This document shows, one piece after another, positions 1 to 64,000 of a DNA stretch of 64,000 nucleotides. Each line of letters opens with the position of its first letter. Within the stretch, counting starts at the first letter, position 1. The translations under genes and the position numbers were made by a program. This DNA comes from Promicromonospora iranensis. Lineage in GTDB: Bacteria > Actinomycetota > Actinomycetes > Actinomycetales > Cellulomonadaceae. The stretch lies in the NCBI RefSeq assembly GCF_028994805.1, contig NZ_JAJQQP010000003.1:157145-221144 (forward strand), in the 5' to 3' direction. Below the pieces are notes generated by a model that did no database searches, had not been told where the DNA came from, and saw only the letters and a program-made list of their open reading frames with translations.

Positions 1-10
1 CGTAGCACTG

Positions 11-55
11 CTTCAAGTTCGTAGCAAGTACTTCGAGTTCGCAGCAAGGTAGACT
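11..55 (+). promoter_or_regulatory. Direct repeat and promoter before the MarR gene
   Basis: Two imperfect tandem units with a 20-bp period occupy 11-30 and 31-51; each contains AGTTCG followed by AGCAAG. A further partial unit (CGTAGCA) lies at 1-7. The -10-like box TAGACT at 50-55 ends 6 nt before the ATG at 62, so the transcript may be leaderless. Repeats spaced about two helical turns apart over a promoter fit an autoregulatory operator; MarR binding here is inference. Confidence 0.45.
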
Positions 56-61
56 GCGGGC

Positions 62-562
62 ATGGCCGATACCCCTCGTTCCTTCGACCCCACCGAGCTG
101 GGTGCCTACTTCGCACTCATCGAGGTCAGCAGCCTCTTGCGGCACACGGTCGAGCAGCAGCTGCGGGAGGCCGGCGACCTCAGCTACGTGCAGTTCCAGC
201 TCCTGGCCCGCCTGGGCAACTCGCCCGACGGGAGCTACCGCATGACCGACCTCGCCGACGGCGTCGTCTACAGCCGCAGCGGCCTCACCTATCAGGCCCA
301 GTCGCTCGAGCAGCGCGGGCTCGTCACGCGCGCACCGTCCCCCGACGACGAGCGCAGCACCACGGTAGCGATCACCGAGCAGGGCAGGGACGTCCTCGCG
401 AAGGTCTTCCCCGGCCACATCGCGGTGCTCGACGAGCTGCTGTTCGAGCCCCTGGAGCGTGCGGACGTCGAGGCCCTGTTCGACGTGCTGGGCAGGCTCC
501 GTGACCACATGCGCGCGGCACCCCCGCGTTCCGCGGCGCCGCGCCGACGCAAGACGAGCTGA
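62..562 (+). CDS. MarR family transcriptional regulator
   Basis: A 166-residue winged-helix regulator of normal MarR length. The N-terminal helix (about residues 14-35) and C-terminal helices form the usual dimer interface. The helix-turn-helix and wing lie around residues 55-105, where MTDLADGVVYSRSGLTYQ acts as recognition helix region and RAPSPDDERST as the wing. The Arg-Ser-rich C-terminal tail (from about residue 150) is probably disordered. MarR proteins are dimeric DNA-binding repressors that often sense phenolic ligands or oxidants; no ligand can be deduced here. A -10 box ends 6 nt upstream of the ATG, suggesting a leaderless transcript, and direct repeats overlap that promoter. Any divergent target would lie outside the window. 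Confidence 0.85.
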   Translation: MADTPRSFDPTELGAYFALIEVSSLLRHTVEQQLREAGDLSYVQFQLLARLGNSPDGSYRMTDLADGVVYSRSGLTYQAQSLEQRGLVTRAPSPDDERSTTVAITEQGRDVLAKVFPGHIAVLDELLFEPLERADVEALFDVLGRLRDHMRAAPPRSAAPRRRKTS

Positions 563-649
563 GCCGGCGTCCTGCGGCGATGGCCGAGCACGTCGGTGGT
601 TCCCGCTACCGTGTGCTCCGTTGCCGAAGGCCGAGAGGAAGCGCCACGC

Positions 650-700
650 ATGAGCTGGGACGTCAGTCTGTTCAAGAGCGTTCGGCCGGAGCATCGGTGA
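650..700 (+). other. 16-codon ORF overlapping the next start (uORF or gene fragment)
   Basis: An ATG with a purine-rich ribosome site (GAGAGGAAG, about 635-642) opens a 16-codon frame beginning MSWDVSLFKS. It ends with TGA at 698-700, overlapping the GTG of the following gene in a GTGA arrangement. It is either a leader peptide giving translational coupling or the remnant of a gene start left by a deletion or frameshift. Its opening looks like a normal protein N-terminus. Confidence 0.35.
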
Positions 701-1431
701 CCGCTGATCGCTTCGACCTCGCAGCCGAGCTCGTCGCAGCGGCATCGGACCGCTCGTCGGCGTGGCGGTTCGTGGAACGGTTCGCCGAGTACTGGCTCGG
801 CAAACCGCTGGACGCTGCATCCGGTGTGCCCGCCGAACAGATCGACGCGTGCGAGGCAGACCTGGGCATCCGGCTGCCACCGGCGCTGCGTGAGTTCTAC
901 GGGCTCTTTGGGCGACGCCGCGATCTGTTCAGCATCCAGGACACGCTGCTCTCCGTCGTCCAGCGAGGGATGTACATCGACGAAGGCGCACTGATCGTTC
1001 GGCACGAGAACCAGGTCGTCTGTCGGTGGGGCATCCTGCTGGAGCATCTGGACCAGGCCGACCCGCCCGTCGTCGTACTGGTCGACCGCGCGGACGAGCG
1101 CCAGGAGCGCTGGGTGCCCTGGACCGAGACTTTCTCCGCCGCGGTGGTCCAGTGGCTGGTCTACGAGTCGTGCATGCGCTCGGGTACCGGTGACCTCGCC
1201 ACGGAGTTCGACAGCCCCGCCGACCTGGTCGAGGTCGCTGCGCGAGCCAGGCCGCTCGCCGTCGCTCCGTTCGCCGTCGGTCATTGGAGCGTGCAGACGG
1301 AGGCGCGTTGGTCTCTCGTCGACGACGTGATCCTGCTGGCCGACGACACGACGATCCTGATGAGCGCACGGTCCAGCCAGGCCGCCGACGCGTTCCGTGA
1401 TCGTTACCCGGCTGACTGGCTTCACGAATAG
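697..1431 (+). CDS. SMI1/KNR4 (SUKH)-like protein
   Basis: A 244-residue soluble protein. The segment around residues 45-80, with LGIRLPPALREFYGLFG, is the typical SMI1/KNR4 signature (acidic residue spacer, LP..L..FY.L.G). Later parts contain further family-like strands (QVVCRWGILLEHLDQADPPV). SUKH-superfamily proteins often serve as immunity proteins in bacterial polymorphic toxin systems, but no toxin gene is visible next to it, so this one is an orphan of unknown role. The GTG start at 697 is chosen because family similarity begins soon after it and because it overlaps the stop of a short upstream frame; a longer reading from 580 is open but has no family features. Confidence 0.6.
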   Translation: MTADRFDLAAELVAAASDRSSAWRFVERFAEYWLGKPLDAASGVPAEQIDACEADLGIRLPPALREFYGLFGRRRDLFSIQDTLLSVVQRGMYIDEGALIVRHENQVVCRWGILLEHLDQADPPVVVLVDRADERQERWVPWTETFSAAVVQWLVYESCMRSGTGDLATEFDSPADLVEVAARARPLAVAPFAVGHWSVQTEARWSLVDDVILLADDTTILMSARSSQAADAFRDRYPADWLHE

Positions 1432-1476
1432 GCGCCCGCCCGTGCGAGGTCCCGCCGGTCGACACAGACTGAAGGC

Positions 1477-1692
1477 ATGGGTGAAAAAGAGTTCCGCGAG
1501 GGCGACGAGGTCACCTGGTCCAGCCACGGGCAGACGGTGCACGGCGAGGTTGTCGAGGAGATCACCGAGGACACCGAGGCCGCTGGTCGGACGGTCCGGG
1601 CCTCGAAGGACGACCCGCAGTACCGCGTACGCAGCGACAAGAGCGGCAAGGACGCCGTCCACAAGCCCTCCGCGCTGGAGGACGACGCATGA
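1477..1692 (+). CDS. DUF2945 (HVA1 TUDOR-like) domain protein
   Basis: A 71-residue acidic protein. FREGDEVTWSSHGQTVHGEV at residues 6-25 and the downstream YRVRSDKSGKDAVHKPSAL match the small beta-barrel DUF2945 family, also called hypervirulence-associated TUDOR domain. The domain fills the whole protein. Function is unknown; a TUDOR-like barrel suggests binding of a protein tail or nucleic acid, which is inference. The ATG is preceded by a GAAGG ribosome site. The last codons overlap the next gene (ATGA), so the two are very likely translated together. Confidence 0.75.
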   Translation: MGEKEFREGDEVTWSSHGQTVHGEVVEEITEDTEAAGRTVRASKDDPQYRVRSDKSGKDAVHKPSALEDDA

Positions 1693-1997
1693 GCGACGAG
1701 TTCGACGAGGCCGTGAACATGACGGCGAGCGAGCTGGAGCGGTGGCTGCGCAGCGACGAGTCGAAGTCGGTGGGCCAGTCGGACGGCGGCGAGTCGGTCG
1801 GTCACGAGTCCGGCCGTCGCATCGTGCAGCTCCTGCGCACGAAGAAAGGCGACCTGACGGAGGGCGACGAGGCGCACATGCGCAAGGTCGTCGGGTACGT
1901 CCACCGGCACCTCGCTCAGCGCCCGGACGGGGACGTGGAGCACACGCGGTGGCGCTACTCCCTGATGAACTGGGGACACGACCCCCTCAAGGACTGA
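1689..1997 (+). CDS. DUF3140 domain protein
   Basis: A 102-residue charged protein matching the DUF3140 family. Conserved features visible are the N-terminal VNMTASELERWLRSDESKSV, the central RRIVQLLRTKKGDLTEGDE and the C-terminal HTRWRYSLMNWGHDPLK. The family is all-helical in appearance and has no assigned reaction. It starts within the last codons of the DUF2945 gene (ATGA overlap), an arrangement recurring in Actinobacteria, so the two probably act together. No membrane segment or signal peptide is seen, so a cytoplasmic location is expected. Confidence 0.75.
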   Translation: MSDEFDEAVNMTASELERWLRSDESKSVGQSDGGESVGHESGRRIVQLLRTKKGDLTEGDEAHMRKVVGYVHRHLAQRPDGDVEHTRWRYSLMNWGHDPLKD

Positions 1998-2047
1998 CTC
2001 GGCAGCCCTGGCCCCGGAGGGCCCGACCGGCCCGCTAGAGTCCCGGC

Positions 2048-2497
2048 ATGACCGGCCCACGGCGCTACCAGGACGTCCGCGCAGTCACGCTCACTGCGCC
2101 GCCCGACGTCGTGTGGCGCGCCGTCCTCGACCAGGTCGAGGTGCTCGGGCAGCCGTCCTGGTACGTGCGCCTGATCGGCTGCCGCGACTCGCAGCCCGCA
2201 GGCCCGAGACCCCTCGCAGCCGGGTCGGTGGTCCCCGGCTTCCGGGTCGCGACGGCGGATCCGCCGTCCCGACTCGTGCTCGACGGCGTCCACCGGTTCT
2301 CGGTCTACACGCTCACCTTCCGCCTGGTGCCGACAGACGCCGGCACGCGCCTGGAAGCGCACACCGACGCGACCTTCCCAGGCGCTCTCGGTGCCCTCTA
2401 CCGGCTGCTGGTGATCGAGTCGCGCATCCACAAGCTCGCGACCCGGACCATCGTGACGCGCATCCGACGGCAAGGGCAGCTCCGGATCGGTGCTTAG
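2048..2497 (+). CDS. SRPBCC-like (polyketide cyclase/START fold) protein
   Basis: A 149-residue protein with the helix-grip layout: an opening strand YQDVRAVTLTAPPDVVWRAV, alternating strands to about residue 115 (GTRLEAHTDATFPG), and a long C-terminal helix (LYRLLVIESRIHKLATRTIV). SRPBCC proteins bind hydrophobic ligands in a cavity under the C-terminal helix; ligand and role here are unknown. A TAGAGT box at 2036-2041 lies 6 nt before the ATG, which fixes the start and suggests a leaderless mRNA. It converges on the membrane protein gene at 2583-3008. Confidence 0.65.
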   Translation: MTGPRRYQDVRAVTLTAPPDVVWRAVLDQVEVLGQPSWYVRLIGCRDSQPAGPRPLAAGSVVPGFRVATADPPSRLVLDGVHRFSVYTLTFRLVPTDAGTRLEAHTDATFPGALGALYRLLVIESRIHKLATRTIVTRIRRQGQLRIGA

Positions 2498-2582
2498 TCC
2501 GGGCGATACATGACGTCGGAGGTGGTCGACCTGGCCGACCGTTCGGGTGTCAGACCGCCCGTGATTGCCTCAGCGAGCGAGG

Positions 2583-3008
2583 TCATCCGGTGACGAGGAC
2601 CGCGACTGCAGCCACGGGCAGCAAGACCACCAAGAGCAACGCCACCCACATGCCGATGATGAGGCCGCGTCCCTTGCGGGTCTGCGTGGTCAGCCCCATC
2701 GAACCGTCATTGATGAACTGGTGGTAGGGCGGTGCGTAAAAGACCTCGAGGTGCTGCCCAGGGGCGACGTCGATGTCGATCGCGGCGTGCCCATACCGGC
2801 GCATCCACTGGGAGTGGGCCTGGAGGTGATGGCGTCCGGACATGATGGGAAACTGCCGGGTGCCGTCGCTCGGCACCGGTGCGACGTAGCCATCGATGGT
2901 GAGCGTGGGCGCGATGAGGTTCGAGGTCATGATGTTGCCCTGGACCGTGAAGCTCAGCACCGCATCAGGAGCGAACACGGGCGGTGGGGGCGAAGTCGGC
3001 TGGCTCAC
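2583..3008 (-). CDS. Small membrane-anchored hypothetical protein
   Basis: A 141-residue protein I cannot assign to a named family. The start is Pro-rich (SQPTSPPPPVF), followed by a probable beta-rich soluble domain (FTVQGNIMTSN, HAAIDIDVAPGQHLEVFYA). One C-terminal transmembrane helix (about residues 116-139, MWVALLLVVLLPVAAVAVLV) follows a basic stretch, so the bulk is probably on the side opposite a C-tail anchor. The GTG at 3008 is preferred because TACGCT lies 6 nt upstream of it; an in-frame upstream start at 3038 is also open. It diverges from the membrane protein gene at 3048. Confidence 0.55.
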   Translation of the reverse strand: MSQPTSPPPPVFAPDAVLSFTVQGNIMTSNLIAPTLTIDGYVAPVPSDGTRQFPIMSGRHHLQAHSQWMRRYGHAAIDIDVAPGQHLEVFYAPPYHQFINDGSMGLTTQTRKGRGLIIGMWVALLLVVLLPVAAVAVLVTG

Positions 3009-3047
3009 CCGATGAGCGTAGTGACGTGATGCAGCCAAGACCTCGGT

Positions 3048-3572
3048 ATGCCGGTCGTTTCACCCGGCATTCGTCGGTGTGCTGGTCACGGCGCTGCTCA
3101 CTTGGCATCCTGGCCTGCCGTGGCGCACCTACCTGGAAGTCCTCCCCTGCTGGGCTGGGTCGTCATCGTGTTGGGGGTCGCCCAGTTGATCATGCTGTGG
3201 CTTGAGAGGAAGAAGTACCGAACGAAGGCAGCTTCAAGGCCTGGCGGAAGAATGGCGCGGTCCGTCGAAGGACTGGTGCTCTCCTTGGTGTGGCTGCTCG
3301 GCGGTGCCTTGGTGCTTCACCCCGTGGCCCCCGCGGCTTCTGGCGCGATGGCCGTGATTGCGGCTCTGTGCTTCCCCGCGGTGTTTGTTTGTACTGGGCT
3401 GCTCGCTGTCCTGCGAGTTGATGACCTTGCTGAATGGATGGGTTGGCCGCCGCCTGAGAGACGGTGGCAACGGGGCGTTCTCCGCGGCGTGGGGGTGGCG
3501 CATGCCGTCGGTGGTGTCGCGATGTTTGGGTTCCTCACCCACCTCGCCCCGTCGGTGCTCGGTGACTGGTGA
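3048..3572 (+). CDS. Hypothetical four-helix membrane protein
   Basis: A 174-residue protein with about four hydrophobic segments: residues 34-52 (LLGWVVIVLGVAQLIMLWL), 73-92, 95-120 (AVIAALCFPAVFVCTGLLAV) and 148-165. The first 30 residues are unlike a normal N-terminus, so the true start may be further in. Base composition is somewhat less GC-rich than the core genes. I recognise no family. It is divergent from the anchored protein at 2583-3008, and the two may share a regulatory region. Inner-membrane location is the only safe inference. Confidence 0.45.
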   Translation: MPVVSPGIRRCAGHGAAHLASWPAVAHLPGSPPLLGWVVIVLGVAQLIMLWLERKKYRTKAASRPGGRMARSVEGLVLSLVWLLGGALVLHPVAPAASGAMAVIAALCFPAVFVCTGLLAVLRVDDLAEWMGWPPPERRWQRGVLRGVGVAHAVGGVAMFGFLTHLAPSVLGDW

Positions 3573-3676
3573 ACGCGTCGTGGGTGAGGTGCGCCATGAG
3601 GCCAGGCCATGTTGGGCAGGCCCCACGTGACCTGCGAGTTCACGACGACGAATAGGTCCGTTTGCCTGCGTGCCAC

Positions 3677-4867
3677 ATGATGACTGCCGTGGATCCGAGA
3701 GCTGATGCCGCCGCCCTGGTCGCCGACCGATATCCCGAGGCACGGTGGTCGCTGCTGGCCGGCAGCGTGCTCGACCCCGGCTCCCGCACGGCGGGGTCGG
3801 ACCTGGACATCGTGGTCTGCGTGCCCGACGACGCCGTCGGGCACCGTGACTCCGTCCGCTGGCGGGGCTGGCCGGTCGAGCTGTTCGTGAACACCGAGGC
3901 GGGCCACCGCTGGTTCATCGCGCAGGAGACGGCGCGGAGAAAGCCGACCTTGGCGCGGATGATCGCCATGGGCGTGCCGCTGGCGGGGGAGGGCGACGTC
4001 GGCGCGCTGAAGGCGGAGTGCCAGGCGCTGGTGGACGCGGGCCCGGGGCCGGCGTCGGACACCGCCCTGGAGGATGCCAGGTACGGCGTGACCGACCTGC
4101 TCGACGACCTCGCATACGCGCGGGACAGCGGCGAGGCCGACGTGGTGCGTTCGGTGCTGTGGGAGCGGGTCGGGCACCTCGCCCTGGCGGCCGCCGGGAG
4201 GTGGGACGGCGGCGGGAAGTGGCTGCTGCGCGAGCTGCGCGCCTGGGATCCCGGCTACGCCGCCCGCTGGGTGGCCGCCAGGCACGACGACCGGACGATG
4301 GTCGCGGTCGCCCGCGCCACGCTGGACGCAGCGGGCGGCCCGCTGTTCGAGGGATACCTGCGCCAGGCACCCGTCGTCGACGAGGTCCCGGCGGCCTCGA
4401 CGGTGCCGCCCGTGGTGGTGCGGCGGACGGCGCGGGCGATCCTGCTGGACGACGCGGGCCGCCTCGTGCTGATCAAGCGGACCGTCCCGGGGCGTGCGCC
4501 GTACTGGGTGACGCCGGGTGGCGGCGTCGAACCCGAGGACGCCTCGGTCGAGGACGGGCTGCACCGGGAGCTGCTGGAGGAGCTCGGCGCCACGGCGCAG
4601 ATCGTCCGGCAGGTGTTCCTGACCTCCCAGCCCAAGGACGCCGGGATCGCGGTGCAGCACTACTTCCTTGCGCACGTCACCTCCATGGACCTGACGCTGC
4701 GCTGCGGGCCGGAGCTCCAGGAGCCGGTCCGGGGCACGTACGACGTCGAGCGCGTGGACCTGCGCGACGACGCCGCGCTGGCCCGCCTCGAGCTGGTGCC
4801 CGCCGCGTTGAAGGCGTTCGTCCGGACGAACCGCGACGCGCTGCTCGCCGAGGCAGCAAGCTCGTAG
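3677..4867 (+). CDS. Nucleotidyltransferase-Nudix hydrolase fusion protein
   Basis: About 396 residues in two parts. Residues 20-110 carry the polymerase-beta-like nucleotidyltransferase motif (GSVLDPGSRTAGSDLDIVV: GS, a spacer, then DxD), followed by a helical region to about residue 235. Residues 245-385 form a Nudix domain with PGGGVEPEDASVEDGLHREL then LEELG; the REL-x-EE-x-G core is intact, with one extra residue in the preceding loop. Minor nucleotidyltransferases move a nucleotide onto small molecules or proteins, while Nudix enzymes cleave nucleoside diphosphate-X bonds. Joining both in one chain is unusual, and the substrate is unknown. ATG at 3677 or 3680 is chosen; a TTG at 3662 is also open. 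Confidence 0.7.
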   Translation: MMTAVDPRADAAALVADRYPEARWSLLAGSVLDPGSRTAGSDLDIVVCVPDDAVGHRDSVRWRGWPVELFVNTEAGHRWFIAQETARRKPTLARMIAMGVPLAGEGDVGALKAECQALVDAGPGPASDTALEDARYGVTDLLDDLAYARDSGEADVVRSVLWERVGHLALAAAGRWDGGGKWLLRELRAWDPGYAARWVAARHDDRTMVAVARATLDAAGGPLFEGYLRQAPVVDEVPAASTVPPVVVRRTARAILLDDAGRLVLIKRTVPGRAPYWVTPGGGVEPEDASVEDGLHRELLEELGATAQIVRQVFLTSQPKDAGIAVQHYFLAHVTSMDLTLRCGPELQEPVRGTYDVERVDLRDDAALARLELVPAALKAFVRTNRDALLAEAASS

Positions 4868-4901
4868 AACGCGTAAGGCCGACGAGAGCTGCGCGCTTCG
4901 C

Positions 4902-5609
4902 TCAGTCCCAGATGCGGAGGTCCATCGCAAGCTTGTCGTCACTTACTTCGACAACTCGTACGTAGGCAACCCGCCCGTCCCCGGTGTGTCCGCACACCTG
5001 CATACCAGATCGCACCTGGTCCAGGGAGTCTCCCAGGATGACAGTCTGCGCGTCGCAGTTCGCCTTGGTTGGTTCGGTCGCGATCTCCACGATGTTTCGC
5101 AGCTCGAGGGTCCCGTCCCAGAAGCACAGTCCGTTGCCGTCGGCGCCGAGATACCCGTACTGGTCGCTTACGCCCCAGTTGGCCTCCTGGCTGTCCAGGT
5201 CCACGCAGGATCCGCTCGCGATCTCTAACGGCGTTCCGTCCGTTTGCCGATAGACGTCCGTCGGCTTGGCTTGGGTCTCCTCACCGCTGCTCGGCAGTGG
5301 CTGATTGTCGATCTGTGCCTGCAGCTCGGAGCTCTGCGCTTCCAAGGTCGACAGCTGGTCGCGGAGGCGCATGTTTTCGGCCTTGGTGTCTGTCAGAACC
5401 TTCTGGAGTCCGTCGACGTCCGTCGTCAGCTCCTGGCTCGAAGGAGCCGTGACCGTTTGCCGGACCTCGATCCAGTTCGCCGCCACGGCGGTCGCTATCG
5501 CCGCAGCGAGAGTGAATACGCCGACAACTAGCGCCGCGATCACCTCTTTCGACGCGAGCGTCTCTCGAAAAGACCGGGTGCTCTTCGGCGAACTCTGATC
5601 GTCGGTCAC
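4902..5609 (-). CDS. Membrane-anchored coiled-coil protein of unknown function
   Basis: A 235-residue protein. After about 24 polar residues comes one transmembrane helix (VIAALVVGVFTLAAAIATAV, about 24-45), then a coiled coil (about 58-100, with VDGLQKVLTDTKAENMRLRD), then a C-terminal extracytoplasmic domain containing four cysteines (SGSCVDL, GLCFWDG, KANCDAQ, QVCGHTG) that could form two disulfides. Codon use is noticeably less GC-rich than in neighbours, suggesting transfer. I know no family with this layout. It converges on the nucleotidyltransferase-Nudix gene with a 34-bp gap. GTG at 5609 is the first start. Confidence 0.55.
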   Translation of the reverse strand: MTDDQSSPKSTRSFRETLASKEVIAALVVGVFTLAAAIATAVAANWIEVRQTVTAPSSQELTTDVDGLQKVLTDTKAENMRLRDQLSTLEAQSSELQAQIDNQPLPSSGEETQAKPTDVYRQTDGTPLEIASGSCVDLDSQEANWGVSDQYGYLGADGNGLCFWDGTLELRNIVEIATEPTKANCDAQTVILGDSLDQVRSGMQVCGHTGDGRVAYVRVVEVSDDKLAMDLRIWD

Positions 5610-5709
5610 GCCACACCTATCGTGGATCGGAAGTTTCGACAGGCAGACATTGCCACAGGTGCGTCCGGAACACTATGGAGTTGACCGTCTCCGCGACCTT
5701 CGTCCCGCC

Positions 5710-6501
5710 TCAGTGCCGGTGCTCCCCGCCACCCCGAGGCGGCACCGGCGTCGCTCCCGGTCGCGTCCACTGCGGCGTCGCCCGGCGGGTCGACCCCCAG
5801 GTGGCGTTGCCGTCGGCGTCCGTGGCCCAGTACCAGCAGGAGTCCCGGCCCTCGGGCCAGCCCGCCGGCATGTCCTCCCAGGCCTCGCCCCGACCGTACG
5901 GGGTCATGTCGAGCAACCCGAAGATCCCGGAGGCCGGCTCGTTGCCGCGGCCGGTGGTCCGGTAGGTGAGGAACACCCGGTCGTCGTCGCGCAGGAAGCA
6001 GACGATGTGGCCCATGTCGACGCCGACCGGTGCCGCCAGCCCGCGCACCGAGTACCAGGGCTCGGTGTAGCCCATGAACTCCAGGTACGGGGCGACCTCG
6101 TCCCACGGACCCTCGGTCAGCATCGCGAACGAGACGCCGCGCGCCGCGAGGTACGGGGCGGCCTGCTGGATGTGCCAGGTGTTGATCGTGCAGCCGGGGC
6201 ACTGGCGCTCGAACGGCTCGCCGTCGTGCCACATGTGCTGGTAGACGACGAGCTCGTCGCGGCCCTGGAAGAGGTCGAGGAGCGGCACGGGCCCGTCGGT
6301 ACCCGTGACCTGCAGGGTGGCGTCGATCTCGACCATCGGCAGCCGACGTCGGGCAGCGGCGAGCGCGTCACCCGCGCGGGTGTGGGCCTTCTCCAGGGCG
6401 AGGAACTCGTCCCGCGTGGCCTGCCAGCTGTCCCAGTCGACCACGGGTGGGCGGCCGGGCCGGATGGTGGTGGTGCGGTTCGTGACGGGCGTCTCGGCCA
6501 C
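5710..6501 (-). CDS. DUF899 family thioredoxin-like protein
   Basis: A 263-residue protein of the DUF899 family. Typical elements are the N-terminal ATRDEFLALEKAHTRAGDAL, the strand LDLFQGRDELVVYQHMWHDG, the motif FERQCPGCTINTWHIQ and the later RDSCWYWATDADGN segment. The fold is thioredoxin-like, with CPGC at the expected active-site position. Family members are predicted dithiol oxidoreductases, but no substrate is established. No signal peptide is present, so it is cytoplasmic. The start is GTG. The 120-bp space upstream shows nothing distinctive. Confidence 0.75.
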   Translation of the reverse strand: MAETPVTNRTTTIRPGRPPVVDWDSWQATRDEFLALEKAHTRAGDALAAARRRLPMVEIDATLQVTGTDGPVPLLDLFQGRDELVVYQHMWHDGEPFERQCPGCTINTWHIQQAAPYLAARGVSFAMLTEGPWDEVAPYLEFMGYTEPWYSVRGLAAPVGVDMGHIVCFLRDDDRVFLTYRTTGRGNEPASGIFGLLDMTPYGRGEAWEDMPAGWPEGRDSCWYWATDADGNATWGSTRRATPQWTRPGATPVPPRGGGEHRH

Positions 6502-6620
6502 GGGGTCCTCCAGCGTCTCGGTGACGGGCGCCGGTGGCGCCCCTACCTACCGACGACGAGCCGGCTCCGGACTCATCGGTGGTGCGCGGGCTCGGGGCCG
6601 ACCGTTCCGCTCCGTGCGGC

Positions 6621-7352
6621 TCAGTCCTGCTTGACGCGGCGACCCATCACGAGCAGCACCACACCGGCGGCGATCAGCAGGCCCGCGAAGATCGTGACCG
6701 GGACGGCCATGGAGCCGGTGGCCGCGAGCACGTCCTCGTCGGTGGCCGGCGTGGTGGCCGCCGTGGTGGTGGGCGACGGCGCGGCCACGCTCCCGGCGGA
6801 CGCGCTCGGCACCGGCGACGGCTCGGTGGCCGTGTCCGACGACGCAGGCTCGGCCGCCGGCTCCGTGGTGGCCGACGGGCCCGGCGTGGCCGACGGCGTC
6901 GGGGTCGCCGTCGGAGTCGTCGTCGGAGTCGGAGTCGCCGTCGGAGCCGGCCGGTCGTCGGTGCAGACCGGCTTCTGGCCGCCCTCGCCGAAGTGCTCGT
7001 CGTACTCCGCGACCTGCACCCAGGTGATGCAGTACGACGGGTCGTCGATCAGCTCGTCCCAGGGCAGGAACGACTCGCCGACGTACTGGCCGGACGGCTG
7101 CTCGTTCCGGGTCTCGAAGTGGATTCCCGCGGACCGCTCGGCACCCGCGACGGTGTACCGGACGTTGACGTGGCCGCCGTCGGCGAAGTCCGCGCCGTCG
7201 GGGAGGGTGAGGCCCTCCGCGGTGACCGCGTACGGGACCGGACCGTCCGAGCCGTCGGACGGTGCCGCCGCGGCGGAGGGCGCCCCGATCACCAGGGCCG
7301 CGGTCAGCAGGAGGGGAGCGGTGGCGACGGACGCGGCCGGGGGAATGCGCAT
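6621..7352 (-). CDS. LAXTG-motif cell-wall-anchored surface protein
   Basis: A 243-residue exported protein. It has a signal peptide (residues 1-31, ending ALVIGAPSAAAA), a short beta-rich domain to about residue 130, a long Thr/Pro/Ser/Ala-rich stalk with TPTPT repeats, and a C-terminal sorting signal: LAATG, a hydrophobic helix (VPVTIFAGLLIAAGVVLLVM) and a basic tail GRRVKQD. LAXTG is the recognition motif of class E sortases of high-GC Gram-positives, so the mature protein should be joined to peptidoglycan. No sortase gene is in the window. The ATG at 7352 is preceded by AAAGGA. Two cysteines (YCITW, VCTDD) could form a disulfide. Ligand unknown. Confidence 0.75.
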   Translation of the reverse strand: MRIPPAASVATAPLLLTAALVIGAPSAAAAPSDGSDGPVPYAVTAEGLTLPDGADFADGGHVNVRYTVAGAERSAGIHFETRNEQPSGQYVGESFLPWDELIDDPSYCITWVQVAEYDEHFGEGGQKPVCTDDRPAPTATPTPTTTPTATPTPSATPGPSATTEPAAEPASSDTATEPSPVPSASAGSVAAPSPTTTAATTPATDEDVLAATGSMAVPVTIFAGLLIAAGVVLLVMGRRVKQD

Positions 7353-7456
7353 GGAAGTCCTTTCACGCAAGACACAGGAGGTGTACTTCGGGGTAGTGGG
7401 CACCACGCTGTGCAACCGGTCAAAAGGGTATGACATGGACACCCGTCGCCCACGCA

Positions 7457-8296
7457 TCACTCGGGCCGGTCGGCCACGAGCGCCTCGGTGAGCACGGTCC
7501 GCACGTCGCGCGGCTCGCGCCCCAGCACCTGGCGGACGCCGTCGGTGGTGCTCTCGTTGCGGCCGTCGAACACCTCGCGGCAGAGCTCGGTGAGCAGTGT
7601 CGCGGTCTCCACGCCGGCCTCGGCGGCGACGGCCGCGTGGAAGTCGTCGAAGCCCATCGGCACGTACTGGACGTCGCGCCCGGTGATCTCGGTGAGGATG
7701 CCCGCGACCTCGGCCAGCGTGAGCGACTCCGGGCCGGTCACCTGGTACCGGCGCCCCGCGTGCCCGTCGGTGGTGAGCACCTCCGCGACCACGGCGGCGA
7801 TGTCGTCGACGTCGATGAACGGTTCGCGCACGTCCCCGGCGGCGAGCGCGAGCACCCCGGTCTCCAGGGCGTCGCTCAGGGCTCCCTCGGTGAAGTTCTG
7901 GGTGAACCACCCGGCGCTGACGATCGTGGCGGGGATGCCGGAGTCGAGCACGATCTGTTCGCAGCGCTGGGCGCCCTCCTCGCCGCGGCCCGAGAGCAGC
8001 GCGATGCGCTGCACGCCGGCCTCCCGGGCGACGTCGACGAGGCGGGTGATCGCGACGTCCGCTCCGGGCGCCGCGAGGTCGGGGACGTAGGTGACGTACA
8101 GGCGGTCGACGCCGTGCAGGGCCGGTGCCCATCCGTCGGGCTGCTCCCAGTCGAACCGGGGGCTGGTGCCGCGGGCGAGCCGGCGGACGGTGTGGCCGCG
8201 GGTCTCGAGGAGGTCCGCGACGCGGCGTCCGGTCTTGCCGGTGGCGCCGATCACGGCGAAGGTCGGCTGGTGCGTGGGGTGTGTGGTGTTTGCCAT
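7457..8296 (-). CDS. NmrA-like NAD(P)-binding oxidoreductase
   Basis: A 279-residue atypical short-chain dehydrogenase. The Rossmann motif FAVIGATGKTGRRVADLLE is at residues 12-30, followed by ALLSGRGEEGAQ and the substrate-side element WFTQNFTEGALSDALETGVL; no classical YxxxK is evident, as in NmrA/HSCARG-type proteins. Such proteins act as NAD(P)H-dependent quinone or disulfide reductases or as redox sensors; the substrate is not known. The start is an ATG inside a 10-bp inverted repeat shared with the divergent AraC gene, which suggests this gene is that regulator's target. Confidence 0.8.
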   Translation of the reverse strand: MANTTHPTHQPTFAVIGATGKTGRRVADLLETRGHTVRRLARGTSPRFDWEQPDGWAPALHGVDRLYVTYVPDLAAPGADVAITRLVDVAREAGVQRIALLSGRGEEGAQRCEQIVLDSGIPATIVSAGWFTQNFTEGALSDALETGVLALAAGDVREPFIDVDDIAAVVAEVLTTDGHAGRRYQVTGPESLTLAEVAGILTEITGRDVQYVPMGFDDFHAAVAAEAGVETATLLTELCREVFDGRNESTTDGVRQVLGREPRDVRTVLTEALVADRPE

Positions 8297-8411
8297 GCGT
8301 CCACCCTGGACCCAGCAGTGCGGACGCAACATCCCCTGAAGTCCGTACTTCTGTGCCGTGCGTCCAGAACCCCGGACGTCCGGTAGATCGGCATGCCAGG
8401 CTGGACGCATG
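8294..8411. promoter_or_regulatory. Divergent AraC/NmrA control region with mirrored start-codon repeats
   Basis: CATGCGTCCA at 8294-8303 covers the NmrA-like start codon, and its exact reverse complement TGGACGCATG at 8402-8411 covers the AraC start codon. A third GCGTCCA lies at 8360-8366. These repeated GCGTCCA boxes are good candidates for binding by the AraC protein, giving coupled control of both genes. Overlap with both start codons would allow translational or leaderless-transcript effects as well. Binding is inferred. Confidence 0.5.
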
Positions 8412-9407
8412 GTCATCTCACGTCCCGACCCCGCTGGCCCGGCCAACCCGGTCGGGGACGGCCTGCACCTGCTCCGCTTCACCGGTGCGCTGTACTGCCA
8501 GGCCGACCTCACGGCGCCCTGGGGTGTGGCCTTCCCCGCGATCGAGCCGTGCATGATGCTGCCGGTGGTGCTCTCCGGACGGTGCGTGCTGGAGATCGGC
8601 GGCGAGCTGCACACCCTCGAGGCGGGCAGCGCCGCGCTGATCACGCGGGGCGTGCCGCACCGGCTGCTGAGCTCGCCCGACGCACCGAGCACCGGGCTCT
8701 TCGACATCCCCGTCGAGCGGGTGGGCGAGACCTACGAGCGCATGCGGTTCGGCGGTGGCGGGGAGCGCACGCAGATCGCCTACGCGGCGATGACCGTCGA
8801 CGAACCGCTCACGGCCCGGCTGGTCGCCGAGCTGCCGGACCTGATCCGGATGGACGCCTGGGACGAGGGCGAGCCCGGCGCGTTCGGCACGGTGCTGCGG
8901 CTGCTGGCCCACGAGGCGCAGACCCTGGAGCCCGGCGGCGAGGCGGTGATGACGAGGCTCGCGGACGTCCTGGTCATCCAGGTCCTGCGCCAGTGGTTGC
9001 GCACCTCCGACGAGGCAGGCACCGGGTGGCTCGCCGCGCTGCGGGACCCGCACGTGGGCCGCGCGCTCGGCCGGCTGCACGCACGTCCCGAGCACGACTG
9101 GAGCCTCGTGGAGCTCGCGCGGCAGGCCGGCATGTCGCGGTCGGCGTTCGCGGAGCGGTTCACCGCGCTGCTGGGGGAGCCGCCGATGCGCTACCTGGCG
9201 GCCTGGCGCCTGGAGCAGGCGTACACCGCCCTGACGACCAGCACCGACCCCGTCGCCGTGGTCGCCCGCCGGGTCGGGTACGGCTCCGAGGCGGCGTTCG
9301 GCCGGGCCTTCAAGCGCCATCACGGCACGTCGCCCGGCGCGGTGCGCCGGTCGGGGCCGGCCCGGTCCGCCGGTTCGCTGCGGACGGCGTCCGACGGCGT
9401 CGGGTGA
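8409..9407 (+). CDS. AraC family transcriptional regulator (cupin + HTH)
   Basis: A 332-residue regulator. The N-terminal cupin-like domain (about residues 15-190) includes CVLEIGGELHTLEAGSAALI and GVPHRLLSSPD, as in the cupin_6 group. The C-terminal double helix-turn-helix (about 215-315) has WSLVELARQAGMSRSAFAER and VARRVGYGSEAAFGRAFKRH, which is the AraC signature. Regulators of this class next to an NmrA-like reductase usually control it. The ATG at 8409 lies inside an inverted repeat mirrored at the neighbouring start. A GTG at 8358 in frame is an alternative, but it overlaps the regulatory region. Confidence 0.85.
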   Translation: MVISRPDPAGPANPVGDGLHLLRFTGALYCQADLTAPWGVAFPAIEPCMMLPVVLSGRCVLEIGGELHTLEAGSAALITRGVPHRLLSSPDAPSTGLFDIPVERVGETYERMRFGGGGERTQIAYAAMTVDEPLTARLVAELPDLIRMDAWDEGEPGAFGTVLRLLAHEAQTLEPGGEAVMTRLADVLVIQVLRQWLRTSDEAGTGWLAALRDPHVGRALGRLHARPEHDWSLVELARQAGMSRSAFAERFTALLGEPPMRYLAAWRLEQAYTALTTSTDPVAVVARRVGYGSEAAFGRAFKRHHGTSPGAVRRSGPARSAGSLRTASDGVG

Positions 9408-9564
9408 GGTCACCGTTCGGTCAAGCCCCGTCCGGTTTGTGGCGGACGTCACATGCTCAGAGGTAATGTCGCGCTCCCGACCGGATTCAGCCCGCGACAC
9501 ACAGCTCGCTTCGGACAGCCACACGGATCAACCTCTGCCGGATCAACGATGATCGGAGACGGAC

Positions 9565-10563
9565 ATGACCCCCGCCGGACCTCGGAAGACTGCCGCGTAC
9601 ATCGGTGCGCTGGCCGGCCTCGGCCTCATCCTGGCCGCCTGCTCCTCGGGCGCTGACCCCGCCGCGTACCCCGAGGACGACATCGACATCATCGTGCCGT
9701 TCTCCGCGGGCGGCCCCACCGACACCGTGACCCGCATGATCGCCGAGCCCATGTCGCAGGAGCTGGGCGTGCAGCTCGTCGTGCAGAACGTCGACGGCGC
9801 CGGCGGCACCGTCGGTGCGGGCCAGGCCGCGACCGCCGAGCCCGACGGCTACACGGTCCTCATGCACCACATCGGCATGTCCACGGCCCCGGCGCTCTAC
9901 GACGACCTCGCCTACGACCCCATCGCCGACTTCAAGCCGGTGGGCCTGGTCACCGAGGTGCCCATGACGATCGTCGGGAGCTCCGACTTCGAGCCGACGA
10001 CGTTCGAGGAGTTCGTCTCCCACGTCCAGGAGAACGCCGACACCGTGACGATGGCGCACGCCGGCGAGGGTTCGGCGTCCAACCTCTGCGGCCTGCTCCT
10101 GATGGACGCCCTCGGCGTCGAGGTGACGGCGGTGCCGTACGACGGCACCGGCCCCGCGATGGCGGAGCTGGTGGGCGGGCAGGTCGACTTCATGTGCGAC
10201 CAGACGACCAACACGACCGGCCAGATCGAGGCGGGCGAGGTCAAGGCGTACGCCGTGACGACGCCGGAGCGCATCGAGGCACTGCCGGACCTGCCCACCA
10301 CCGCCGAGGGCGGCCAGCCCGGCATCGAGGTCAGCGTGTGGCACGGCCTCTACGTCCCGGCCGAGACACCCGACGAGGTGGTCACCGAGCTCACCGACGC
10401 GCTCCAGGTGGCCCTCGCCGACCAGACGGTCGTCGACCAGATGGCCGATCTCGGTACCGCGCCGGTCGCCGCCGACCAGGCCACTCCCGAGGCGCACGCG
10501 ACGCTGCTCCAGGAACAGACCGAGACCTGGGGCGACATCATCGGCGCCGGTCAGGGCGGCTGA
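9565..10563 (+). CDS. Tripartite tricarboxylate transporter substrate-binding lipoprotein (TctC/Bug family)
   Basis: A 332-residue binding protein. It has a lipoprotein signal peptide with lipobox LAAC (residues 23-26), so the mature protein is lipid-anchored outside the membrane. The Bug-family core follows: IDIIVPFSAGGPTDTVTR near residues 40-57, and VDGAGGTVGAGQAA shortly after, both contacting a carboxylate ligand in known structures. It delivers an unidentified carboxylate to the TctBA membrane complex encoded just downstream. GGAGA precedes the ATG. No TctD/TctE two-component genes are near. The 157 nt upstream form its promoter region. Confidence 0.85.
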   Translation: MTPAGPRKTAAYIGALAGLGLILAACSSGADPAAYPEDDIDIIVPFSAGGPTDTVTRMIAEPMSQELGVQLVVQNVDGAGGTVGAGQAATAEPDGYTVLMHHIGMSTAPALYDDLAYDPIADFKPVGLVTEVPMTIVGSSDFEPTTFEEFVSHVQENADTVTMAHAGEGSASNLCGLLLMDALGVEVTAVPYDGTGPAMAELVGGQVDFMCDQTTNTTGQIEAGEVKAYAVTTPERIEALPDLPTTAEGGQPGIEVSVWHGLYVPAETPDEVVTELTDALQVALADQTVVDQMADLGTAPVAADQATPEAHATLLQEQTETWGDIIGAGQGG

Positions 10564-10681
10564 GATCGGCGTCCTTCGGCCCCGCTCGACGAGCGACCTC
10601 GTCGCGGGCCTGATCTTCACCGGGCTCGGCGCGGCCTTCGCGATCGGGGCACTCGGGTACGACCTCGGCTCCCTCCTCGAG

Positions 10682-11149
10682 ATGGGGCCGGGGTACGTGC
10701 CGTTCGCCCTGGGCCTGGTGCTCGCGGGGCTCGGCCTCGCCACGGTCGCCAAGGCGTACCTCGCCCCGGACCCGGATCTGGGGGAGGCGCCCGCCGACGC
10801 CGCGGTGTCGGACGCCACGGGTGTCGACGACGCGGTGCCCGAGGACGCGGTGGCCGAGCATGCGGTGTCCGACGCCGACGCGCTCGACCCGCGCCCGCTC
10901 GCCGGGATCCAGTGGCGCCCGACCGTCGCCATCTTCGCCGCCGTGACGTTCTTCGCGGTCACCGTCGACGGCCTCGGCCTGCTGCTCGCGACGTTCGGCA
11001 CCGGCCTGCTGGCGGCGCTCGCCCGGCAGGGCACCGGCCCGGTACGGGCGCTCGTCATCGCCGCCGGTCTGACGCTGGCGAGCTGGGTCATCTTCGTCGT
11101 CCTGCTGCAGCTGCGCCTGGCGCTGCTCGGCGACTGGCTGGGCGGGTAG
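10682..11149 (+). CDS. Tripartite tricarboxylate transporter small permease (TctB family), N-terminus unresolved
   Basis: At least 155 residues. The open frame, with family-like sequence, continues upstream of the first ATG to about 10565: STSDLVAGLIFTGLGAAFAI, then GALGYDLGSLLEMGPGYVPF, which is the normal first TctB helix and the conserved GPGY motif. No ATG, GTG or TTG exists in that frame between 10442 and 10682. The true start is therefore a rare codon (an ATC sits at 10565, just after the tctC stop) or the start has been altered. Further helices lie at about residues 1-30, 80-100 and 108-145 of the ATG form, with an acidic loop between. TctB is the small membrane subunit partnering TctA. 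Confidence 0.75.
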   Translation: MGPGYVPFALGLVLAGLGLATVAKAYLAPDPDLGEAPADAAVSDATGVDDAVPEDAVAEHAVSDADALDPRPLAGIQWRPTVAIFAAVTFFAVTVDGLGLLLATFGTGLLAALARQGTGPVRALVIAAGLTLASWVIFVVLLQLRLALLGDWLGG

Positions 11150-11158
11150 GGAGCCGGG

Positions 11159-12667
11159 ATGGATCTGCTCGACAACCTCGCGCTCGGCTTCTCCGAGGCG
11201 CTCCAGTGGCACAACCTCATGTTCTGCCTGCTCGGCGTCGCGCTCGGCACCGCCGTCGGGGTGCTGCCCGGCATCGGGCCGACGGCGACCATCGCCCTGC
11301 TGCTGCCGATCACCTTCGGGTTCGACGACCCGACGTCGGCCCTCATCATGCTGGCCGGCATCTACTACGGCGCCCAGTACGGCGGCTCCACGACGGCGAT
11401 CCTGCTCAACCTGCCGGGCGAGTCGTCGGCGGCGGTGACCGCCATCGACGGGCACCAGATGGCCCGCGCCGGGCGGGCGGGCGTGGCGCTCGCCGTGGCC
11501 GCGCTCGGGTCGTTCGCCGCGGGGACCGTCGCGACGGTCGTGCTCGCCGTCGCGGCACCACCGCTCGCCCGCGCCGCCCTGTCGTTCGGCGCCGCTGAGT
11601 ACTTCTCGCTGGTGGTGCTGGGGCTCATCGCGTCCATCGCGCTGGCCAGCGGCTCCACGCTCAAGGCGCTCGCGATGATCGTGCTCGGGATCCTACTCGG
11701 CACGGTGGGCCAGGACCTGAACACCGGCACTCCCCGGTTCACGTTCGGCATCCGTGAGCTGTACCAGGGGCTGAGCTTCGTGGCGGTCGCCGTCGGCGTG
11801 TTCGGCATCGCGGAGATCCTGCGCAACCTGCACGACCCGCGCTCCAGGACCCGCATGGTGAGCCGCGTGGCGAACCTGTGGCCCACGCGCGCCGAGCTCC
11901 GGCGGATCGTCGGACCGGTGATCCGCGCGACCGGGCTCGGGTCCTTGCTGGGCGTGCTGCCCGGCGGCGGCCACGTGCTCGCCTCCTACGCCTCGTACGC
12001 GCTGGAGAAACGGGTCTCGCGCAACCCCGGGGAGTTCGGGCACGGCGCGATCGAGGGTGTGGCCGGGCCGGAGTCGGCGAACAACGCGGCGGCGCAGACG
12101 TCGTTCATCCCGCTGCTCACGCTCGGCCTGCCCGCCCACCCGGTGATGGCGCTCATGGTCGGAGCGTTCATCATCCAGGGCATCACGCCGGGTCCCAAGG
12201 TGATGATCGAGCAGCCGGCGCTGGTCTGGGGCCTGATCGCGTCGATGTGGATCGGCAACGTGCTGCTGGTGCTGCTCAACCTGCCGCTCATCGGGCTGTG
12301 GGTGCGCATGCTCTCGGTGCCGTACTCGGTGCTGTTCCCGGTCATCGTGGTGTTCGCCTGCATCGGGACGTACTCGCTGGGGCAGAACCCGTGGCACGTG
12401 TTCGCGGTGGCGGTGTTCGGCGTGCTGGGCTTCGTGCTCGTCCGCTCCGGGTGCGAGCCGGCGCCGCTGCTGCTCGGGTTCGTGCTGGGGCCGCTGCTCG
12501 AGGAGAACCTGCGCCGGGCTCTGCTCATCTCGCGGGGTGACCCCTCGGTGTTCGTCACCCGCCCCATCTCGGGCGTGCTGCTCACGCTGGCGCTCATCGC
12601 GCTGGTGGTGGCCGTGCTGCCCGCGATCCGGCGCAAGCGCGACGTGGTCTTCACGGAAGACGAATAA
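11159..12667 (+). CDS. Tripartite tricarboxylate transporter large permease (TctA family)
   Basis: A 502-residue polytopic membrane protein of full TctA length, about 11-12 helices. Family motifs are GVLPGIGPTATIALLLPITF (about residues 38-57), YYGAQYGGSTTAILLNLPGE (about 74-93) and a second internal-repeat copy GVLPGGGHVLASY near 263. It forms the proton- or sodium-driven channel through which the carboxylate delivered by the TctC lipoprotein is taken up. AGGGAG precedes the ATG, and it starts 9 nt after the tctB stop, so tctCBA is one operon. A 57-bp palindrome follows and probably ends transcription. Confidence 0.92.
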   Translation: MDLLDNLALGFSEALQWHNLMFCLLGVALGTAVGVLPGIGPTATIALLLPITFGFDDPTSALIMLAGIYYGAQYGGSTTAILLNLPGESSAAVTAIDGHQMARAGRAGVALAVAALGSFAAGTVATVVLAVAAPPLARAALSFGAAEYFSLVVLGLIASIALASGSTLKALAMIVLGILLGTVGQDLNTGTPRFTFGIRELYQGLSFVAVAVGVFGIAEILRNLHDPRSRTRMVSRVANLWPTRAELRRIVGPVIRATGLGSLLGVLPGGGHVLASYASYALEKRVSRNPGEFGHGAIEGVAGPESANNAAAQTSFIPLLTLGLPAHPVMALMVGAFIIQGITPGPKVMIEQPALVWGLIASMWIGNVLLVLLNLPLIGLWVRMLSVPYSVLFPVIVVFACIGTYSLGQNPWHVFAVAVFGVLGFVLVRSGCEPAPLLLGFVLGPLLEENLRRALLISRGDPSVFVTRPISGVLLTLALIALVVAVLPAIRRKRDVVFTEDE

Positions 12668-12675
12668 CCCTGGGT

Positions 12676-12732
12676 TGTGGGCGCGACCGTTGCGATCTTG
12701 CGTCCGTCTGAGGCGCAATGACCGCGCCCACA
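12676..12732. terminator. 57-bp palindrome between convergent tctA and tauE-type genes
   Basis: Outer arms TGTGGGCGCG (12676-12685) and CGCGCCCACA (12723-12732) pair perfectly; inner TTGCG/CGCAA arms add a second stem. Its position between two convergent stop codons suggests a bidirectional terminator. There is no T-tract, as is common in Actinobacteria. Confidence 0.6.
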
Positions 12733-12742
12733 GCCTCAGGGG

Positions 12743-13489
12743 TCAGAGAGTGAGGAGGCCTCGGGTGAGGGCGGTCAGCGCGCCCGCGGCGGCGACGGTC
12801 AGCGCGATGCCCGACGCGACCTGGGTGGGGATGCGGCGGGCCAGGGCTGTCCCGAGGCCCACACCGACGAGTACCCCCGCCAGGAGCACCGGCCAGACCC
12901 ACCAGGCCGGAGCGGTGCCGGGCGGGATCGCCCCGAAGGCCAGCTTGGTGGCCACCGACATGGTGTTCATGACGACGAGCAGCGGCTGCAGGGTCGCGGC
13001 GAACGACCGGTGGTCCCACCGGGTGGCCAGCGCGTACGCCGTCCACGCCGGCGCGGCCACGCCCGACGTCGTGTTCATGAAGCCCGCCGCCAGACCGGTC
13101 GCGACGGCGACGGGCCGGCCCTTGATCCGGACGCGCCGGCGAAGGACCGCCGACGCGGCCAGCGCGAGCAGCACCGACCCGCCCACGATGACGTCCAGCC
13201 ACGCGGCGTCGGCCTCACGCACCGTGAGCGCGCCGAGCACCGAGCCCACGAGCATCAGCGGCAGGATCATGACCACCCGGCGCCACTCCACGCGGTCGCG
13301 CAGCGCCCGCAGGATGATCAGCGCGGTGGCGATCGCGGCGACGTTGCTGACCAGCACGCCCACCGACGCCCCGAGGAACACGGTGAGCACCGGGGCGGCC
13401 ACCATGCCGAGGCCCATCCCGGCGACCCGCTGCAGCCCGGCCCCGAGGACGATGGCCACGCAGGCAGCGATCAGGGCCGTCGTCTCCAC
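12743..13489 (-). CDS. TauE/SafE family sulfite/organosulfonate exporter
   Basis: A 248-residue membrane protein with seven to eight hydrophobic helices in two repeats. Visible family features are GLQRVAGMGLGMVAAPVLTV near residues 18-37 and the mirrored GLAAGFMNTTSGVAAPAWT around 135-153. TauE/SafE proteins export sulfite, sulfoacetate or related anions, or carry organosulfonates; the substrate here is unknown. The start is GTG at 13489 with TAGCGT 6 nt upstream, pointing to a leaderless transcript. It is transcribed toward the tct operon and separated from it by the palindrome at 12676. Confidence 0.85.
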   Translation of the reverse strand: METTALIAACVAIVLGAGLQRVAGMGLGMVAAPVLTVFLGASVGVLVSNVAAIATALIILRALRDRVEWRRVVMILPLMLVGSVLGALTVREADAAWLDVIVGGSVLLALAASAVLRRRVRIKGRPVAVATGLAAGFMNTTSGVAAPAWTAYALATRWDHRSFAATLQPLLVVMNTMSVATKLAFGAIPPGTAPAWWVWPVLLAGVLVGVGLGTALARRIPTQVASGIALTVAAAGALTALTRGLLTL

Positions 13490-13498
13490 GCTGCCACG

Positions 13499-14020
13499 CT
13501 ATCCCGCGCGACTGGTGCGCTCTGCGCAGCGGGGACGAGCCTTCAGAACGGTCGTCACGCGTTGCTGTCCGGCCGCCCACTGCTCAGGCACCGTGTCGAT
13601 GGCCCGAAGCACATGCAAGACATCGGTGAGTCGATCACGAACCACGCCGGCGCGGCTCGGTTGCCAGGACCTCGCGCTCGCGGCTGCATGGTCGCGCGCC
13701 TTGCGAATGTCTTGCCCGTTTCTGGTGAGTCGGATCAGCAGAGGGGCTGGATCCATCAGCCAGTCGGGTGAGTGGAAGCCGCCACCGTTCGTGTCGGGCT
13801 GCTTGGCGTTCCAAGCGCACAATTGCTCGTCCATCGCATTTCTGAGGACGACCTCGAACATGTGCAAGAGCTCATAGGTCGCTCCTGAGAGGTCACGGTT
13901 CCAGTCGTAGAGACGTAATCCATCTCGAGCGTTTTCGGATGCTGCAAGCAGGTACGGGGCGAACCGTTGAGAGCTGATCCAACGGGTCAGGCGTGGAGCG
14001 GTAGGAGCGGTCGCAGTCAC
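13499..14020 (-). CDS. Abi-like protein with internal deletion (probably inactive)
   Basis: About 173 residues. The first third (RWISSQRFAPYLLAASENAR, then LYDWNRDLSGATYELLHMFE, VVLRNAMDEQL) matches the N-terminus of Abi-like/AbiD-AbiF-type proteins. The end (RLTDVLHVLRAIDTVPEQW) matches their C-terminal part. The central block expected between them, including the usual GFW motif and the HxxxRN..H catalytic-looking region, is missing: AGVVRD joins directly to RLTDVL. An in-frame deletion of roughly 60-90 residues is the simplest reading. Abi proteins are abortive-infection effectors; this copy has probably lost function. Base composition is lower in GC than neighbours, which fits an acquired gene. 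Confidence 0.5.
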   Translation of the reverse strand: MTATAPTAPRLTRWISSQRFAPYLLAASENARDGLRLYDWNRDLSGATYELLHMFEVVLRNAMDEQLCAWNAKQPDTNGGGFHSPDWLMDPAPLLIRLTRNGQDIRKARDHAAASARSWQPSRAGVVRDRLTDVLHVLRAIDTVPEQWAAGQQRVTTVLKARPRCAERTSRAG

Positions 14021-14294
14021 CTTGTGCAAGCCTCCGGGGCCGGATAACGTAGGTCTCGAAGGCGGAGGCAGGTCTCTCCGTTCGAGCTTTTCCTCTGGGT
14101 CCGTCGGTCTTCACCGGCGGGCCCTTTGGCATTCCGGAGAACCAACGCGGCGAGCCTAGAGAGGTCTAGCCCAGTTCGCGCGCGGAGCCGTGATGAGTAT
14201 CGTTACCGGGGCGCAACGCCCGGCGCCGTCGTGCGCCTCCCGGCTGGGAGGTGCGCGACGGCGTCGGGCGTGATCGCTGCGCGTGACCCGAGCG

Positions 14295-15674
14295 TCAGGC
14301 GCTGACGTTGTCGTCGTACTCGACGTCGCGCGTCTCGCGCGTCATGAGCAGCGCGACGAGGGTGATCACCGCCATCGCGGAGAGGTAGACGCCCACTAGC
14401 ACGGGGGAGCCGGCCTGGGCCCACAGCCACACCGCGATGAACGGCGCCACGGCCGCGCCGAGCACCGACGACAGGTTGTACGCGACGCCCGAGCCCGTGT
14501 ACCGGACGTTGGAGGGGAACAGCTCCGGCAGGACGGCGGCCATGGGGCCGAACGTGAGGCCCATGAGCGTGAAGCCGATGATCAGCAGGGTCTGCACGCC
14601 GACGTCGCCCGCGGCGAACAGCGGCACGAACGACCCGCCGAACAGGATGATCGCCACCGTGACCCAGATGAGGTGCTTCCGGCGGCCGAACCTCTCCGCC
14701 ATCGGGCCGGACACGAGCGTGAAGACGCCGAAGAAGACGACGCCGATGATCAGCATCCAGAGGAAGTCGATCTTCTCGTAGCCGAGGCCGGCGGGGGCGC
14801 CGTCGGTGGGCGCGGCCGGTGCGACGCCGTAGTTCAGCGTGAACGTCGTCATCAGGTAGAACAGCACGTAGGTGGCCAGCATGATGAACGTGCCGGACAC
14901 GATCTGCTTCCACGACGCGCGGAACACCCGGGCCACCGGCACCTTGGTGACCGCCTCCGCCTCCAGCACCTTGCGGAACGCGGGCGTCTCCAGCAGCGAG
15001 AGCCGCACCCACAGGCCGACGATCACGAGGATCGCGGACGCCAGGAACGGGATGCGCCAGCCCCAGGCGGTGAACTGCTCCGGCGTGAGCGCGCTCGACA
15101 GGGCGATGAACACCGTGTTGGCGAGGATGAAGCCGATGGGCGCGCCCAGCTGCGGGAACGTGCCGTAGATGGCGCGCTTGCCCTGCGGGGCGTTCTCCGT
15201 GGCGAGCAGCGCGGCGCCGCTCCACTCCCCGCCGAGGCCGAGGCCCTGGCAGAACCGGCACAGCACGAGCACGGCTGGTGCGGCCACCGCCCAGCCCGGG
15301 GTCGACGCCGCCGGGATCAGGCCGATCAGGACCGTCGCGATACCCATCGTGAGCAGCGAGGCCACGAGGGTCGTCTTGCGTCCGATGCGGTCACCGAAGT
15401 GGCCGAACACCACCGAGCCGACCGGCCGCGCCACGAAGGCGACGCCGAACACGGCGAACGACGACAGGAGCTGCGTGGTCGGGTCCTCGGTGTTCGGGAA
15501 GAACAGCGCGGGGAAGACCAGCGAGGCCGCGGTCGCGTAGATGTAGAAGTCGTAGAACTCGATCGAGGTACCGATGAGGGACGCGAAGACGACGCGGCCC
15601 CGAGGGTTGCCGGCCGACGGCGTGCCCTGCTCGCCGGAGGCTGTTCCGGCGGTCGGTGATGCGGAGGTGCTCAT
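14295..15674 (-). CDS. MFS transporter, metabolite:H+ symporter type
   Basis: A 459-residue, 12-helix major facilitator of the MHS (metabolite:H+ symporter) branch. Family motifs are LIGTSIEFYDFYIYATAASL near residues 31-50, FGHFGDRIGRKTTLVASLLT (loop 2-3 motif) at about 91-110, and GLGLGGEWSGAALLATENAP near 151-170. Relatives carry dicarboxylates, citrate, proline/betaine or aromatic acids; the substrate is not readable from sequence. The ATG at 15674 is preferred because TAACCT lies 7 nt upstream; a start at 15722 is also open. It is divergent from murA across a 301-bp region. Confidence 0.85.
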   Translation of the reverse strand: MSTSASPTAGTASGEQGTPSAGNPRGRVVFASLIGTSIEFYDFYIYATAASLVFPALFFPNTEDPTTQLLSSFAVFGVAFVARPVGSVVFGHFGDRIGRKTTLVASLLTMGIATVLIGLIPAASTPGWAVAAPAVLVLCRFCQGLGLGGEWSGAALLATENAPQGKRAIYGTFPQLGAPIGFILANTVFIALSSALTPEQFTAWGWRIPFLASAILVIVGLWVRLSLLETPAFRKVLEAEAVTKVPVARVFRASWKQIVSGTFIMLATYVLFYLMTTFTLNYGVAPAAPTDGAPAGLGYEKIDFLWMLIIGVVFFGVFTLVSGPMAERFGRRKHLIWVTVAIILFGGSFVPLFAAGDVGVQTLLIIGFTLMGLTFGPMAAVLPELFPSNVRYTGSGVAYNLSSVLGAAVAPFIAVWLWAQAGSPVLVGVYLSAMAVITLVALLMTRETRDVEYDDNVSA

Positions 15675-15975
15675 GGCCGGGAGGTTAGGCAGCGTGTCCG
15701 CGATCCGGAAAGCGGGTCTCATACTATGGATGAGGGGTTGACGTAGGCTGCCAACCCCGGTCTTGCGCGGTTCTGGTGCTCGCCTGGCGTGTCGTCATGC
15801 GGCAGCGTGCGTCGCGAGTGAAGGTGTAGTGAACGGTGAATACTCCCGCCCGTGCCCGTGTTGGCACGACCGGCGGTGGGGGAGAAGGATCAGGATCGAC
15901 CGGGCGCCCTCGCCATCGAGATCCTGCCCCGCCACCGGAAATCCATCATCGGTACAACGAGATGACGACGAGGAT
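15675..15975. other. Intergenic region between MFS gene and murA
   Basis: It holds the leaderless-type promoter of the MFS gene (TAACCT on the minus strand, 15687-15682), a possible -10 box TACTAT at 15722-15727 for murA, and a structured leader. A five-codon frame MTTRI (15962-15979) ends in an ATGA overlap with the murA start. The murA frame itself is open back to 15763 but without protein-like sequence. Confidence 0.4.
15870..15938 (+). promoter_or_regulatory. Long imperfect hairpin in the murA leader
   Basis: Outer arms CCGGCGGTGGGG (15870-15881) and CCCCGCCACCGG (15927-15938) pair with two mismatches. The inner arms CAGGATC (15891-15897) and GATCCTG (15920-15926) pair perfectly around a 22-nt loop. 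The structure ends 37 nt before the murA ATG and could influence its translation; this role is inferred. Confidence 0.4.
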
Positions 15976-17292
15976 ATGAACGATCTGCTGTATGTGAACG
16001 GCGGCACCCCGCTGAACGGGACCATCACCGTTCGAGGCGCAAAGAACTTCGTGTCGAAGTCCATGGTGGCTTCCCTGTTGGGAGAGACCCCCAGCGTGCT
16101 GCGGAACGTACCGCAGATCCGCGACGTCAAGGTCGTCTCGGGGCTCCTGGACCTGCACGGTGTGAACGTCAAGTACGACACCGACGCGGGCATCCTGGAC
16201 CTCGACCCGTCCAACGTGGAGTCGGCGCACGTGGCCGACATCGACGCCCACGCGGGCTCCAGCCGTATCCCGATCCTGTTCTGCGGGCCGCTGCTGCACC
16301 GTCTCGGCGAGGCATTCATCCCCGACCTGGGCGGTTGCCGCATCGGCGACCGGCCGATCAACTACCACCTCGACATCCTGCGCCAGTTCGGCGCCGTCGT
16401 GGACAAGCGACCCAACGGCATCCACCTGCGCGCGCCGCGTCGCCTGCAGGGCACCAAGATCTCGCTGCCCTACCCGTCGGTCGGTGCCACGGAGCAGACC
16501 CTGCTCACGGCCGTCCGCGCGGACGGCATCACCGAGCTGTCGGGCGCGGCCATCGAGCCCGAGATCATGGACCTCATCGCCGTGCTGCAGAAGATGGGCG
16601 CCATCATCTCGGTCGACACCGACCGGGTGATCCGGATCGAGGGCGTCGACCGCCTCGACGGCTACAGCCACACCGCGCTCAACGACCGCATCGAGACCGC
16701 GTCCTGGGCCTCCGCGGCCCTGGCCACGGGCGGCGACATCACCGTCAAGGGCGCGACGCAGCCCGAGATGATGACGTTCCTCAACACCTTCCGGAAGGTC
16801 GGCGGCCGGTTCGACGTGCAGGACGACGGCATCCGCTTCTGGCACGCCGGCGGCGACCTGAAGTCCATCGTGCTCGAGACCGACGTGCACCCGGGCTTCA
16901 TGACCGACTGGCAGCAGCCGCTCGTCGTCGCGCTCACGCAGGCCACCGGCCTGTCGATCGTGCACGAGACGGTGTACGAGAACCGGTTCGGCTTCACCGA
17001 CGCCCTGCGCAAGATGGGCGCCACCATCCAGGTCTACAAGGAGTGCCTGGGCGGTCGCGACTGCCGGTTCGGCCAGCGCAACTTCCACCACTCCGCCGTC
17101 GTCTCCGGCCCGACGCCGCTCACCGCGGCCGACATCGAGGTGCCCGACCTGCGTGGCGGGTTCAGCCACCTCATCGCGGCCCTGGCCGCCAAGGGCCAGT
17201 CCACGGTGCGCGGCATCGGTCTGATCGACCGCGGCTACGAGAACTTCCAGGAGAAGCTGGAAGCCCTCGGCGCCGACGTAGCCCGCGGCTGA
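15976..17292 (+). CDS. murA: UDP-N-acetylglucosamine 1-carboxyvinyltransferase
   Basis: A 438-residue EPT-family enzyme that transfers enolpyruvate from PEP to UDP-GlcNAc, the first committed step of peptidoglycan synthesis in the cytoplasm. Visible features are GTITVRGAKNFVSKSMVASL at residues 13-32 (the conserved Lys and Asn of the PEP site), the active loop LGGCRIGDRP near residue 117 carrying the catalytic Cys, and ATGGDITVKGATQPEM in the second domain. Retention of Cys, rather than Asp as in mycobacteria, predicts fosfomycin sensitivity. The ATG at 15976 begins the family-like sequence. A hairpin separates it from plsC. Confidence 0.92.
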   Translation: MNDLLYVNGGTPLNGTITVRGAKNFVSKSMVASLLGETPSVLRNVPQIRDVKVVSGLLDLHGVNVKYDTDAGILDLDPSNVESAHVADIDAHAGSSRIPILFCGPLLHRLGEAFIPDLGGCRIGDRPINYHLDILRQFGAVVDKRPNGIHLRAPRRLQGTKISLPYPSVGATEQTLLTAVRADGITELSGAAIEPEIMDLIAVLQKMGAIISVDTDRVIRIEGVDRLDGYSHTALNDRIETASWASAALATGGDITVKGATQPEMMTFLNTFRKVGGRFDVQDDGIRFWHAGGDLKSIVLETDVHPGFMTDWQQPLVVALTQATGLSIVHETVYENRFGFTDALRKMGATIQVYKECLGGRDCRFGQRNFHHSAVVSGPTPLTAADIEVPDLRGGFSHLIAALAAKGQSTVRGIGLIDRGYENFQEKLEALGADVARG

Positions 17293-17303
17293 CCCACCCC
17301 CTC

Positions 17304-17341
17304 CGCCGAGGTAGTCACGTGGCCGGACGACTACCTCGGCG
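17304..17341. terminator. Hairpin between murA and plsC
   Basis: CGCCGAGGTAGTC (17304-17316) pairs perfectly with GACTACCTCGGCG (17329-17341) around a 12-nt loop. Flanking CCCACCC and GGTGGG tracts can extend the stem. It lies directly after the murA stop and just before the plsC promoter. Confidence 0.6.
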
Positions 17342-17391
17342 AGCGGGTGGGTGGGCGGGGTCGGGGGCGGACGCGAGTATTGTTCTGGACC

Positions 17392-18147
17392 GTGTCCATC
17401 CCACGCCCTGAGTCACGCATGTATCGCTTCATCGCGTTCATCGTGCGGAACCTCATGTTCGCGCTGTGCAAGTACGAGTGGAAGGGCGGGGAGAACTTCC
17501 CGGTCAAGGGCGGGTTCATCGCCGCGGCCAACCACGTCACCGAGCTCGACGCGCTGACGCTGGCGCACTACCTCTTCGACAACGGCCGGGAGCCGCGCAT
17601 CCTGGCCAAGCGCAGTCTGTTCACCTCGCCGTTGACCGGCTGGGCCCTGCGGGGCACCAACATGATCCCGGTCGAGCGCGAGTCGGCCAAGGCCACGGAG
17701 TCGCTCCAGGCGGCCGCGCGGCAGCTCGGCGACGGCGCCTGCGTGGCGATCCTGCCGGAGGGCACGCTGACGCGAGACCCCGACTACTGGCCCATGGCGG
17801 GCAAGACGGGCGTCGCCCGCATCGCCCTGACCACGCGCCTGCCGGTGCTGCCGGTGGCGCAGTGGGGTGTCACCGAGATCCTGCCCCGGTACGGTCGCGT
17901 GCTGAAGCCGTTCCCGCGCAAGACGGTGACCATCCGGACGGGCCCGCCCGTCGACCTGAGCGACCTGTACGACCGCCCCCAGGACACCGCCACGCTGCGT
18001 GAGGCCACGAGCCGCATCATGGACGCCATCACCGTCGAGCTGGAGCAGATCCGCGGCGAGGTGGCCCCCCAGCCCCGGTTCGACCTGCGCAAGCACCCCG
18101 AGTACGAGGCAAAGATGACGACCTACCCCCCGGTGGAGCGCCCGTGA
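17392..18147 (+). CDS. plsC: 1-acyl-sn-glycerol-3-phosphate acyltransferase family protein
   Basis: A 251-residue PlsC-family acyltransferase that adds the second acyl chain to lysophosphatidic acid at the membrane. The catalytic HX4D box is NHVTELD (about residue 47), the substrate motif FTSPLTGWALRGTNMIPVER follows, and LPEGTLTRDPDYWP is the third motif. A hydrophobic N-terminal stretch (FIAFIVRNLMFAL) associates with the membrane. The GTG at 17392 is chosen because TATTGT (17378-17383) lies 8 nt before it, suggesting a leaderless mRNA. The end overlaps gpsA (GTGA), so the two phospholipid genes are co-translated. Confidence 0.88.
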   Translation: MSIPRPESRMYRFIAFIVRNLMFALCKYEWKGGENFPVKGGFIAAANHVTELDALTLAHYLFDNGREPRILAKRSLFTSPLTGWALRGTNMIPVERESAKATESLQAAARQLGDGACVAILPEGTLTRDPDYWPMAGKTGVARIALTTRLPVLPVAQWGVTEILPRYGRVLKPFPRKTVTIRTGPPVDLSDLYDRPQDTATLREATSRIMDAITVELEQIRGEVAPQPRFDLRKHPEYEAKMTTYPPVERP

Positions 18148-19184
18148 GCGCCCCGACCCCCGCCCAGCCCGCCCAGCCTGCCCAGACCAAGGTCGCCGTG
18201 CTCGGCGCCGGATCGATGGGCACCACGTTCGCGATGGTCCTGGCCGACGCCGGGTGCGACGTCACCCTGTGGGGCCGCGACGCCGCGGTGCTCGACGCGG
18301 TCGACCGGACGCACCACAACGAGAAGTACCTGCCGGGTGTGCAGCTGCCCGCCATGCACGGCACCACCGACGCCGCCGTCGCGCTCAAGGGTGCGTCGAT
18401 CGTGGTGGTGTCGGTGCCGTCCCAGGTTGCCCGCGCCACCTTGGAGTCGATGAAGGACCTGGTTGAGCCGGACGCCGTCGTCGTCTCCCTGATGAAGGGG
18501 GTCGAGCTCGGCACGGACAAGCGCATGAGCCAGGTCATGGCCGAGGTGCTGGACCTGCCGGACGAGCGGGTCGCCGTCGTCTCCGGGCCGAACCTGGCGC
18601 CCGAGATCGCGGAGCGGCAGCCGACGGCGACCGTGGTCGCCTCGCGCAGCGAGGCCACGGCGCAGCTCGTCGCCGCCGCCTGCGCGACCGGCTACTTCCG
18701 CCCGTACACGAACACCGACGTGGTCGGTGTCGAGCTGTGCGGCGCGGTGAAGAACATCATCGCCCTGGCGGCCGGCATGGCCCAGGGCCGCGGGTTCGGC
18801 TGGAACACGCTGGCCACGCTCATCACGCGCGGACTCGTGGAGATCACGCGCCTCGGCCTCGCGCTGGGAGCGGACGCCGCCACGTTCTCCGGGCTGGCCG
18901 GCATGGGCGACCTGACGGCGACCTGCGCGTCGCCGCTCTCGCGCAACCACCGGCTCGGCAAGCACGTGGGCGAGGGGCTCACGCTCGAGGAGGCCATCGC
19001 GGCGACGGGCGGCACGGCCGAGGGCGTGAAGTCCTCGCAGTCGGTGCTGGAGCTGGCGCGGGCGCACGACGTCGAAATGCCGATCACTGCCGGCGTGGTC
19101 GACGTGCTGGCCGGCAAGGTCGCGCTGACGGAGCTCGCGGCGGCCCTGCTCGCACGGCCGCAGAAGTCCGAGGTCGCGGGCTGA
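18144..19184 (+). CDS. gpsA: NAD(P)H-dependent glycerol-3-phosphate dehydrogenase
   Basis: A 346-residue enzyme reducing dihydroxyacetone phosphate to sn-glycerol-3-phosphate, the backbone for phospholipid synthesis. The dinucleotide-binding GAGSMGTTFAMVLADAG is near residues 20-36. VVSLMKGVELGT and VSGPNLAPEIAERQP are family motifs, and ELCGAVKNIIALAAGMAQG carries the catalytic Lys. FSGLAGMGDLTATCASPLSR lies in the substrate domain. It overlaps plsC by 4 bp and ends at a hairpin shared with the convergent lipoprotein gene. In many relatives ddl follows directly; here about 10.5 kb of other genes intervene. Confidence 0.93.
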   Translation: MSAPTPAQPAQPAQTKVAVLGAGSMGTTFAMVLADAGCDVTLWGRDAAVLDAVDRTHHNEKYLPGVQLPAMHGTTDAAVALKGASIVVVSVPSQVARATLESMKDLVEPDAVVVSLMKGVELGTDKRMSQVMAEVLDLPDERVAVVSGPNLAPEIAERQPTATVVASRSEATAQLVAAACATGYFRPYTNTDVVGVELCGAVKNIIALAAGMAQGRGFGWNTLATLITRGLVEITRLGLALGADAATFSGLAGMGDLTATCASPLSRNHRLGKHVGEGLTLEEAIAATGGTAEGVKSSQSVLELARAHDVEMPITAGVVDVLAGKVALTELAAALLARPQKSEVAG

Positions 19185-19191
19185 GAGCGGC

Positions 19192-19226
19192 GCACTGACC
19201 GCTCGGCGCAGCCGGGCGGTCAGTGC
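19192..19226. terminator. Hairpin between convergent gpsA and lipoprotein gene
   Basis: GCACTGACCGC (19192-19202) pairs perfectly with GCGGTCAGTGC (19216-19226) around a 13-nt loop. The right arm covers the lipoprotein stop codon. Probably a bidirectional terminator. Confidence 0.6.
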
Positions 19227-19927
19227 TGGACGTCGACCACGACGCGCGTCGGGTTCTCCAGGAGGAACACCCGGAACGGGCGCTCGCCCTCGTCCACGCC
19301 GAGGAACGCGGTCGTGTACCCCTCGAACCAGTAGCGGTACACGATCTCGTCCACCGCGTCCGTGCCCTCCGGCTCGGTGCGCTCGCCCGTGTACCCCTCG
19401 ACGCCGCTGTCCGTCGGGATGGCGGTGCCCGACAGGGAGACCCGCAGGATCGCGTCGCCGTCGACCTCGACGGCGTGCCCGGAGCCGTCGTCGGTGGCCT
19501 GGTCCACGTACTCGACCCGCCAGCCGGGCCGGCCGCTGCCCTTGCCGTCGAGGTCGAAGACGACCCGGTCGTAGCGGTCGTGCCCCGCCACGCGGACGTC
19601 CGTGACGGACAGGAAGGTCTCGCCCTCACCCGTCGGCTCCGCGGTGTCGGGCTTCGTGTTCGTGGGGAACGGCGGCCCCTCGTCGCTCTCCGTCGCCGAG
19701 GGGACGGGCGCCGGCGTCTCGTCGTCCGTCCCGGGGGCTTCGGTGGCCGACCCCTCGGTGGGGGACGGCGAGGCGTCGGTGGTCTCCGACGCGGTCGACG
19801 TGGGGCTCGATCCGGTGGGGTCCTGCTCGTCCGGGGTCTGCTCGTCGGTGCAACCGGCCAGCAACAGCGACACGGCTGCTGCCACGGTGGCGGCTGTCCA
19901 GGTCGTGTGATGTCTGGCTCGTCGCAT
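19220..19927 (-). CDS. AMIN-like domain lipoprotein
   Basis: A 235-residue lipoprotein. Its signal peptide ends with the lipobox LLAGC (about residue 26). An acidic Thr/Ser/Pro-rich linker of about 75 residues follows, then a beta-rich C-terminal domain with VTDVRVAGHDRYDRVVFDLD, GWRVEYVDQA and RPFRVFLLENPTRVVVDVQH. This matches the AMIN-like domain found in actinobacterial lipoproteins, related to domains that position cell-wall hydrolases. The protein should sit on the outer membrane face, within or under the wall. The ATG at 19927 is supported by TACGCT 6 nt upstream. Confidence 0.8.
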   Translation of the reverse strand: MRRARHHTTWTAATVAAAVSLLLAGCTDEQTPDEQDPTGSSPTSTASETTDASPSPTEGSATEAPGTDDETPAPVPSATESDEGPPFPTNTKPDTAEPTGEGETFLSVTDVRVAGHDRYDRVVFDLDGKGSGRPGWRVEYVDQATDDGSGHAVEVDGDAILRVSLSGTAIPTDSGVEGYTGERTEPEGTDAVDEIVYRYWFEGYTTAFLGVDEGERPFRVFLLENPTRVVVDVQH

Positions 19928-19983
19928 ACGCCGAGCGTAGGGCCTGTTCAACGGAGTCGCCGGTCACGGATCGGCGTCCATTC

Positions 19984-21006
19984 CTACGCCACGCGGTGGA
20001 ACGTCCTGCGGTACGCGGTGGGCGTCACGCCGAGCGCCGACTGCACGTGGGCCCGCAGGGACTGCGCGGTGCCGAAGCCGCACTTCTGCGCGATCTGGTC
20101 CATCGGCAGGTCGGTGGACTCCAGCAGGGTCCTGGCGTGCTCGACCCGCTGCCGGGTGAGCCACGTCCCGGGGCTCTCGCCGGTCTCGTCGCGGAACCGT
20201 CGCGTGAACGTCCGCACCGACATCGCCGCGTGCCGGGCCATCGCGACCAGCGTCAGCGGCTCCGCGAGCCGCTCCGCCGCCCAGGCCCGGGTCGCCGCCG
20301 TGCCCGGCCCGTCCCGCTCGGGCACGTACCGCTCCACGTACTGTGCCTGCCCGCCCTCGCGGTGCGGCGGTACCACCGTGCGCCGGGCGACGTCCTGCGC
20401 GATCGCCGCGCCGTGGTCGCGCCGGACGAGGTGCAGGCACAGGTCGATCCCGGAGGCGACGCCGGCGGAGGTGAGCACGTCGCCGTCGTCGGTGAACAGG
20501 ACCTCGGGATGCAGGTGGACCCGCGGGAAGAGCCGCCGGAAGTGGTCGGTCGTCGCCCAGTGCGTGGTGGCCGGCCGGCCGTCGAGCAGGCCCGCGGCGG
20601 CCAGGGCGAACGCCCCGGTGCAGATCGACACGATCCGTGCCCCCGGCCGGATCCGCCGGAACGCCTCCGCCAGCTCGGGCGTGAGCCTGCCCTCCTCGTA
20701 CACGGGGCCGTACTCGTGCGACGCCGGGACCACCACCGTGTCGGCGTCCTCCACGGCCTCCGGGCCGTGCGCGACGTGGACCGCGACGTCGGAGTCCGAC
20801 GGCACCAGCCCCGGGCCGCCGGGCGTGCAGGTCACCACCTCGTACAGGGGCCGGAGCGCGGCGTCGCGCGCCGTGCCGAAGATCCGGTGCGGGATGCCCA
20901 GCTCGAACGGGATGAAGCCGGGCCGGATCAGCACGGCGACGCGGTGCGGCGGGGACCCGCGGTCCGAGGCCGCGGCCTGCGGGACCGCGGGTGATGACGA
21001 CGTCAT
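19984..21006 (-). CDS. GlxA family transcriptional regulator (DJ-1/PfpI + AraC HTH)
   Basis: A 340-residue regulator. The N-terminal DJ-1/PfpI-like domain (about residues 20-190) includes VAVLIRPGFIPFELGIPHRI and ARIVSICTGAFALAAAGLLD, where the nucleophile-elbow Cys is kept. The C-terminal AraC-type helix-turn-helix (about 235-330) has PLTLVAMARHAAMSVRTFTR and DQIAQKCGFGTAQSLRAHVQ. GlxA-type regulators commonly control uptake or breakdown of small nitrogen compounds. The divergent MFS-PLP enzyme genes are a likely target. The start is ATG at 21006 or 21018. Confidence 0.85.
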   Translation of the reverse strand: MTSSSPAVPQAAASDRGSPPHRVAVLIRPGFIPFELGIPHRIFGTARDAALRPLYEVVTCTPGGPGLVPSDSDVAVHVAHGPEAVEDADTVVVPASHEYGPVYEEGRLTPELAEAFRRIRPGARIVSICTGAFALAAAGLLDGRPATTHWATTDHFRRLFPRVHLHPEVLFTDDGDVLTSAGVASGIDLCLHLVRRDHGAAIAQDVARRTVVPPHREGGQAQYVERYVPERDGPGTAATRAWAAERLAEPLTLVAMARHAAMSVRTFTRRFRDETGESPGTWLTRQRVEHARTLLESTDLPMDQIAQKCGFGTAQSLRAHVQSALGVTPTAYRRTFHRVA

Positions 21007-21090
21007 GGGCTCGATCATATGGCCCGAATCCAGCGTTGTGTGTCTCTCCGGCCACTGGTTGCGGCCTCGTCCGCGCACGATGCTGAGGTC

Positions 21091-22404
21091 GTGACCCAGA
21101 CAGACCTCCCGGTGCCTGCCGGCCAGACCACACCGCAGAGCCCGCCGATCCGCCCCACCCCGCGCATCCACCCGGCGTGGTGGGTGGCCCTGGTCAGCTT
21201 CGTGACCGTCATGTCCGCCGCCGCGTTCACGGCGGTGCCCGGCCTGTTCGTGGACCCGCTGAACACGGAGCTCGGCTGGTCGCGTGCGACCATCGGCTTC
21301 GCCGTCGGCCTGCAGTCCGTGCTGTACGGGCTGACGGCCCCGTTCGCCGCCGCCCTCATGGACCGGTTCGGCATGCGCCCCGTGGTCACCACGGCGCTGG
21401 TCGTCATCACGGGCGGCGCCCTCTCGACGGTGTGGATGTCAGAGCCGTGGCAGTTCGTGCTCGGCTGGGGACTTCTGGTCGGCGTGGGCAGCGGCAGCAT
21501 GGCCCTCGCGTTCACCGCCACCGTGACCGGGCGCTGGTTCGTCGCCCGGCGCGGCCTGGTCAGCGGCGTGCTGACGGCGGCGACGGCGTCGGGCCAGCTC
21601 GTGTTCCTGCCGCTGCTCGCGTGGATCGTCGAGAACCAGGGGTGGCGCCCGGCGTCGGTCACCGTGGCCATCGCGGCGCTCGCGGCCGTGCCGCTCGTCC
21701 TCTTCCTGCTGCGCGACCACCCCGCCGACCTGGGCCTGGCGCCCTACGGCGGCGTGTACGCACCCAAGCCGCCGCCCGCCCGCGGCGCGGCGAAGCGCGC
21801 CGTCACCGCGCTGCTCGACGCCGCCCGCACCGGCCCGTTCTGGCTCCTGGCCGGCGCGTTCGCGATCTGCGGCGCGACGACGAACGGGCTGGTCCGGACC
21901 CACTTCGTGCCGGGCGCGCACGACCACGGCATGCCCATCACCGTCGCCGCGACCCTGCTCGCGGTCATCGGGGTGGTCGACGTGATCGGCACCATCGGCT
22001 CCGGCTGGCTGACCGACCGCTACTCCCCGCGCGTCCTGCTGGGCGTCTACTACACGCTGCGCGGTGTCGCGCTGCTGTTCCTGCCGTCGCTGATGGCACC
22101 CCAGGTGGAGCTGCCCATGGTGTTCTTCATCGTGTTCTACGGGCTGGACTGGGTGGCGACCGTGCCGCCCACGCTCGCCCTGTGCCGCGAGTTCTACGGT
22201 GACGACACCCCCATCGTGTTCGGCTGGGTGCTCGCCTCGCACCAGATCGGCGCCGGCGTCGTGGCGTTCGCGGGTGGCCTGGTGCGCGACGTCACAGGCT
22301 CCTACGACCTCGTCTGGTACGGGGCGGGAGCCCTGTGCGCCGGTGCCGCGCTCATGTCGCTGGTGATCCGGCGGAACCGCCGGAGCGTATCCTCCCGCTC
22401 ATGA
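21091..22404 (+). CDS. MFS transporter, monocarboxylate/OFA-like
   Basis: A 437-residue, 12-helix major facilitator. After a Pro-rich cytoplasmic start come WWVALVSFVTVMSAAAFTAV (helix 1), LGWSRATIGFAVGLQSVLYG, the loop FAAALMDRFGMRPVV, and a second half beginning GPFWLLAGAFAICGATTNGL. The W.R...G.A.G pattern near helix 1-2 is typical of the oxalate-formate/monocarboxylate branch. Substrate is unknown. The stop overlaps the ATG of the following PLP-enzyme gene, so transport and metabolism of one compound are probably linked. GTG at 21091 is chosen as the last start before family-like sequence. Confidence 0.8.
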   Translation: MTQTDLPVPAGQTTPQSPPIRPTPRIHPAWWVALVSFVTVMSAAAFTAVPGLFVDPLNTELGWSRATIGFAVGLQSVLYGLTAPFAAALMDRFGMRPVVTTALVVITGGALSTVWMSEPWQFVLGWGLLVGVGSGSMALAFTATVTGRWFVARRGLVSGVLTAATASGQLVFLPLLAWIVENQGWRPASVTVAIAALAAVPLVLFLLRDHPADLGLAPYGGVYAPKPPPARGAAKRAVTALLDAARTGPFWLLAGAFAICGATTNGLVRTHFVPGAHDHGMPITVAATLLAVIGVVDVIGTIGSGWLTDRYSPRVLLGVYYTLRGVALLFLPSLMAPQVELPMVFFIVFYGLDWVATVPPTLALCREFYGDDTPIVFGWVLASHQIGAGVVAFAGGLVRDVTGSYDLVWYGAGALCAGAALMSLVIRRNRRSVSSRS

Positions 22405-23582
22405 GCACCACCCCGAACGCCGCCGGCCTCGCACCGGCCACCCTCGCCGTCGCCGCCGGCCGCCCCGCCCGTGTCCAGGGCGGGCACATCAACCCGCCGA
22501 TCCCGCTCAGCAGCACCTTCGTGTCGCAGGGCGTCGTCACCCCGGACGAGCTGTCGTACGCGCGCGGCGACACCGACGCCTGGCACCCGTTCGAGCAGGC
22601 GCTCGCCGCCCTCGAGTGCCGGGGCGGGTCGGCGGACGGCGAGGCCGCGGGCCAGGCGATCGTCTTCGGCTCGGGGATGGCGGCCATCGCCGCCGTCTTC
22701 TCCCTGCTGCCCGACGGCGGCACGCTCGTGCTGCCGCAGCACGCCTACCAGGCGGGCATGGTGCTCGCCCACGAGGTCTCGGCCCGGCACGGCGTGACCC
22801 TGCGCCACGTCGACATCGCCGACACGGACGCCGTCGTGGCGGCCCTCGACGGCGCCGACCTGCTGCTCGTCGAGTCGCCCACGAATCCCATGCTGGAGGT
22901 CGCGGACCTGCCCGCCGTCCTCGGCGCGGCCCGGGCCCGGGGCGTGCGCTCGGTGGTGGACAACACGTTCGCGACGCCGCTGGGGCAGCAGCCGCTGCTG
23001 CACGGCGCCGACATCGTGCTGCACTCGGTGACCAAGTACCTGGCGGGGCACTCCGACGTCGTGCTCGGTGCGCTCGTGACGCGGGACGCCGAGCTTGCCA
23101 CGACGCTGCGCGGACACCGCACGCTGCACGGCGCCATCGCCGGACCGTTCGAGGTGTGGCTCGCCCTGCGCGGCCTGCGCACCCTGGCGCTGCGCTTCGA
23201 GCGCGCGCAGGTGAACGCCGCCGAGCTGGTGCGGCGCCTCGCCGACCACCCCGAGGTCGCCGAGGTGCGGCACCCCTCGCTGCCCGGCGACCCCGGCCAC
23301 GAGCGGGCGAAGGCGCAGATGAACGGCTTCGGCGCGATCATCGGCGTCCGGCCCCGCGAGCGGGCCGGGGTGGGTCCGGTCGAGCGGGCGGACGCCGTCG
23401 TGGACGCCGTGCGCCTCTGGCTCCCCGCGACGTCGCTCGGCGGGGTGGAGTCGATGATGGAGCGCCGCCGCCGCTGGGGCACCGAGGCGCAGACCGTCCC
23501 CGAGGACCTGCTGCGGCTGTCGGTGGGCATCGAGGACATCGAGGACCTCTGGGCGGACCTGGACCAGTCCCTCCGCGCCTAA
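22401..23582 (+). CDS. Cys/Met metabolism PLP-dependent enzyme (cystathionine gamma-synthase-like)
   Basis: A 393-residue enzyme of the trans-sulfuration PLP family. Features are INPPIPLSSTFVSQG, the phosphate-binding FGSGMAAIAAVFSLLPDGG (about residue 91), VESPTNPMLEVADLPAVLGA, the cofactor Asp in VVDNTFATPL, and the Schiff-base Lys in LHSVTKYLAGHSDVV (about 214). LGGVESMMERR near the end is the usual substrate-site motif. Members perform gamma- or beta-elimination/replacement on sulfur amino acids; which one is not certain. It is translationally coupled to the MFS gene (ATGA). TATCCT 7 nt before the ATG may also drive a separate leaderless transcript. Confidence 0.85.
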   Translation: MSTTPNAAGLAPATLAVAAGRPARVQGGHINPPIPLSSTFVSQGVVTPDELSYARGDTDAWHPFEQALAALECRGGSADGEAAGQAIVFGSGMAAIAAVFSLLPDGGTLVLPQHAYQAGMVLAHEVSARHGVTLRHVDIADTDAVVAALDGADLLLVESPTNPMLEVADLPAVLGAARARGVRSVVDNTFATPLGQQPLLHGADIVLHSVTKYLAGHSDVVLGALVTRDAELATTLRGHRTLHGAIAGPFEVWLALRGLRTLALRFERAQVNAAELVRRLADHPEVAEVRHPSLPGDPGHERAKAQMNGFGAIIGVRPRERAGVGPVERADAVVDAVRLWLPATSLGGVESMMERRRRWGTEAQTVPEDLLRLSVGIEDIEDLWADLDQSLRA

Positions 23583-23599
23583 CCCCCGTCGCCCTGGGT

Positions 23600-23661
23600 G
23601 GTCGGCAGAACGTCAGGTGATCGGTAGTCCGAGCTGCCGACTACCTGACGTTCTGCCGACC
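23600..23661. repeat. 62-bp palindromic repeat, copy 1 (intergenic)
   Basis: The outer arms begin GGTCGGCAGAACGTCAGG and end in its complement; the right arm adds CGACTAC pairing with an inner GTAGTC. It aligns without gaps to the elements at 50053-50114 (minus strand) and 62904-62965. It lies between two convergent genes and probably works as a terminator. In the orientation shared by all copies it is flanked by T before and GC after. Confidence 0.8.
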
Positions 23662-23680
23662 GCCTGACGTTCTGCCGACC
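23661..23680. repeat. Partial tandem duplicate of the palindrome right arm
   Basis: CGCCTGACGTTCTGCCGACC repeats the right arm of the preceding palindrome and runs into the first base of the acyl-CoA dehydrogenase stop codon. It looks like a slipped or second, truncated copy. Confidence 0.7.
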
Positions 23681-24852
23681 TACTCCAGGGGGCCCAGGAG
23701 GGACTGGGCCACCGTGGCGTGGGCGGAGTCGTCGCTGGACGGGTGGAAGATCCCCGCGAGCACGTCGCGGTAGAGGCGGCCCAGCTCGGACCCGTTGAAG
23801 TAGGTGGAGCCGCCGGACACCCGCACCGCCTGGTCCACGACCTCCCGCGCGGCCTCGGTGACGCGCACCTTCAGGCCGGCGGTCGCCCGGAACCAGCCGG
23901 CGCCCCGGTCCAGCGTGCTGTCCGACGCCGAGGCGTCGAGGTCGCGGGTGATCCCGTCGATCTGGAGCCAGACGCTGTCCTGCGTCAGTGCCATGTCGGC
24001 GATACGACGGCGGACGTCGGGGTCCTGCGCGTACGTCTTACCGGTCTTCATCGAGGTGCGCCGTTCCGCCGCCTCGACGGCGAGCTCCAGCGCCCGGTCC
24101 GCGATCCCCGCGTAGACCGACGCGAGCAGCACCTCGAACGACGTGAAGATGCCCAGCACGTACGGGTCCAGCGACGGCCCGGGCGGCAGGAGCCGCAGCA
24201 CCCGGTCGGCGGGGGCGTGGGCGCCGTCGAGCACGGTGGTGCGCGACTGGGAGGCGCGCATGCCGATCGTGTCCCAGTCGTCGAGGATCTCGAAGCCGCC
24301 ACCGTCGCGCGTGACGAAGGCGTGCACGAGTCGCGGCTCGCTGCCGCGGCGCCCGTTGCTGCCCGGGTCGAGGCCCAGCACGCCCAGCCGCGTCCAGGCG
24401 GGGGAGTTGGACGTGAAGATCTTGCGGCCGTGGAACGAGTAGCCCCCGGCGCCGTCGGGCCGCGCCTCCGTACGGGAGCCGAGCAGCACCAGGTCGTTGC
24501 CCGGCTCCGAGTAGCCGAAGCCGAACACCTCGCCCGCCGCGGCCTCCCGCAGCAGCCAGTCCAGCGACGAGTCGCCCCGGTCGTGCAGGTAGCGACCCAC
24601 GCCGACCCACACGTGGTGCATGTTCACGGCGAGCGCGGTCGCGGGCGCGTGTGCGGACAGCCGGGCCTGTTCGTGCGCCGTCTCGCGGAGCGTGCGGCCG
24701 CCGCCACCGAGCGCGGTGGGGACCATCGCTCCGAGGTAGCCGGCGGCCTGCAGGTCGGCCAGGTCCTCCGCGAAGTAGGCGTTGTCTCGGTCGTACTCGG
24801 CGGCGCGCTGGCGCAGGGTGGCGAGCAGCTCGTCGGACAGGAGGGGAGTCAC
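23680..24852 (-). CDS. Acyl-CoA dehydrogenase family protein
   Basis: A 390-residue flavoprotein of normal ACAD length. The N-terminal helical domain (LLATLRQRAAEYDRDNAYFA), the FAD/substrate motif FGFGYSEPGNDL (about residue 112), the middle beta domain with GRKIFTSNSPAWTRLGVLGL and the C-terminal helical domain with AVRVSGGSTYFNGSELGRLY are visible. It should oxidise an acyl-CoA (or a related substrate in class D members), passing electrons to ETF; the substrate is unknown. The start is GTG at 24852 with TAGCCT 6 nt upstream. The gene ends inside a duplicated palindrome arm. Confidence 0.85.
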   Translation of the reverse strand: MTPLLSDELLATLRQRAAEYDRDNAYFAEDLADLQAAGYLGAMVPTALGGGGRTLRETAHEQARLSAHAPATALAVNMHHVWVGVGRYLHDRGDSSLDWLLREAAAGEVFGFGYSEPGNDLVLLGSRTEARPDGAGGYSFHGRKIFTSNSPAWTRLGVLGLDPGSNGRRGSEPRLVHAFVTRDGGGFEILDDWDTIGMRASQSRTTVLDGAHAPADRVLRLLPPGPSLDPYVLGIFTSFEVLLASVYAGIADRALELAVEAAERRTSMKTGKTYAQDPDVRRRIADMALTQDSVWLQIDGITRDLDASASDSTLDRGAGWFRATAGLKVRVTEAAREVVDQAVRVSGGSTYFNGSELGRLYRDVLAGIFHPSSDDSAHATVAQSLLGPLE

Positions 24853-24920
24853 GTCCCGAGGCTAACGCCGCGGGACGACGTCGTGGGGTGAAACGGGTGC
24901 TCGATACCACCCGCTGGAAA

Positions 24921-26114
24921 CTAGGTGGTGGCCGGTCGGGGTTGCGTCTGCTCGCCCTGGAGCCGGAGGGCGCGCACCGCCGCGTACAGCTCCGCGGCGC
25001 CACGCGGGTCGTTGATGTCCCGGCCGGTCAGGTCGGCGACGCGCGCCAGCCGGTTCAGCACGGTGTTGCGGTGGCAGTGCAAGGCCGCCGCGGCCTTGGT
25101 GCCGGACCCGCCGTGCTCGAACCACGCCTCGACGGTGCCGAGCAGCAGCTCCTCGTCCCGGGGGTCGCGGTCCCGGAGCCCGCCGAGCACCGCCGCGGCG
25201 AGCTCGGCGGCGCGTTCGCCGTCGGCCACGAGCAGGGCGTCCAGCGGGCGGTCGCCGTAGCGGGCGAGACCGACCTGGCCCAGGGGCAGGGACCGCACGG
25301 CCGTGCGGGCCTGCGCGAGGGCGGAGGGTGCGTCGGCCAGGTGGGTGAACGGCCGGCTCGCGCCCGTCCGGGCGTGCGCGGCGAGGCCGTCCAGGGCGCT
25401 GAGGGCGTTCTCCGAGGTGGGTGCGGCCACCAGCGTCAGCCGGGCGCCCTCGTGGGTGAGCCAGCGGGTGGTCACGTCTGCCGGTTCCACACCGACGCCG
25501 TCCGGGGCGGGCTCGGCGCCGGTTGGTGTGCCAGGTGTCGGGACCGGGGGGAGGCCGGGGGCCGTGACGGCCACCACCAGCATCACGTCGGTGGGGAGGC
25601 CGAGCGCGCGCCGGGCGGTCTCGAGGTCGTGCACCGCACCGGTCAGGACGCCGCGCAGGAGCTCGGTGCGGGCCATGTTCTCGCCCAGCCCGGCGGCGGC
25701 CTCCAGGTGGGTCCGCACGGCGACGTTGGACGAGCGGTCGACGGCCAACCAGATGCGGGACGAGGCGCGGAGCAGGACGGCGGTGTCGGTCTGGGAGCGC
25801 AGCCGGCGGGCGATCTCCTCCCAGATGCGCAGGCCGGCCAGCCGGTACGCATGCTGCAGCAGGTCCAGCGGCATGCCCTCCGCGGCGGTGACCCGGCCGG
25901 TCTCCCGGGCGGGGGCGAGCGACGACGGCTCGCCGGCGAGGGCGGCGAGGATCTCCGCCAGGTTGGCCCGGACCAGGGGCTGGACGACGGCGGCCGGTAG
26001 CCGGGTCTCGCGGTAGACGGGCTCCGCGTGCAGGATGCCGTCCGCCACCTGCTCGCTCAGCAGGTCGAGCGCATCACGGAGGTCATGACGCCCGCTGACG
26101 GCGATGTCCGACAT
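24921..26114 (-). CDS. PucR family transcriptional regulator (CdaR-type)
   Basis: A 397-residue regulator. The N-terminal half (about residues 10-150, [20 protein letters not shown]) resembles the RsbRD/PucR N-domain. The central part is GGDEF-like in placement, and the C-terminal HTH_30 domain holds [20 protein letters not shown] then [20 protein letters not shown], which is the PucR signature. PucR regulators respond to catabolic substrates and often activate divergent operons; the divergent aldehyde dehydrogenase and acyl-CoA ligase genes are the obvious candidates. The ATG at 26114 is supported by TAGGCT 7 nt upstream. Confidence 0.85.
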
Positions 26115-26278
26115 GCCAGGCAGCCTAACCGCGGCGGGTCGACTGTGCACCGAAGGTCGACATGTCAAAGACGGGAGAGTCTCGCCCTCGTCGTCGGCGG
26201 CCCCTAGTCTATTGCAGAGCGGGTCAGTGAGAGCGGGACCCGTGCGGTCGGATGCGATGCGGTCGAAGGAGACAGCTG

Positions 26279-27982
26279 ATGAGCGTGACGGACACGCGAG
26301 CCACCACGGAGAGCGAGCTCGACCGGGCGGTCGAGGAGCTCAAGGTCGGCGCGGAACGGTGGGCACAGCTGCCCGTCGCGGACCGGGGAGCGCTGTTCCG
26401 CAGGGTGCACGCGTCGATCGCCGGCGTCGCCGAGGAGTGGGCGACCCTCGCGGCCGAGGCCAAGCACGTCGTGCCGTCCGCCCCGTACGCGGGCGAGGAG
26501 TGGATGACCGGCCCGTACGGCGCGCTCGAGAGCGCCGCCACCTACGCACAGTCGTACGAGGCGCTCGCGGCCGGCGGCTCGCCGCTCGACGGGCTCGCCG
26601 TGGGTACCGCGCCCGGCGGCCGCGTGGCGGTGCGCGTGCTGCCACGCACCGCCAAGGAGTGGGTGCTGTTCAACGGCTTCAGGGCGGAGGTCTGGATGCC
26701 GCCGGGTGTGACCGAGCGGCAGGTGCGCGCCGAGGCAGGCCTGCGCGCCGGGAAGGTCGGCGAGTACGGCGGGGTCGGGCTGGTGCTGGGCGCCGGCAAC
26801 ATCTCGTCGATCGCGCCGCTCGACGCCTTCTACGAGCTCGTCGCCCACAACCGCGCCTCGCTCGTGAAGCTCAACCCCACGTTCGCCGCCCTGATCGAGG
26901 TGTACCGCAAGGCGCTCGCCCCCCTGATCGAGGCCGGCGTCGTCCGCGTGGTCAACGGTGACGGCGCCGTCGGCGCCTACCTCACCCGGCACGGCGGTAT
27001 CGACAAGGTGCACATCACCGGTTCCGCCGTCACGCACGACGCCATCGTGTGGGGCACCGGCGAGGAGGCCCGGCGGCGCCGGGCCGCGAACGACCCGCAG
27101 CTGCCGGTGCCGATCACGAGCGAGCTGGGCGGCGTCGCGCCCATGATCGTCGTCCCGGGCCGGTGGAGCGCCGCCGACCTGCGGTTCCAGGCCGAGCACC
27201 TCGTCTCCATGCGCCTGCACAACGCGGGCCACAACTGCGTGGCGGGCCAGCTCGTCGTGCTGTCCGCCGACTGGGACCAGAAGGACGCGTTCCTCGCCGA
27301 GCTGCGCCGCGCGCTGGCCGCGATGCCCGCCCGCACGCCGTGGTACCCCGGCACCGACGCGAAGGTCGCGCGCGCCGAGCGGGCACACCCCGACGCCGAG
27401 CACGTGGGCGGCAGCATCCTGATGGAGGTCGCCCCGGGCGACCCGGCGTGCACCGACGAGTACTTCGCGCCCGTGCTGGCGTGGACGCAGCTGCCCGGCG
27501 CGGGCGCGGACTTCCTGCGGGGCGCCGTCGGCCTCGCCAACGACTCTCTGTACGGCACGCTGGGTGCCAACGTGGTGGTGCGGCCGCAGGACCGCGCGGC
27601 CCTGGGCGCCGCGTTCGACGCCGCGATCGCCGACCTGCGCTACGGCAACATCGCGATCAACGCGTGGACGGGCGTGGGCTTCCTCCTGCCGGGCGGCACC
27701 TGGGGCGCGTTCCCCGGGCACACGGTGGCCGACGTCGGCTCCGGGATGGACGTCGTCCACAACGGGCACCTGCTGTCCGGGCCCGAGCGCACCGTCGTGA
27801 CCGGACCCTTCCGCCCGTTCCCGCGCAGCGTGCTGCACGGCGAGCTCTCCCTCTTCCCGAAGCCGCCGTGGTTCAGCGGCTCCCGCAGCGGGACCGAGAC
27901 CGGCCGGCAGCTGACCCGCTACGCGGCGGTGCCGTCGTGGGGCCGGCTGATACCGGTGCTGCTCGCGGCGTTCCGGGCATGA
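26279..27982 (+). CDS. Aldehyde dehydrogenase family protein
   Basis: A 567-residue NAD(P)-dependent dehydrogenase, longer than the usual 480-500 because of a C-terminal extension (from about residue 520). Landmarks are [20 protein letters not shown] (cofactor fold), [20 protein letters not shown], the general-base Glu in [12 protein letters not shown] (about residue 284) and the nucleophile Cys in [14 protein letters not shown] (about 320). Its long spacing and the NxGHNC motif suit an atypical actinobacterial subgroup. It oxidises an unidentified aldehyde to an acid that the downstream ligase could activate. GAAGGAG precedes the ATG. It is divergent from the PucR regulator. Confidence 0.82.
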
Positions 27983-28122
27983 CTTCCGTGCGTGACTTCC
28001 GTGCGCACGGGGTGGACTGACGTCACAATGCTGGTGCGCCGGACCAACGGGGGACCGGCGCCGGTGCCGGGCCGACGACGACCCGGCGGCCGAACGGTGA
28101 GACCGAACGAAGGAGACCGACG

Positions 28123-29718
28123 ATGGTTGTCCGGAGCCCGCTGCCCGACGTGGAGATCCCGTCCGTCAGCGTGTACGAGTACCTGTTCGGCGAGATCACC
28201 GAGGAGGAGCTGGACCGCGTCGCGGTGGTCGACGGCCTGAGCGGGGCGGAGACGACGTTCCGCTCGCTCCTGGCCCAGATCGACGCCGTCGCGGGCGCCG
28301 TCGCGGCGCGCGGGCTCGGGGTCGGTGACGTCGTCGCCCTGCACGCGCCCAACGTCCCCGCCTACGTCACGGTGTTCCACGGCCTGCTGCGGGCCGGGGT
28401 CACGGTGACCACCGTGAACGGCCTGGCCACGGGCCCGGAGGTCACCAAGCAGCTGGCCGACTCGGGCGCGCGGCTCCTGATCACGGTCTCCGCGCTGCTC
28501 GCGGCGGGCGAGGCCGGGGCGAAGGGGGCGGGCCTCACCACCGAGCAGATGGTGGTGCTCGACGGCGCCGTCGACTCCGCCGTCGGCTACGCCTCCCTGG
28601 CGGACCTGCTGGCCGACCCGCACCCGGCCCCCGACGTCTCGTTCGACCCCGCCACCCACCTCGCGGTGCTGCCCTACTCGTCCGGCACGACCGGCCGACC
28701 CAAGGGCGTCATGCTGACGCACACCAACCTCGTGGCGAACGTGGCGCAGTCGCTCGCGATCGGCGTCGGGCCGGACGACGTCGTGCCCTGCGTCCTGCCG
28801 TTCTTCCACATCTACGGCATGACGGTGCTGCTCAACCTGGCGCTGCGCACCCGCGCAAAGCTCGTGACGCTGCCCCGGTTCGACCTCGCGCAGTACCTCG
28901 GGGTGATCCAGGACCACCGCGCGACCTTCCTGTTCGTGGCGCCGCCCATCGCGCTGGCGCTCGCCAAGCACCCGCTCGTGGACTCCTACGACGTCTCCGG
29001 CGTGCGGGCGGTGCTGTCGGGTGCCGCGCCGCTCGACGAGAAGCTCGCGACGGCGGTCGTGGAGCGGCTCGGCGAGAGCGTGCGGGTGCTGCAGGGCTAC
29101 GGCATGACCGAGATGTCGCCGGTCTCGCACTGCATCCCGTTCGCCCGCACCGACATCTCGCCCGGGTCCGTGGGCCTGCTCGTCGCGGGCATGGAGGCCA
29201 AGATCGTCGACCCGGCGACGGGCGCGGAGATCGAGCAGCCGACCGAGGGTGTCTCGGCCCCCGGCGAGCTGCTGTGCCGTGGGCCGAACGTCATGGTCGG
29301 CTACCTCGGCAACCCCGAGGCGACGGCGGACACGCTGGAGCCCGACGGTTTCCTGCACACGGGGGACATCGTCACGATCGACGCCGACGGCGTGTTCCAG
29401 GTGGTCGACCGGCTCAAGGAGCTCATCAAGTACAAGGGCTACCAGGTCCCCCCGGCGGAGCTGGAGGCGCTGCTGCTGTCCCACCCCGGGATCGCGGACG
29501 CCGCGGTGATCGGCCTGCCCGACGAGGAGGCGGGCGAGATCCCGAAGGCGTTCGTGGTGCCCGCCCCGGGCGCGGAGCTGACCGAGGGCGAGGTCATCGC
29601 GTTCGTCGCCGAGCAGGTGGCGCCGTACAAGAAGGTGCGGGCCGTGGAGTTCATCGAGGCGGTGCCGAAGTCGGCGTCGGGGAAGATCCTCCGCAAGGAT
29701 CTGAAGGTGGGCCGGTAG
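28123..29718 (+). CDS. AMP-dependent acyl-CoA synthetase/ligase (4-coumarate-CoA ligase-like)
   Basis: A 531-residue ANL-superfamily adenylating enzyme. The P-loop-like motif YSSGTTGRPKGVMLTHTN is at about residue 185. QGYGMTEMSPVSHC (about 325), the ATP-binding LHTGDIVTIDADGVFQVVDR (about 409) and the C-terminal catalytic Lys in SASGKILRKDL (about 522) are all present. The overall resemblance is to 4-coumarate/phenylpropanoid CoA ligases, so an aromatic or medium-chain acid is plausible. It follows the aldehyde dehydrogenase by 140 bp with its own GAAGGAG ribosome site, suggesting an aldehyde-to-acid-to-CoA pathway. Confidence 0.87.
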   Translation: MVVRSPLPDVEIPSVSVYEYLFGEITEEELDRVAVVDGLSGAETTFRSLLAQIDAVAGAVAARGLGVGDVVALHAPNVPAYVTVFHGLLRAGVTVTTVNGLATGPEVTKQLADSGARLLITVSALLAAGEAGAKGAGLTTEQMVVLDGAVDSAVGYASLADLLADPHPAPDVSFDPATHLAVLPYSSGTTGRPKGVMLTHTNLVANVAQSLAIGVGPDDVVPCVLPFFHIYGMTVLLNLALRTRAKLVTLPRFDLAQYLGVIQDHRATFLFVAPPIALALAKHPLVDSYDVSGVRAVLSGAAPLDEKLATAVVERLGESVRVLQGYGMTEMSPVSHCIPFARTDISPGSVGLLVAGMEAKIVDPATGAEIEQPTEGVSAPGELLCRGPNVMVGYLGNPEATADTLEPDGFLHTGDIVTIDADGVFQVVDRLKELIKYKGYQVPPAELEALLLSHPGIADAAVIGLPDEEAGEIPKAFVVPAPGAELTEGEVIAFVAEQVAPYKKVRAVEFIEAVPKSASGKILRKDLKVGR

Positions 29719-29767
29719 GGCCGCCCGGGACGGGCCTGGACCGGCAGGTCCGGTAGGGTCGGGCGCG

Positions 29768-30946
29768 ATGTCGCACCACACTGAACCAGCCTCCGCCGGG
29801 GATTCCACGAACCCCGTGCCGACGCCGGACACTGCCCGCAAGACTCGCGTCGTGATCCTCTTCGGCGGACGCTCCGGCGAGCACGGGATCTCCGTCGCCA
29901 CCGCCGGTGGCGTGCTGGGCGCCATCGACCGCTCGAAGTACGAGGTGGTGCCCATCGGCATCACCCCGAACGGGCAGTGGGTCATCGCCGACGACGAGCC
30001 GGAGCGCTGGGCCATCACCGACGGCGTGGCGCCGGAGGTGCCGGCGTCGTCCGCCGAGGTGGTGCTGCCGCTGACCGTCGGTGACGCCGCGCTGCGGGTC
30101 CTCGAGCCGGGCCAGGTCCCGTCGGCGCTCGCCGACGTCGACGTGGTGTTCCCGCTGCTGCACGGCCCGTACGGCGAGGACGGCACCGTCCAGGGCCTGC
30201 TCGAGCTCGCCGACGCCCGCTACGTGGGCTCCGGTGTGCTCGCGTCCGCCGTCGGCATGGACAAGCACTTCATGAAGATGGTGTTCGCGGGGCACGGCCT
30301 GCCCATCGGCCCGTACGCCGTGATCAGGCCGGGCGACTGGCCGGGCCGCCGCGACATCGTCCTGCAGACCATCGAGCCCCTGGGCCTCCCGCTGTTCGTC
30401 AAGCCGGCCCGCGCCGGGTCGTCCCTCGGTGTGTCCAGGGTGGACTCGCTGGACGACCTGGACGCCGCCGTCGAGGAGGCGCGCAGGCACGACCCCAAGG
30501 TGATCGTCGAGGCGGGCATCGCCGGCCGCGAGATCGAGTGCGCGGTGCTCGGCGGCCGCAGCGGGGAACGCCCGCGGACGTCCCTGCCGGGCGAGATCGT
30601 GGTCACCGACGAGACCAAGAACGGCTTCTACGACTACGAGGCCAAGTACTTCGACGAGGCGGCGGTGCAGCTCTCCTGCCCCGCCGACCTGCCGGACCAC
30701 GTCATCAAGGAGATCCAGGAGATCGCCGTGCGGACGTTCGAGGCGATCGACGCCGAGGGCCTGGCGCGCGTCGACGTGTTCGTGACGCCCGACGACCAGG
30801 TGGTGGTCAACGAGATCAACACCATGCCGGGCTTCACTCCGTTCTCGATGTACCCGCGCATGTGGGCGGCCTCCGGCATGACCTATCCGGAACTGATCGA
30901 CGAGCTCGTCCAGCTCGCTCTCGAGCGGTCCACCGGCCTGCGATGA
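29768..30946 (+). CDS. ddl: D-alanine--D-alanine ligase
   Basis: A 392-residue ATP-grasp ligase that makes the D-Ala-D-Ala dipeptide for peptidoglycan precursors. Features are VVILFGGRSGEHGISVATAG at residues 21-40, LLHGPYGEDGTVQGLLELAD (about 137), VGMDKHFMKMVF, the lid region LPLFVKPARAGSSLGVSRVD, and the metal site NEINTMPGFTPFSMYPRMW (about 351). Length is typical of the actinobacterial type. TAGGGT (29754-29759) sits 8 nt before the ATG, so the mRNA is probably leaderless. It belongs functionally with murA and gpsA but lies about 10.5 kb away from gpsA. Confidence 0.93.
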   Translation: MSHHTEPASAGDSTNPVPTPDTARKTRVVILFGGRSGEHGISVATAGGVLGAIDRSKYEVVPIGITPNGQWVIADDEPERWAITDGVAPEVPASSAEVVLPLTVGDAALRVLEPGQVPSALADVDVVFPLLHGPYGEDGTVQGLLELADARYVGSGVLASAVGMDKHFMKMVFAGHGLPIGPYAVIRPGDWPGRRDIVLQTIEPLGLPLFVKPARAGSSLGVSRVDSLDDLDAAVEEARRHDPKVIVEAGIAGREIECAVLGGRSGERPRTSLPGEIVVTDETKNGFYDYEAKYFDEAAVQLSCPADLPDHVIKEIQEIAVRTFEAIDAEGLARVDVFVTPDDQVVVNEINTMPGFTPFSMYPRMWAASGMTYPELIDELVQLALERSTGLR

Positions 30947-31022
30947 TCGCCTGTACTCTGCGTCTCACCACCGGTCCTCACCACGACAGGCGTGGCCGGA
31001 AAAGGGCGTCTGAGGAGGCACG

Positions 31023-31553
31023 ATGTACGGCGAGCCGCGCTACAAGTACGCCGCGCGCGAGGTGCGGGTCGCGAACGGGACGCTCACGATCGGGCTCACG
31101 ACCTTCGCCCTGAGCAACGTCATGCGCGTCGAGGTGGTGGGCGTGGCGAGACCGCAGCCGATCGGCGCCTGGGCGAACCAGGTGGCCTACCCGTTCTGCA
31201 TCGTCGCGGTGATCGTCCTGCTGCTCCGCATGGTGGGCGCGGACATGCCGTGGGAGGGCGCGCTCGCCATGGCCTGTGCGGGCCTGGGGTGGCCGACGGC
31301 GCGCGCCTGGCAGCAGACACGGTTCTGGAAGCCGCTGTGGAGGTACCCGGTCTTCGCCCTCCAGCTGGTCACCGCCACCCAGCACGTGCACCGCATCTGC
31401 GCGCACGACGACCGGCACCTCGCAGCGCTCGCGCACCTGCTGGCCGCGGCGATGAAGGATCCGTCGATCTCCTATCACGGGACGATCCAGCTGATCACGA
31501 ACGCCGACTCGCTGCACACCCTGGAGGCCACCAGGGACTCGATGGTGCGCTGA
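31023..31553 (+). CDS. DUF6232-like membrane protein
   Basis: A 176-residue protein. A soluble N-terminal segment (YKYAAREVRVANGTLTIGLT, LSNVMRVEVVGVARPQPIG) precedes two hydrophobic segments (about residues 57-72 and 78-92) and a helical tail rich in His (VTATQHVHRICAHDDRHLA). This layout resembles the small actinobacterial family DUF6232; the function is unknown. GAGGAGG precedes the ATG, and it begins 76 nt after ddl in the same direction, so it may be co-transcribed. Assignment to that family is by memory of its pattern and is moderately sure. Confidence 0.6.
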   Translation: MYGEPRYKYAAREVRVANGTLTIGLTTFALSNVMRVEVVGVARPQPIGAWANQVAYPFCIVAVIVLLLRMVGADMPWEGALAMACAGLGWPTARAWQQTRFWKPLWRYPVFALQLVTATQHVHRICAHDDRHLAALAHLLAAAMKDPSISYHGTIQLITNADSLHTLEATRDSMVR

Positions 31554-31613
31554 CCGTCGGCCACCAGGCTTCGGGCCCCAGGGAAACCCTTGTGCCGTGC
31601 CCTGCCCCACGCC

Positions 31614-31643
31614 TACTATTTCGGTATGTCGCGAAATACCGAA
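31614..31643 (+). promoter_or_regulatory. Promoter with palindromic operator across the ArsR-type start codon
   Basis: A -10 box TACTAT (31614-31619), with a possible -35 TTGTGC at 31590-31595 (18-bp spacing), is followed 6 nt later by the ATG at 31626. The inverted repeat TTCGGTAT (31620-31627) and ATACCGAA (31636-31643), spaced 8 bp, spans the start codon. It is a good autorepressor site for the encoded ArsR-like protein on a leaderless transcript. Confidence 0.55.
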
Positions 31644-32003
31644 GAACCGGGGGACGGGCTCTTCTCCGCCCTTGCCCATCGGGCGAGGCGGGAGATCCTG
31701 CGCTACCTGCGCGACAAGGACTACGTCCGGGCCGGTGACATCGGTGCCGCGCTGGGGATCGGCCCGTCGACCCTGTCCGGCCACCTCAAGGTCCTGCGTC
31801 AGGCCGGGCTGGTCGAGACCAGGCGCCGCGCGACCGAGGTCCAGTACCGGCTCCAGATGAGCCTGCTGGACGAGGCCATCGTCGCCCTGGCGGAGCTGCG
31901 CCGACCTCGATCGTCGGCGGCTGCGGCCGGCGCGATCTCCGAGACGGATGAGAGTGGCGACACCGCTGTGCACAGGACCGTCAACCAGGAGGGCACACCA
32001 TGA
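31626..32003 (+). CDS. ArsR family winged-helix repressor (SdpR-like)
   Basis: A 125-residue repressor. The HTH core is LFSALAHRARREILRYLRDK, VRAGDIGAALGIGPSTLSGH and LKVLRQAGLVETRRRATEV, with a wing ending in QYRLQM; this is the ArsR/SdpR pattern. No metal-binding Cys pair is present, so it is not a metal sensor of the classical type. The last 30 residues are Ala/Ser-rich. It overlaps the following membrane protein gene (ATGA), as autorepressor SdpR pairs with SdpI in Bacillus. A palindrome spans its own start codon, suggesting autoregulation. Confidence 0.8.
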   Translation: MSRNTEEPGDGLFSALAHRARREILRYLRDKDYVRAGDIGAALGIGPSTLSGHLKVLRQAGLVETRRRATEVQYRLQMSLLDEAIVALAELRRPRSSAAAAGAISETDESGDTAVHRTVNQEGTP

Positions 32004-32725
32004 CCGCGACCGGCTCCATTGAAGTTTCCCGGGACGACAGCCCGCCGCCTCCGTGGGTCATGGTCCCGTGGCCGGGGGCGGCAGTGGCGCTGGCCGCCGT
32101 CACGATCATGATCGTGACCTCGGTCGTCGCGTGGCCGGAGATGGCGGTCGAGGTCGTCACCCGCGAGGCCGACGGACGGCACGGCGAGAGCGTGGTGCAC
32201 CGCGGGGTCACAGCCGTGGCCGCGCCGAGCATGTTGCTCGGGCTCACGGTCCTGTTCTCCGTAGCGCTGCGTGCGGATCATGAGCTGCTCAAGCGAACCC
32301 CCATGGCGCTGGACCGTTCTCCCGAACGGGTTCGGCAGGTGTTGAGCTGGACGCTCATGGGCCTGTCCGTGTTCCTGGTGACGTTCCACCTCGGGCTGCT
32401 CTCGCTGCACACCGGAGACGGGTTCCCGTTCGAGAAGGCCGTCGCGGCCGCAGCGGGGCTCCTCATCGCCTGCCTCGGTGTGGCAGCGCCGTTGTTCGCC
32501 CCGGGCGGCCGGTACACCGGAGGGCTCGAGCGGTTCAGGGCCACGCAGGGCAGGCTCTATCGCGGAGCGGGCATCGCCCTCGTCCTTGCCGGGATCGCGA
32601 CGGCCGTCGCGGCGGCCTTCGCCCCTTGGGTGGCGATGGGTATCGCCGTGGTGTCCGTCGGCGCCGTGTTCCTCGTGGTCGGGCTCGCCGCGGCGTTCCG
32701 GGCAGCACGGCGACCGGAGGAGTGA
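32000..32725 (+). CDS. SdpI-like membrane protein (DUF1648/SdpI type, tentative)
   Basis: A 241-residue membrane protein with about six helices: AAVALAAVTIMIVTSVVAWP (26-45), VAAPSMLLGLTVLFSVAL, LSWTLMGLSVFLVTFHLGLL, VAAAAGLLIACLGVAAPLFA, a pair at about 185-230, and a basic tail. The N-terminal helix followed by an extracellular loop, and the conserved-looking GGRYTGGLERFRATQGRLYR between helices, resemble DUF1648/SdpI proteins. SdpI confers immunity to a secreted toxin and signals through SdpR. No toxin gene is adjacent, so the signal is unknown. Coupled to the repressor gene by ATGA. Confidence 0.65.
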   Translation: MTATGSIEVSRDDSPPPPWVMVPWPGAAVALAAVTIMIVTSVVAWPEMAVEVVTREADGRHGESVVHRGVTAVAAPSMLLGLTVLFSVALRADHELLKRTPMALDRSPERVRQVLSWTLMGLSVFLVTFHLGLLSLHTGDGFPFEKAVAAAAGLLIACLGVAAPLFAPGGRYTGGLERFRATQGRLYRGAGIALVLAGIATAVAAAFAPWVAMGIAVVSVGAVFLVVGLAAAFRAARRPEE

Positions 32726-32750
32726 CGCCGCAGCCGGCGGCCTACGAGGC

Positions 32751-33518
32751 TCAGCGCACGGTCGGGTGCGGTTCGAGGCCCATCGTGGCGAGCAGCGAGG
32801 AGACCAGGTCCTCGTGCAGTGCCACGTGGTCGCCGAACGCGAACTCCTGGTGGCCGTAGACGGCCATGCACTGCAGCCCGTAGACCTGCCGCCAGCTCGT
32901 CACCATGAGGTGGGCGACGCCGAGCGGCAGGTCGTGCCCGCCCACCGCGTCGCGGTACCGGCGGACCTGCTCGGCCAGCTCGGGGGCGAGCTCGTCGTCG
33001 GCGGGGCGGGGGATGCCCGCCGCCGCCAGCTCGCGGAACAGCGGGACGTAGTGGCCACCGACCATCTCGGCCATGCGGCGCTGGAGGGCGTGGCTGTCGG
33101 GCAGCTCCGCGCGGATGCCGGACCCGATGACGAGGTCGAACTCGGCCGGGTTGCGGACCGCCCAGTCGAGCGAGGTCCGGGTCGAGGCGACCAGGGCGGC
33201 CGCGATGTCGCCTGGATCCTGCCGGGCCACCGCGGCGCCGAGCAGCTCCAGCACCTCCTCGACGATCAGCACGCAGAGCTGCGCGATGACGTCCTGCCGG
33301 TTCTCGAAGTGCCGGTACAGCGCGGGCGGCGTGACGCCTACCTCTTTCGCGACGGCGGCCATCGTGAGCTTGCTCAGGCCGTGCTGTCCGGCGAGCTGGT
33401 GCCGTGCGGCGGCGAGGACCTCACGCCGCAGCTCGTCGCGCAGACGTTCGCGGCGCGACTGCACCGGGGCGGGTTCTGTGGCTGCCGCAGCGGGCGGCAC
33501 GGATACGGCTGGGCTCAC
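32751..33518 (-). CDS. TetR/AcrR family transcriptional regulator
   Basis: A 255-residue regulator. The TetR DNA-binding domain is at about residues 25-75: EVLAAARHQLAGQHGLSKLT, MAAVAKEVGVTPPALYRHFE. The C-terminal half (about 80-220) resembles the WHG-type ligand-binding domain (LMVTSWRQVYGLQCMAVYGH). Ligand and targets are unknown. The GTG at 33518 overlaps the DUF3515 stop (GTGA) and has GAAGGAG at correct spacing; the GTG at 33524 lies too close to that site. It is therefore translated from the same message as DUF3515, an arrangement I do not know from other genomes. Confidence 0.82.
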   Translation of the reverse strand: MSPAVSVPPAAAATEPAPVQSRRERLRDELRREVLAAARHQLAGQHGLSKLTMAAVAKEVGVTPPALYRHFENRQDVIAQLCVLIVEEVLELLGAAVARQDPGDIAAALVASTRTSLDWAVRNPAEFDLVIGSGIRAELPDSHALQRRMAEMVGGHYVPLFRELAAAGIPRPADDELAPELAEQVRRYRDAVGGHDLPLGVAHLMVTSWRQVYGLQCMAVYGHQEFAFGDHVALHEDLVSSLLATMGLEPHPTVR

Positions 33519-33988
33519 TGACACTCCTTCGTGGCAGGTACCTGCGTCACGGCGTCGGCCAGGTCGGCGATGAACGACGTCGAGTGGTCCTCGGTGACCG
33601 CCGGCGGCACGATCACCTCGACCGCGGGGTCGCGGCCGTAGGTGACGAACGACCAGGTACCCGCGTCATCGGTGGTGACGATCCAGTCGACGGCGGTGCC
33701 GTCCCCCGAGTCGACGTGCTGGCAGTCTGCTGCCGGCCCGACCTGCTCGACGCCGCAGCGCATGGTGACCGCCGCACCCGGCTCGCCCCAGGCCGCCGTG
33801 GCCTGGGCGTCGGTCTTCAGCTTCGGCAGGTCGGTGCCGAGCTCGTCCGGCACGGCCAGCATGACCTCCGCGCACTTCGGGTCGGCGGCGTCCGGCGCCA
33901 CCTCCACCCCGATCGTTCGAGCGCACCCACCGAGCACCAGGACGGCGAGAGCGGCGGTCGTTGCGGGCACGAATCGGGCGGGAAGCAC
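33515..33988 (-). CDS. DUF3515 family lipoprotein
   Basis: A 157-residue lipoprotein: a short signal peptide with lipobox VLGGC (about residue 22), then a domain with VAPDAADPKCAEVMLAVPDE, AAWGEPGAAVTMRCGVEQVG and DWIVTTDDAGTWSFVTYGRD. DUF3515 genes commonly sit between ddl and thiL in Actinobacteria, as here, though on the opposite strand. Function is unknown; several Cys residues (C39, C84, C95-type positions) could form disulfides outside the cell. The start is GTG with TAACGT 6 nt upstream, again leaderless in appearance. Coupled to the TetR gene. Confidence 0.82.
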   Translation of the reverse strand: MLPARFVPATTAALAVLVLGGCARTIGVEVAPDAADPKCAEVMLAVPDELGTDLPKLKTDAQATAAWGEPGAAVTMRCGVEQVGPAADCQHVDSGDGTAVDWIVTTDDAGTWSFVTYGRDPAVEVIVPPAVTEDHSTSFIADLADAVTQVPATKECQ

Positions 33989-34107
33989 GAAGATACGTTA
34001 CCCGTCTCGGATAGTGCCCGTCCCCGATGCCCGTTTGCTACCGGTGTGCGGCTCGCGCACCGGCCGGTATGCCGCGACCTGCCCGCGCTGGCCCTTAGGG
34101 TCTACCA

Positions 34108-35178
34108 GTGACCCGCGTCCGTGACCTCTCCGAGGAGCAGATCCTCGAACGCATCGTGCCTCTGCTGCCCCGGGGGAGTGCGACGCTGCTCGGGCCAGGC
34201 GACGACGCCGCGGTGCTCGCAGCGCCCGACGGCCGGTTCGTGGTCTCGACCGACGTGCTCGTCGAGGACCGCCACTTCCGCACCCGCTGGTCCACCGGGT
34301 ACGACGTCGGACGGCGTGCCGCCGCGCAGAACCTCGCCGACATCGCCGCGATGGGCGCGCGACCGACCGGGCTGGTCACGTCCCTCGTGGTGCCCGGCGA
34401 CACCGAGCTGGACTGGGTGACGGGCCTGGCCAGGGGCCTGGCCGACGGCTGCGCCCCGGTTGGCGCGGGCGCGGTGGGCGGCGACCTGTCCGGCGGACCG
34501 TGCCTGGTGGTCAGCATCACCGTGCACGGCGACCTGGAGGGTCGTTCGCCGGTGCTGCGGTCGGGTGCCCGGCCGGGCGACGTCGTCGCGCACGCCGGGG
34601 TGCGCGGGTGGTCGGCCGCCGGGCTGGCGCTCCTCGAAGCGGGCCTGGTCCGCGTGCCGCTGCCCGCCGTCCCGCTGGAGGTCACCGACGGCGTGCTGCT
34701 CGAGGACGCGTGGGAGCGGCTCGTCGCCGCCTACCTCCGGCCGGACCCGCCGCTCGCCGCCGGCGTCGCGGCAGCTCAGGCGGATGCCACCTCGATGCTC
34801 GACCTGTCCGACGGTCTGCTGCGTGACGCCGGGCGGGTCGCCCGCGCGAGCGGCGTACGGCTCGATCTCGACGCCGGGGCGTTCGCGAAGGACCGGGACG
34901 CGCTGCGTTCGGCGGCACGGGCTGTCGCCGCGGCGACCGGGCTGGGCGATCCCGGCTGGGGGCCCGGGAACGCGGACATCGACGGGCTCGTCGATCAGTG
35001 GGTCTGGGCCGGGGGAGAGGACCACGGGCTGCTCGCCACGTTCCCGGCCGATACCCGGCTGCCGGAGGGCTGGACCGCCGTCGGCCAGGTGCACGAGGCC
35101 GGGCCGGCGGGGCCGGTCGTCACGATCGCTGGCCAGGTGCAGGACGTCGGTCCGGGCTGGGACCACTTCCGGGCGTGA
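34108..35178 (+). CDS. thiL: Thiamine-phosphate kinase
   Basis: A 356-residue enzyme that phosphorylates thiamine monophosphate to the active cofactor thiamine diphosphate. PurM/ThiL-fold motifs are GPGDDAAVLAAPDGRFVVST (about residues 30-49), NLADIAAMGARPTGLVTSLV (about 75-94) and VGGDLSGGPCLVVSITVHGD, containing Mg/ATP-binding Asp residues. MLDLSDGLLRDAGRVARASG lies in the C-terminal domain. GTG at 34108 with TAGGGT 6 nt before it indicates a leaderless transcript. It converges on an acetyltransferase gene. Confidence 0.92.
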   Translation: MTRVRDLSEEQILERIVPLLPRGSATLLGPGDDAAVLAAPDGRFVVSTDVLVEDRHFRTRWSTGYDVGRRAAAQNLADIAAMGARPTGLVTSLVVPGDTELDWVTGLARGLADGCAPVGAGAVGGDLSGGPCLVVSITVHGDLEGRSPVLRSGARPGDVVAHAGVRGWSAAGLALLEAGLVRVPLPAVPLEVTDGVLLEDAWERLVAAYLRPDPPLAAGVAAAQADATSMLDLSDGLLRDAGRVARASGVRLDLDAGAFAKDRDALRSAARAVAAATGLGDPGWGPGNADIDGLVDQWVWAGGEDHGLLATFPADTRLPEGWTAVGQVHEAGPAGPVVTIAGQVQDVGPGWDHFRA

Positions 35179-35189
35179 CGCCGGGCCGG

Positions 35190-35705
35190 CTAGCGCCGCT
35201 TGCGGAAACGGAGCTGCGTGAGCGGCTGGCCGCCGATCTCGTCGATGCGCTCGGTCCCGTCGTGCTGGAAGCCGTGGCGCCGGTAGAAGTGCTGCGCGCG
35301 ATCGTTGCCCTCGAGGATCCAGAGGGACACGACGGTGCCGGGGGAGAGCCCGTCGAGCACCGTGCGCATCAGGTCTCGTGCCACACCGGTGCCCCACGCG
35401 GCCGGATGCAGGTAGATGGCGTAGATCTCGAGGTCACCCGGTTCGGCGTCCTCGTCGCGGCACGGGCCGACGCTGGTGAAGCCGACGGTCCCGCTCTCGT
35501 CCTCCGCGACGAGCACGGTGATGTCGCGGGCGTTCACCGCCGCTTTCCACTGACCCGCCCGGTCGGTGACGTCCAGCGACTCCAGGTAGGAGCCGGACAG
35601 GATCTCCGAGTACGCACCACGCCAGGAGGCGATGTCGACCTGGGCGATCGCTTCGGCGTCGGCCGTCGTTGCTGGGCGGATGGTCACATCTTCCGGTGCC
35701 ATCAT
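35190..35705 (-). CDS. GNAT family N-acetyltransferase
   Basis: A 171-residue GNAT protein. Opening VTIRPATTADAEAIAQVDIA, the middle strand VLVAEDESGTVGFTSVGP, the acetyl-CoA motif region LEIYAIYLHPAAWGTGVARD (a variant of R/QxxGxG/A) and the late motif VSLWILEGNDRAQHFYRRHG are all present. It transfers an acetyl group from acetyl-CoA to an unknown amine. GGTGAAG precedes the start; two adjacent ATG codons are possible. It converges on thiL with an 11-bp gap. Confidence 0.85.
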   Translation of the reverse strand: MMAPEDVTIRPATTADAEAIAQVDIASWRGAYSEILSGSYLESLDVTDRAGQWKAAVNARDITVLVAEDESGTVGFTSVGPCRDEDAEPGDLEIYAIYLHPAAWGTGVARDLMRTVLDGLSPGTVVSLWILEGNDRAQHFYRRHGFQHDGTERIDEIGGQPLTQLRFRKRR

Positions 35706-35773
35706 GGCTTCACCTTTTCACCCGGTGGTGCCTGGCGCAACCACTTCTTGGGTCCCACTGAAGGTTACGGGAA

Positions 35774-35819
35774 CGACGAAGACGCCCGCCAGGTGTGAAC
35801 CCGAAGGGCGTCTTCGTCG
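35774..35819. terminator. Hairpin downstream of rpmB
   Basis: CGACGAAGACGCCC (35774-35787) pairs perfectly with GGGCGTCTTCGTCG (35806-35819) around an 18-nt loop. Located in the convergence-free gap between rpmB and the acetyltransferase start, so it could stop rpmB transcription before it enters that gene's promoter. Confidence 0.55.
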
Positions 35820-35853
35820 ATCGTTCTCATCGAACGTCTTCGTCAAGCATTGC

Positions 35854-35871
35854 GGGTCGCGTCAGCGACCC
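35854..35871 (-). terminator. Short hairpin right after rpmB
   Basis: GGGTCGC (35854-35860) and GCGACCC (35865-35871) form a 7-bp stem with a GTCA loop, 13 nt past the rpmB stop codon on the minus strand. Confidence 0.5.
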
Positions 35872-35884
35872 GGCTGCGGCAGCG

Positions 35885-36082
35885 TCAGGCCGAGACCTTG
35901 CGCGTGACCTTGCCGGCCTTGAGGCAGGAGGTGCACACGTTGACGCGCTTGGGAGTCCCGCCCACGATCGCACGGACGCGCTGGATGTTCGGGTTCCAGC
36001 GGCGCTTGGTGCGGATGTGAGAGTGCGAAACTGAGTGCCCGAAACCCGGGCCCTTGCCGCAGACGTCGCAGTTGGCAGCCAC
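35885..36082 (-). CDS. rpmB: 50S ribosomal protein L28
   Basis: A 65-residue ribosomal protein of the large subunit. The start [20 protein letters not shown] and the segment [20 protein letters not shown] are diagnostic, and [13 protein letters not shown] ends the protein. Both CxxC pairs are present, so this is the zinc-binding form; some Actinobacteria also have a zinc-free paralogue, none seen here. The GTG at 36082 has CAGGAGA at ideal spacing. Two hairpins follow the gene. It diverges from the DAK2-recG operon. Confidence 0.95.
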
Positions 36083-36410
36083 GGTGTCTCCTGAATGTCG
36101 TGCACGCCTGTGCAGAAACGACAGCACGACGTGATGGATGGTCGAAAGGGGGAGCCTGGACACTTCAGAGCAGTCAACGCTTCGTAGCGGACCAGGCAAC
36201 TTCGACAGAGTACCCGATCGCGGGCCCGGCCCTCAAACCGTAGCCACGGGGTGCTGCGTCACAGCACGGGTCACATCACGGTCTCGCGGGCGCGAGCCGT
36301 GCGGCGAGCCTGTGGACGGCCGCACGCGAGCGGCCCTGCCGCTGGGTACGGTGGGATCCGTCCGGGCGGGCGCCCGGTCAGTTGTTCAGCCACGTGCAGG
36401 AGGGCAGAGC
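36083..36410. other. Divergent promoter region, rpmB and DAK2-recG
   Basis: A possible rpmB -10 box TACTCT lies on the minus strand at 36212-36207, giving a leader of about 115 nt. For the DAK2 gene a TACGGT box near 36346 could serve, with a leader ending in CAGGAGGG before the GTG. No conserved RNA structure or small gene was recognised in the rest. Confidence 0.35.
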
Positions 36411-38144
36411 GTGACCGACGTCGACAGCGGCAGCCGGACAGCCGATTCTGGTCCGGAGCCGTTCCCGGCCGGCGTCCGTCTCGAGGACCCGGGACTGGTG
36501 CGCGCCTGGACCCGCGGCGCGACGGCGGCTCTGCGGCGGGAGCGCGAGGCGATCGACCGGGTCAACGTGTTCCCGGTGGCCGACGCCGACACCGGCACCA
36601 ACCTCTACCTGACCCTCCGTGAGGGGGACCGGGCGGTCGTCGGCGCACCCGCTGACGCGACCGGCCCGCAGCTGCTGGCGACGCTCGCCCGTGCGGCCCT
36701 GCTGGGCGCGTACGGGAACTCCGGCGTGATCCTGAGCGAGTGGCTGCGCGGTCTGGCGGTCGCCGCGCGGCACGGCGGTGGCGCGGCGGACCTGCTCGGC
36801 CGGGCGGCGACGTCGGCCCGGTCGGCTGTGGCACAGCCCGCCGAAGGAACGATCCTCACGGCGGCGGACGCCGCGGCGTCCGCCGCGCGCGCGGTCGAGA
36901 GCGCGTCGGTGCGGGACCTGGGCGCCGGCCGGCCGCACGACGCCGGGCTGCTGCCCGTGGTGACCGCCGCGGCGGCCGCCGCGCGCACCGCCGCCCGGGC
37001 CAGCCGGGACGAGCTCGACGACCTGCGCACGGCGGGCGTGCTCGACGCCGGGGCACTGGGTCTGGTCCTCGTGCTGGACGCGCTCGTCGTCGCGGCGGCC
37101 GGAGTGTCAGAGGCGGACGGCAGCATGGAGTCCGTGAACCTGGACCAGCTGCTCGACCCCGCTTCGGCGCCGCTCGTGAGCGCCGCAGCGGTGTCCGGCG
37201 TGCCCGGGGCGGGTGCACCGGCCGACGAGGCCGGCGGCGTCGGACCGCACGGCGCCGGGGCCGGCGCAGGCGCCCTGGAGCTCATGTTCGTGCTCACGAG
37301 ACCGGTCGAGGCGGCGTTCGACACAGCGTCCGACACGGTGGCGTCCGGGCTGCGGGCCGCGCTCGGCAAGGTGGGCGACTCGGTGGTCGTGGTCGGCGGG
37401 GACGCCGGCACCGGGACCGGCGTCTGGCAGGCGCACGTCCACACCGACCACCTCGACCAGGCGCTCGCGATCGCGGTGGACGCGTCGGCTGCGGGCTCGC
37501 TCTCCCAGGTGCACGTGCGTCACCTCGAGGCCGTGACGCAGCACCAGTGGGGTGTCGTCGCCGCGACGTCGGCCCCCGTGCTCGCCGCGGAGCTCGCGCA
37601 CGCGGGCGCCGTCGTCCTGCTCACGGGCGGGCTCGACAGCACGGTCGAGGAGCTGACGGCCGATGACGTGGGCCGGGTCGTCGCGTCGACCGGTGCCCGG
37701 CAGGTCCTGCTCCTCGGGGTGCCGGACGGGCCGGCCGACGTCCAGGCCCACACCGACGTCGGCGAGCTGGTCACCGTGCCGACACCCACCGACGTCCATG
37801 CCGTCGTCGCCCTGGCCGCGCTCGGCACGTTGCTGCCGGTCGGCCTGCTGGACGAGCCGGGCGACGCGCCGGGCACCGACGCCCGCGCGATCGTGGACGA
37901 GGCGCTCGCGGGACTGACGGTGACGACCGTGCGCGCCGACGCCGCGGTCGACGCCCTGCGCGGCGCGGCAGGGCCCGCGACGACCGTGGTGACCGCGCTG
38001 CTCGACGCGGACGTCCCGGACGGCCTGCCCGACCGGCTCGCCGCCACGCTCGCGGAACGCACGCCGGAGGCCGAGCTCGTCGTCCTGGCGACGGGCCGCC
38101 CGGGCGACGGGGTGTGCCTGGGCACGGAGGAGGAGCACGCATGA
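36411..38144 (+). CDS. DAK2 domain protein (FakA/YloV-like kinase)
   Basis: A 577-residue protein. The DAK2/DhaL ATP-binding domain (about residues 25-220) has RVNVFPVADADTGTNLYLTL, where the Asp cluster binds Mg-ADP, and LLGAYGNSGVILSEWLRGL. A middle segment includes LMFVLTRPVEAAFDTASDTV and the beta-alpha region with GDSVVVVGGDAGTGTGVWQA. The C-terminal third is DegV-like. This is the FakA layout; FakA phosphorylates FakB-bound fatty acids. No fakB gene is in the window, and the Ala-rich linkers are longer than in Firmicutes. The GTG at 36411 has CAGGAGGG before it. Its stop overlaps recG (ATGA). Confidence 0.8.
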   Translation: MTDVDSGSRTADSGPEPFPAGVRLEDPGLVRAWTRGATAALRREREAIDRVNVFPVADADTGTNLYLTLREGDRAVVGAPADATGPQLLATLARAALLGAYGNSGVILSEWLRGLAVAARHGGGAADLLGRAATSARSAVAQPAEGTILTAADAAASAARAVESASVRDLGAGRPHDAGLLPVVTAAAAAARTAARASRDELDDLRTAGVLDAGALGLVLVLDALVVAAAGVSEADGSMESVNLDQLLDPASAPLVSAAAVSGVPGAGAPADEAGGVGPHGAGAGAGALELMFVLTRPVEAAFDTASDTVASGLRAALGKVGDSVVVVGGDAGTGTGVWQAHVHTDHLDQALAIAVDASAAGSLSQVHVRHLEAVTQHQWGVVAATSAPVLAAELAHAGAVVLLTGGLDSTVEELTADDVGRVVASTGARQVLLLGVPDGPADVQAHTDVGELVTVPTPTDVHAVVALAALGTLLPVGLLDEPGDAPGTDARAIVDEALAGLTVTTVRADAAVDALRGAAGPATTVVTALLDADVPDGLPDRLAATLAERTPEAELVVLATGRPGDGVCLGTEEEHA

Positions 38145-40402
38145 CCGAGCGGGTGGACGAGCGCCTCGAGCGCGCCTTCGACAAGCGGACGGCCACCGCT
38201 CTGGGCAAGCTCGGGCTGGTGACCGTGGGTGACCTGCTGGGCCACTACCCGCGCCGGTACGCCGACCCGGGCGCCCTCTCGGACATCGCGGCGCTCGAGG
38301 TGGGCGAGCACGTGACCATCCTGGCCCGCGTGGAGCAGGCGACGGTCCGCCCCATGCGCAACCGCAAGGGCGCGCTCATGGAGGTGGTGGTGACGGACGG
38401 CAACAGCCGCCTGTCCCTCACCTTCTTCGGCAAGCACCGTGGCTCGCTCTACAACCACGAGAAGCGGCTGGTCCCGGGGGCGAAGGGGCTGTTCACGGGG
38501 ACCGTCGGCCTGTACAGGGGGACGCGACAGCTCACCCACCCGGACTTCACCCTGATGGGAGAGGAGTCCGACCTCGACAGCGACGAGGCGCTCCTGGAGC
38601 ACGCGACCAAGCCCATCCCGATCTATCCCGCGGCGGCCGGCATCCCCAGCTGGAAGATCCAGGGCGCGCTCCGTGTCGTGCTCGACACCCTGACCGACGA
38701 CGACGTGCCCGACCCGGTGCCCGACGAGGTGCGGGAACGCGAGGGGATGCCCGGGCGGACGGCCGCGCTGCGCAGCCTGCACCGGCCGGCCACCTTGAAG
38801 GAGGCATACCGCGCACAGCACCGGATGCGGTTCGAGGAGGCGTTCGTGCTGCAGGCGGCGCTCGCTCAGCGCCGGGCCCGCACCGCCGCCGAGGACGCCA
38901 CCGCGCGCCCGCCGCTGCCCCCGGGCAAGCCGAGCCTGCTCGCGGACTTCGATGCCTCGCTGCCCTTCGTGCTCACCGACGGACAGCGTGCGGTGGGCGA
39001 CGAGCTCGCCGTCGAGCTCGCCAGCCCGCGCCCGATGCACCGGCTGCTGCAGGGCGAGGTCGGCAGCGGCAAGACGGTGGTCGCGTTGCGCGCCATGCTG
39101 CAGGTGGTCGACGCGGGTGGTCAGGCCGCACTCCTCGCGCCCACCGAGGTGCTCGCCGCGCAGCACGCCCGCACCCTGCGCGCCCTGCTCGGCCCGCTGG
39201 CCGAGGGCGGCACCCTCTTCGGGGCGGAGCGCACGGACGCGAGCACCCGGGTGGCGCTGCTCACCGGCTCGCTCGGCGCGAAGGCGCGCAAGGAGGCCCT
39301 GCTGCAGGCCGCGAGCGGTGAGGCCGGCATCGTCGTGGGGACGCACGCGCTCCTCTCGGAGCAGGTGCAGTTCGCCGACCTCGGTCTCGTCGTGGTGGAC
39401 GAGCAGCACCGCTTCGGCGTCGAGCAGCGGGACGCGCTGCGCGCCAAGGGCCGGGTGTCCCCGCACCTGCTGGTCATGACGGCCACACCGATCCCGCGGA
39501 CCGTGGCGATGACGGTCTTCGGCGACCTCGAGACGTCGTCCCTCACCGAGGTGCCCGCGGGGCGTGCCGGCATCACCACGGTCGCCGTCCCCGCGCGGAA
39601 CACCCGCTGGACCGACCGCACCTGGGCCCGCGTCCGCGAGGAGGTCGACGCCGGCCGCCGCGCCTACGTCGTCTGCGCGCGGATCCACCCGGACGAGGAG
39701 ACGAAGGCGCCCGCCAAGGACTTCGACGACGTGCCGGAGTTCCTGGACCCCTCCGGCCCGGGTGCCGAGGGCGCCGCCGACCGGCCGCCCCTGCGTGCCG
39801 TGCTCGAGGTGGTGGAGGAGCTGCGCTCGCGACCCGAGCTGGCGGGCGTCGAGATCGGGATGCTGCACGGGCAGCTGCCGGCCGACCAGAAGGAGGCGGA
39901 GATGGCACGGTTCGCCTCCGGCGAGGCTCCGGTCCTGGTCGCCACCACCGTGATCGAGGTGGGCGTCGACGTCCCCGAGGCCACGGCGATGGTCATCTTC
40001 GACGCCGACCGGTTCGGCATCTCCCAGCTGCACCAGCTGCGCGGACGGGTGGGGCGAGGCACCGACCCGGGCCTGTGCCTCCTGGTGTCCGACGCCGAGC
40101 CCGGCACCCCCGCCTTCGCCCGCCTGGAGGCGATGACCCAGACCACCGACGGTTTCAAGCTCGCCAACCTGGACCTGGAGCTGCGCAGCGAGGGCGACGT
40201 GCTCGGCGCCGCACAGTCCGGCCGGGCCAGCTCCCTGCGCCTCCTGCGGGTGGTCAAGGACGCCGGGCTCATCGAGGAGGCGCGCACCGCGGCCGTCGAC
40301 GTCGTGCAGGCTTCCCCCGACCTGACGGAGTTCCCGGAGCTCGCCCAGGCGATCCGCGCGCAGCTCGACGAGGACCAGGAGGAGTTCCTGGAGCGGGCCT
40401 GA
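38141..40402 (+). CDS. recG: ATP-dependent DNA helicase RecG
   Basis: A 753-residue superfamily 2 helicase that remodels stalled replication forks and Holliday junctions. An N-terminal wedge/OB domain (VTVGDLLGHYPRRYADPGAL, about residues 27-150) precedes the helicase core: Walker A LLQGEVGSGKTVVALRAML (about 303), LLAPTEVLAAQHARTLRALL, the DExH-type DEQHRFGVEQRDAL (about 419), MTATPIPRTVAMTVFGDLET, VIEVGVDVPEATAMVIFDAD and QLHQLRGRVGRGTDPGLCLL. The spacer at about 515-560 (KAPAKDFDDVPEFLDPSGPG) is longer than in E. coli. It is translationally coupled to the DAK2 gene. Confidence 0.93.
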   Translation: MTERVDERLERAFDKRTATALGKLGLVTVGDLLGHYPRRYADPGALSDIAALEVGEHVTILARVEQATVRPMRNRKGALMEVVVTDGNSRLSLTFFGKHRGSLYNHEKRLVPGAKGLFTGTVGLYRGTRQLTHPDFTLMGEESDLDSDEALLEHATKPIPIYPAAAGIPSWKIQGALRVVLDTLTDDDVPDPVPDEVREREGMPGRTAALRSLHRPATLKEAYRAQHRMRFEEAFVLQAALAQRRARTAAEDATARPPLPPGKPSLLADFDASLPFVLTDGQRAVGDELAVELASPRPMHRLLQGEVGSGKTVVALRAMLQVVDAGGQAALLAPTEVLAAQHARTLRALLGPLAEGGTLFGAERTDASTRVALLTGSLGAKARKEALLQAASGEAGIVVGTHALLSEQVQFADLGLVVVDEQHRFGVEQRDALRAKGRVSPHLLVMTATPIPRTVAMTVFGDLETSSLTEVPAGRAGITTVAVPARNTRWTDRTWARVREEVDAGRRAYVVCARIHPDEETKAPAKDFDDVPEFLDPSGPGAEGAADRPPLRAVLEVVEELRSRPELAGVEIGMLHGQLPADQKEAEMARFASGEAPVLVATTVIEVGVDVPEATAMVIFDADRFGISQLHQLRGRVGRGTDPGLCLLVSDAEPGTPAFARLEAMTQTTDGFKLANLDLELRSEGDVLGAAQSGRASSLRLLRVVKDAGLIEEARTAAVDVVQASPDLTEFPELAQAIRAQLDEDQEEFLERA

Positions 40403-40507
40403 CCAGCCGTCGGCGGCGCCCACCCGTTCAGCAGGGTGAAATCACACGGGTGAAAGGGATGACCTACTCCTTACGCGCGAAACGTACAACCGATAGAGTC
40501 CCCGCCG

Positions 40508-41485
40508 ATGACGGTCGACGCGAAGCACGCGATCCATACCGGCGGGCCGGCAAAGACTGCGTGGCAGCGCGGGAGGCTCCTGGCGCTCGGTTCTGTGGTG
40601 ATCGCCGTTTTGCTCGTGGCCCACGAGTACGTGCCGAATCGCTGGGGAAACCTCGGCAGCCTCGTCGAGACCTTCCTGCCATGGCTCGGGCTGGCGGTGC
40701 CGCTCGGCATCCTCGCGGCGCTGCTGCGGCGGTCGGCGCTCGCGATCCTCGCTGTCCTGCTGCCGCTCGCGGCCTGGATCTGGGTCTTCCTGCCGCAGGT
40801 GCGGCCGATAGAGCCGGCGCCCAGCGACCTGACGGTGGTGCAGCACAACGTCAGCGACGCCAACACCGACGTCGCGGGCACCGCTGAGGTGCTCCTCGCC
40901 GCCGAGCCGGACGTCGTGACCCTCACGGAGGTGTCGGAGGCGACCGCCGAGGAGTACACGCAGGCGTTTGGCGAGGCGCTGCCGCACCACGAGACGCAGG
41001 GCACTGTCGGCGTCTGGTCCGGGTTCCCGCTCCGGGGCGCCACCGCCGTGGACATCCGGCCCGAGGGCGTCGACGCCTCCTGGGACCGCTGCCTACGGGT
41101 GGTGGTCCAGGGGGAGGGAACCACGGTCGCGCTGTTCGCGGCGCACCTGCCCTCGGTCCGGATCGGGCGCGGCGGCTTCGAGACGGAGCTGCGCGACGCG
41201 AGCGCGCTCGCGCTGGCGGACGCCGTCGACGCGGAGGAGAACGACGCCGTGATCGTCGCGGGCGACCTGAACGCGGTGCTGGCGGACGGTGCGATAGCCC
41301 CGCTGACCAACCTCGTCACCGCCCCGACGACCGGCTTCGAGTTCACCTATCCGGAGACCTTCCCGGTCGCCCAGATCGATCACGTCCTCGCGCGGGGTGC
41401 CACCGTGACCGAGGTGCGTGCCCTGGGCAGCACGGGCAGCGACCACCTGCCGGTCGTCGCGCGCGTCGACACCCCGGAGTCGTAG
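40508..41485 (+). CDS. Membrane-bound endonuclease/exonuclease/phosphatase family protein
   Basis: A 325-residue protein. Three N-terminal helices (about residues 20-100: LALGSVVIAVLLVAHEYV, FLPWLGLAVPLGILAALLRR, LAILAVLLPLAAWIWVFLP) anchor a C-terminal EEP domain. The domain shows LTVVQHNVSDANTDVAGTAE, the metal-binding Glu in DVVTLTEVSEAT, VAGDLNAVLADGAI and the end motif QIDHVLARGATV with GSTGSDHLPVVARV. EEP hydrolases cleave phosphodiesters in DNA, lipids or nucleotides; the catalytic part should face outward. TAGAGT (40494-40499) lies 8 nt before the ATG, with TTACGC 17 bp upstream as -35. Confidence 0.83.
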   Translation: MTVDAKHAIHTGGPAKTAWQRGRLLALGSVVIAVLLVAHEYVPNRWGNLGSLVETFLPWLGLAVPLGILAALLRRSALAILAVLLPLAAWIWVFLPQVRPIEPAPSDLTVVQHNVSDANTDVAGTAEVLLAAEPDVVTLTEVSEATAEEYTQAFGEALPHHETQGTVGVWSGFPLRGATAVDIRPEGVDASWDRCLRVVVQGEGTTVALFAAHLPSVRIGRGGFETELRDASALALADAVDAEENDAVIVAGDLNAVLADGAIAPLTNLVTAPTTGFEFTYPETFPVAQIDHVLARGATVTEVRALGSTGSDHLPVVARVDTPES

Positions 41486-41528
41486 CCGCGCACGCCGCGC
41501 GGCTCGGCCGCCGGGTTAGGCTCGCGGC

Positions 41529-42212
41529 GTGACCAGGATCGTCGCGGGCTCAGTGGGCGGACGCACCATCGCGGTGCCGGCCAAGGGCACCCGCCCCACG
41601 AGCGACCGCGTGCGCGAGGCGATCTTCTCCCGCCTGGAGCATCTCGGCGTGCTCGACGGCGCCCGCGTGCTCGACCTCTATGCCGGCTCGGGAGCGCTCG
41701 GGCTCGAGGCCGCGAGCCGGGGCGCCGTCGCCGTGACTCTCGTGGACAGCGCGCGCCCCGCGGCGGAGGTCGCGCGCAGGAACGTCGCGGGACTGGGACT
41801 GACCGGGGTGCGGGTCGCCACCGAGACGGCGGAACGGTTCGCGGCGTCGCTGGCGGCCAGGGGAGCGCGCCCCGACGCCGGTGCGTCCGCCCGCGTGACC
41901 TCCGGCACGGCGGCGGCCCTGGACCTCGTCTTCCTCGACCCGCCCTACGACCTCGACGAGGAGTCGCTCGCCACCGTGCTGGCGCACCTCGCGACGTCGG
42001 GCGTCCTGGCCGACGGCGCGGTGGTGGTCGTCGAGCGGTCGATCCGCACGCCCGAACCCGCCTGGCCCGACGGCCTCGCCCCGTTCGCGCGCAAGGACTA
42101 CGGGGAGACGGCGGTCTACTACGCGGAGCCGTCGGACCCGGAGCCGTCGGACACCGAGCCGTCGGACACCGAGCCGTCGGACCCGGAGCCGTCGGATAGC
42201 GTGGGCGCGTGA
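41529..42212 (+). CDS. rsmD: 16S rRNA (guanine(966)-N(2))-methyltransferase
   Basis: A 227-residue SAM-dependent methyltransferase acting on the 30S subunit precursor. It begins TRIVAGSVGGRTIAVPAKGT, has the RPTSDRVREAIFSRLEHL motif, the SAM-binding VLDLYAGSGALGLEAASRGA (about residues 49-68) and the catalytic LVFLDPPYDL (about 136). The last 26 residues are five repeats of the type EPSDP, encoded by a 15-bp tandem repeat and absent from the family core. GTG at 41529 with TAGGCT 6 nt upstream looks leaderless. The stop overlaps the coaD start (GTGA). Confidence 0.9.
   Translation: MTRIVAGSVGGRTIAVPAKGTRPTSDRVREAIFSRLEHLGVLDGARVLDLYAGSGALGLEAASRGAVAVTLVDSARPAAEVARRNVAGLGLTGVRVATETAERFAASLAARGARPDAGASARVTSGTAAALDLVFLDPPYDLDEESLATVLAHLATSGVLADGAVVVVERSIRTPEPAWPDGLAPFARKDYGETAVYYAEPSDPEPSDTEPSDTEPSDPEPSDSVGA
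42126..42200 (+). repeat. 15-bp x 5 in-frame minisatellite at the rsmD 3' end
   Basis: Five contiguous 15-bp units (42126, 42141, 42156, 42171, 42186) each begin GAGCCGTCGGA and encode Glu-Pro-Ser-Asp plus Pro, Thr or Ser. They form the C-terminal tail of RsmD just before the overlapping coaD start. Confidence 0.85.
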
Positions 42213-42715
42213 CCACCGTCGTCTGCCCCGGGTCGTTCGACCCGATCACCCTCGGCCACCTCGACATCGTGCGCCGCGCCGCGTCGATGTTCGACGACGT
42301 GGTGGTCGGCATCGCGAAGAACCCCGGCAAGTCCGGCCTGCTGGACCTGGAGACGCGTGCGGAGCTCGTGCGAGCAGCGGTGCACTCCGCCGCCCAGACG
42401 GATCCGGCCATGTCGCGGGTGCGGGTCGCCGTCGTGCCGGGGCTGCTGGTGGACTTCTGCCGCGAGGCCGGGGCGGTCGCCGTCGTGAAGGGCCTGCGCG
42501 GGGGCGGTGACTTCGACGCGGAGCAGCCCATGGCGCTCATGAACCGGCACCTGTCGGGCGTCGAGACGATCTTCCTGCCGGGCGACCAGAGGTACGCGCA
42601 CGTCGCGTCGTCGCTGGTGAAGGACATCATGCGGCACGGCGGGCCGGTCGACGACCTGGTGCCGGCGGGTGTCGTCGCGGCGCTCCGGTCCGCACTGGGC
42701 CGTCCGGCGTCCTAG
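42209..42715 (+). CDS. coaD: Phosphopantetheine adenylyltransferase
   Basis: A 168-residue nucleotidyltransferase catalysing the fourth step of coenzyme A synthesis, joining ATP and 4'-phosphopantetheine. Visible motifs are VVCPGSFDPITLGHLDIVRR (the TxGH nucleotide site, residues 4-23), the substrate loop region GIAKNPGKSGLLDLETRAEL, VVKGLRGGGDFDAEQPMALM and the C-terminal VASSLVKDIMRHGGPV. Length and order are standard. GTG start overlapping the rsmD stop, the usual actinobacterial pair. Confidence 0.95.
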   Translation: MTTVVCPGSFDPITLGHLDIVRRAASMFDDVVVGIAKNPGKSGLLDLETRAELVRAAVHSAAQTDPAMSRVRVAVVPGLLVDFCREAGAVAVVKGLRGGGDFDAEQPMALMNRHLSGVETIFLPGDQRYAHVASSLVKDIMRHGGPVDDLVPAGVVAALRSALGRPAS

Positions 42716-42848
42716 CCCGTGAGGGCTGTCACCCCGTACGGGCGCGCGTGAGCCCCGTTCCATGTCGTAGGATTGGTTTTTGGCCCGTGGCGTGATGGCT
42801 TGCGCCGGGTCCACCCCCCTTTCACCGTCCTCTCGGACACTGCCTTTC

Positions 42849-43445
42849 ATGGAGTCTGTTATTTCCCGCGAACCGAACTCACCGCTCGTGCTCGACACGC
42901 ACGAGCTGTCTCGGCGTGCCGGATCCATGCGTACGCACAGCGCGACCGTGCAGGCGCCGTCGGATCTCGGTACTGCTGTGATCGGTATCCCGGAAGGCTC
43001 AGACCTCGAGCTGGATCTTCGACTCGAGTCCGTGATGGAAGGCGTGCTGGTCTCCGGCACGGTCCGCGGCACGGCAAAGGGTGAGTGCAGCCGCTGCCTC
43101 GACGACATCACTCGTGAGCTCACGGTCGATGTGACCGAGCTGTTCGCCTACCCCGAGAGGGTTGCGGCGTCGGTCAAGGCGGGGGACGTCGACGTCGAGG
43201 ACGAAGAGTCAGTCCTGGACGACGACGACAATGCCGACCTGGAGCCTGCGCTTCGGGATTCGGTAGTGACTGCACTACCATTTCAACCGCTGTGCCGGGA
43301 GGACTGCCCGGGCCTGTGCTCCGAGTGCGGAGCACGCCTGGCTGACGACCCCGGTCATCACCATGACGTAGTCGACCCTCGTTGGTCGGCGCTTCAGAGC
43401 ATGCTCGAATCTACGAGCGTGTCGGACGAGACGAAAGAGAGCTAG
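42849..43445 (+). CDS. YceD/DUF177 family protein
   Basis: A 198-residue protein of the YceD family, linked to 23S rRNA accumulation and nearly always encoded before rpmF. It has LVLDTHELSRRAGSMRTHSA, a beta-rich middle, CSRCLDDI with a matching C-terminal LCREDCPGLCSECGARL (two Cys pairs, probably zinc-binding), and an acidic loop VDVEDEESVLDDDDNADLEP. The start is uncertain: ATG at 42849 is used, but a TAGGAT box at 42768-42773 is 6 nt from a TTG at 42780 in the same frame. It ends 3 bp before rpmF. Confidence 0.85.
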   Translation: MESVISREPNSPLVLDTHELSRRAGSMRTHSATVQAPSDLGTAVIGIPEGSDLELDLRLESVMEGVLVSGTVRGTAKGECSRCLDDITRELTVDVTELFAYPERVAASVKAGDVDVEDEESVLDDDDNADLEPALRDSVVTALPFQPLCREDCPGLCSECGARLADDPGHHHDVVDPRWSALQSMLESTSVSDETKES

Positions 43446-43447
43446 CC

Positions 43448-43642
43448 GTGGCTGTTCCGAAGCGCAAGATGTCGCGCAGCAACACCCGTGCGCGTCGCTC
43501 GCAGTGGAAGACCACCGCAGCGACCCTCACCACCTGCCCGCAGTGCCAGGGCAACAAGCTGCCGCACACGGCGTGCCCGACGTGCGGCACCTACAAGGGC
43601 CGCACGTACCGCGACGCCCTGAAGACCGTTCACGCGGGCTGA
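43448..43642 (+). CDS. rpmF: 50S ribosomal protein L32
   Basis: A 64-residue ribosomal protein of the large subunit. It starts AVPKRKMSRSNTRARRSQWK and has a four-Cys zinc site: TTCPQCQGNKLPHTACPTCG, then TYKGR. GTG start directly after the YceD stop, and rnc begins 2 bp after its end, so yceD-rpmF-rnc-mutM read as one operon. All zinc ligands are kept, as in the L28 encoded at 35885-36082. Confidence 0.95.
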   Translation: MAVPKRKMSRSNTRARRSQWKTTAATLTTCPQCQGNKLPHTACPTCGTYKGRTYRDALKTVHAG

Positions 43643-43643
43643 C

Positions 43644-44432
43644 GTGGCCAAGGGCGGGACGTCGCCGGCGAGGCCGGAACCTACCGCGCTGCTCGAGAAG
43701 CTCGGGGTCCATCTGGACCCCGAGCTTCTTGTGCTGGCACTGACCCACCGGTCGTTCGCGCACGAGGCCGGCGGCATCCCCACGAACGAGCGCCTGGAGT
43801 TCCTGGGTGACGCCGTGCTGGGGCTCGTGGTGACGGAGGCGCTGTACCGCCGTCACCCCGACCTGTCGGAAGGCGACCTGGCGCGCATGCGCGCGGCGAC
43901 GGTCTCGCAGCGTGCGCTCGCCGCGGTGGCGCGGACGCTCGGCCTGGGCAAGTACGTGCTGCTCGGCAAGGGTGAGATCCGCACGCGCGGCTTCGAGAAG
44001 GACTCGATCCTCTCCGACACGGTGGAGGCCCTGATCGGCGCCACCTACCTGTCGCACGGCCTGGAGACGTCGCGCGCGCTGGTGCACCGCCTCGTCGACT
44101 CGACGCTCGACGTCGCCGCGGGCCTGGGCGCAGGGCTGGACTGGAAGACGTCGCTGCAGGAGGCCTCGGCCGAACGCGGACTCGGCGCGCCCGACTACAT
44201 CGCCACGTTCGAGGGTCCGGAACATGCCCGGGTCTTCCACTCGACCGTCGTGATCGACGGCGTCACCTACGGGACCGGCTCGGGCAGCGCGAAGAAGCAC
44301 GCCGAGCAGGGCGCGGCCGAGGAGACCTACCGGGCGCTCCTGGAGAAGTTCCCGCTGCCCAAGCCGGGGGTCGACGGCGAGAGCGCCGCCGGGGACACCT
44401 CCGGGAGCAAGGCGCCGGTCGCCGGTGCCTGA
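43644..44432 (+). CDS. rnc: Ribonuclease III
   Basis: A 262-residue double-stranded RNA endonuclease that processes rRNA precursors and structured mRNAs. The catalytic signature [16 protein letters not shown] is at about residues 49-64, with downstream [17 protein letters not shown] supplying further metal ligands. The dsRNA-binding domain runs from about residue 165 ([20 protein letters not shown] to [20 protein letters not shown]). A Gly/Ser-rich tail follows. GTG start; the end overlaps mutM by 8 bp. Confidence 0.94.
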
Positions 44433-45450
44433 GCTCCCTGAGGTCGAGACCGTCCGGGACGGCCTCGACCGGCTGGTCGTCGGCGCGACCGTGCGCGACG
44501 TCGAGGTGTTCCGCGAGTACAGCGTCCGCCGGCACGACGGCGGTCCGGGTTCGTTCCGCGATCAGCTCGTCGGACGGCGGCTGGGTGCCGCCGTCCGCCG
44601 CGGCAAGTTCCTCTGGCTGCCGCTGGACGACCCCGCACGGCCCGACGGTGCCCCGCGGGCCGAGCCTGTGGAGACCCCCGCCGCTGCGCTCCTGGCACAC
44701 CTCGGCATGTCGGGCCAGCTGCTCGTCCGTGGCGCCGCGGCGAGCGGCGCCCAGGACCCGGCGGCGACCGCCGTCCTGCCCGCGGATCCGGAACCCGACG
44801 GCTGGCAGCACCCTCACCTGCGCGTCCGCCTGCACCTGACGGGCGCCCCCTCCGGCGCGCGGTACCTCGACTTCGTGGACCAGCGCACGTTCGGGCACCT
44901 GAGCGTGCAGGACCTGGTGCCCGGCGACGGCGAACCGGCGTCGAGCATCCCGGCCGGGCACGGCTCGGACCTGCCCCTGCTCCCGCAGCCGGTCGCGCAC
45001 ATCGCCCGTGACCTGCTCGACCCGAACCTGGACCTCGACGGCCTGGTCCGGCGGGTGCGTCGCCGTCGGACCCAGGTGAAGCGTGCGCTGCTGGACCAGA
45101 CCGTCGTGTCCGGCGTGGGCAACATCTACGCCGACGAGGCGCTCTGGCGGGCGAAGGTGCACTGGGCTCGGCCCACCGACAAGCTCCGGGCCGCCGACGT
45201 GCGCCGCGTGCTGGACTCGGCGGCCGAGGTGATGCGCGAGGCGCTGGTCCAGGGCGGCACCAGCTTCGACGAGCTGTACGTCAACGTGAACGGGGAGTCG
45301 GGGTACTTCGACCGCTCGCTCGCGGTGTACGGGCAGGAGAACGAGGCGTGCCGGCGCTGTGGCGCGCTGGTCCGCCGGGACGCGTTCATGAACCGGTCCT
45401 CGTTCAGCTGCCCGGTCTGCCAGCCGGCCCCCCGCCCCCGCACCCCGTAA
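44425..45450 (+). CDS. mutM: Formamidopyrimidine-DNA glycosylase
   Basis: A 341-residue bifunctional glycosylase/AP-lyase that removes 8-oxoguanine and Fapy lesions. The mature N-terminus [13 protein letters not shown] places the catalytic Pro and Glu, and [10 protein letters not shown] holds the conserved Lys. The helix-two-turn-helix lies around [20 protein letters not shown]. The C-terminal zinc finger is [19 protein letters not shown] then CPVC, with the DNA-contacting Arg. An insertion at about residues 75-125 makes it longer than the usual 270-290. GTG start inside rnc. A large palindrome follows. Confidence 0.93.
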
Positions 45451-45456
45451 CCACCT

Positions 45457-45521
45457 CCGTTGAGTGCTGGCTATTTGTGGGCCGGGAGCACGCCAGACCA
45501 CAGATAGCCAGCACTCAACGG
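45457..45521. terminator. 65-bp palindrome between convergent mutM and dehydrogenase gene
   Basis: Arms of 24 bp (45457-45480, starting CCGTTGAGTGCTGGC, and 45498-45521) pair with one mismatch around a 17-nt loop. The right end is 4 bp from the opposite gene's stop codon. It is likely a bidirectional terminator. The arms differ from the 62-bp family. Confidence 0.65.
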
Positions 45522-45525
45522 CTGG

Positions 45526-46503
45526 TCAGCGGGGGGTGACGTTGCGGAGAGGCTCGCCCGCCCGCCAGGACGTGAGCTGGTCGGCGAGGAAGCGGGCCGC
45601 GCCGCGCGGACGTCCACCCGCCACGTGGGGCGTGAGGATCAGGTTCGGGACGTCCCAGAGGGGAGAGTTCGCCGGCAAGGGCTCCGTCTCCATGACGTCG
45701 AGCGCAGCGCCGGCGAGCCGCCCGGAACGCAACGCGTCGACGAGTGCTGCCTCGTCCACCGTCGCGCCCCGGCCCACGTTCACGAATCGCGCCGACGTCG
45801 GCAGCAGGCTCAGCAGGCGGGCGTCCAGGATGTGCCGCGTGGCGGGCACCGCGGGCAGCAGGGAGACGAGCAGGTCGGTCTCGGCCAGCAGGGCGTCCAG
45901 GCCGTCGGGGCCCACCACGGGGTAGCCGGACCGTTCGCCCGCGCGCGAGGCGACGCCGGTGACCTGCGCACCCAGCGCCGTCAGCAGCGGGGACAGTCGC
46001 AGCGCGATCGAGCCGAAGCCCCAGACGGTCACGCGTGCGCCGTCGAGCGTGTACTCGCGCTCTGTTCCCGGGTCCGCCTGGGCGAACGCGATCTCCTTGG
46101 CCCAGTGGTGCTCGCGCTGCGCGGCGAGGGAGAAGTCGATGCGGCGAACGGTCGCCAGGATCAGCGCCAGCGCGTGCTCGGTGACGGTGTCGTCGTGCAG
46201 GGACTGGCCGGAGGAGATCACGACCTCGGGGCCGAACCCGGCCCGCAGCGCCACGTCCGGGCCGGCGGAGAGCGTCTGCACCCAGCGCAGCCGGGGCATG
46301 CGGCGGGCGGCGTCGGCGAGGACCTTGGGCGGGCTGGACCAGGTGACCAGCACCTCGGCGTCGGTGTGCTCCTCGGGGACCGGCTCGTTCATCGCGTAGG
46401 CGACGACGGTGTCGGTGCCGCCGGGCGCGAAGGAGGCTCCGCCGTCGGGCAGCAGGGACGGGAAGTCGAGGTCGAAGGGCACGTCCGGTACGAGGATCTT
46501 CAC
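45526..46503 (-). CDS. D-isomer specific 2-hydroxyacid dehydrogenase
   Basis: A 325-residue NAD(P)-dependent dehydrogenase. The substrate domain carries RWVQTLSAGPDVAL; the cofactor domain carries VTVWGFGSIALRLSPLLTAL (Rossmann GxGxxx near residue 150). The catalytic set follows: Arg region LPTSARFVNVGRGATVDEAA, Glu in ALDVMETEPLP and His in LTPHVAGG. It reduces a 2-keto acid or oxidises the D-hydroxy acid; glyoxylate or hydroxypyruvate is typical, but the true substrate is unknown. The GTG at 46503 fits the family start VKILVPDVPF. It ends at the palindrome shared with mutM. Confidence 0.85.
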   Translation of the reverse strand: MKILVPDVPFDLDFPSLLPDGGASFAPGGTDTVVAYAMNEPVPEEHTDAEVLVTWSSPPKVLADAARRMPRLRWVQTLSAGPDVALRAGFGPEVVISSGQSLHDDTVTEHALALILATVRRIDFSLAAQREHHWAKEIAFAQADPGTEREYTLDGARVTVWGFGSIALRLSPLLTALGAQVTGVASRAGERSGYPVVGPDGLDALLAETDLLVSLLPAVPATRHILDARLLSLLPTSARFVNVGRGATVDEAALVDALRSGRLAGAALDVMETEPLPANSPLWDVPNLILTPHVAGGRPRGAARFLADQLTSWRAGEPLRNVTPR

Positions 46504-46539
46504 GCCCGGGACGTTACCTGACGTGCCCCCGGACGAGCG

Positions 46540-46580
46540 CGAGGTGTGTCGCGCCAGGGATCCTGGCGCGACACACCTCG
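46540..46580 (-). terminator. 19-bp perfect hairpin after the C40 peptidase gene
   Basis: CGAGGTGTGTCGCGCCAGG (46540-46558) and its complement (46562-46580) are perfect over 19 bp with a 3-nt loop. It lies 25 nt after the peptidase stop on the minus strand and before the dehydrogenase start. Confidence 0.7.
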
Positions 46581-46604
46581 TGGTCCGGCGTGGGGACGGG
46601 AGGG

Positions 46605-47513
46605 TCAGCCCGCCACCCGGATGTACACCGGGTTGTTCTGCCACATCTTGCCGTACTGCACCGGGGTGCCCTGCTGCTGGGCCTCGACGACCATGCCGTT
46701 GCCGGCGTAGAGCGCCACGTGGCCAGGCGTCCACACGATGTCGCCCGGCTGCGCCTCGGCGGCGGAGACCTGGCGCCCGATGGTCGAGATCGCGCTCGAG
46801 CTGTGCGGGACCGAGACCCCGAGCTGGCCGTAGACGTACTGGATGAGCCCGGAGCAGTCGAAGCCGCTGGGGGAGGCTCCGCCCCACACGTAGGGCACGC
46901 CGACGTACTCGAGGGCGAGGTTGACGGCCTGCTGGCCCAGACCGGAGGCGTCCCCGACGGTCTCGACGACGGCTGCCGCCTCGGTCTCCGTGGCGGCCGC
47001 GGCTTCGGCAGCAGCCTCAGCAGCGGCGGCTGCCTCGGCCTCGGCCTGCGCCTCGGCCTCTGCCTTGGCGCGAGCCTCGGCCTCCGCCTTGGCCTTGGCC
47101 TCGGCCTCGGCGATGCCCGCCTCGGTCTCGGCGTACGGAGTCACGGACACCCGTCCGCGCTCGGCCCAGAAGTCGGCGTCCTGCGTGACCTTGACCTTGG
47201 TCACCAGGTTCTCGGAGATGCTGGCGCGGGACGTCGTGTCGACGGTGTTGCTGACCGGGGTCGCGTTGGCGAGCGCGGTCTGCGTGTGCGGCTCGACGGG
47301 CGCCGTGTGGGCCGTCTGGGTGAAGACCGACGCCAGCATGCCGGACGTGACGACCGCGATGGCGCCGGTCCGGGCAGCATTCTCGGCAGCGGTCTGGGTC
47401 AGGGCGGTGAAGGGGGTGAGCGCAGGGCCGTCGGCGCGGTGCCTGCCCCGGTTGCTGGAGCGGTTTGCCTGGTCGTCCGCCCAGTCGTGGGTGCGGTCGG
47501 TGAGTACGGTCAC
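46605..47513 (-). CDS. C40 (NlpC/P60) peptidoglycan endopeptidase
   Basis: A 302-residue exported hydrolase. After a polar N-terminus comes a weak hydrophobic export segment (TGAIAVVTSGMLASVF, about 49-65). A long Ala/Glu heptad-like stalk follows (AEAKAKAEAEARAKAEAEAQ, about 135-185), probably a coiled coil reaching through the wall. The C-terminal NlpC/P60 domain has VGVPYVWGGASPSGFDCSG with the catalytic Cys, PGDIVWTPGHVALYAGNG with the His and the third polar residue near VEAQQQ. It should cleave D-Glu-to-diamino-acid bonds in wall peptides. GTG start with AGGAG. A c-di-AMP riboswitch lies upstream. Confidence 0.88.
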   Translation of the reverse strand: MTVLTDRTHDWADDQANRSSNRGRHRADGPALTPFTALTQTAAENAARTGAIAVVTSGMLASVFTQTAHTAPVEPHTQTALANATPVSNTVDTTSRASISENLVTKVKVTQDADFWAERGRVSVTPYAETEAGIAEAEAKAKAEAEARAKAEAEAQAEAEAAAAAEAAAEAAAATETEAAAVVETVGDASGLGQQAVNLALEYVGVPYVWGGASPSGFDCSGLIQYVYGQLGVSVPHSSSAISTIGRQVSAAEAQPGDIVWTPGHVALYAGNGMVVEAQQQGTPVQYGKMWQNNPVYIRVAG

Positions 47514-47526
47514 CAGTGTTCTCCTC

Positions 47527-47685
47527 GGACGCCTACGAAGTGAGCTGTCGGGTTCGGATGGGGAGAGCGATCACCCGGCCTCACGAGGAGGCTTCACCCC
47601 TAGGACACTCGCGTGCCCGCTTACTTGGTTCCCCCGTCCCTGTCACGTTCTAGCTGCTCAGATCCGGTGACAGGGTTCGGCGTCC
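47527..47685 (-). promoter_or_regulatory. c-di-AMP (ydaO/yuaA) riboswitch
   Basis: Reading the minus strand, the closing stem is GGACGCC (47685-47679) with GGCGTCC (47533-47527). Between them are the class hallmarks GGGGGAACC, GGGGTGAA, GCCGGG, and CCGAACCCGACAGCTCA leading to GTAGGCG. These match the actinobacterial ydaO consensus, which commonly precedes wall hydrolase genes and shuts expression at high c-di-AMP. A promoter (TGACAT, 16 bp, TACGGT at 47728-47723) lies just upstream. Confidence 0.88.
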
Positions 47686-47820
47686 GGACCTGGACCTCCC
47701 CGTTGCTGGAGAGGCGAGACTGACCGTACCCGGCTCTCGCGCGAATGTCACGATTAGGTCACATACCGACTTGTGATGGAACCTCCCTGGCAATCTGTGC
47801 CCCATGCCACTATGGCGTTC

Positions 47821-49455
47821 ATGACCGTTTCCATGCGTTCCCGGTACGACGTCGTCGTCGTGGGCGGTGGTCACAACGGCCTCACCGCAGCGGCCTACGC
47901 GGCGCGCGGCGGCCGGTCCGTCCTCCTCCTCGAACGTGCTGATCACGTGGGCGGCGCCGCCGTCTCGGCCCGTCCGTTCGCCGGGACGGACGCACGGCTG
48001 TCGCGCTACTCCTACCTCGTCTCGCTCCTGCCGCGACAGGTGATCGAGGAGCTCGGCCTCCCCATCACCCTGAAGCGCCGCCGCTGGTCCTCGTACACAC
48101 CGGTGGGCGACGGTGGCCTCCTCGTCGACAGCCAGGACGACGCCGCCACGCGCGCCTCCTTCCACCGCCTCACCGGCTCCGACGCCGACTTCGAGGCATG
48201 GGCCCGCTTCTACGCCATGACCGCGGAGGTGGCCCGCCGGCTCGCGCCGACACTCACCGAGCCCCTGCTCCCGCGGTCGGCGGTCCGGGACCTCGTGGTC
48301 GACGGCGTGGGAGAGGAAGCCTGGCGGGCGCTCTTCGAGGAGCCCTTGGGCGAGGTGCTGCGCCGCACCTTCGCCGACGACGTCGTCCGCGGCATCGCGG
48401 CCACCGACGGCCTGATCGGCACGTTCGCCGACCTCGACGAGCCGTCCCTGCGGCAGAACCGCTGCTTCCTCTACCACGTCATCGGCAACGGGACCGGCGA
48501 CTGGGACGTGCCCGTGGGCGGCATGGGCGCCGTCTCGGGCGCCCTGCGCGACGCCGCCCTCGCCGCCGGCGCGACGATCGTCACCTCGGCGACCGTCACC
48601 GCCGTCGATCCCGGCGGACCCGGCGCCTCCGGTGCGGAGGTCACCTGGACCGACGGCGACGGGCGCACCCGGGGCGTCACCGCCGGGCACGTGCTCGCCG
48701 GGTGCGCCCCGGCCGAGCTGGACCGGCTGCTGGGCGGCCACGCCCCGGCGTCGGCCGACCACCCGGAGGGCGCCCAGCTCAAGGTGAACATGCTGCTGAC
48801 GCGCTTGCCCCGGCTGCGCGACGACGTCGATCCCGTCGCCGCGTTCAGCGGAACCCTGCACGTCCACGAGTCGCTGTCCCAGCTCCAAGCCGCGCACGCG
48901 CAGGCGGCCGCCGGGCACATACCGGACCTGCCGCCGAGCGAGATCTACTGCCACACGCTGACCGACCGGACGATCCTCGGGCCGGCGCTCGCCGGGACCG
49001 ACGCGCAGACCATCACGCTGTTCGGGCTCCACATGCCCGCCCGGCTCTTCCGCGCCGACCCGGACGGCGCCCGCGACCAGGCGCTCCGGGCCACGCTCGC
49101 GTCGCTGGACTCCGTGCTGGCCGAGCCGATCGAGGACCTGCTCGCACTCGACGCCGACGGCGCCCCGTGCCTCGAGGTGCGGACACCGGTCGACCTGGAG
49201 GGCGACGTCGGGCTGCCGGGCGGGCACATCTTCCACCGCGACCTCGCCTGGCCGTTCGCCGAGTCCGGCGACGGCTCGGGCGGTGGTTCCGGCGACGGCG
49301 CAGGCGGCGCAGCTGCAGCGGGCAGCGAGGCCGTCCGCTGGGGCGTGGCGACCGACCACCCCCGAGTGCTGCTGGCCGGCGCCGGCGCACGCCGAGGCGG
49401 CGGCGTCAGCGGGATCCCGGGTCGCGCGGCGGCGATGGCCGCCCTGTCCGGTTGA
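47821..49455 (+). CDS. Phytoene desaturase-like NAD(P)/FAD oxidoreductase
   Basis: A 544-residue flavoprotein. The FAD-binding Rossmann motif YDVVVVGGGHNGLTAAAYAA starts at about residue 8. LLLERADHVGGAAVS, LPRQVIEELGLPITLKRRRW and PVGGMGAVSGALRDAALAAG follow, and GGGVSGIPGRAAAMAAL ends the chain, as in CrtI-type/amine oxidase-like proteins such as PYROXD2. A Gly/Asp/Ala-rich insertion (DGSGGGSGDGAGGAAAAG) lies near residue 490. The substrate is unknown; no carotenoid genes are near. ATG at 47821 is 7 nt after a CACTAT box; starts at 47773, 47812 and 47833 are also open. Confidence 0.82.
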   Translation: MTVSMRSRYDVVVVGGGHNGLTAAAYAARGGRSVLLLERADHVGGAAVSARPFAGTDARLSRYSYLVSLLPRQVIEELGLPITLKRRRWSSYTPVGDGGLLVDSQDDAATRASFHRLTGSDADFEAWARFYAMTAEVARRLAPTLTEPLLPRSAVRDLVVDGVGEEAWRALFEEPLGEVLRRTFADDVVRGIAATDGLIGTFADLDEPSLRQNRCFLYHVIGNGTGDWDVPVGGMGAVSGALRDAALAAGATIVTSATVTAVDPGGPGASGAEVTWTDGDGRTRGVTAGHVLAGCAPAELDRLLGGHAPASADHPEGAQLKVNMLLTRLPRLRDDVDPVAAFSGTLHVHESLSQLQAAHAQAAAGHIPDLPPSEIYCHTLTDRTILGPALAGTDAQTITLFGLHMPARLFRADPDGARDQALRATLASLDSVLAEPIEDLLALDADGAPCLEVRTPVDLEGDVGLPGGHIFHRDLAWPFAESGDGSGGGSGDGAGGAAAAGSEAVRWGVATDHPRVLLAGAGARRGGGVSGIPGRAAAMAALSG

Positions 49456-49506
49456 CCACAGCGGCTCCGGCCAGGACGGGTCGTCGCCCGGCGGCAACCG
49501 CCGTGG

Positions 49507-51399
49507 TCAGCTGCTCTGTTCCTGGGCGGCGGACCACGTGTACTCCGGGTCGTGCGCTCGCAGGTGCTCGTGGGCGCCACGGGCGGTGACGGTGGCCGGG
49601 GCGTCGGGCGCGGCGAGGGCGTCGTGCCCCAGGAGCAGGACCTCGTCGGCGGCCGCCAGCGGGGTGAGGCGGTGCGTCGCCAGCAGCACCGCCCGGCCGG
49701 TCTCGCGCGCGTGGTCGGCAAGGGCACGCACCAGCGCGTCGGCCGTGCGGCCGTCCAGGTGCTCGGCCGGCTCGTCCACGAGCAGGACCCGGGCGGGCGA
49801 CAGGAGCGCACGAGCGACCAGGAGCCGACGGCGCTCGCCGCCCGAGACCGCCGCCGCGTCCGTGCCGACCACGGTGTCCAGCCCGTCGGGGAGCGCCGCG
49901 AGCCAGTCGCCCAGCCCCACGGCGTCGAGCGCGTCGCGAGCCTCGGCCGCCGTGACGTCCCCGCGCGCCACCCGCAGGTTCTCGACCACGGACGTGTCGA
50001 ACACATGCCCGTCCTCGGCGACGAACAGCCGCGCCTCCGGCGCACCCTGAGCGGTCGGCAGAAGGTCAGCTGATCGGTCGCTCGGAATGCCGACCTCCTG
50101 ACGTTCTGCCGACCATCCACTGACCTGTCCCGCCCGGGGTGGGATGAGGGCGGCCGCTGTCATCAGGAGTGTCGTCTTGCCGACGCCCGACGGGCCCGCC
50201 AGCGCGACGACCGAGCCCGGGCGCAGCGTGAGGGACACCCCCTCGACGACGGTCCGCGGCGGGCCCGCGCCCTCGGACCAGCCGGCGGCGATGTCGTCCA
50301 GTACCAGCAGCGCCTCGCCGTCCGCCTCGCCCTCCGCAGCGCCGTCCGCCTCTCTCTCCACCGAGGCGGCGGATGCCGGAGCCACGCGGGCGGGCGGTGC
50401 GCCCGGCACGGGGTCTGCGTCAGGGAGCAGCTCCACCAGCCGGTCCGCAGCCGCCCTCGACCGGTGCAGCTGGACCGCGGCGGCGGGGAGCCCGGCCGTC
50501 GCCTCGAACACGGCGAGCGGCGTCAGCACGATCACGGACAGCGCCTCCACGGACAGCGAGCCCGACAGCGTCGCCGGGATCCCCAGCGCTACCGACGCGA
50601 GCACCGCGAGCCCCTGGGCCAGCGCCCCCAGTGCGGCGGCCAGCCCGGAGGTGCGAGCGCCGTCGTCGGCGACGGCGGACAGGTGCGCATCGGCGGCGTC
50701 CAGGTCGGCCAGCCGCGCGCCGAACCGACCGGAGACGCGCAGCGGCGCCGATTCCTCCAGGATCTCCAGGGACAACGCCGTCACCTCCCCGCGAGCGGCG
50801 GCGCCCCGCGCCTCGGTCCGGGCAGCGGCCCGCGCCGCGAGCCACGGCGTCACCACCCCCGCGAGCACCAGGCACAGCGCCAGCGCCGCTCCCGCCGCCG
50901 GCAGCAGCACGCCCACCAGGATCACCGAGCCGAGCGAGGTCACGACCGCGACGCCCGCCGGCACGATCGAACGGACCACGACGTCGCCGACGTCGTCCAC
51001 GTCCTGCCCGATCCGGGCCAGCAGCTCCCCACGCCGCACCGTGACCGGACGGTCGTCGGCGGCGAGCCGGTCGTACAGGTTGGCACGGAGGGCCGCCATG
51101 CCACGGAGGGCGACGTCGTGCGAGGCGAGGCGCTCGCAGTAGCGGAGCACGCCGCGCCCGATCCCGAAGGCCCGTACCGCGACCACCGCCACGGAGAGGG
51201 TGAGCACCGGGGGCATCTGCGCGGCCCGGGCGACGAGCCAGGCGGCGACCGCCGCGAGCCCGATCGCGCACCCCAGGGCCAGGACGCCGAGCCCGATCGC
51301 CGCCGCCACCTTGGCCGGCCGGACCTCCAGCAGGGGCAGCACACGGCGCAGCGGGTCGGGGCGGCCGTCCCTGGTCAGGTGCTGTGTCGGGGTGGTCAT
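49507..51399 (-). CDS. cydC: Thiol reductant ABC exporter subunit CydC
   Basis: A 630-residue ABC half-transporter that with CydD exports cysteine/glutathione-type thiols needed for cytochrome bd assembly. Six helices fill residues 20-300. The ATPase has Walker A ALAGPSGVGKTTLLMTAAAL (about 398), signature SGGERRRLLVARALL (about 514) and VLLVDEPAEHLDGRTADALV. Residues 429-449 are encoded by a 62-bp palindromic repeat (copy 2), placed between Walker A and the FVAEDGHVF loop; the insert starts WSAERQEVG. An Ala/Glu-rich linker precedes the ATPase. The ATG at 51399 overlaps the cydD stop. Confidence 0.9.
   Translation of the reverse strand: MTTPTQHLTRDGRPDPLRRVLPLLEVRPAKVAAAIGLGVLALGCAIGLAAVAAWLVARAAQMPPVLTLSVAVVAVRAFGIGRGVLRYCERLASHDVALRGMAALRANLYDRLAADDRPVTVRRGELLARIGQDVDDVGDVVVRSIVPAGVAVVTSLGSVILVGVLLPAAGAALALCLVLAGVVTPWLAARAAARTEARGAAARGEVTALSLEILEESAPLRVSGRFGARLADLDAADAHLSAVADDGARTSGLAAALGALAQGLAVLASVALGIPATLSGSLSVEALSVIVLTPLAVFEATAGLPAAAVQLHRSRAAADRLVELLPDADPVPGAPPARVAPASAASVEREADGAAEGEADGEALLVLDDIAAGWSEGAGPPRTVVEGVSLTLRPGSVVALAGPSGVGKTTLLMTAAALIPPRAGQVSGWSAERQEVGIPSDRSADLLPTAQGAPEARLFVAEDGHVFDTSVVENLRVARGDVTAAEARDALDAVGLGDWLAALPDGLDTVVGTDAAAVSGGERRRLLVARALLSPARVLLVDEPAEHLDGRTADALVRALADHARETGRAVLLATHRLTPLAAADEVLLLGHDALAAPDAPATVTARGAHEHLRAHDPEYTWSAAQEQSS
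50053..50114 (-). repeat. 62-bp palindromic repeat, copy 2, inside cydC
   Basis: On the minus strand it begins GGTCGGCAGAACGTCAGG and ends CTTCTGCCGACC, with T before and GC after, exactly as for the other copies. It aligns without gaps to 23600-23661 and 62904-62965. It adds 21 in-frame codons to cydC with no stop. Confidence 0.88.
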
Positions 51400-53282
51400 G
51401 ATGCCTCCGGGTCTGCCGCGGAGCGGACGTCGATCACCTGGTCCGCGAGCCCGAGCAGCGACGCCCGGTGTGCGACGACGAGCACGGTCCGCCCGGCGTC
51501 GCGCCACGCACGTACGGTGTCGAGCACCGCCTGCTCGCCGCGTGCGTCGAGATGGGCCGTGGGCTCGTCGAGGATCACCAGCGGCCTGGTGGCGGCGTCG
51601 TCGAGGAGGGCGGACGTGAGCGCCACGCGCTGGCGCTGCCCCACGGACAGCCCCACGCCGCCGAGCCCGACGCGTGTGTCCCAGCCGTCGGGCAGCGCGC
51701 CGACGACGGCGTCGAGCCCGGTCAGGCGCGCCGCCTCGGCGAGCTCCGGGTCGCGCACGCGCGACGCGCCATCCAGCACGACGTCGCGCAGCCGCCCTGG
51801 TGCGAGCGACGGGCGCTGCGGAACCCAGGTGAGGCCCGCCCACCAGGCCTCCAGCTCGTCGGCCGACAGATCGGCGAGGTCACGGAGCACACCGCCGGGT
51901 GCGAGCAGCCCGACCCGTCCCGCATCCGGCGCCAGCAGCCCGAGAACCACCAGCACGGCCGTCGACTTGCCCGACCCGCTCGGTCCCCGGAGCGCGACGA
52001 CCCGCCCGGCGCCGGCCGCGCCGGACCCGAGCGGGATCCGCGCCGACAGCCCGGCGGGAGCGACGACCCCTCGTCCGGGAGCCCGCACGGAGATCCCGTC
52101 CAGCACGAGCTCCCCGCCGGCCGTACCCAGCCCAGCCGTACCCAGCCCAGCCGTACCCAGCCCAGCCGTACCCAGCCCAGCCGTACCCAGCCCAGCCGCA
52201 CCCTCCGACCGGGCGGCACCGGCCGGCCCGATGAGCGCGAGAGCCCGGGACGCAGCCGCGACCCCGTCGACGGACGCGTGGAACTCCGCCCCGACCCGCC
52301 GCAGCGGCAGGTACACCTCGGGGGCCAGCACGAGCACGGCGATCGCCGGCTGCAGCTCCATGGCGCCCTCGACGAGCCGCAGCCCCACGCCGACGGCGAC
52401 GATCGCCACCGACAGCGTCGTGAGCAGCTCGAGCACCATCGAGGAGAGGAACGCGATCCGCAGCGTCCCCATGGTTGCCTTGCGGGAGGCGTCACCGAGC
52501 GCCCGCACACGTTCCCCGGGGCCGAACGACCGCCCGAAGGCACGGAGGGTCGGCAGGCCGGCGACGAGGTCGAGCACCTGGGTGCCGAGCCGCTCCACGG
52601 TGGCGAGCCGCCGCTCCGACGCCCCGGCCGTCAGCCGCCCGACCAGCACCATGAACACGGGTACGAGCGGCAGCGTGACGACCAGGATCACCGCCGTGAC
52701 CCAGTCCAGGCCGAGCACCACGACCACCAGGGCGGGCGTGACCAGCGCCGTCAGCACCAGCTGCGGTACGTACCTCACGAGGTACGGCTCGAGCGCGTCG
52801 AGACCGCGCGTCGCGAGGGTCGCCACCTCGGCCTCCGGGCTGGCACCGTGTCCGGTGCCCGACGCCGGAGCACCGAGCCCGCCGTCCGCCGTCGTGCGGA
52901 CGTCCGCCGTCGTGCCGCCGTCCGCGGCGGTGAGGCCGACCGGGGCGGGTGCGCTGGCCCGGGGCCCGCGCAGTGCCCACGACTCGACCACCGCGTGGCG
53001 GAGCTCGGCGATCGTCCGCGCGGCGGCGCGCAGGGCGTAACGCTCCTGCGCCCACGCGACACCGGCCCGCCCGGCGACCACGAGCGCCAGCCCGGCGAGG
53101 TACCACGTCGCGGCCGACCGGGGGAGGTCATCCCCGAGCACCACCGGCGCGAGCAGCGCCGCGATGAGCAGCGCCTGCGCGACGATCAGCCCGGCCGCGA
53201 CCACGCCCAGCCCGACCGTCAGCGCCACGTACCAGCGCGCCGCGCTGACCTGCTGCAGCAGGCGGGGGTCGAGGGGTCTCAT
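51396..53282 (-). CDS. cydD: Thiol reductant ABC exporter subunit CydD
   Basis: A 628-residue ABC half-transporter forming a heterodimer with CydC. Six helices occupy about residues 20-320 (LTVGLGVVAAGLIVAQALLI, LVLTALVTPALVVVVLGLDW, VTLPLVPVFMVLVGRLT). The ATPase has RGPSGSGKSTAVLVVLGLL (about 430), VGLSVGQRQRVALTSALLDD as signature and PLVILDEPTAHLDARGEQAV. Between the two domains lies a five-fold Gly-Leu-Gly-Thr-Ala repeat (about 364-388) encoded by a 15-bp minisatellite. The gene starts 34 bp after cydB, and its stop overlaps cydC. Confidence 0.92.
   Translation of the reverse strand: MRPLDPRLLQQVSAARWYVALTVGLGVVAAGLIVAQALLIAALLAPVVLGDDLPRSAATWYLAGLALVVAGRAGVAWAQERYALRAAARTIAELRHAVVESWALRGPRASAPAPVGLTAADGGTTADVRTTADGGLGAPASGTGHGASPEAEVATLATRGLDALEPYLVRYVPQLVLTALVTPALVVVVLGLDWVTAVILVVTLPLVPVFMVLVGRLTAGASERRLATVERLGTQVLDLVAGLPTLRAFGRSFGPGERVRALGDASRKATMGTLRIAFLSSMVLELLTTLSVAIVAVGVGLRLVEGAMELQPAIAVLVLAPEVYLPLRRVGAEFHASVDGVAAASRALALIGPAGAARSEGAAGLGTAGLGTAGLGTAGLGTAGLGTAGGELVLDGISVRAPGRGVVAPAGLSARIPLGSGAAGAGRVVALRGPSGSGKSTAVLVVLGLLAPDAGRVGLLAPGGVLRDLADLSADELEAWWAGLTWVPQRPSLAPGRLRDVVLDGASRVRDPELAEAARLTGLDAVVGALPDGWDTRVGLGGVGLSVGQRQRVALTSALLDDAATRPLVILDEPTAHLDARGEQAVLDTVRAWRDAGRTVLVVAHRASLLGLADQVIDVRSAADPEAS
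52120..52194 (-). repeat. 15-bp x 5 perfect minisatellite in cydD
   Basis: The unit GCCGTACCCAGCCCA occurs five times without change from 52120 to 52194, then a partial GCCG. On the coding strand it reads Gly-Leu-Gly-Thr-Ala. It sits in the linker between membrane and ATPase domains, where length change would be tolerated. Confidence 0.92.
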
Positions 53283-53316
53283 GCCCTGATGCCCCCGTGC
53301 CCGCTCAGATGCCCGC

Positions 53317-54366
53317 TCAGAACGCCGACTCCTTGATCTTCTTCCAGGTGAGCCCGCCGGGTGCGGGGATGTGGTCCACCGTCAGCCGGCGCCGGAAGAC
53401 CCAGTACGTCCAGGCCTGGTACAGGATCACCAGCGGCGTGAGCACCACGGCGACCCAGGTCACGACAGTGAGGGTGTACGGGGTCGACGCCGCATCCGTG
53501 ATGCTGAGCGAGGTGCCCCCGTCCAGGCCCGGCATGACGTCCGGGAACATGGACCCGAAGATCAGCACCACCGCGGCGACGATCGTCACCGCGGAGAGCG
53601 TGAAGGCGTAGCCCTCGCGTCCGGCGCGGTTCGTCAGCAGCACGCCGACCAGGGCGAGCGCGGCGACCGCCACCACCGCCCAGGTCCAGGCGGGGGAGTA
53701 CGCGACCTGCGCCCAGACGGCCCACCCGCCGGCCACCACGAGGGCCTCGACCGACAGCACCCCGGCGAACCGACGGGCTCGGGCGCGGATCTCGCCGTCG
53801 GTCTTGAGCGCGACGAACACCGCGCCGTGCAGCAGGAACAGCACGAGCGTCGTCAGGCCGCCGAGCAGCGCGAACGGGTTCAGCAGGGCCCAGAAGCCCC
53901 CCACGTACTGAAAGTCTTCGTCGAGCCGGACGCCGCGGACCAGGTTCGCGAACGTCACACCCCACAGGATGGCGGGTACCCAGGAACCGACCTGGATGGC
54001 GATGTCGCAGCGCCGGGCCCAGACGGCGTCGGCGATCTTGCCGCGGTACTCGAAGGCGACACCACGCACGATGAGCGCGACCAGGATGGCGAGCAGGGGC
54101 AGGTAGAAGCCGGAGAACAGGGTGGCGTACCACTCGGGGAACACCGCGAAGGTGGCGGCGCCCGCCGTGATGAGCCACACCTCGTTGCCATCCCAGACCG
54201 GTCCGATGCTGTTGACCAGCACCCGCCGCTCCTTCTCCCGGTGCGCGGCGTCACCGCGGGGGAGCAGGGACATCAGCATCCCGACGCCGAAGTCGAAGCC
54301 CTCGAGCACGAGGTACGCGGTCCACAGAGCCGCGATGAGGAAGAACCACACGAGTGCGAGGTCCAC
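53317..54366 (-). CDS. cydB: Cytochrome bd oxidase subunit II
   Basis: A 349-residue membrane subunit of the cytochrome bd quinol oxidase, with eight to nine helices. It begins LVWFFLIAALWTAYLVLEGF then DFGVGML, the conserved quinol/heme-side segment, and has NSIGPVWDGNEVWLITAGAA near residue 48. Helix VTIVAAVVLIFGSMFPDVMP and ILYQAWTYWVFRRRLTVD lie near the end. The GTG at 54366 has AAAGGA 7 nt upstream; the GTG at 54372 is too close to that site. It lies 49 bp after cydA, so cydABDC is one operon. Confidence 0.93.
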   Translation of the reverse strand: MDLALVWFFLIAALWTAYLVLEGFDFGVGMLMSLLPRGDAAHREKERRVLVNSIGPVWDGNEVWLITAGAATFAVFPEWYATLFSGFYLPLLAILVALIVRGVAFEYRGKIADAVWARRCDIAIQVGSWVPAILWGVTFANLVRGVRLDEDFQYVGGFWALLNPFALLGGLTTLVLFLLHGAVFVALKTDGEIRARARRFAGVLSVEALVVAGGWAVWAQVAYSPAWTWAVVAVAALALVGVLLTNRAGREGYAFTLSAVTIVAAVVLIFGSMFPDVMPGLDGGTSLSITDAASTPYTLTVVTWVAVVLTPLVILYQAWTYWVFRRRLTVDHIPAPGGLTWKKIKESAF

Positions 54367-54415
54367 GGTCACGTCCTTTGGTCAGTCTCGGAGGCGGGCG
54401 ATCGGATGCGGTTGG

Positions 54416-55912
54416 TCAGTAGGCGAACGAGAGGGGCCGGTCGGTGTCGTCCTCGGCGGCCTCGGGCGACTCGTCACGCACCGCCGACGGCACACCCTCG
54501 ACCGCGTACCGGTGGATGAGCCGGAACCAGACCACGGCGAGCACGCCATAGAGCAGGGTGAACACGATCATCGAGGTGAGGACCATGCCCGGGCTGACGA
54601 CGGTCGAGACGCCGCGCATCGTCAGCAGCCGGATCTGGTCGATGCCCGTGGGGTTCGGGGCGACCACCCAGGGCTGGCGGCCCACCTCGGTGAAGATCCA
54701 CCCGAACGACGAGGCGATGAACGGAGTGGGGATCGCGGCGATCCCGATCCGGGCGAGCCACGGGTTGTCGCTGATCCGCCCGCGCCGGGTGAACCAGAGG
54801 GCGGCCACGGCCAGCAGCGCGGACCCGGCCGCGAACCCGATCATCAGCCGGAAGCTCCAGTAGGTGACGGCGAGGTTCGGCGTGTACGAGATGGGGTTGC
54901 CCGCCTCGTCGGTCTCGCCGTAGCGCTCGGCGTACTCCTCCTGGACGTCGTGGACGCCGGGCAGGTAGCTGTCCTCGCCGGAGAACGTGCCGGTGCCCAG
55001 GTAGCTGGCGAGGCCGGGCACCTCCAGGATGTGCCGCACGCCCTCGCACGAGTTCGAGAGGTCGCCGATCGTGAGGATCGAGAAGTTGGCCCCTTCCTCG
55101 CCCTCGCACAGCGCCTCGGCCGACGCCATCTTGCCCGGCTGCTGCTCGAACATCAGCTTGCCCTGGGCGTCCCCCGTCAGTGCGACACCGGCGCCCGAGA
55201 TCAGCATGACCACGGTGCCGAGGATCACGGCGGGCCGGTAGACGTTCCGGGCCAGCTCGACGGCGTCCTCCTGCTGGGTCCGCGCCAGGCGCACCATCCA
55301 CCAGGCGGCGATGCCGGCCACGAACGTGCCCGCCGTGAGGAACGCCGCGGCCACCGCGTGCGGGTAGGCGGCCCACAGCGTGTTGTTCGTGAGGATCGCC
55401 CAGATCGACTCCATCTCGGCGCGCCCGGTCTCCGGGTTGTACCGGGCGCCCACCGGGTGCTGCATCCACGAGTTGGCCGCGAGGATGAACAGGGCCGACA
55501 GGTTCACGGCGATCGCCACGGCCCAGATGCAGGCCAGGTGCACACGCTTGTTCAGCCGGTCCCAGCCGAAGATCCACAGGCCGAGGAACGTCGACTCGAC
55601 GAAGAACGCCGCGAGGGCCTCCATGGCGAGCGGGGCGCCGAACACGTCGCCGACGAACCGGGAGTACTCGCTCCAGTTCATCCCGAACTGGAACTCCTGC
55701 ACGATGCCGGTGACGACGCCGAGCGCGAAGTTGATCAGGAAGAGCTTGCCGAAGAACTTCGTCAGCTTGAGCCAGCGCTCGTTCCCCGTGCGGACCCAGG
55801 CGGTCTGCATGATGGCCACGAGCGGGGCGAGGCCGATCGTGAGCGGCACGAAGATGAAGTGATAGACGGTGGTGATGCCGAACTGCCAGCGTGCCAGGTC
55901 GAGTGCTTCCAC
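54416..55912 (-). CDS. cydA: Cytochrome bd oxidase subunit I
   Basis: A 498-residue subunit carrying the hemes of the high-affinity terminal oxidase that reduces oxygen to water with quinol. LARWQFGITTVYHFIFVPLT near the start holds the heme His (about residue 18). GMNWSEYSRFVGDVFGAPLA, LANSWMQHPVGARYNPETGR and the GRQPW quinol motif in FTEVGRQPWVVAPNPTG are present. The Q loop is of the short type. GTG start with an AGGAG site. A Rex operator overlaps the probable transcription start about 100 nt upstream, predicting induction when NADH is high or oxygen is low. Confidence 0.95.
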   Translation of the reverse strand: MEALDLARWQFGITTVYHFIFVPLTIGLAPLVAIMQTAWVRTGNERWLKLTKFFGKLFLINFALGVVTGIVQEFQFGMNWSEYSRFVGDVFGAPLAMEALAAFFVESTFLGLWIFGWDRLNKRVHLACIWAVAIAVNLSALFILAANSWMQHPVGARYNPETGRAEMESIWAILTNNTLWAAYPHAVAAAFLTAGTFVAGIAAWWMVRLARTQQEDAVELARNVYRPAVILGTVVMLISGAGVALTGDAQGKLMFEQQPGKMASAEALCEGEEGANFSILTIGDLSNSCEGVRHILEVPGLASYLGTGTFSGEDSYLPGVHDVQEEYAERYGETDEAGNPISYTPNLAVTYWSFRLMIGFAAGSALLAVAALWFTRRGRISDNPWLARIGIAAIPTPFIASSFGWIFTEVGRQPWVVAPNPTGIDQIRLLTMRGVSTVVSPGMVLTSMIVFTLLYGVLAVVWFRLIHRYAVEGVPSAVRDESPEAAEDDTDRPLSFAY

Positions 55913-56325
55913 TCCGGGCTCCTGTGGTGTCTCCGAACGGCTCTGCCCGGGTGGACGCTAGGCCTGATCCAGCAGGTCGACGCGGTGCCGCGGGGTGAAT
56001 CCGTCGCTTGTGAATGTCTTCACAAGGCAGAGTACACGCACTTGGACCCCCGCAGGGCGGGGTCGTTCTCCTGTGCGATACTTGACGAACCCGCGTAGGC
56101 CCACATCCCTGCGCGGCCTGCAGAGTCCAACACTGCCCGCGATCCGCACGCGGTGCCGCAGTCACGACAGAACGTGGCCGCAGGCGTCCGCGAAGATCGC
56201 AGGAACAGGGCCGCAGCCGAGACTTCCGCCCGGATGTGTCGCTTCGCCGCGATGCATTGCCGGACGACCGACCGCCTGGCGGTCCGCGTGGTGTGGGGCG
56301 GGCGCCGGCTACAGGAGTACCTCAC
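55913..56325. other. Intergenic region between cydA and RNase E/G gene
   Basis: It holds the cyd promoter with its Rex site (56008-56034) and about 110 nt of cydA leader. On the other side are about 290 nt upstream of the RNase E/G gene, ending in an ACAGGAG ribosome site. The rne frame is open back to 56236 without family-like sequence. No further structure was recognised. Confidence 0.4.
56008..56034 (-). promoter_or_regulatory. Rex operator overlapping the cydABDC promoter
   Basis: TTGTGAATGTCTTCACAA (56008-56025) matches the Rex consensus TTGTGAA-N4-TTCACAA in every half-site base. A -10 box TACTCT lies on the minus strand at 56034-56029, so the operator covers the expected start of transcription. 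Rex, a sensor of NADH/NAD+, should repress the operon under oxidising conditions, as known for cyd genes of Streptomyces. Confidence 0.88.
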
Positions 56326-59300
56326 GTGACGCCTTCCAGCACCACCGGTTCGACCAACGGGTCACAGGATGATCACGACGCATCTGAGGCGAACGCCCAG
56401 GTCACCACTGGTGGGGAGGCTCCGGCGGGCACGACGCCGGCCAAGCGTCCGCGTCGTCGTGTCACCCGGTCCGTCGTCTCGACGGCGAACGTCGAGCCCA
56501 TCGTCGTCGGGTCGTCCGAGCCCGCCGAGACCCCTGCCGGGTCGCAGCCGGTAACCACCGGCGGCACCGCCGTCGTGGCGACCTCTGCGACCGTCGAGCC
56601 GGCCGCCAAGCGCCCGCGCCGCCGTGCCACACGGGGCGTCTCGTCCCCCACGGCGCCCGCACCGGCCGCCGCCGAGCCGACGGCGGCCGAGCCGGTCGCC
56701 GCGGAGCCCGTTGCCGTGAACGAGCCGGTCCCGACTGAGACGGATGTCACTGTCGAGGCCGTGCCGGCCGCCGAGCCCGAGACCGTCGAGGTGGCCGAGC
56801 CCGAGGCTCCCGTCGAGGAGCCGGCCGCGGCGCCCGCCGAGGAGGCGGCACCGGTCGACATCGTGCTGCCGGAGCCCGCGTCGACGCCCGTCGACGCCCC
56901 GGCACGCCAGGTCGCGAGCCTCGACGACATCGTCCTGCCCGGCGGTCCGGCCGCGGAGCTCGAGAAGACCGCTCCGAAGCGTCGTACCCGCAAGAAGGCG
57001 GAGCCGGTGGCGGAGACCCCGGCCGAGCCGGCCGCCGAGGCCGCCCCGAAGCGTGCGCGGTCGCGTCGCAAGCCCGTCGTCGCCGAGCCTGCGGCCGAGA
57101 CCGTGGCCGAGGCCGCGCCGGTCGAGGAGACCCCCGAGGCGCCCGTCGCCGCAGCTCCGGCCGAGGAGAACCAGGCGGTCGAGGCGCCGACGGAGGCTCT
57201 GGCGTCCGCGGCCCCGGCCGACGAGGTCCCCGCCGAGCCGGCCCCGAGGACCCGCGGTCGCCGCAGCAGTCGTGCGGCTGCGGAGCCGACCGAGACCGCC
57301 GCCGCCGAGGCTCCCGCCGCTGAGCAGCCGGCCGCCGAGGCGCCCGCGCAGCCTGCGGTGTCACCCGCAGTGACGGCGTCGGGGACGCGCGCTCCGCGCC
57401 TCGCCACGACCGCGCTGCTCTTCCAGGCACCCGACGAGTCGGCCGGCCGCCGTTCGCGGCGTGCCCAGGCTCCCGCCGGGCCGCCCCGTGCGCAGGACCT
57501 GACGCCGCAGTTCGCCCGTCCGGTCGCGCGCCCCGTCGAGCCGGCTGCCGAGGCGCCCGTGCGGGCGGCGGAGCCTGCTGTGGAGCGCCCCGCCGAGGAG
57601 CGGACAGAGCAGGCGACCGAGGCCAGGACGGAGCCCCAGGCGAAGACCGAGGCGAAGACCGAGGCGAAGACCGAGGCCCCGGCCGAGCCCAGGGCGCGCC
57701 GGTCCGGTTCCCGCCGGGCGGTGCGTCGTACCGGTCCCAGCACCGAGCCGGCCACCCGGGCCGAGGCCCAGGACGCCGCGCCGGCCGAGGCCGTGGCGGA
57801 GCCCGTCGTCGACGTACCTGCGCAGGCCCCTGCCCGTGAGGCGAGCGCTCCCGCGACGCCGGAGTTCGTCGCGGCCCAGCTGAGCGAGGACGACGCCGCC
57901 GCCGTGGACGAGGTCGGCGCGATCGAGGAGGAGCTGGCCGCCGAGGGCGTCGAGATCGAGGAGCTCGCCCCGGCGGACTTCGAGGAGTACGACGACGAAG
58001 AGGTGCGCCCGTCGCGCCGCCGTCGGCGTCGGGGCGGACGGGGCCGCCGCGGCGGTCGCGCGAACCGCACGGACGACGGGGACGACTCGGCGGACGAGGA
58101 CCAGGACGACGACTCCGAGGAGGACGCGCAGGCGGCCGCCGAGGACGAGGACGAGCAGGACTCGGCTCAGGACACCGGCGACACCGAGGGCGAGGGTGAG
58201 GGCGGCAGCCGCCGCCGTCGTCGCCGCCGCCGGGGTACGCGGGGCGAGCGCGCCGAGGCGGCCGCCGTCCGCACGGGCCGGTCCGACGAGGTCACCGCGC
58301 TCAAGGGGTCCACGCGTCTCGAGGCGAAGCGTCAGCGTCGCCGGGAGGGGCGGGACCACGGCCGTCGTCGCCAGATCATCACCGAGGCCGAGTTCCTGGC
58401 CCGCCGGGAGTCGGTGCAGCGGTCGATGATCGTGCGCGAGAAGGACGGCCGCACGCAGATCGCGGTGCTGGAGGACGGTGTGCTCGTGGAGCACTACGTC
58501 TCGCAGCAGTCGCAGGCGTCGATGGCCGGCAACGTCTACCTGGGCCGCGTCCAGAACGTGCTGCCCTCCATGGAGGCGGCGTTCGTCGACGTCGGCAAGG
58601 GCCGCAACGCCGTGCTGTACGCGGGTGAGGTCAACTGGGACGCGGCGGGTCTCGAGGGCCAGCCGCGCCGGATCGAGCAGGCGCTGAAGTCGGGCGACTC
58701 GGTCCTGGTGCAGGTCACCAAGGACCCGATCGGCCACAAGGGCGCCCGGCTCACCAGCCAGGTCACGCTCGCGGGCCGGTACCTGGTGTTCGTGCCGGGT
58801 GGCGGCATGACCGGCATCAGCCGCAAGCTGCCGGACACCGAGCGGTCTCGCCTCAAGAAGATCCTCCGCGAGGTGGTCCCCGAGGGTGCCGGCGTCATCG
58901 TGCGCACGGCCGCCGAGGGGGCGAGCGAGGACGAGCTGCGCGCCGACGTCGAGCGGCTGCAGGGCCAGTGGGACGCCATCCAGGCCAAGTCCAAGAAGGC
59001 CAACGCCCCTGCCCTGCTGCAGGGCGAGCCGGACATGGCGATCCGCGTGGTCCGCGACATCTTCAACGACGACTTCTCGTCGCTGATCGTCCAGGGCGAG
59101 GGCGCGTGGGACGAGATCGCGCACTACGTCGAAGAGCTTGCTCCTGACCTGCGCGAGCGCGTGTCCAAGTGGGTCGAGAACACCGACGTGTTCTCCGTGC
59201 ACCGCGTGGACGAGCAGCTCGCCAAGGGCATGGACCGCAAGGTCTGGCTGCCCTCGGGCGGCTCGCTGGTCATCGACCGCACCGAGGCCATGACCGTCGT

Positions 59301-60126
59301 GGACGTCAACACCGGCAAGTTCACCGGTGCGGGCGGCACGCTCGAGGAGACCGTCACCCGGAACAACCTCGAGGCGGCCGAGGAGATCGTGCGGCAGCTT
59401 CGCCTGCGGGACATCGGCGGCATCATCGTCATCGACTTCATCGACATGGTGCTCGAGTCCAACCGTGACCTCGTGCTGCGCCGTCTGGTCGAGTGCCTCG
59501 GCAGGGACCGCACCAAGCACCAGGTGGCCGAGGTCACCTCGCTCGGCCTGGTCCAGATGACGCGTAAGCGTGTGGGCCAGGGCCTGGTCGAGGCCTTCTC
59601 GGAGACCTGCGAGCACTGCAAGGGCCGCGGGTTCATCGTGCACGAGGAGCCGATCGAGAAGTCGGGCAACGGCACGAGCTCCGGCGGCGCTCCGGCGGCG
59701 TCGGACGAGGGTCCGCGTTCGGCGCGTGCGCGCCGCAAGCGTGGCAAGGAGGGCAAGGACAAGGTGGCTCCCGCGCTGGAGCCCACCGCGCCGATCGCCA
59801 GCCTGCCCGAGGAGCGGTCCGAGGCCCGCGAGGCCGTCAAGGCCACGCTCGCCACGATCGCTGCCGCCGCGCAGCACGCGCACGAGACGAAGGACTCGTC
59901 GGAGGACGGCCCCGCCAGCCTCGACCAGATCCAGCTGCCGACCGCGAGCTCGGCCGGCGTCACGTCGTCGACGTCCGCGGTCTCCGGCTCGGCAGACTCG
60001 CCGAGCTCACCCGACTCAGCGGACTCGCCGGCGGACACCGCGCGGTCGACGAGCGACGCGCCGGAGGGGGGCTCCGGCACTGGGCAGCCGGAACCGCCCA
60101 AAGGAGCTGGCGACGAGGTCGCCTGA
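56326..60126 (+). CDS. Rne/Rng family ribonuclease (RNase E/G)
   Basis: A 1266-residue endoribonuclease for rRNA maturation and mRNA turnover. Residues 1-560 are disordered, Ala/Pro/Glu-rich with Arg-rich patches and a KTEA repeat; an acidic segment and RRRRR clusters follow. The catalytic part begins at about 680 with an S1 domain (GNVYLGRVQNVLPSMEAAFV, about 733), then the RNase H-like and DNase I-like core with TVVDVNTGKFTGAGG (about 990) and IIVIDFIDM giving the metal-binding Asp residues. The zinc-link CEHCKGRG is at about 1096. As in other Actinobacteria, the core lies between two disordered arms. GTG at 56326 has ACAGGAG before it. Confidence 0.93.
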   Translation: MTPSSTTGSTNGSQDDHDASEANAQVTTGGEAPAGTTPAKRPRRRVTRSVVSTANVEPIVVGSSEPAETPAGSQPVTTGGTAVVATSATVEPAAKRPRRRATRGVSSPTAPAPAAAEPTAAEPVAAEPVAVNEPVPTETDVTVEAVPAAEPETVEVAEPEAPVEEPAAAPAEEAAPVDIVLPEPASTPVDAPARQVASLDDIVLPGGPAAELEKTAPKRRTRKKAEPVAETPAEPAAEAAPKRARSRRKPVVAEPAAETVAEAAPVEETPEAPVAAAPAEENQAVEAPTEALASAAPADEVPAEPAPRTRGRRSSRAAAEPTETAAAEAPAAEQPAAEAPAQPAVSPAVTASGTRAPRLATTALLFQAPDESAGRRSRRAQAPAGPPRAQDLTPQFARPVARPVEPAAEAPVRAAEPAVERPAEERTEQATEARTEPQAKTEAKTEAKTEAPAEPRARRSGSRRAVRRTGPSTEPATRAEAQDAAPAEAVAEPVVDVPAQAPAREASAPATPEFVAAQLSEDDAAAVDEVGAIEEELAAEGVEIEELAPADFEEYDDEEVRPSRRRRRRGGRGRRGGRANRTDDGDDSADEDQDDDSEEDAQAAAEDEDEQDSAQDTGDTEGEGEGGSRRRRRRRRGTRGERAEAAAVRTGRSDEVTALKGSTRLEAKRQRRREGRDHGRRRQIITEAEFLARRESVQRSMIVREKDGRTQIAVLEDGVLVEHYVSQQSQASMAGNVYLGRVQNVLPSMEAAFVDVGKGRNAVLYAGEVNWDAAGLEGQPRRIEQALKSGDSVLVQVTKDPIGHKGARLTSQVTLAGRYLVFVPGGGMTGISRKLPDTERSRLKKILREVVPEGAGVIVRTAAEGASEDELRADVERLQGQWDAIQAKSKKANAPALLQGEPDMAIRVVRDIFNDDFSSLIVQGEGAWDEIAHYVEELAPDLRERVSKWVENTDVFSVHRVDEQLAKGMDRKVWLPSGGSLVIDRTEAMTVVDVNTGKFTGAGGTLEETVTRNNLEAAEEIVRQLRLRDIGGIIVIDFIDMVLESNRDLVLRRLVECLGRDRTKHQVAEVTSLGLVQMTRKRVGQGLVEAFSETCEHCKGRGFIVHEEPIEKSGNGTSSGGAPAASDEGPRSARARRKRGKEGKDKVAPALEPTAPIASLPEERSEAREAVKATLATIAAAAQHAHETKDSSEDGPASLDQIQLPTASSAGVTSSTSAVSGSADSPSSPDSADSPADTARSTSDAPEGGSGTGQPEPPKGAGDEVA
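57640..57675 (+). repeat. 12-bp x 3 tandem repeat in the RNase E/G N-terminal arm
   Basis: GCGAAGACCGAG occurs three times in a row (57640, 57652, 57664), encoding Ala-Lys-Thr-Glu units in the disordered arm. Confidence 0.8.
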
Positions 60127-60177
60127 GCAGAAGAAGGGATTCTGGGCGAGGCTGTTCGGCCTCTGACCTGATCTGCA

Positions 60178-60216
60178 CGAGGGTCGCCACCGCGAGGTGG
60201 CGGCCCTCGTTTTTTG
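60178..60216 (+). terminator. Intrinsic terminator after the RNase E/G gene
   Basis: CGAGGGTCGCCACC (60178-60191) pairs with GGTGGCGGCCCTCG (60196-60209) with one mismatch and a short loop, directly followed by six T residues. It is the only hairpin in the window with a clear T-tract. Confidence 0.9.
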
Positions 60217-60278
60217 TGCCCGCACCGCTCGCGGGACGCCCCATCCCGGTTCTCCCTTGCGGCCGAGGCCTGTTCTGT

Positions 60279-60302
60279 GGTTCATTAGTCAAGTAATGAA
60301 CC
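60279..60302. promoter_or_regulatory. Perfect 9-bp inverted repeat before the acyltransferase gene
   Basis: GGTTCATTA (60279-60287) and TAATGAACC (60294-60302) are exact complements spaced 6 bp. They lie 36 bp before the ATG at 60339. The size suits a dimeric repressor; no regulator gene is adjacent. The AT-rich core stands out strongly from the local GC content. A seven-codon frame MTTRRPR (60319-60342) ends in an ATGA overlap with the gene start. Confidence 0.55.
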
Positions 60303-60338
60303 GATGGAGCAACGAACCATGACGACTCGGAGACCACG

Positions 60339-61484
60339 ATGACAACGACCGCTGTACGGCCGACGGTGACCCGGCTGGGGTACGTCGACAACCTGCGGGT
60401 GCTGCTGACCGTGCTGGTCCTGGCGCACCACAGCGCCCTGACCTACGGCGCGCTCCCGCTCTGGTACTGGACCGAGCCGAGCACGAGCCCGTCGGGCGTC
60501 GCACTGATGCTGTTCGTGATCGTGAACCAGCTCTATTTCATGGGCTTCTTCTTCCTGCTCTCCGGCCTGTTCGTCCCGGGGTCGGTGGACCGCAAGGGGG
60601 CCGGTACCTTCGCGAGGGACCGCCTGCTCCGGCTCGGCGTCCCGCTGGCGGCGTACTGGCTGGTGGCCCGGCCGGTCCTGTCCCTGCAGGAGTGGCCGGC
60701 GCGCAGCGCCGAGGGGGAGTCGTTCCTGCAGTTCTGGTTCACCGCGGGTGACGTCGGACCGCTCTGGTTCGTCGAGGTGCTCCTGGTGATGTCGCTCGCG
60801 TACGCCGCCTACCGCGCGCTGCGCGCCCGTTCGGCCGCGCGGTCCGGTCTGCCCGACGCCGGGTCGACGGTGGTCGAGGCCCAGCCTCAGCCGGTCCGCT
60901 TCCGGGGGATCACGGGTCTGGTGGTGCTGCTGACCGTGGCGACGTTCTTCTGGCGGCTCGTGGTGCCGTCCGGGACCTACTGGGAGTTCTCCGGCATGCC
61001 CTCCCCGGCATACCTGCCGCAGTACGTGATCCTCTTCGTGGTCGGTCTGCTGGCATCGCGCCGCGGCTGGCTCACCACGCTCACCGTGCGGCAGGGGCGC
61101 GTGGCGCTGGTCGTGGCGCTCGTCAGCCTGGGGCTGGCCCTCGGCACCGCCGCCCTCGCGACGGCGCCCGGCGCCGGGCTGCTCGCCCAGCTGGGTTCCT
61201 CCCTCGCCGAGAACGTCTTCGCGGTGAGCATGGTCGTGGCGCTGCTGGTCCTGTTCCGGGAGCGGTTCTCGGCCACGCCCGCGTGGGCCCGGTGGGCGGC
61301 ACGGAACTCCTTCGCGGTGTACGTCATCCACCCGCTGGTGCTGGTCGGTGTGGCGGTGCTGTTCGCTCCGCTCGTCGCCCCGGCCGGCGTGAAGTTCCTG
61401 ATCCTGCTCGCTCTCGCGGTCCCGCTGTGCTGGGGCTTCGCCCACCTGCTGCGGCGCATCCCGGGGGTCGCCCGGGTCCTGTAG
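60339..61484 (+). CDS. Acyltransferase 3 family membrane protein
   Basis: A 381-residue protein with about ten helices. The family start LGYVDNLRVLLTVLVLAHHS (residues 13-32) includes the conserved D.LR and His pattern; FMGFFFLLSGLFVPGSVDRK and FARDRLLRLGVPLAAYW follow, and NSFAVYVIHPLVLVGVAVLF is near the end. Acyltransferase 3 proteins add acetyl or other acyl groups to extracytoplasmic sugars, lipids or antibiotics. The target is unknown. GGAG lies 7 nt before the ATG. A perfect inverted repeat lies upstream. Confidence 0.85.
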   Translation: MTTTAVRPTVTRLGYVDNLRVLLTVLVLAHHSALTYGALPLWYWTEPSTSPSGVALMLFVIVNQLYFMGFFFLLSGLFVPGSVDRKGAGTFARDRLLRLGVPLAAYWLVARPVLSLQEWPARSAEGESFLQFWFTAGDVGPLWFVEVLLVMSLAYAAYRALRARSAARSGLPDAGSTVVEAQPQPVRFRGITGLVVLLTVATFFWRLVVPSGTYWEFSGMPSPAYLPQYVILFVVGLLASRRGWLTTLTVRQGRVALVVALVSLGLALGTAALATAPGAGLLAQLGSSLAENVFAVSMVVALLVLFRERFSATPAWARWAARNSFAVYVIHPLVLVGVAVLFAPLVAPAGVKFLILLALAVPLCWGFAHLLRRIPGVARVL

Positions 61485-61510
61485 CGGCGGCCGGAGTCAG
61501 CCGGCCGCCG
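61485..61510. terminator. Hairpin between convergent acyltransferase and hydrolase genes
   Basis: CGGCGGCCGG (61485-61494) pairs perfectly with CCGGCCGCCG (61501-61510) around a 6-nt loop. It overlaps the hydrolase stop codon and serves both directions if functional. Confidence 0.55.
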
Positions 61511-62159
61511 ACAACCGGGTGTAGAAGTCGGCGATCGTCCGGGAGAAGAGCTCCGGGTACTGCTGGTTCCACGGGTGGCCGGCGCGGGGGACGATGCGCA
61601 GCTCGGCGTTCGGCACGACAGCGGCGATCTCCCGTGCGGCCGGGATGTTGGCGACGTCGCGGCTGCCGCACAGCACGAGGGTCGGCGCCTGGATGCTCGC
61701 GAGCTTCCCGCGGAAGTCCGTGTCCGCGACCACCCGGAGGGCGCCGAGCCACTGCGCCTTGGTCATGGCCATGCCCTCGGCGGTGCGCTCCGGCAGCATC
61801 CGGATGATCGTGCGCTGGATCAGCATCAGCGCAGGGTGCGGTCGGACCTGGCTGCCCGAGAGCACGAGGGAGGCGATCCGCTCGGGAAAGTCGAGTGCGA
61901 GCTGGGTGGCGGTCATCGCGCCGAGGGACAGCCCGCAGACGTGTGCCCGCTCGACCCCCCGCTCGTCGAGCAGGTCACGCAGCGCCAGGGCCGCACCCGC
62001 GAGCGTGAACCCGCCCGGCGTCGCTGCCTGGTCGAGCCCCGGGATGTCCGGGGCGAGGCCGGTGAACCCGGAGGGCAGTGCGCGCAGCTGGGCATCCCAC
62101 GGGTCGACCCCGGCACCGAGCCCAGGAAGGAAGAGCACGGTCTCGACGTCGCCAGCCAT
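61497..62159 (-). CDS. Alpha/beta fold hydrolase
   Basis: A 220-residue alpha/beta hydrolase. VLFLPGLGAGVDPWDAQLRA supplies the oxyanion region and the nucleophile elbow is VCGLSLGAMTATQLALDFPE (Ser at about residue 77). The acid Asp is in LCGSRDVANIPAA, and the His is in RAGHPWNQQYPE near the end. It is shorter than the usual 260-280 with a reduced cap. Substrate unknown. The ATG at 62159 has TACGTT 6 nt upstream, so a leaderless mRNA is likely. It diverges from the thymidine kinase gene with a 34-bp gap. Confidence 0.85.
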   Translation of the reverse strand: MAGDVETVLFLPGLGAGVDPWDAQLRALPSGFTGLAPDIPGLDQAATPGGFTLAGAALALRDLLDERGVERAHVCGLSLGAMTATQLALDFPERIASLVLSGSQVRPHPALMLIQRTIIRMLPERTAEGMAMTKAQWLGALRVVADTDFRGKLASIQAPTLVLCGSRDVANIPAAREIAAVVPNAELRIVPRAGHPWNQQYPELFSRTIADFYTRLSAAG

Positions 62160-62193
62160 GTCGCCAACGTAGCGGAATGCTTGACTGACCTCC

Positions 62194-62886
62194 ATGAAAG
62201 ACGGCCTGGGCGCTGGGCGCCTCGAAGTGATCGCCGGTCCGATGTTCGCGGGCAAGTCCGAGGAGCTGCTGCGCCGGGTGCGCCGCGCCCGCATCGCCCG
62301 GCGCGGCGTGCTGGTGGTGAGCCATGCGCTGGACGCCCGCAGCGGTCCCGGCAGGGTGAGCTCGCACTCGGGGCTGGGCGTGCCCTCGCACACGGTGTCG
62401 GACGCCGCGGACATCCTCGCGCTGGTCGCGGCCCGCACCGGACCGGGCGCGGGACCCGGCTCCGGACCCGGCACCGGGCCCGGCGGGGGAGCTCGAGACG
62501 CCGACCGGGAGGACGCGGCGGAGATCGAGCTCGTCGCGATCGACGAGGCGCAGTTCTTCGGCGCCGGCCTGGTCCCTGTGGCGGCGGACCTCGCACGCCG
62601 CGGGCTCGTCGTGGTGGTGGCCGGGCTGTCGGTCACGTTCGACGGGCAGCCCTTCTCGCCCCTGCCGGAGCTGATGGCGCTCGCCGAGTCGGTCGAGAAG
62701 CTCACCGCCGTGTGCTCCGTGTGCGGCGCGGACGCCGCGTTCCACGTGCGGGTGGCGGGGGCGCCACCCGTGTCCGGCGCCGGCCCGACGGACCCTGGCG
62801 ACGCGCTCGTACCGGTCGCCGCGCACGTCGGCGGCGAGGAGTCGTACGAGGCTCGCTGTCGCCGGCACGCCGACCTGGGCGGGTGA
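62194..62886 (+). CDS. tdk: Thymidine kinase
   Basis: A 230-residue type II thymidine kinase for deoxythymidine salvage. The P-loop GRLEVIAGPMFAGKSEELLR starts at about residue 8. DEAQFF (about 115) supplies the catalytic Glu region, and VVVAGLSVTFDGQPF is the lasso-side motif. CSVCGADAAFHVR with CRRH at the end gives part of the zinc site. A Gly-Pro insertion (GPGAGPGSGPGTGPGGG, about 83-99) between beta strands is unusual. No ribosome site is strong. Copy 3 of the 62-bp palindrome follows. Confidence 0.9.
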   Translation: MKDGLGAGRLEVIAGPMFAGKSEELLRRVRRARIARRGVLVVSHALDARSGPGRVSSHSGLGVPSHTVSDAADILALVAARTGPGAGPGSGPGTGPGGGARDADREDAAEIELVAIDEAQFFGAGLVPVAADLARRGLVVVVAGLSVTFDGQPFSPLPELMALAESVEKLTAVCSVCGADAAFHVRVAGAPPVSGAGPTDPGDALVPVAAHVGGEESYEARCRRHADLGG

Positions 62887-62903
62887 ACGGCAGTACGCCC
62901 GGT

Positions 62904-62965
62904 GGTCGGCAGAAAGTCAGGTGGTCGGCAGCCTGAGCTGCCGACCACCTGACGTCCTACCGACC
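62904..62965. repeat. 62-bp palindromic repeat, copy 3 (intergenic)
   Basis: Left arm GGTCGGCAGAAAGTCAGG and the right arm ending CGTCCTACCGACC pair over 28 bp with three mismatches around a 6-nt centre. It lies between convergent tdk and desaturase genes. T before and GC after, as in the other copies. Confidence 0.85.
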
Positions 62966-63009
62966 GCTCGCGCCGTGCGGCGCGGCAAGGTCTGCTGCTG
63001 CCCCGGAGG

Positions 63010-64000
63010 TCAGACCTTGCGGAGCGAGTGGTATTCCGGGCAGTCGAACGGGTCGCGTGCGGCGAGACCCACCCGGTTGAGGTACTCGACGACGATCAGG
63101 TACGACTGGCCCAGGCTCGTCTCCGTGTAGGTGACCCCGACGTTCGCGCAGTGCTCGCGGACGATCTCAGCCGCCTTGATGAGGTGCGGTCGCGGCATGC
63201 TCGGGAACAGGTGGTGCTCGGTCTGGAAGTTGAGCCCGCCCATGAGGATGTTCATGAACCGTCCACCGCGGATGTTGCGCGAGGTCAGCACCTGCTTCGA
63301 GAGGAAGTCGAGCTTGCTGTCGGCGGGGATGATCGCCATGCCCTTGTGGTTCGGGGCGAACGACGCCCCCATGTAGACGCCGAACACCGCCATCTGGACG
63401 CCGAGGAACGCGAAGGCCATGCCCACGGGCAGCACCAGGAACAGGACCGCGATGTACACGCTGAGGCGCACCGCGATGGTGACCAGCTCGAGTACGCGGG
63501 ACCGGAGCGTCTCCGGCGATCCCTTGAAGAGGGACTGGACGGAGGTGATGTGCAGGTTCAGACCCTCGAGCGTGAGGAGGGGGAAGAACAGCCAGCCCTG
63601 GTAGCGGTTGATCCACCGCTTGAGCCCGCGGTGCTGGCGCACGCCTTCCTCCGTGAAGGCGATCGTGTCGTTCGCGATGTCCGGGTCCTTGTCGACCCGG
63701 TTCGGGTTCGCGTGGTGCCGCGTGTGCTTGTTCATCCACCAGGAGTAGCTGATGCCGACCACCGCGTTGGCGAGCAGACGGCCCACGCGGTCGTTCCGGC
63801 GTCCGGACTCGAAGATCTGGCGGTGCGACGCCTCGTGCGCCAGGAAGGCGAACTGGGTCAGCACCAGGCCGAGTGCTCCGGCCATCAGGAGCTGGAACCA
63901 GGAGTCGCCCAGCAGGACGAATCCGGTGATGATCCCGCCGAGCGCAACGGTGAGCGCGACGAGGGTCCAGGCGTAGTAGTGGTGCGCCCGGTTGAGCAGT
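63010..64000 (-). CDS. Fatty acid desaturase (partial, runs off the window)
   Basis: At least 330 residues visible; the frame stays open upstream to 64000, where LLNRAHHYYAWTLVALTVAL and a further helix precede the first internal ATG at 63885. The three histidine boxes of membrane di-iron desaturases are present: HEASHR, HTRHHANP and QTEHHLFP. The order and the Q in the last box suit front-end/linoleoyl-type acyl desaturases. It introduces a double bond into a fatty acyl chain using oxygen and an electron donor not encoded here. The missing N-terminus lies beyond the window. It converges on tdk with copy 3 of the palindrome between them. Confidence 0.9.
   Translation of the reverse strand, partial: LLNRAHHYYAWTLVALTVALGGIITGFVLLGDSWFQLLMAGALGLVLTQFAFLAHEASHRQIFESGRRNDRVGRLLANAVVGISYSWWMNKHTRHHANPNRVDKDPDIANDTIAFTEEGVRQHRGLKRWINRYQGWLFFPLLTLEGLNLHITSVQSLFKGSPETLRSRVLELVTIAVRLSVYIAVLFLVLPVGMAFAFLGVQMAVFGVYMGASFAPNHKGMAIIPADSKLDFLSKQVLTSRNIRGGRFMNILMGGLNFQTEHHLFPSMPRPHLIKAAEIVREHCANVGVTYTETSLGQSYLIVVEYLNRVGLAARDPFDCPEYHSLRKV

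Follow-up and report, generated by a model that had tools for sequence, protein, structure and literature searches.

Rickettsia palindromic elements (RPEs) are described in three papers as occupying intergenic positions and also as lying, in frame, within conserved genes that are unrelated to one another (PMC2229807, PMC10969869, PMC6649704), and the last of these reports that their repeat identity is lost over time (PMC6649704). In-frame palindromic inserts are also named for Wolbachia and Methanocaldococcus (M. jannaschii) in the consulted part of PMC2996958. REPs, according to PMC3733652, are short hairpins found mostly between convergent or unidirectional open reading frames (ORFs), near 3' ends; they also occur within ORFs of several species, and as dimers or groups they code there for 20-30 residues. 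MITEs such as ERIC, Correia/NEMIS and QMITE1 are presented in excerpts of PMC2229807 and PMC10969869 as non-autonomous inverted repeats that are at times fused in frame. In the portions of the literature surveyed, accounts of coding palindromes deal chiefly with obligate intracellular bacteria, e.g. Rickettsia and Wolbachia, and no protein-coding palindrome is described in Actinobacteria.

In the soil actinobacterium Promicromonospora iranensis, a repeat designated element A behaves in the manner of an RPE and is placed as REPs are, but lacks defining features of both families. We consider it very probable that element A is a non-autonomous palindromic repeat, specific to the lineage of Promicromonospora and its relatives, that spread and was then translated in a few genes. 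The locus of departure is a stretch of 64 kb (the window), which contains cydC (49507-51399, minus strand; PF00005; best solved chains 8ipq and 8ipr, both CydC), encoding the ABC transporter of the CydDC system. The original prediction placed a palindromic element in frame inside this gene at 50053-50114, supplying residues 429-449, and re-reading of the sequence confirmed this placement. On the cydC strand the segment reads GGTCGGCAGAACGTCAGG...CTTCTGCCGACC and encodes residues 429-449 of the 630-residue CydC (WSAERQEVGIPSDRSADLLPT), with the complete 66-mer spanning 50051-50116 (minus strand). The gap-free alignment proposed with copies at 23600-23661 and 62904-62965 was also borne out. Both of the latter are intergenic and lie between convergent genes, as plus-strand 66-mers at 23598-23663 (15 and 16 nt from the called gene ends) and 62902-62967 (15 and 42 nt), where gene calls, here and below, come from an in-house codon-score caller trained on the window rather than from a published gene finder. 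The first is adjoined by a one-sided additional 19-nt arm at 23662-23680 (minus strand), and the second by a degenerate one at 62885-62903 (plus strand; 4 mismatches in 16). Arm matches in the window with at most 3 mismatches numbered 8 against 1.22 expected, a count reached in 0 of 100 shuffles; seven fall within the three elements and one, with 3 mismatches, elsewhere. All three window copies (four foldings) form strong hairpins of -37 to -53 kcal/mol, with z from -5.4 to -10.8.

A pattern search of the genome allowing up to 2 mismatches found the arm 32 times in forward and 32 times in reverse orientation, compared with 2 and 0 matches for the control. A covariance model built from 31 copies gave 90 two-strand matches, which were grouped into 45 places, five of them weak (<50 bits, best E 1.6e-9 to 6e-4). 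The resulting consensus is a 66-bp palindrome, GTGGTCGGCAGAACGTCAGG...CCTGACGTTCTGCCGACCAC, equal to 22 codons, in which pairing is possible over nearly the whole length. All but one of the 31 full copies have a 62-bp core, the remaining one a core of 63 bp, and the genome-wide consensus has GT before and AC after this core, the 66-mer ending in GTGG/CCAC. Two details of the original prediction did not survive this comparison: a T before and a GC after every copy is true of the three window copies and not genome-wide, and a 63-nt unit (T plus 62) is unsupported because the genome-wide consensus is a 66-bp palindrome with GT...AC ends, to which a 66-nt unit fits better. The 22-codon insertion unit is itself fitted rather than proven, since the host loops vary in length anyway.

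In seven of the 31 full copies a further 19-nt arm is attached to just one end, which gives the impression that the palindrome extends in steps of 19 nt, and the arm of element A amounts to about one and a half such units. A palindrome reaching generally into the flanks was rejected, as outside positions 2-3 (in the sister-genus genome G014 position 4 as well) show no more than a slight excess, with one copy extending to 82 nt. The 82-nt palindrome in G014 (L398, 1129-1210) is complementary save at its centre, and its letters differ from the rest of the family. An Rfam identity was also rejected; seven matches at four loci were all to microRNA families below gathering scores and were read as generic long hairpins.

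The distribution of the 45 places is strongly extragenic (42/45), with 21 in tandem gaps, 19 in convergent gaps, 2 in divergent gaps and 3 inside genes. Copies in tandem or convergent gaps overlap a stop codon or lie within 50 nt of one in 37 of 40 cases. Relative to the share of intergenic base pairs in the window, a small background of 26 gaps of at least 80 nt, there are more convergent sites than expected (p 2e-6) and fewer divergent ones (p 8e-8). Being mostly extragenic and near gene 3' ends, element A is placed as PMC3733652 describes for REPs. Membership in the REP/REPIN class mobilised by RAYT (an IS200/IS605-like tyrosine transposase) would account for the post-stop, convergent and tandem placement and for the occasional intragenic copies, both of which match REPs as portrayed in that excerpt (PMC3733652). 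It is nevertheless very unlikely and was rejected on the missing domain: none of the 13 genus genomes yielded PF01797 (Y1_Tnp), the Y1/RAYT domain, in a search that was positive in 5 of 14 control genomes. Unlike a REP, element A is a single 66-bp palindrome whose GTGG/CCAC ends carry no terminal GTAG or CGTC tag, CGTC occurring solely inside the arm.

Changes on both sides of the stem are more frequent than chance would give. In element A, two-sided changes were observed in 12 of 30 stem pairs, a count that takes in the three coding copies (shuffled mean 8.1; 4 of 500 shuffles as high), and the covariation score exceeded all 500 shuffles; in 26 copies of a diverged cousin from the sister genus, 18 of 30 pairs showed such changes (shuffled mean 7.5; 0 of 500 as high). 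As related copies can beat shuffles without any structure, slid controls matter here, and cells pairing in register amounted to 92% for element A and 96% for the cousin, whereas out of register, after sliding, the shares did not exceed 52% and 45%. Between P. iranensis and G012, its closest relative by CydC identity, two-sided stem changes numbered 10 in 16 orthologous intergenic copies, where independence of the changes would predict 2.5, and 7 of these 10 are Watson-Crick in both genomes; 46 changes were one-sided. Such two-sided changes, together with the strong 3'-end siting, are what would be seen if element A were mainly a regulatory hairpin (a terminator or an element at the mRNA end) that selection has retained and multiplied, the coding copies being accidental. 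We regard this explanation as doubtful, as selection alone leaves 45 homologous copies unexplained and the consensus has no U-tract. In the preferred reading, insertions would have been purged from most genes, leaving survivors 3' of genes or in a few tolerant loops, and the hairpin 3' of genes may be harmless or useful as a 3'-UTR hairpin or terminator-like structure.

The three intragenic copies of this genome reside in cydC, lutC (PF02589) and a PIG-L deacetylase gene (PF02585), and all three share one reading frame, with codons starting from the second base of the 66-mer. As the length of the consensus equals 22 codons and a stop closes just one of its three frames, a copy inside a gene would add a spacer of about 22 residues that has no known role in the protein, and the coding copies do appear to be translated in this way, as judged from open frames and codon statistics. 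Presence was scored across the genus with the P. iranensis genome itself included in each count. Among 12 readable cydC genes, 9 share the insert site with the insert in place (shortened in G003) and those of G004, G007 and G011 lack it, with G009 left out for having no usable gene (draft, 83% complete). For lutC the insert is present in 7 of 12 genes (G003 left out, as the gene was not found), and for PIG-L in 9 of 13, with no recognisable insert in G001, G003, G007 and G011. The lutC gene of G004, which lacks the insert, still keeps nine bases, CCGACCACC, that form the end of the element in other genomes and look like a deletion scar; in G007 and G011 an unrelated spacer takes the place of the insert. 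The PIG-L match in G002 (L126/L294/L298) is split over two frames in a draft genome. A further 59 relative loci were picked mostly for long open frames and were used for no frequency.

The site occupied in CydC tolerates changes of length, as the stretch from Walker A to AEDGH varies in length and is nearly missing from a solved structure. Within the genus it measures 42-70 residues with the insert and 24-26 without, and in ten loci measured in other genera it spans 24-38 residues; in the solved CydC chain 8ipq the insert stretch is nearly absent in the alignment. This agrees with the earlier expectation that CydC length is free to vary at this site. Conservation of residues 429-449 in distant CydC, which would have spoken against the original prediction, was not observed, with an insert in only 1 of 24 readable loci from other genera (57 genomes searched, 26 loci inspected), this being the sister-genus genome G038. 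The G038 gene (L315) has a frame change just after the insert, within a low-complexity GAGAGA stretch, from either a sequencing error or a broken gene. On a CydC tree, from which three of six outgroup rows and G007 had been dropped beforehand and in which inner support is weak, the loop presence label needs 2 changes, and a single early gain in cydC followed by losses is possible. In coding copies, the palindrome would decay and the element would sometimes be deleted, once with an apparent scar. Consistent with such decay, coding copies keep on average 24.6 of 29 pairs and intergenic copies 27.0 (25 coding copies from several genomes versus 27 intergenic copies of P. iranensis; p 1e-6, with orthologous copies not independent), and these weaker palindromes are in line with the loss of repeat identity reported for Rickettsia elements in the excerpt of PMC6649704.

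These observations support the RPE-like behaviour first proposed for the cydC segment, in that there are in-frame copies, filled and empty orthologues and many dispersed copies. Two points are modified: such behaviour is already published outside Rickettsia (PMC2996958, PMC3733652), and 42 of the 45 places lie outside genes. Like an RPE, element A is a palindromic, hairpin-forming dispersed repeat that lies in frame in unrelated conserved genes and is missing from some of their orthologues. It differs in length (62-66 bp versus 105-146 bp in the consulted text of PMC2229807), in its share of places within genes (3/45 versus nearly half of first-reported RPEs in ORFs, as given in the excerpt of PMC10969869), in sequence and in phylum, the host being Promicromonospora and not Rickettsia. 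The coding palindromes of Wolbachia and Methanocaldococcus jannaschii resemble it in being in frame, a likeness by description only, and belong to different lineages.

Measures of selection within the inserts bear on whether the encoded peptides are themselves of use. The pN/pS of the cydC insert is 1.18, compared with a median of 0.17 for equal-sized windows of the gene (0 of 476 as high); the corresponding values are 0.80 and 0.22 for lutC (0 of 158) and 1.00 and 0.27 for PIG-L (0 of 218), where the windows overlap and the sequences are related, such that window counts are not probabilities. The sets comprised 8 cydC, 7 lutC and 7 PIG-L sequences, excluding G002 PIG-L, G009 PIG-L and G003 cydC. 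Absolute pN as high as that of the insert was seen in 5 of 476 cydC windows, 66 of 158 lutC windows and 35 of 218 PIG-L windows, and is thus unexceptional in lutC and PIG-L. Synonymous change in the inserts is unusually low, with windows as low in 0 of 476, 0 of 158 and 6 of 218 cases, respectively. Judging from these alignments, the inserts look neutral as protein; low synonymous change is not predicted by strict neutrality, runs counter to it, and could reflect constraint acting on the DNA, insertion at a recent date or conversion between copies. It would also be expected, along with the recurrence of some residues, if the inserts were selected functional peptide segments of CydC, LutC and PIG-L with the DNA repeat secondary. 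That reading is scarcely credible given a pN/pS near 1 that exceeds every window of the same genes, the presence of the same peptide in unrelated proteins, and the several congeners without a recognisable insert, in addition to the near absence of the stretch from 8ipq. A translated repeat, tolerated in loops, is our preferred explanation.

The further copies that the original prediction anticipated in this genome and its relatives are many. With at most 1 mismatch, the arm matched in 10 of 12 other genus genomes, six of these many times; outside the genus it matched in 13 of 136 genomes, once each, compared with 9 of 136 for the reversed control pattern. A strict pattern searched against a collection of 84,980 species returned 78 stretches, all titled Promicromonospora. 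The more tolerant covariance model, run on 18 chosen genomes, matched in 6 of 6 genus genomes, from 4 two-strand matches (G007) to 63 (G006), and detected 97 and 29 matches in the sister-genus genomes G014 and G038, as well as 15 in G042, 8 in G058 and 8 in G029, with no match in 7 of the 18. Strict restriction of element A to the genus was ruled out and the claim widened because the model found, in the sister genus, a diverged, compensated cousin. In one genome, G014, this cousin lies in the cydC linker, a site other than that of the genus insert, as 22 codons in a frame differing from that of the genus cydC copy, and in frame in genes for a GH20 hexosaminidase (PF00728/PF02838) and a penicillin amidase (PF01804). 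The frame starting from the first base of the 66-mer, which has a TGA in the element A consensus and is open in the cousin as judged by eye, is used by two of these three cases.

A second palindrome family (B) of 42 bp, TGTCAGAC...GTCTGACA, unrelated to element A, occupies the CydC linker of several congeners, where it is in frame (L069 of G005; L064, L065 and L062), three times in G005 by eye. Family B matches with up to 3 mismatches number at least 200 per strand in G005 and about 100 in G006 and G010, and there is no match within 3 mismatches in the P. iranensis genome. The PIG-L genes of G001 and G008 (L291, L293) also contain, in frame, a weak resemblance to B, with 8 mismatches. As none of 22 checked places in G005 is coding on both sides, family B looks mainly intergenic.

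Movement of element A is inferred from its dispersal and from differences between species. In G012, 16 of 18 tested, previously aligned intergenic copies were matched in place and 2 were unmatched; most intergenic copies are old for this reason. The one candidate empty site in G012 still has element-like remnants, and no target-site duplication could be defined from it. Descent as a classical MITE, from a DD(E/D) insertion sequence sharing its terminal repeats, would explain dispersed inverted repeats of near-constant length (a 62-bp core in 30/31) that have no gene of their own, and element A resembles ERIC, Correia/NEMIS and QMITE1 in being a non-autonomous inverted repeat with in-frame cases. 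We judge this origin unlikely, as no target duplication was found at the one candidate empty site, the palindrome spans the full length, and neither a parent element nor any Pfam transposase domain was present among the nine genes between close copies (two places in P. iranensis and one in G005). Comparison of the 66-nt consensus with 72,556 plasmid and 50,697 phage records likewise gave nothing at E 1e-5, and a plasmid or phage origin by similarity was rejected on the same result. Under the preferred reading of a non-autonomous repeat, copies may have been spread by a cellular transposition activity, by one unseen or extinct, or by a hairpin-templated mechanism. A broader proposal, which we offer as a long shot, is that of a transposase-free class of repeats in which hairpin-templated synthesis (template switching) would copy and keep palindromes that serve as intergenic 3'-end hairpins and seed neutral loop peptides, with two families of independent sequence, A and B, settling in the same genes within one bacterial family.

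A high-GC actinobacterial lineage shows the behaviour known from these intracellular bacteria: in three genes, orthologous sites are occupied in some genomes and empty in others, and the neutral signature of the inserts can be measured. The origin, tolerance and loss of such inserts thereby become directly testable by comparison and in cultured strains. As a warning, lineage-specific 'indels' in CydC, LutC and PIG-L are here repeat insertions. Two observations concern neighbouring sequence. Two element A copies about 3 kb apart on contig C5 of G000 have a DUF222 protein (PF02720) between them (L044, 2320-4155), and the cydD coding region of the window contains a 15-nt tandem repeat at 52102-52203, which encodes GLGTA repeats in the linker that precedes the nucleotide-binding part.
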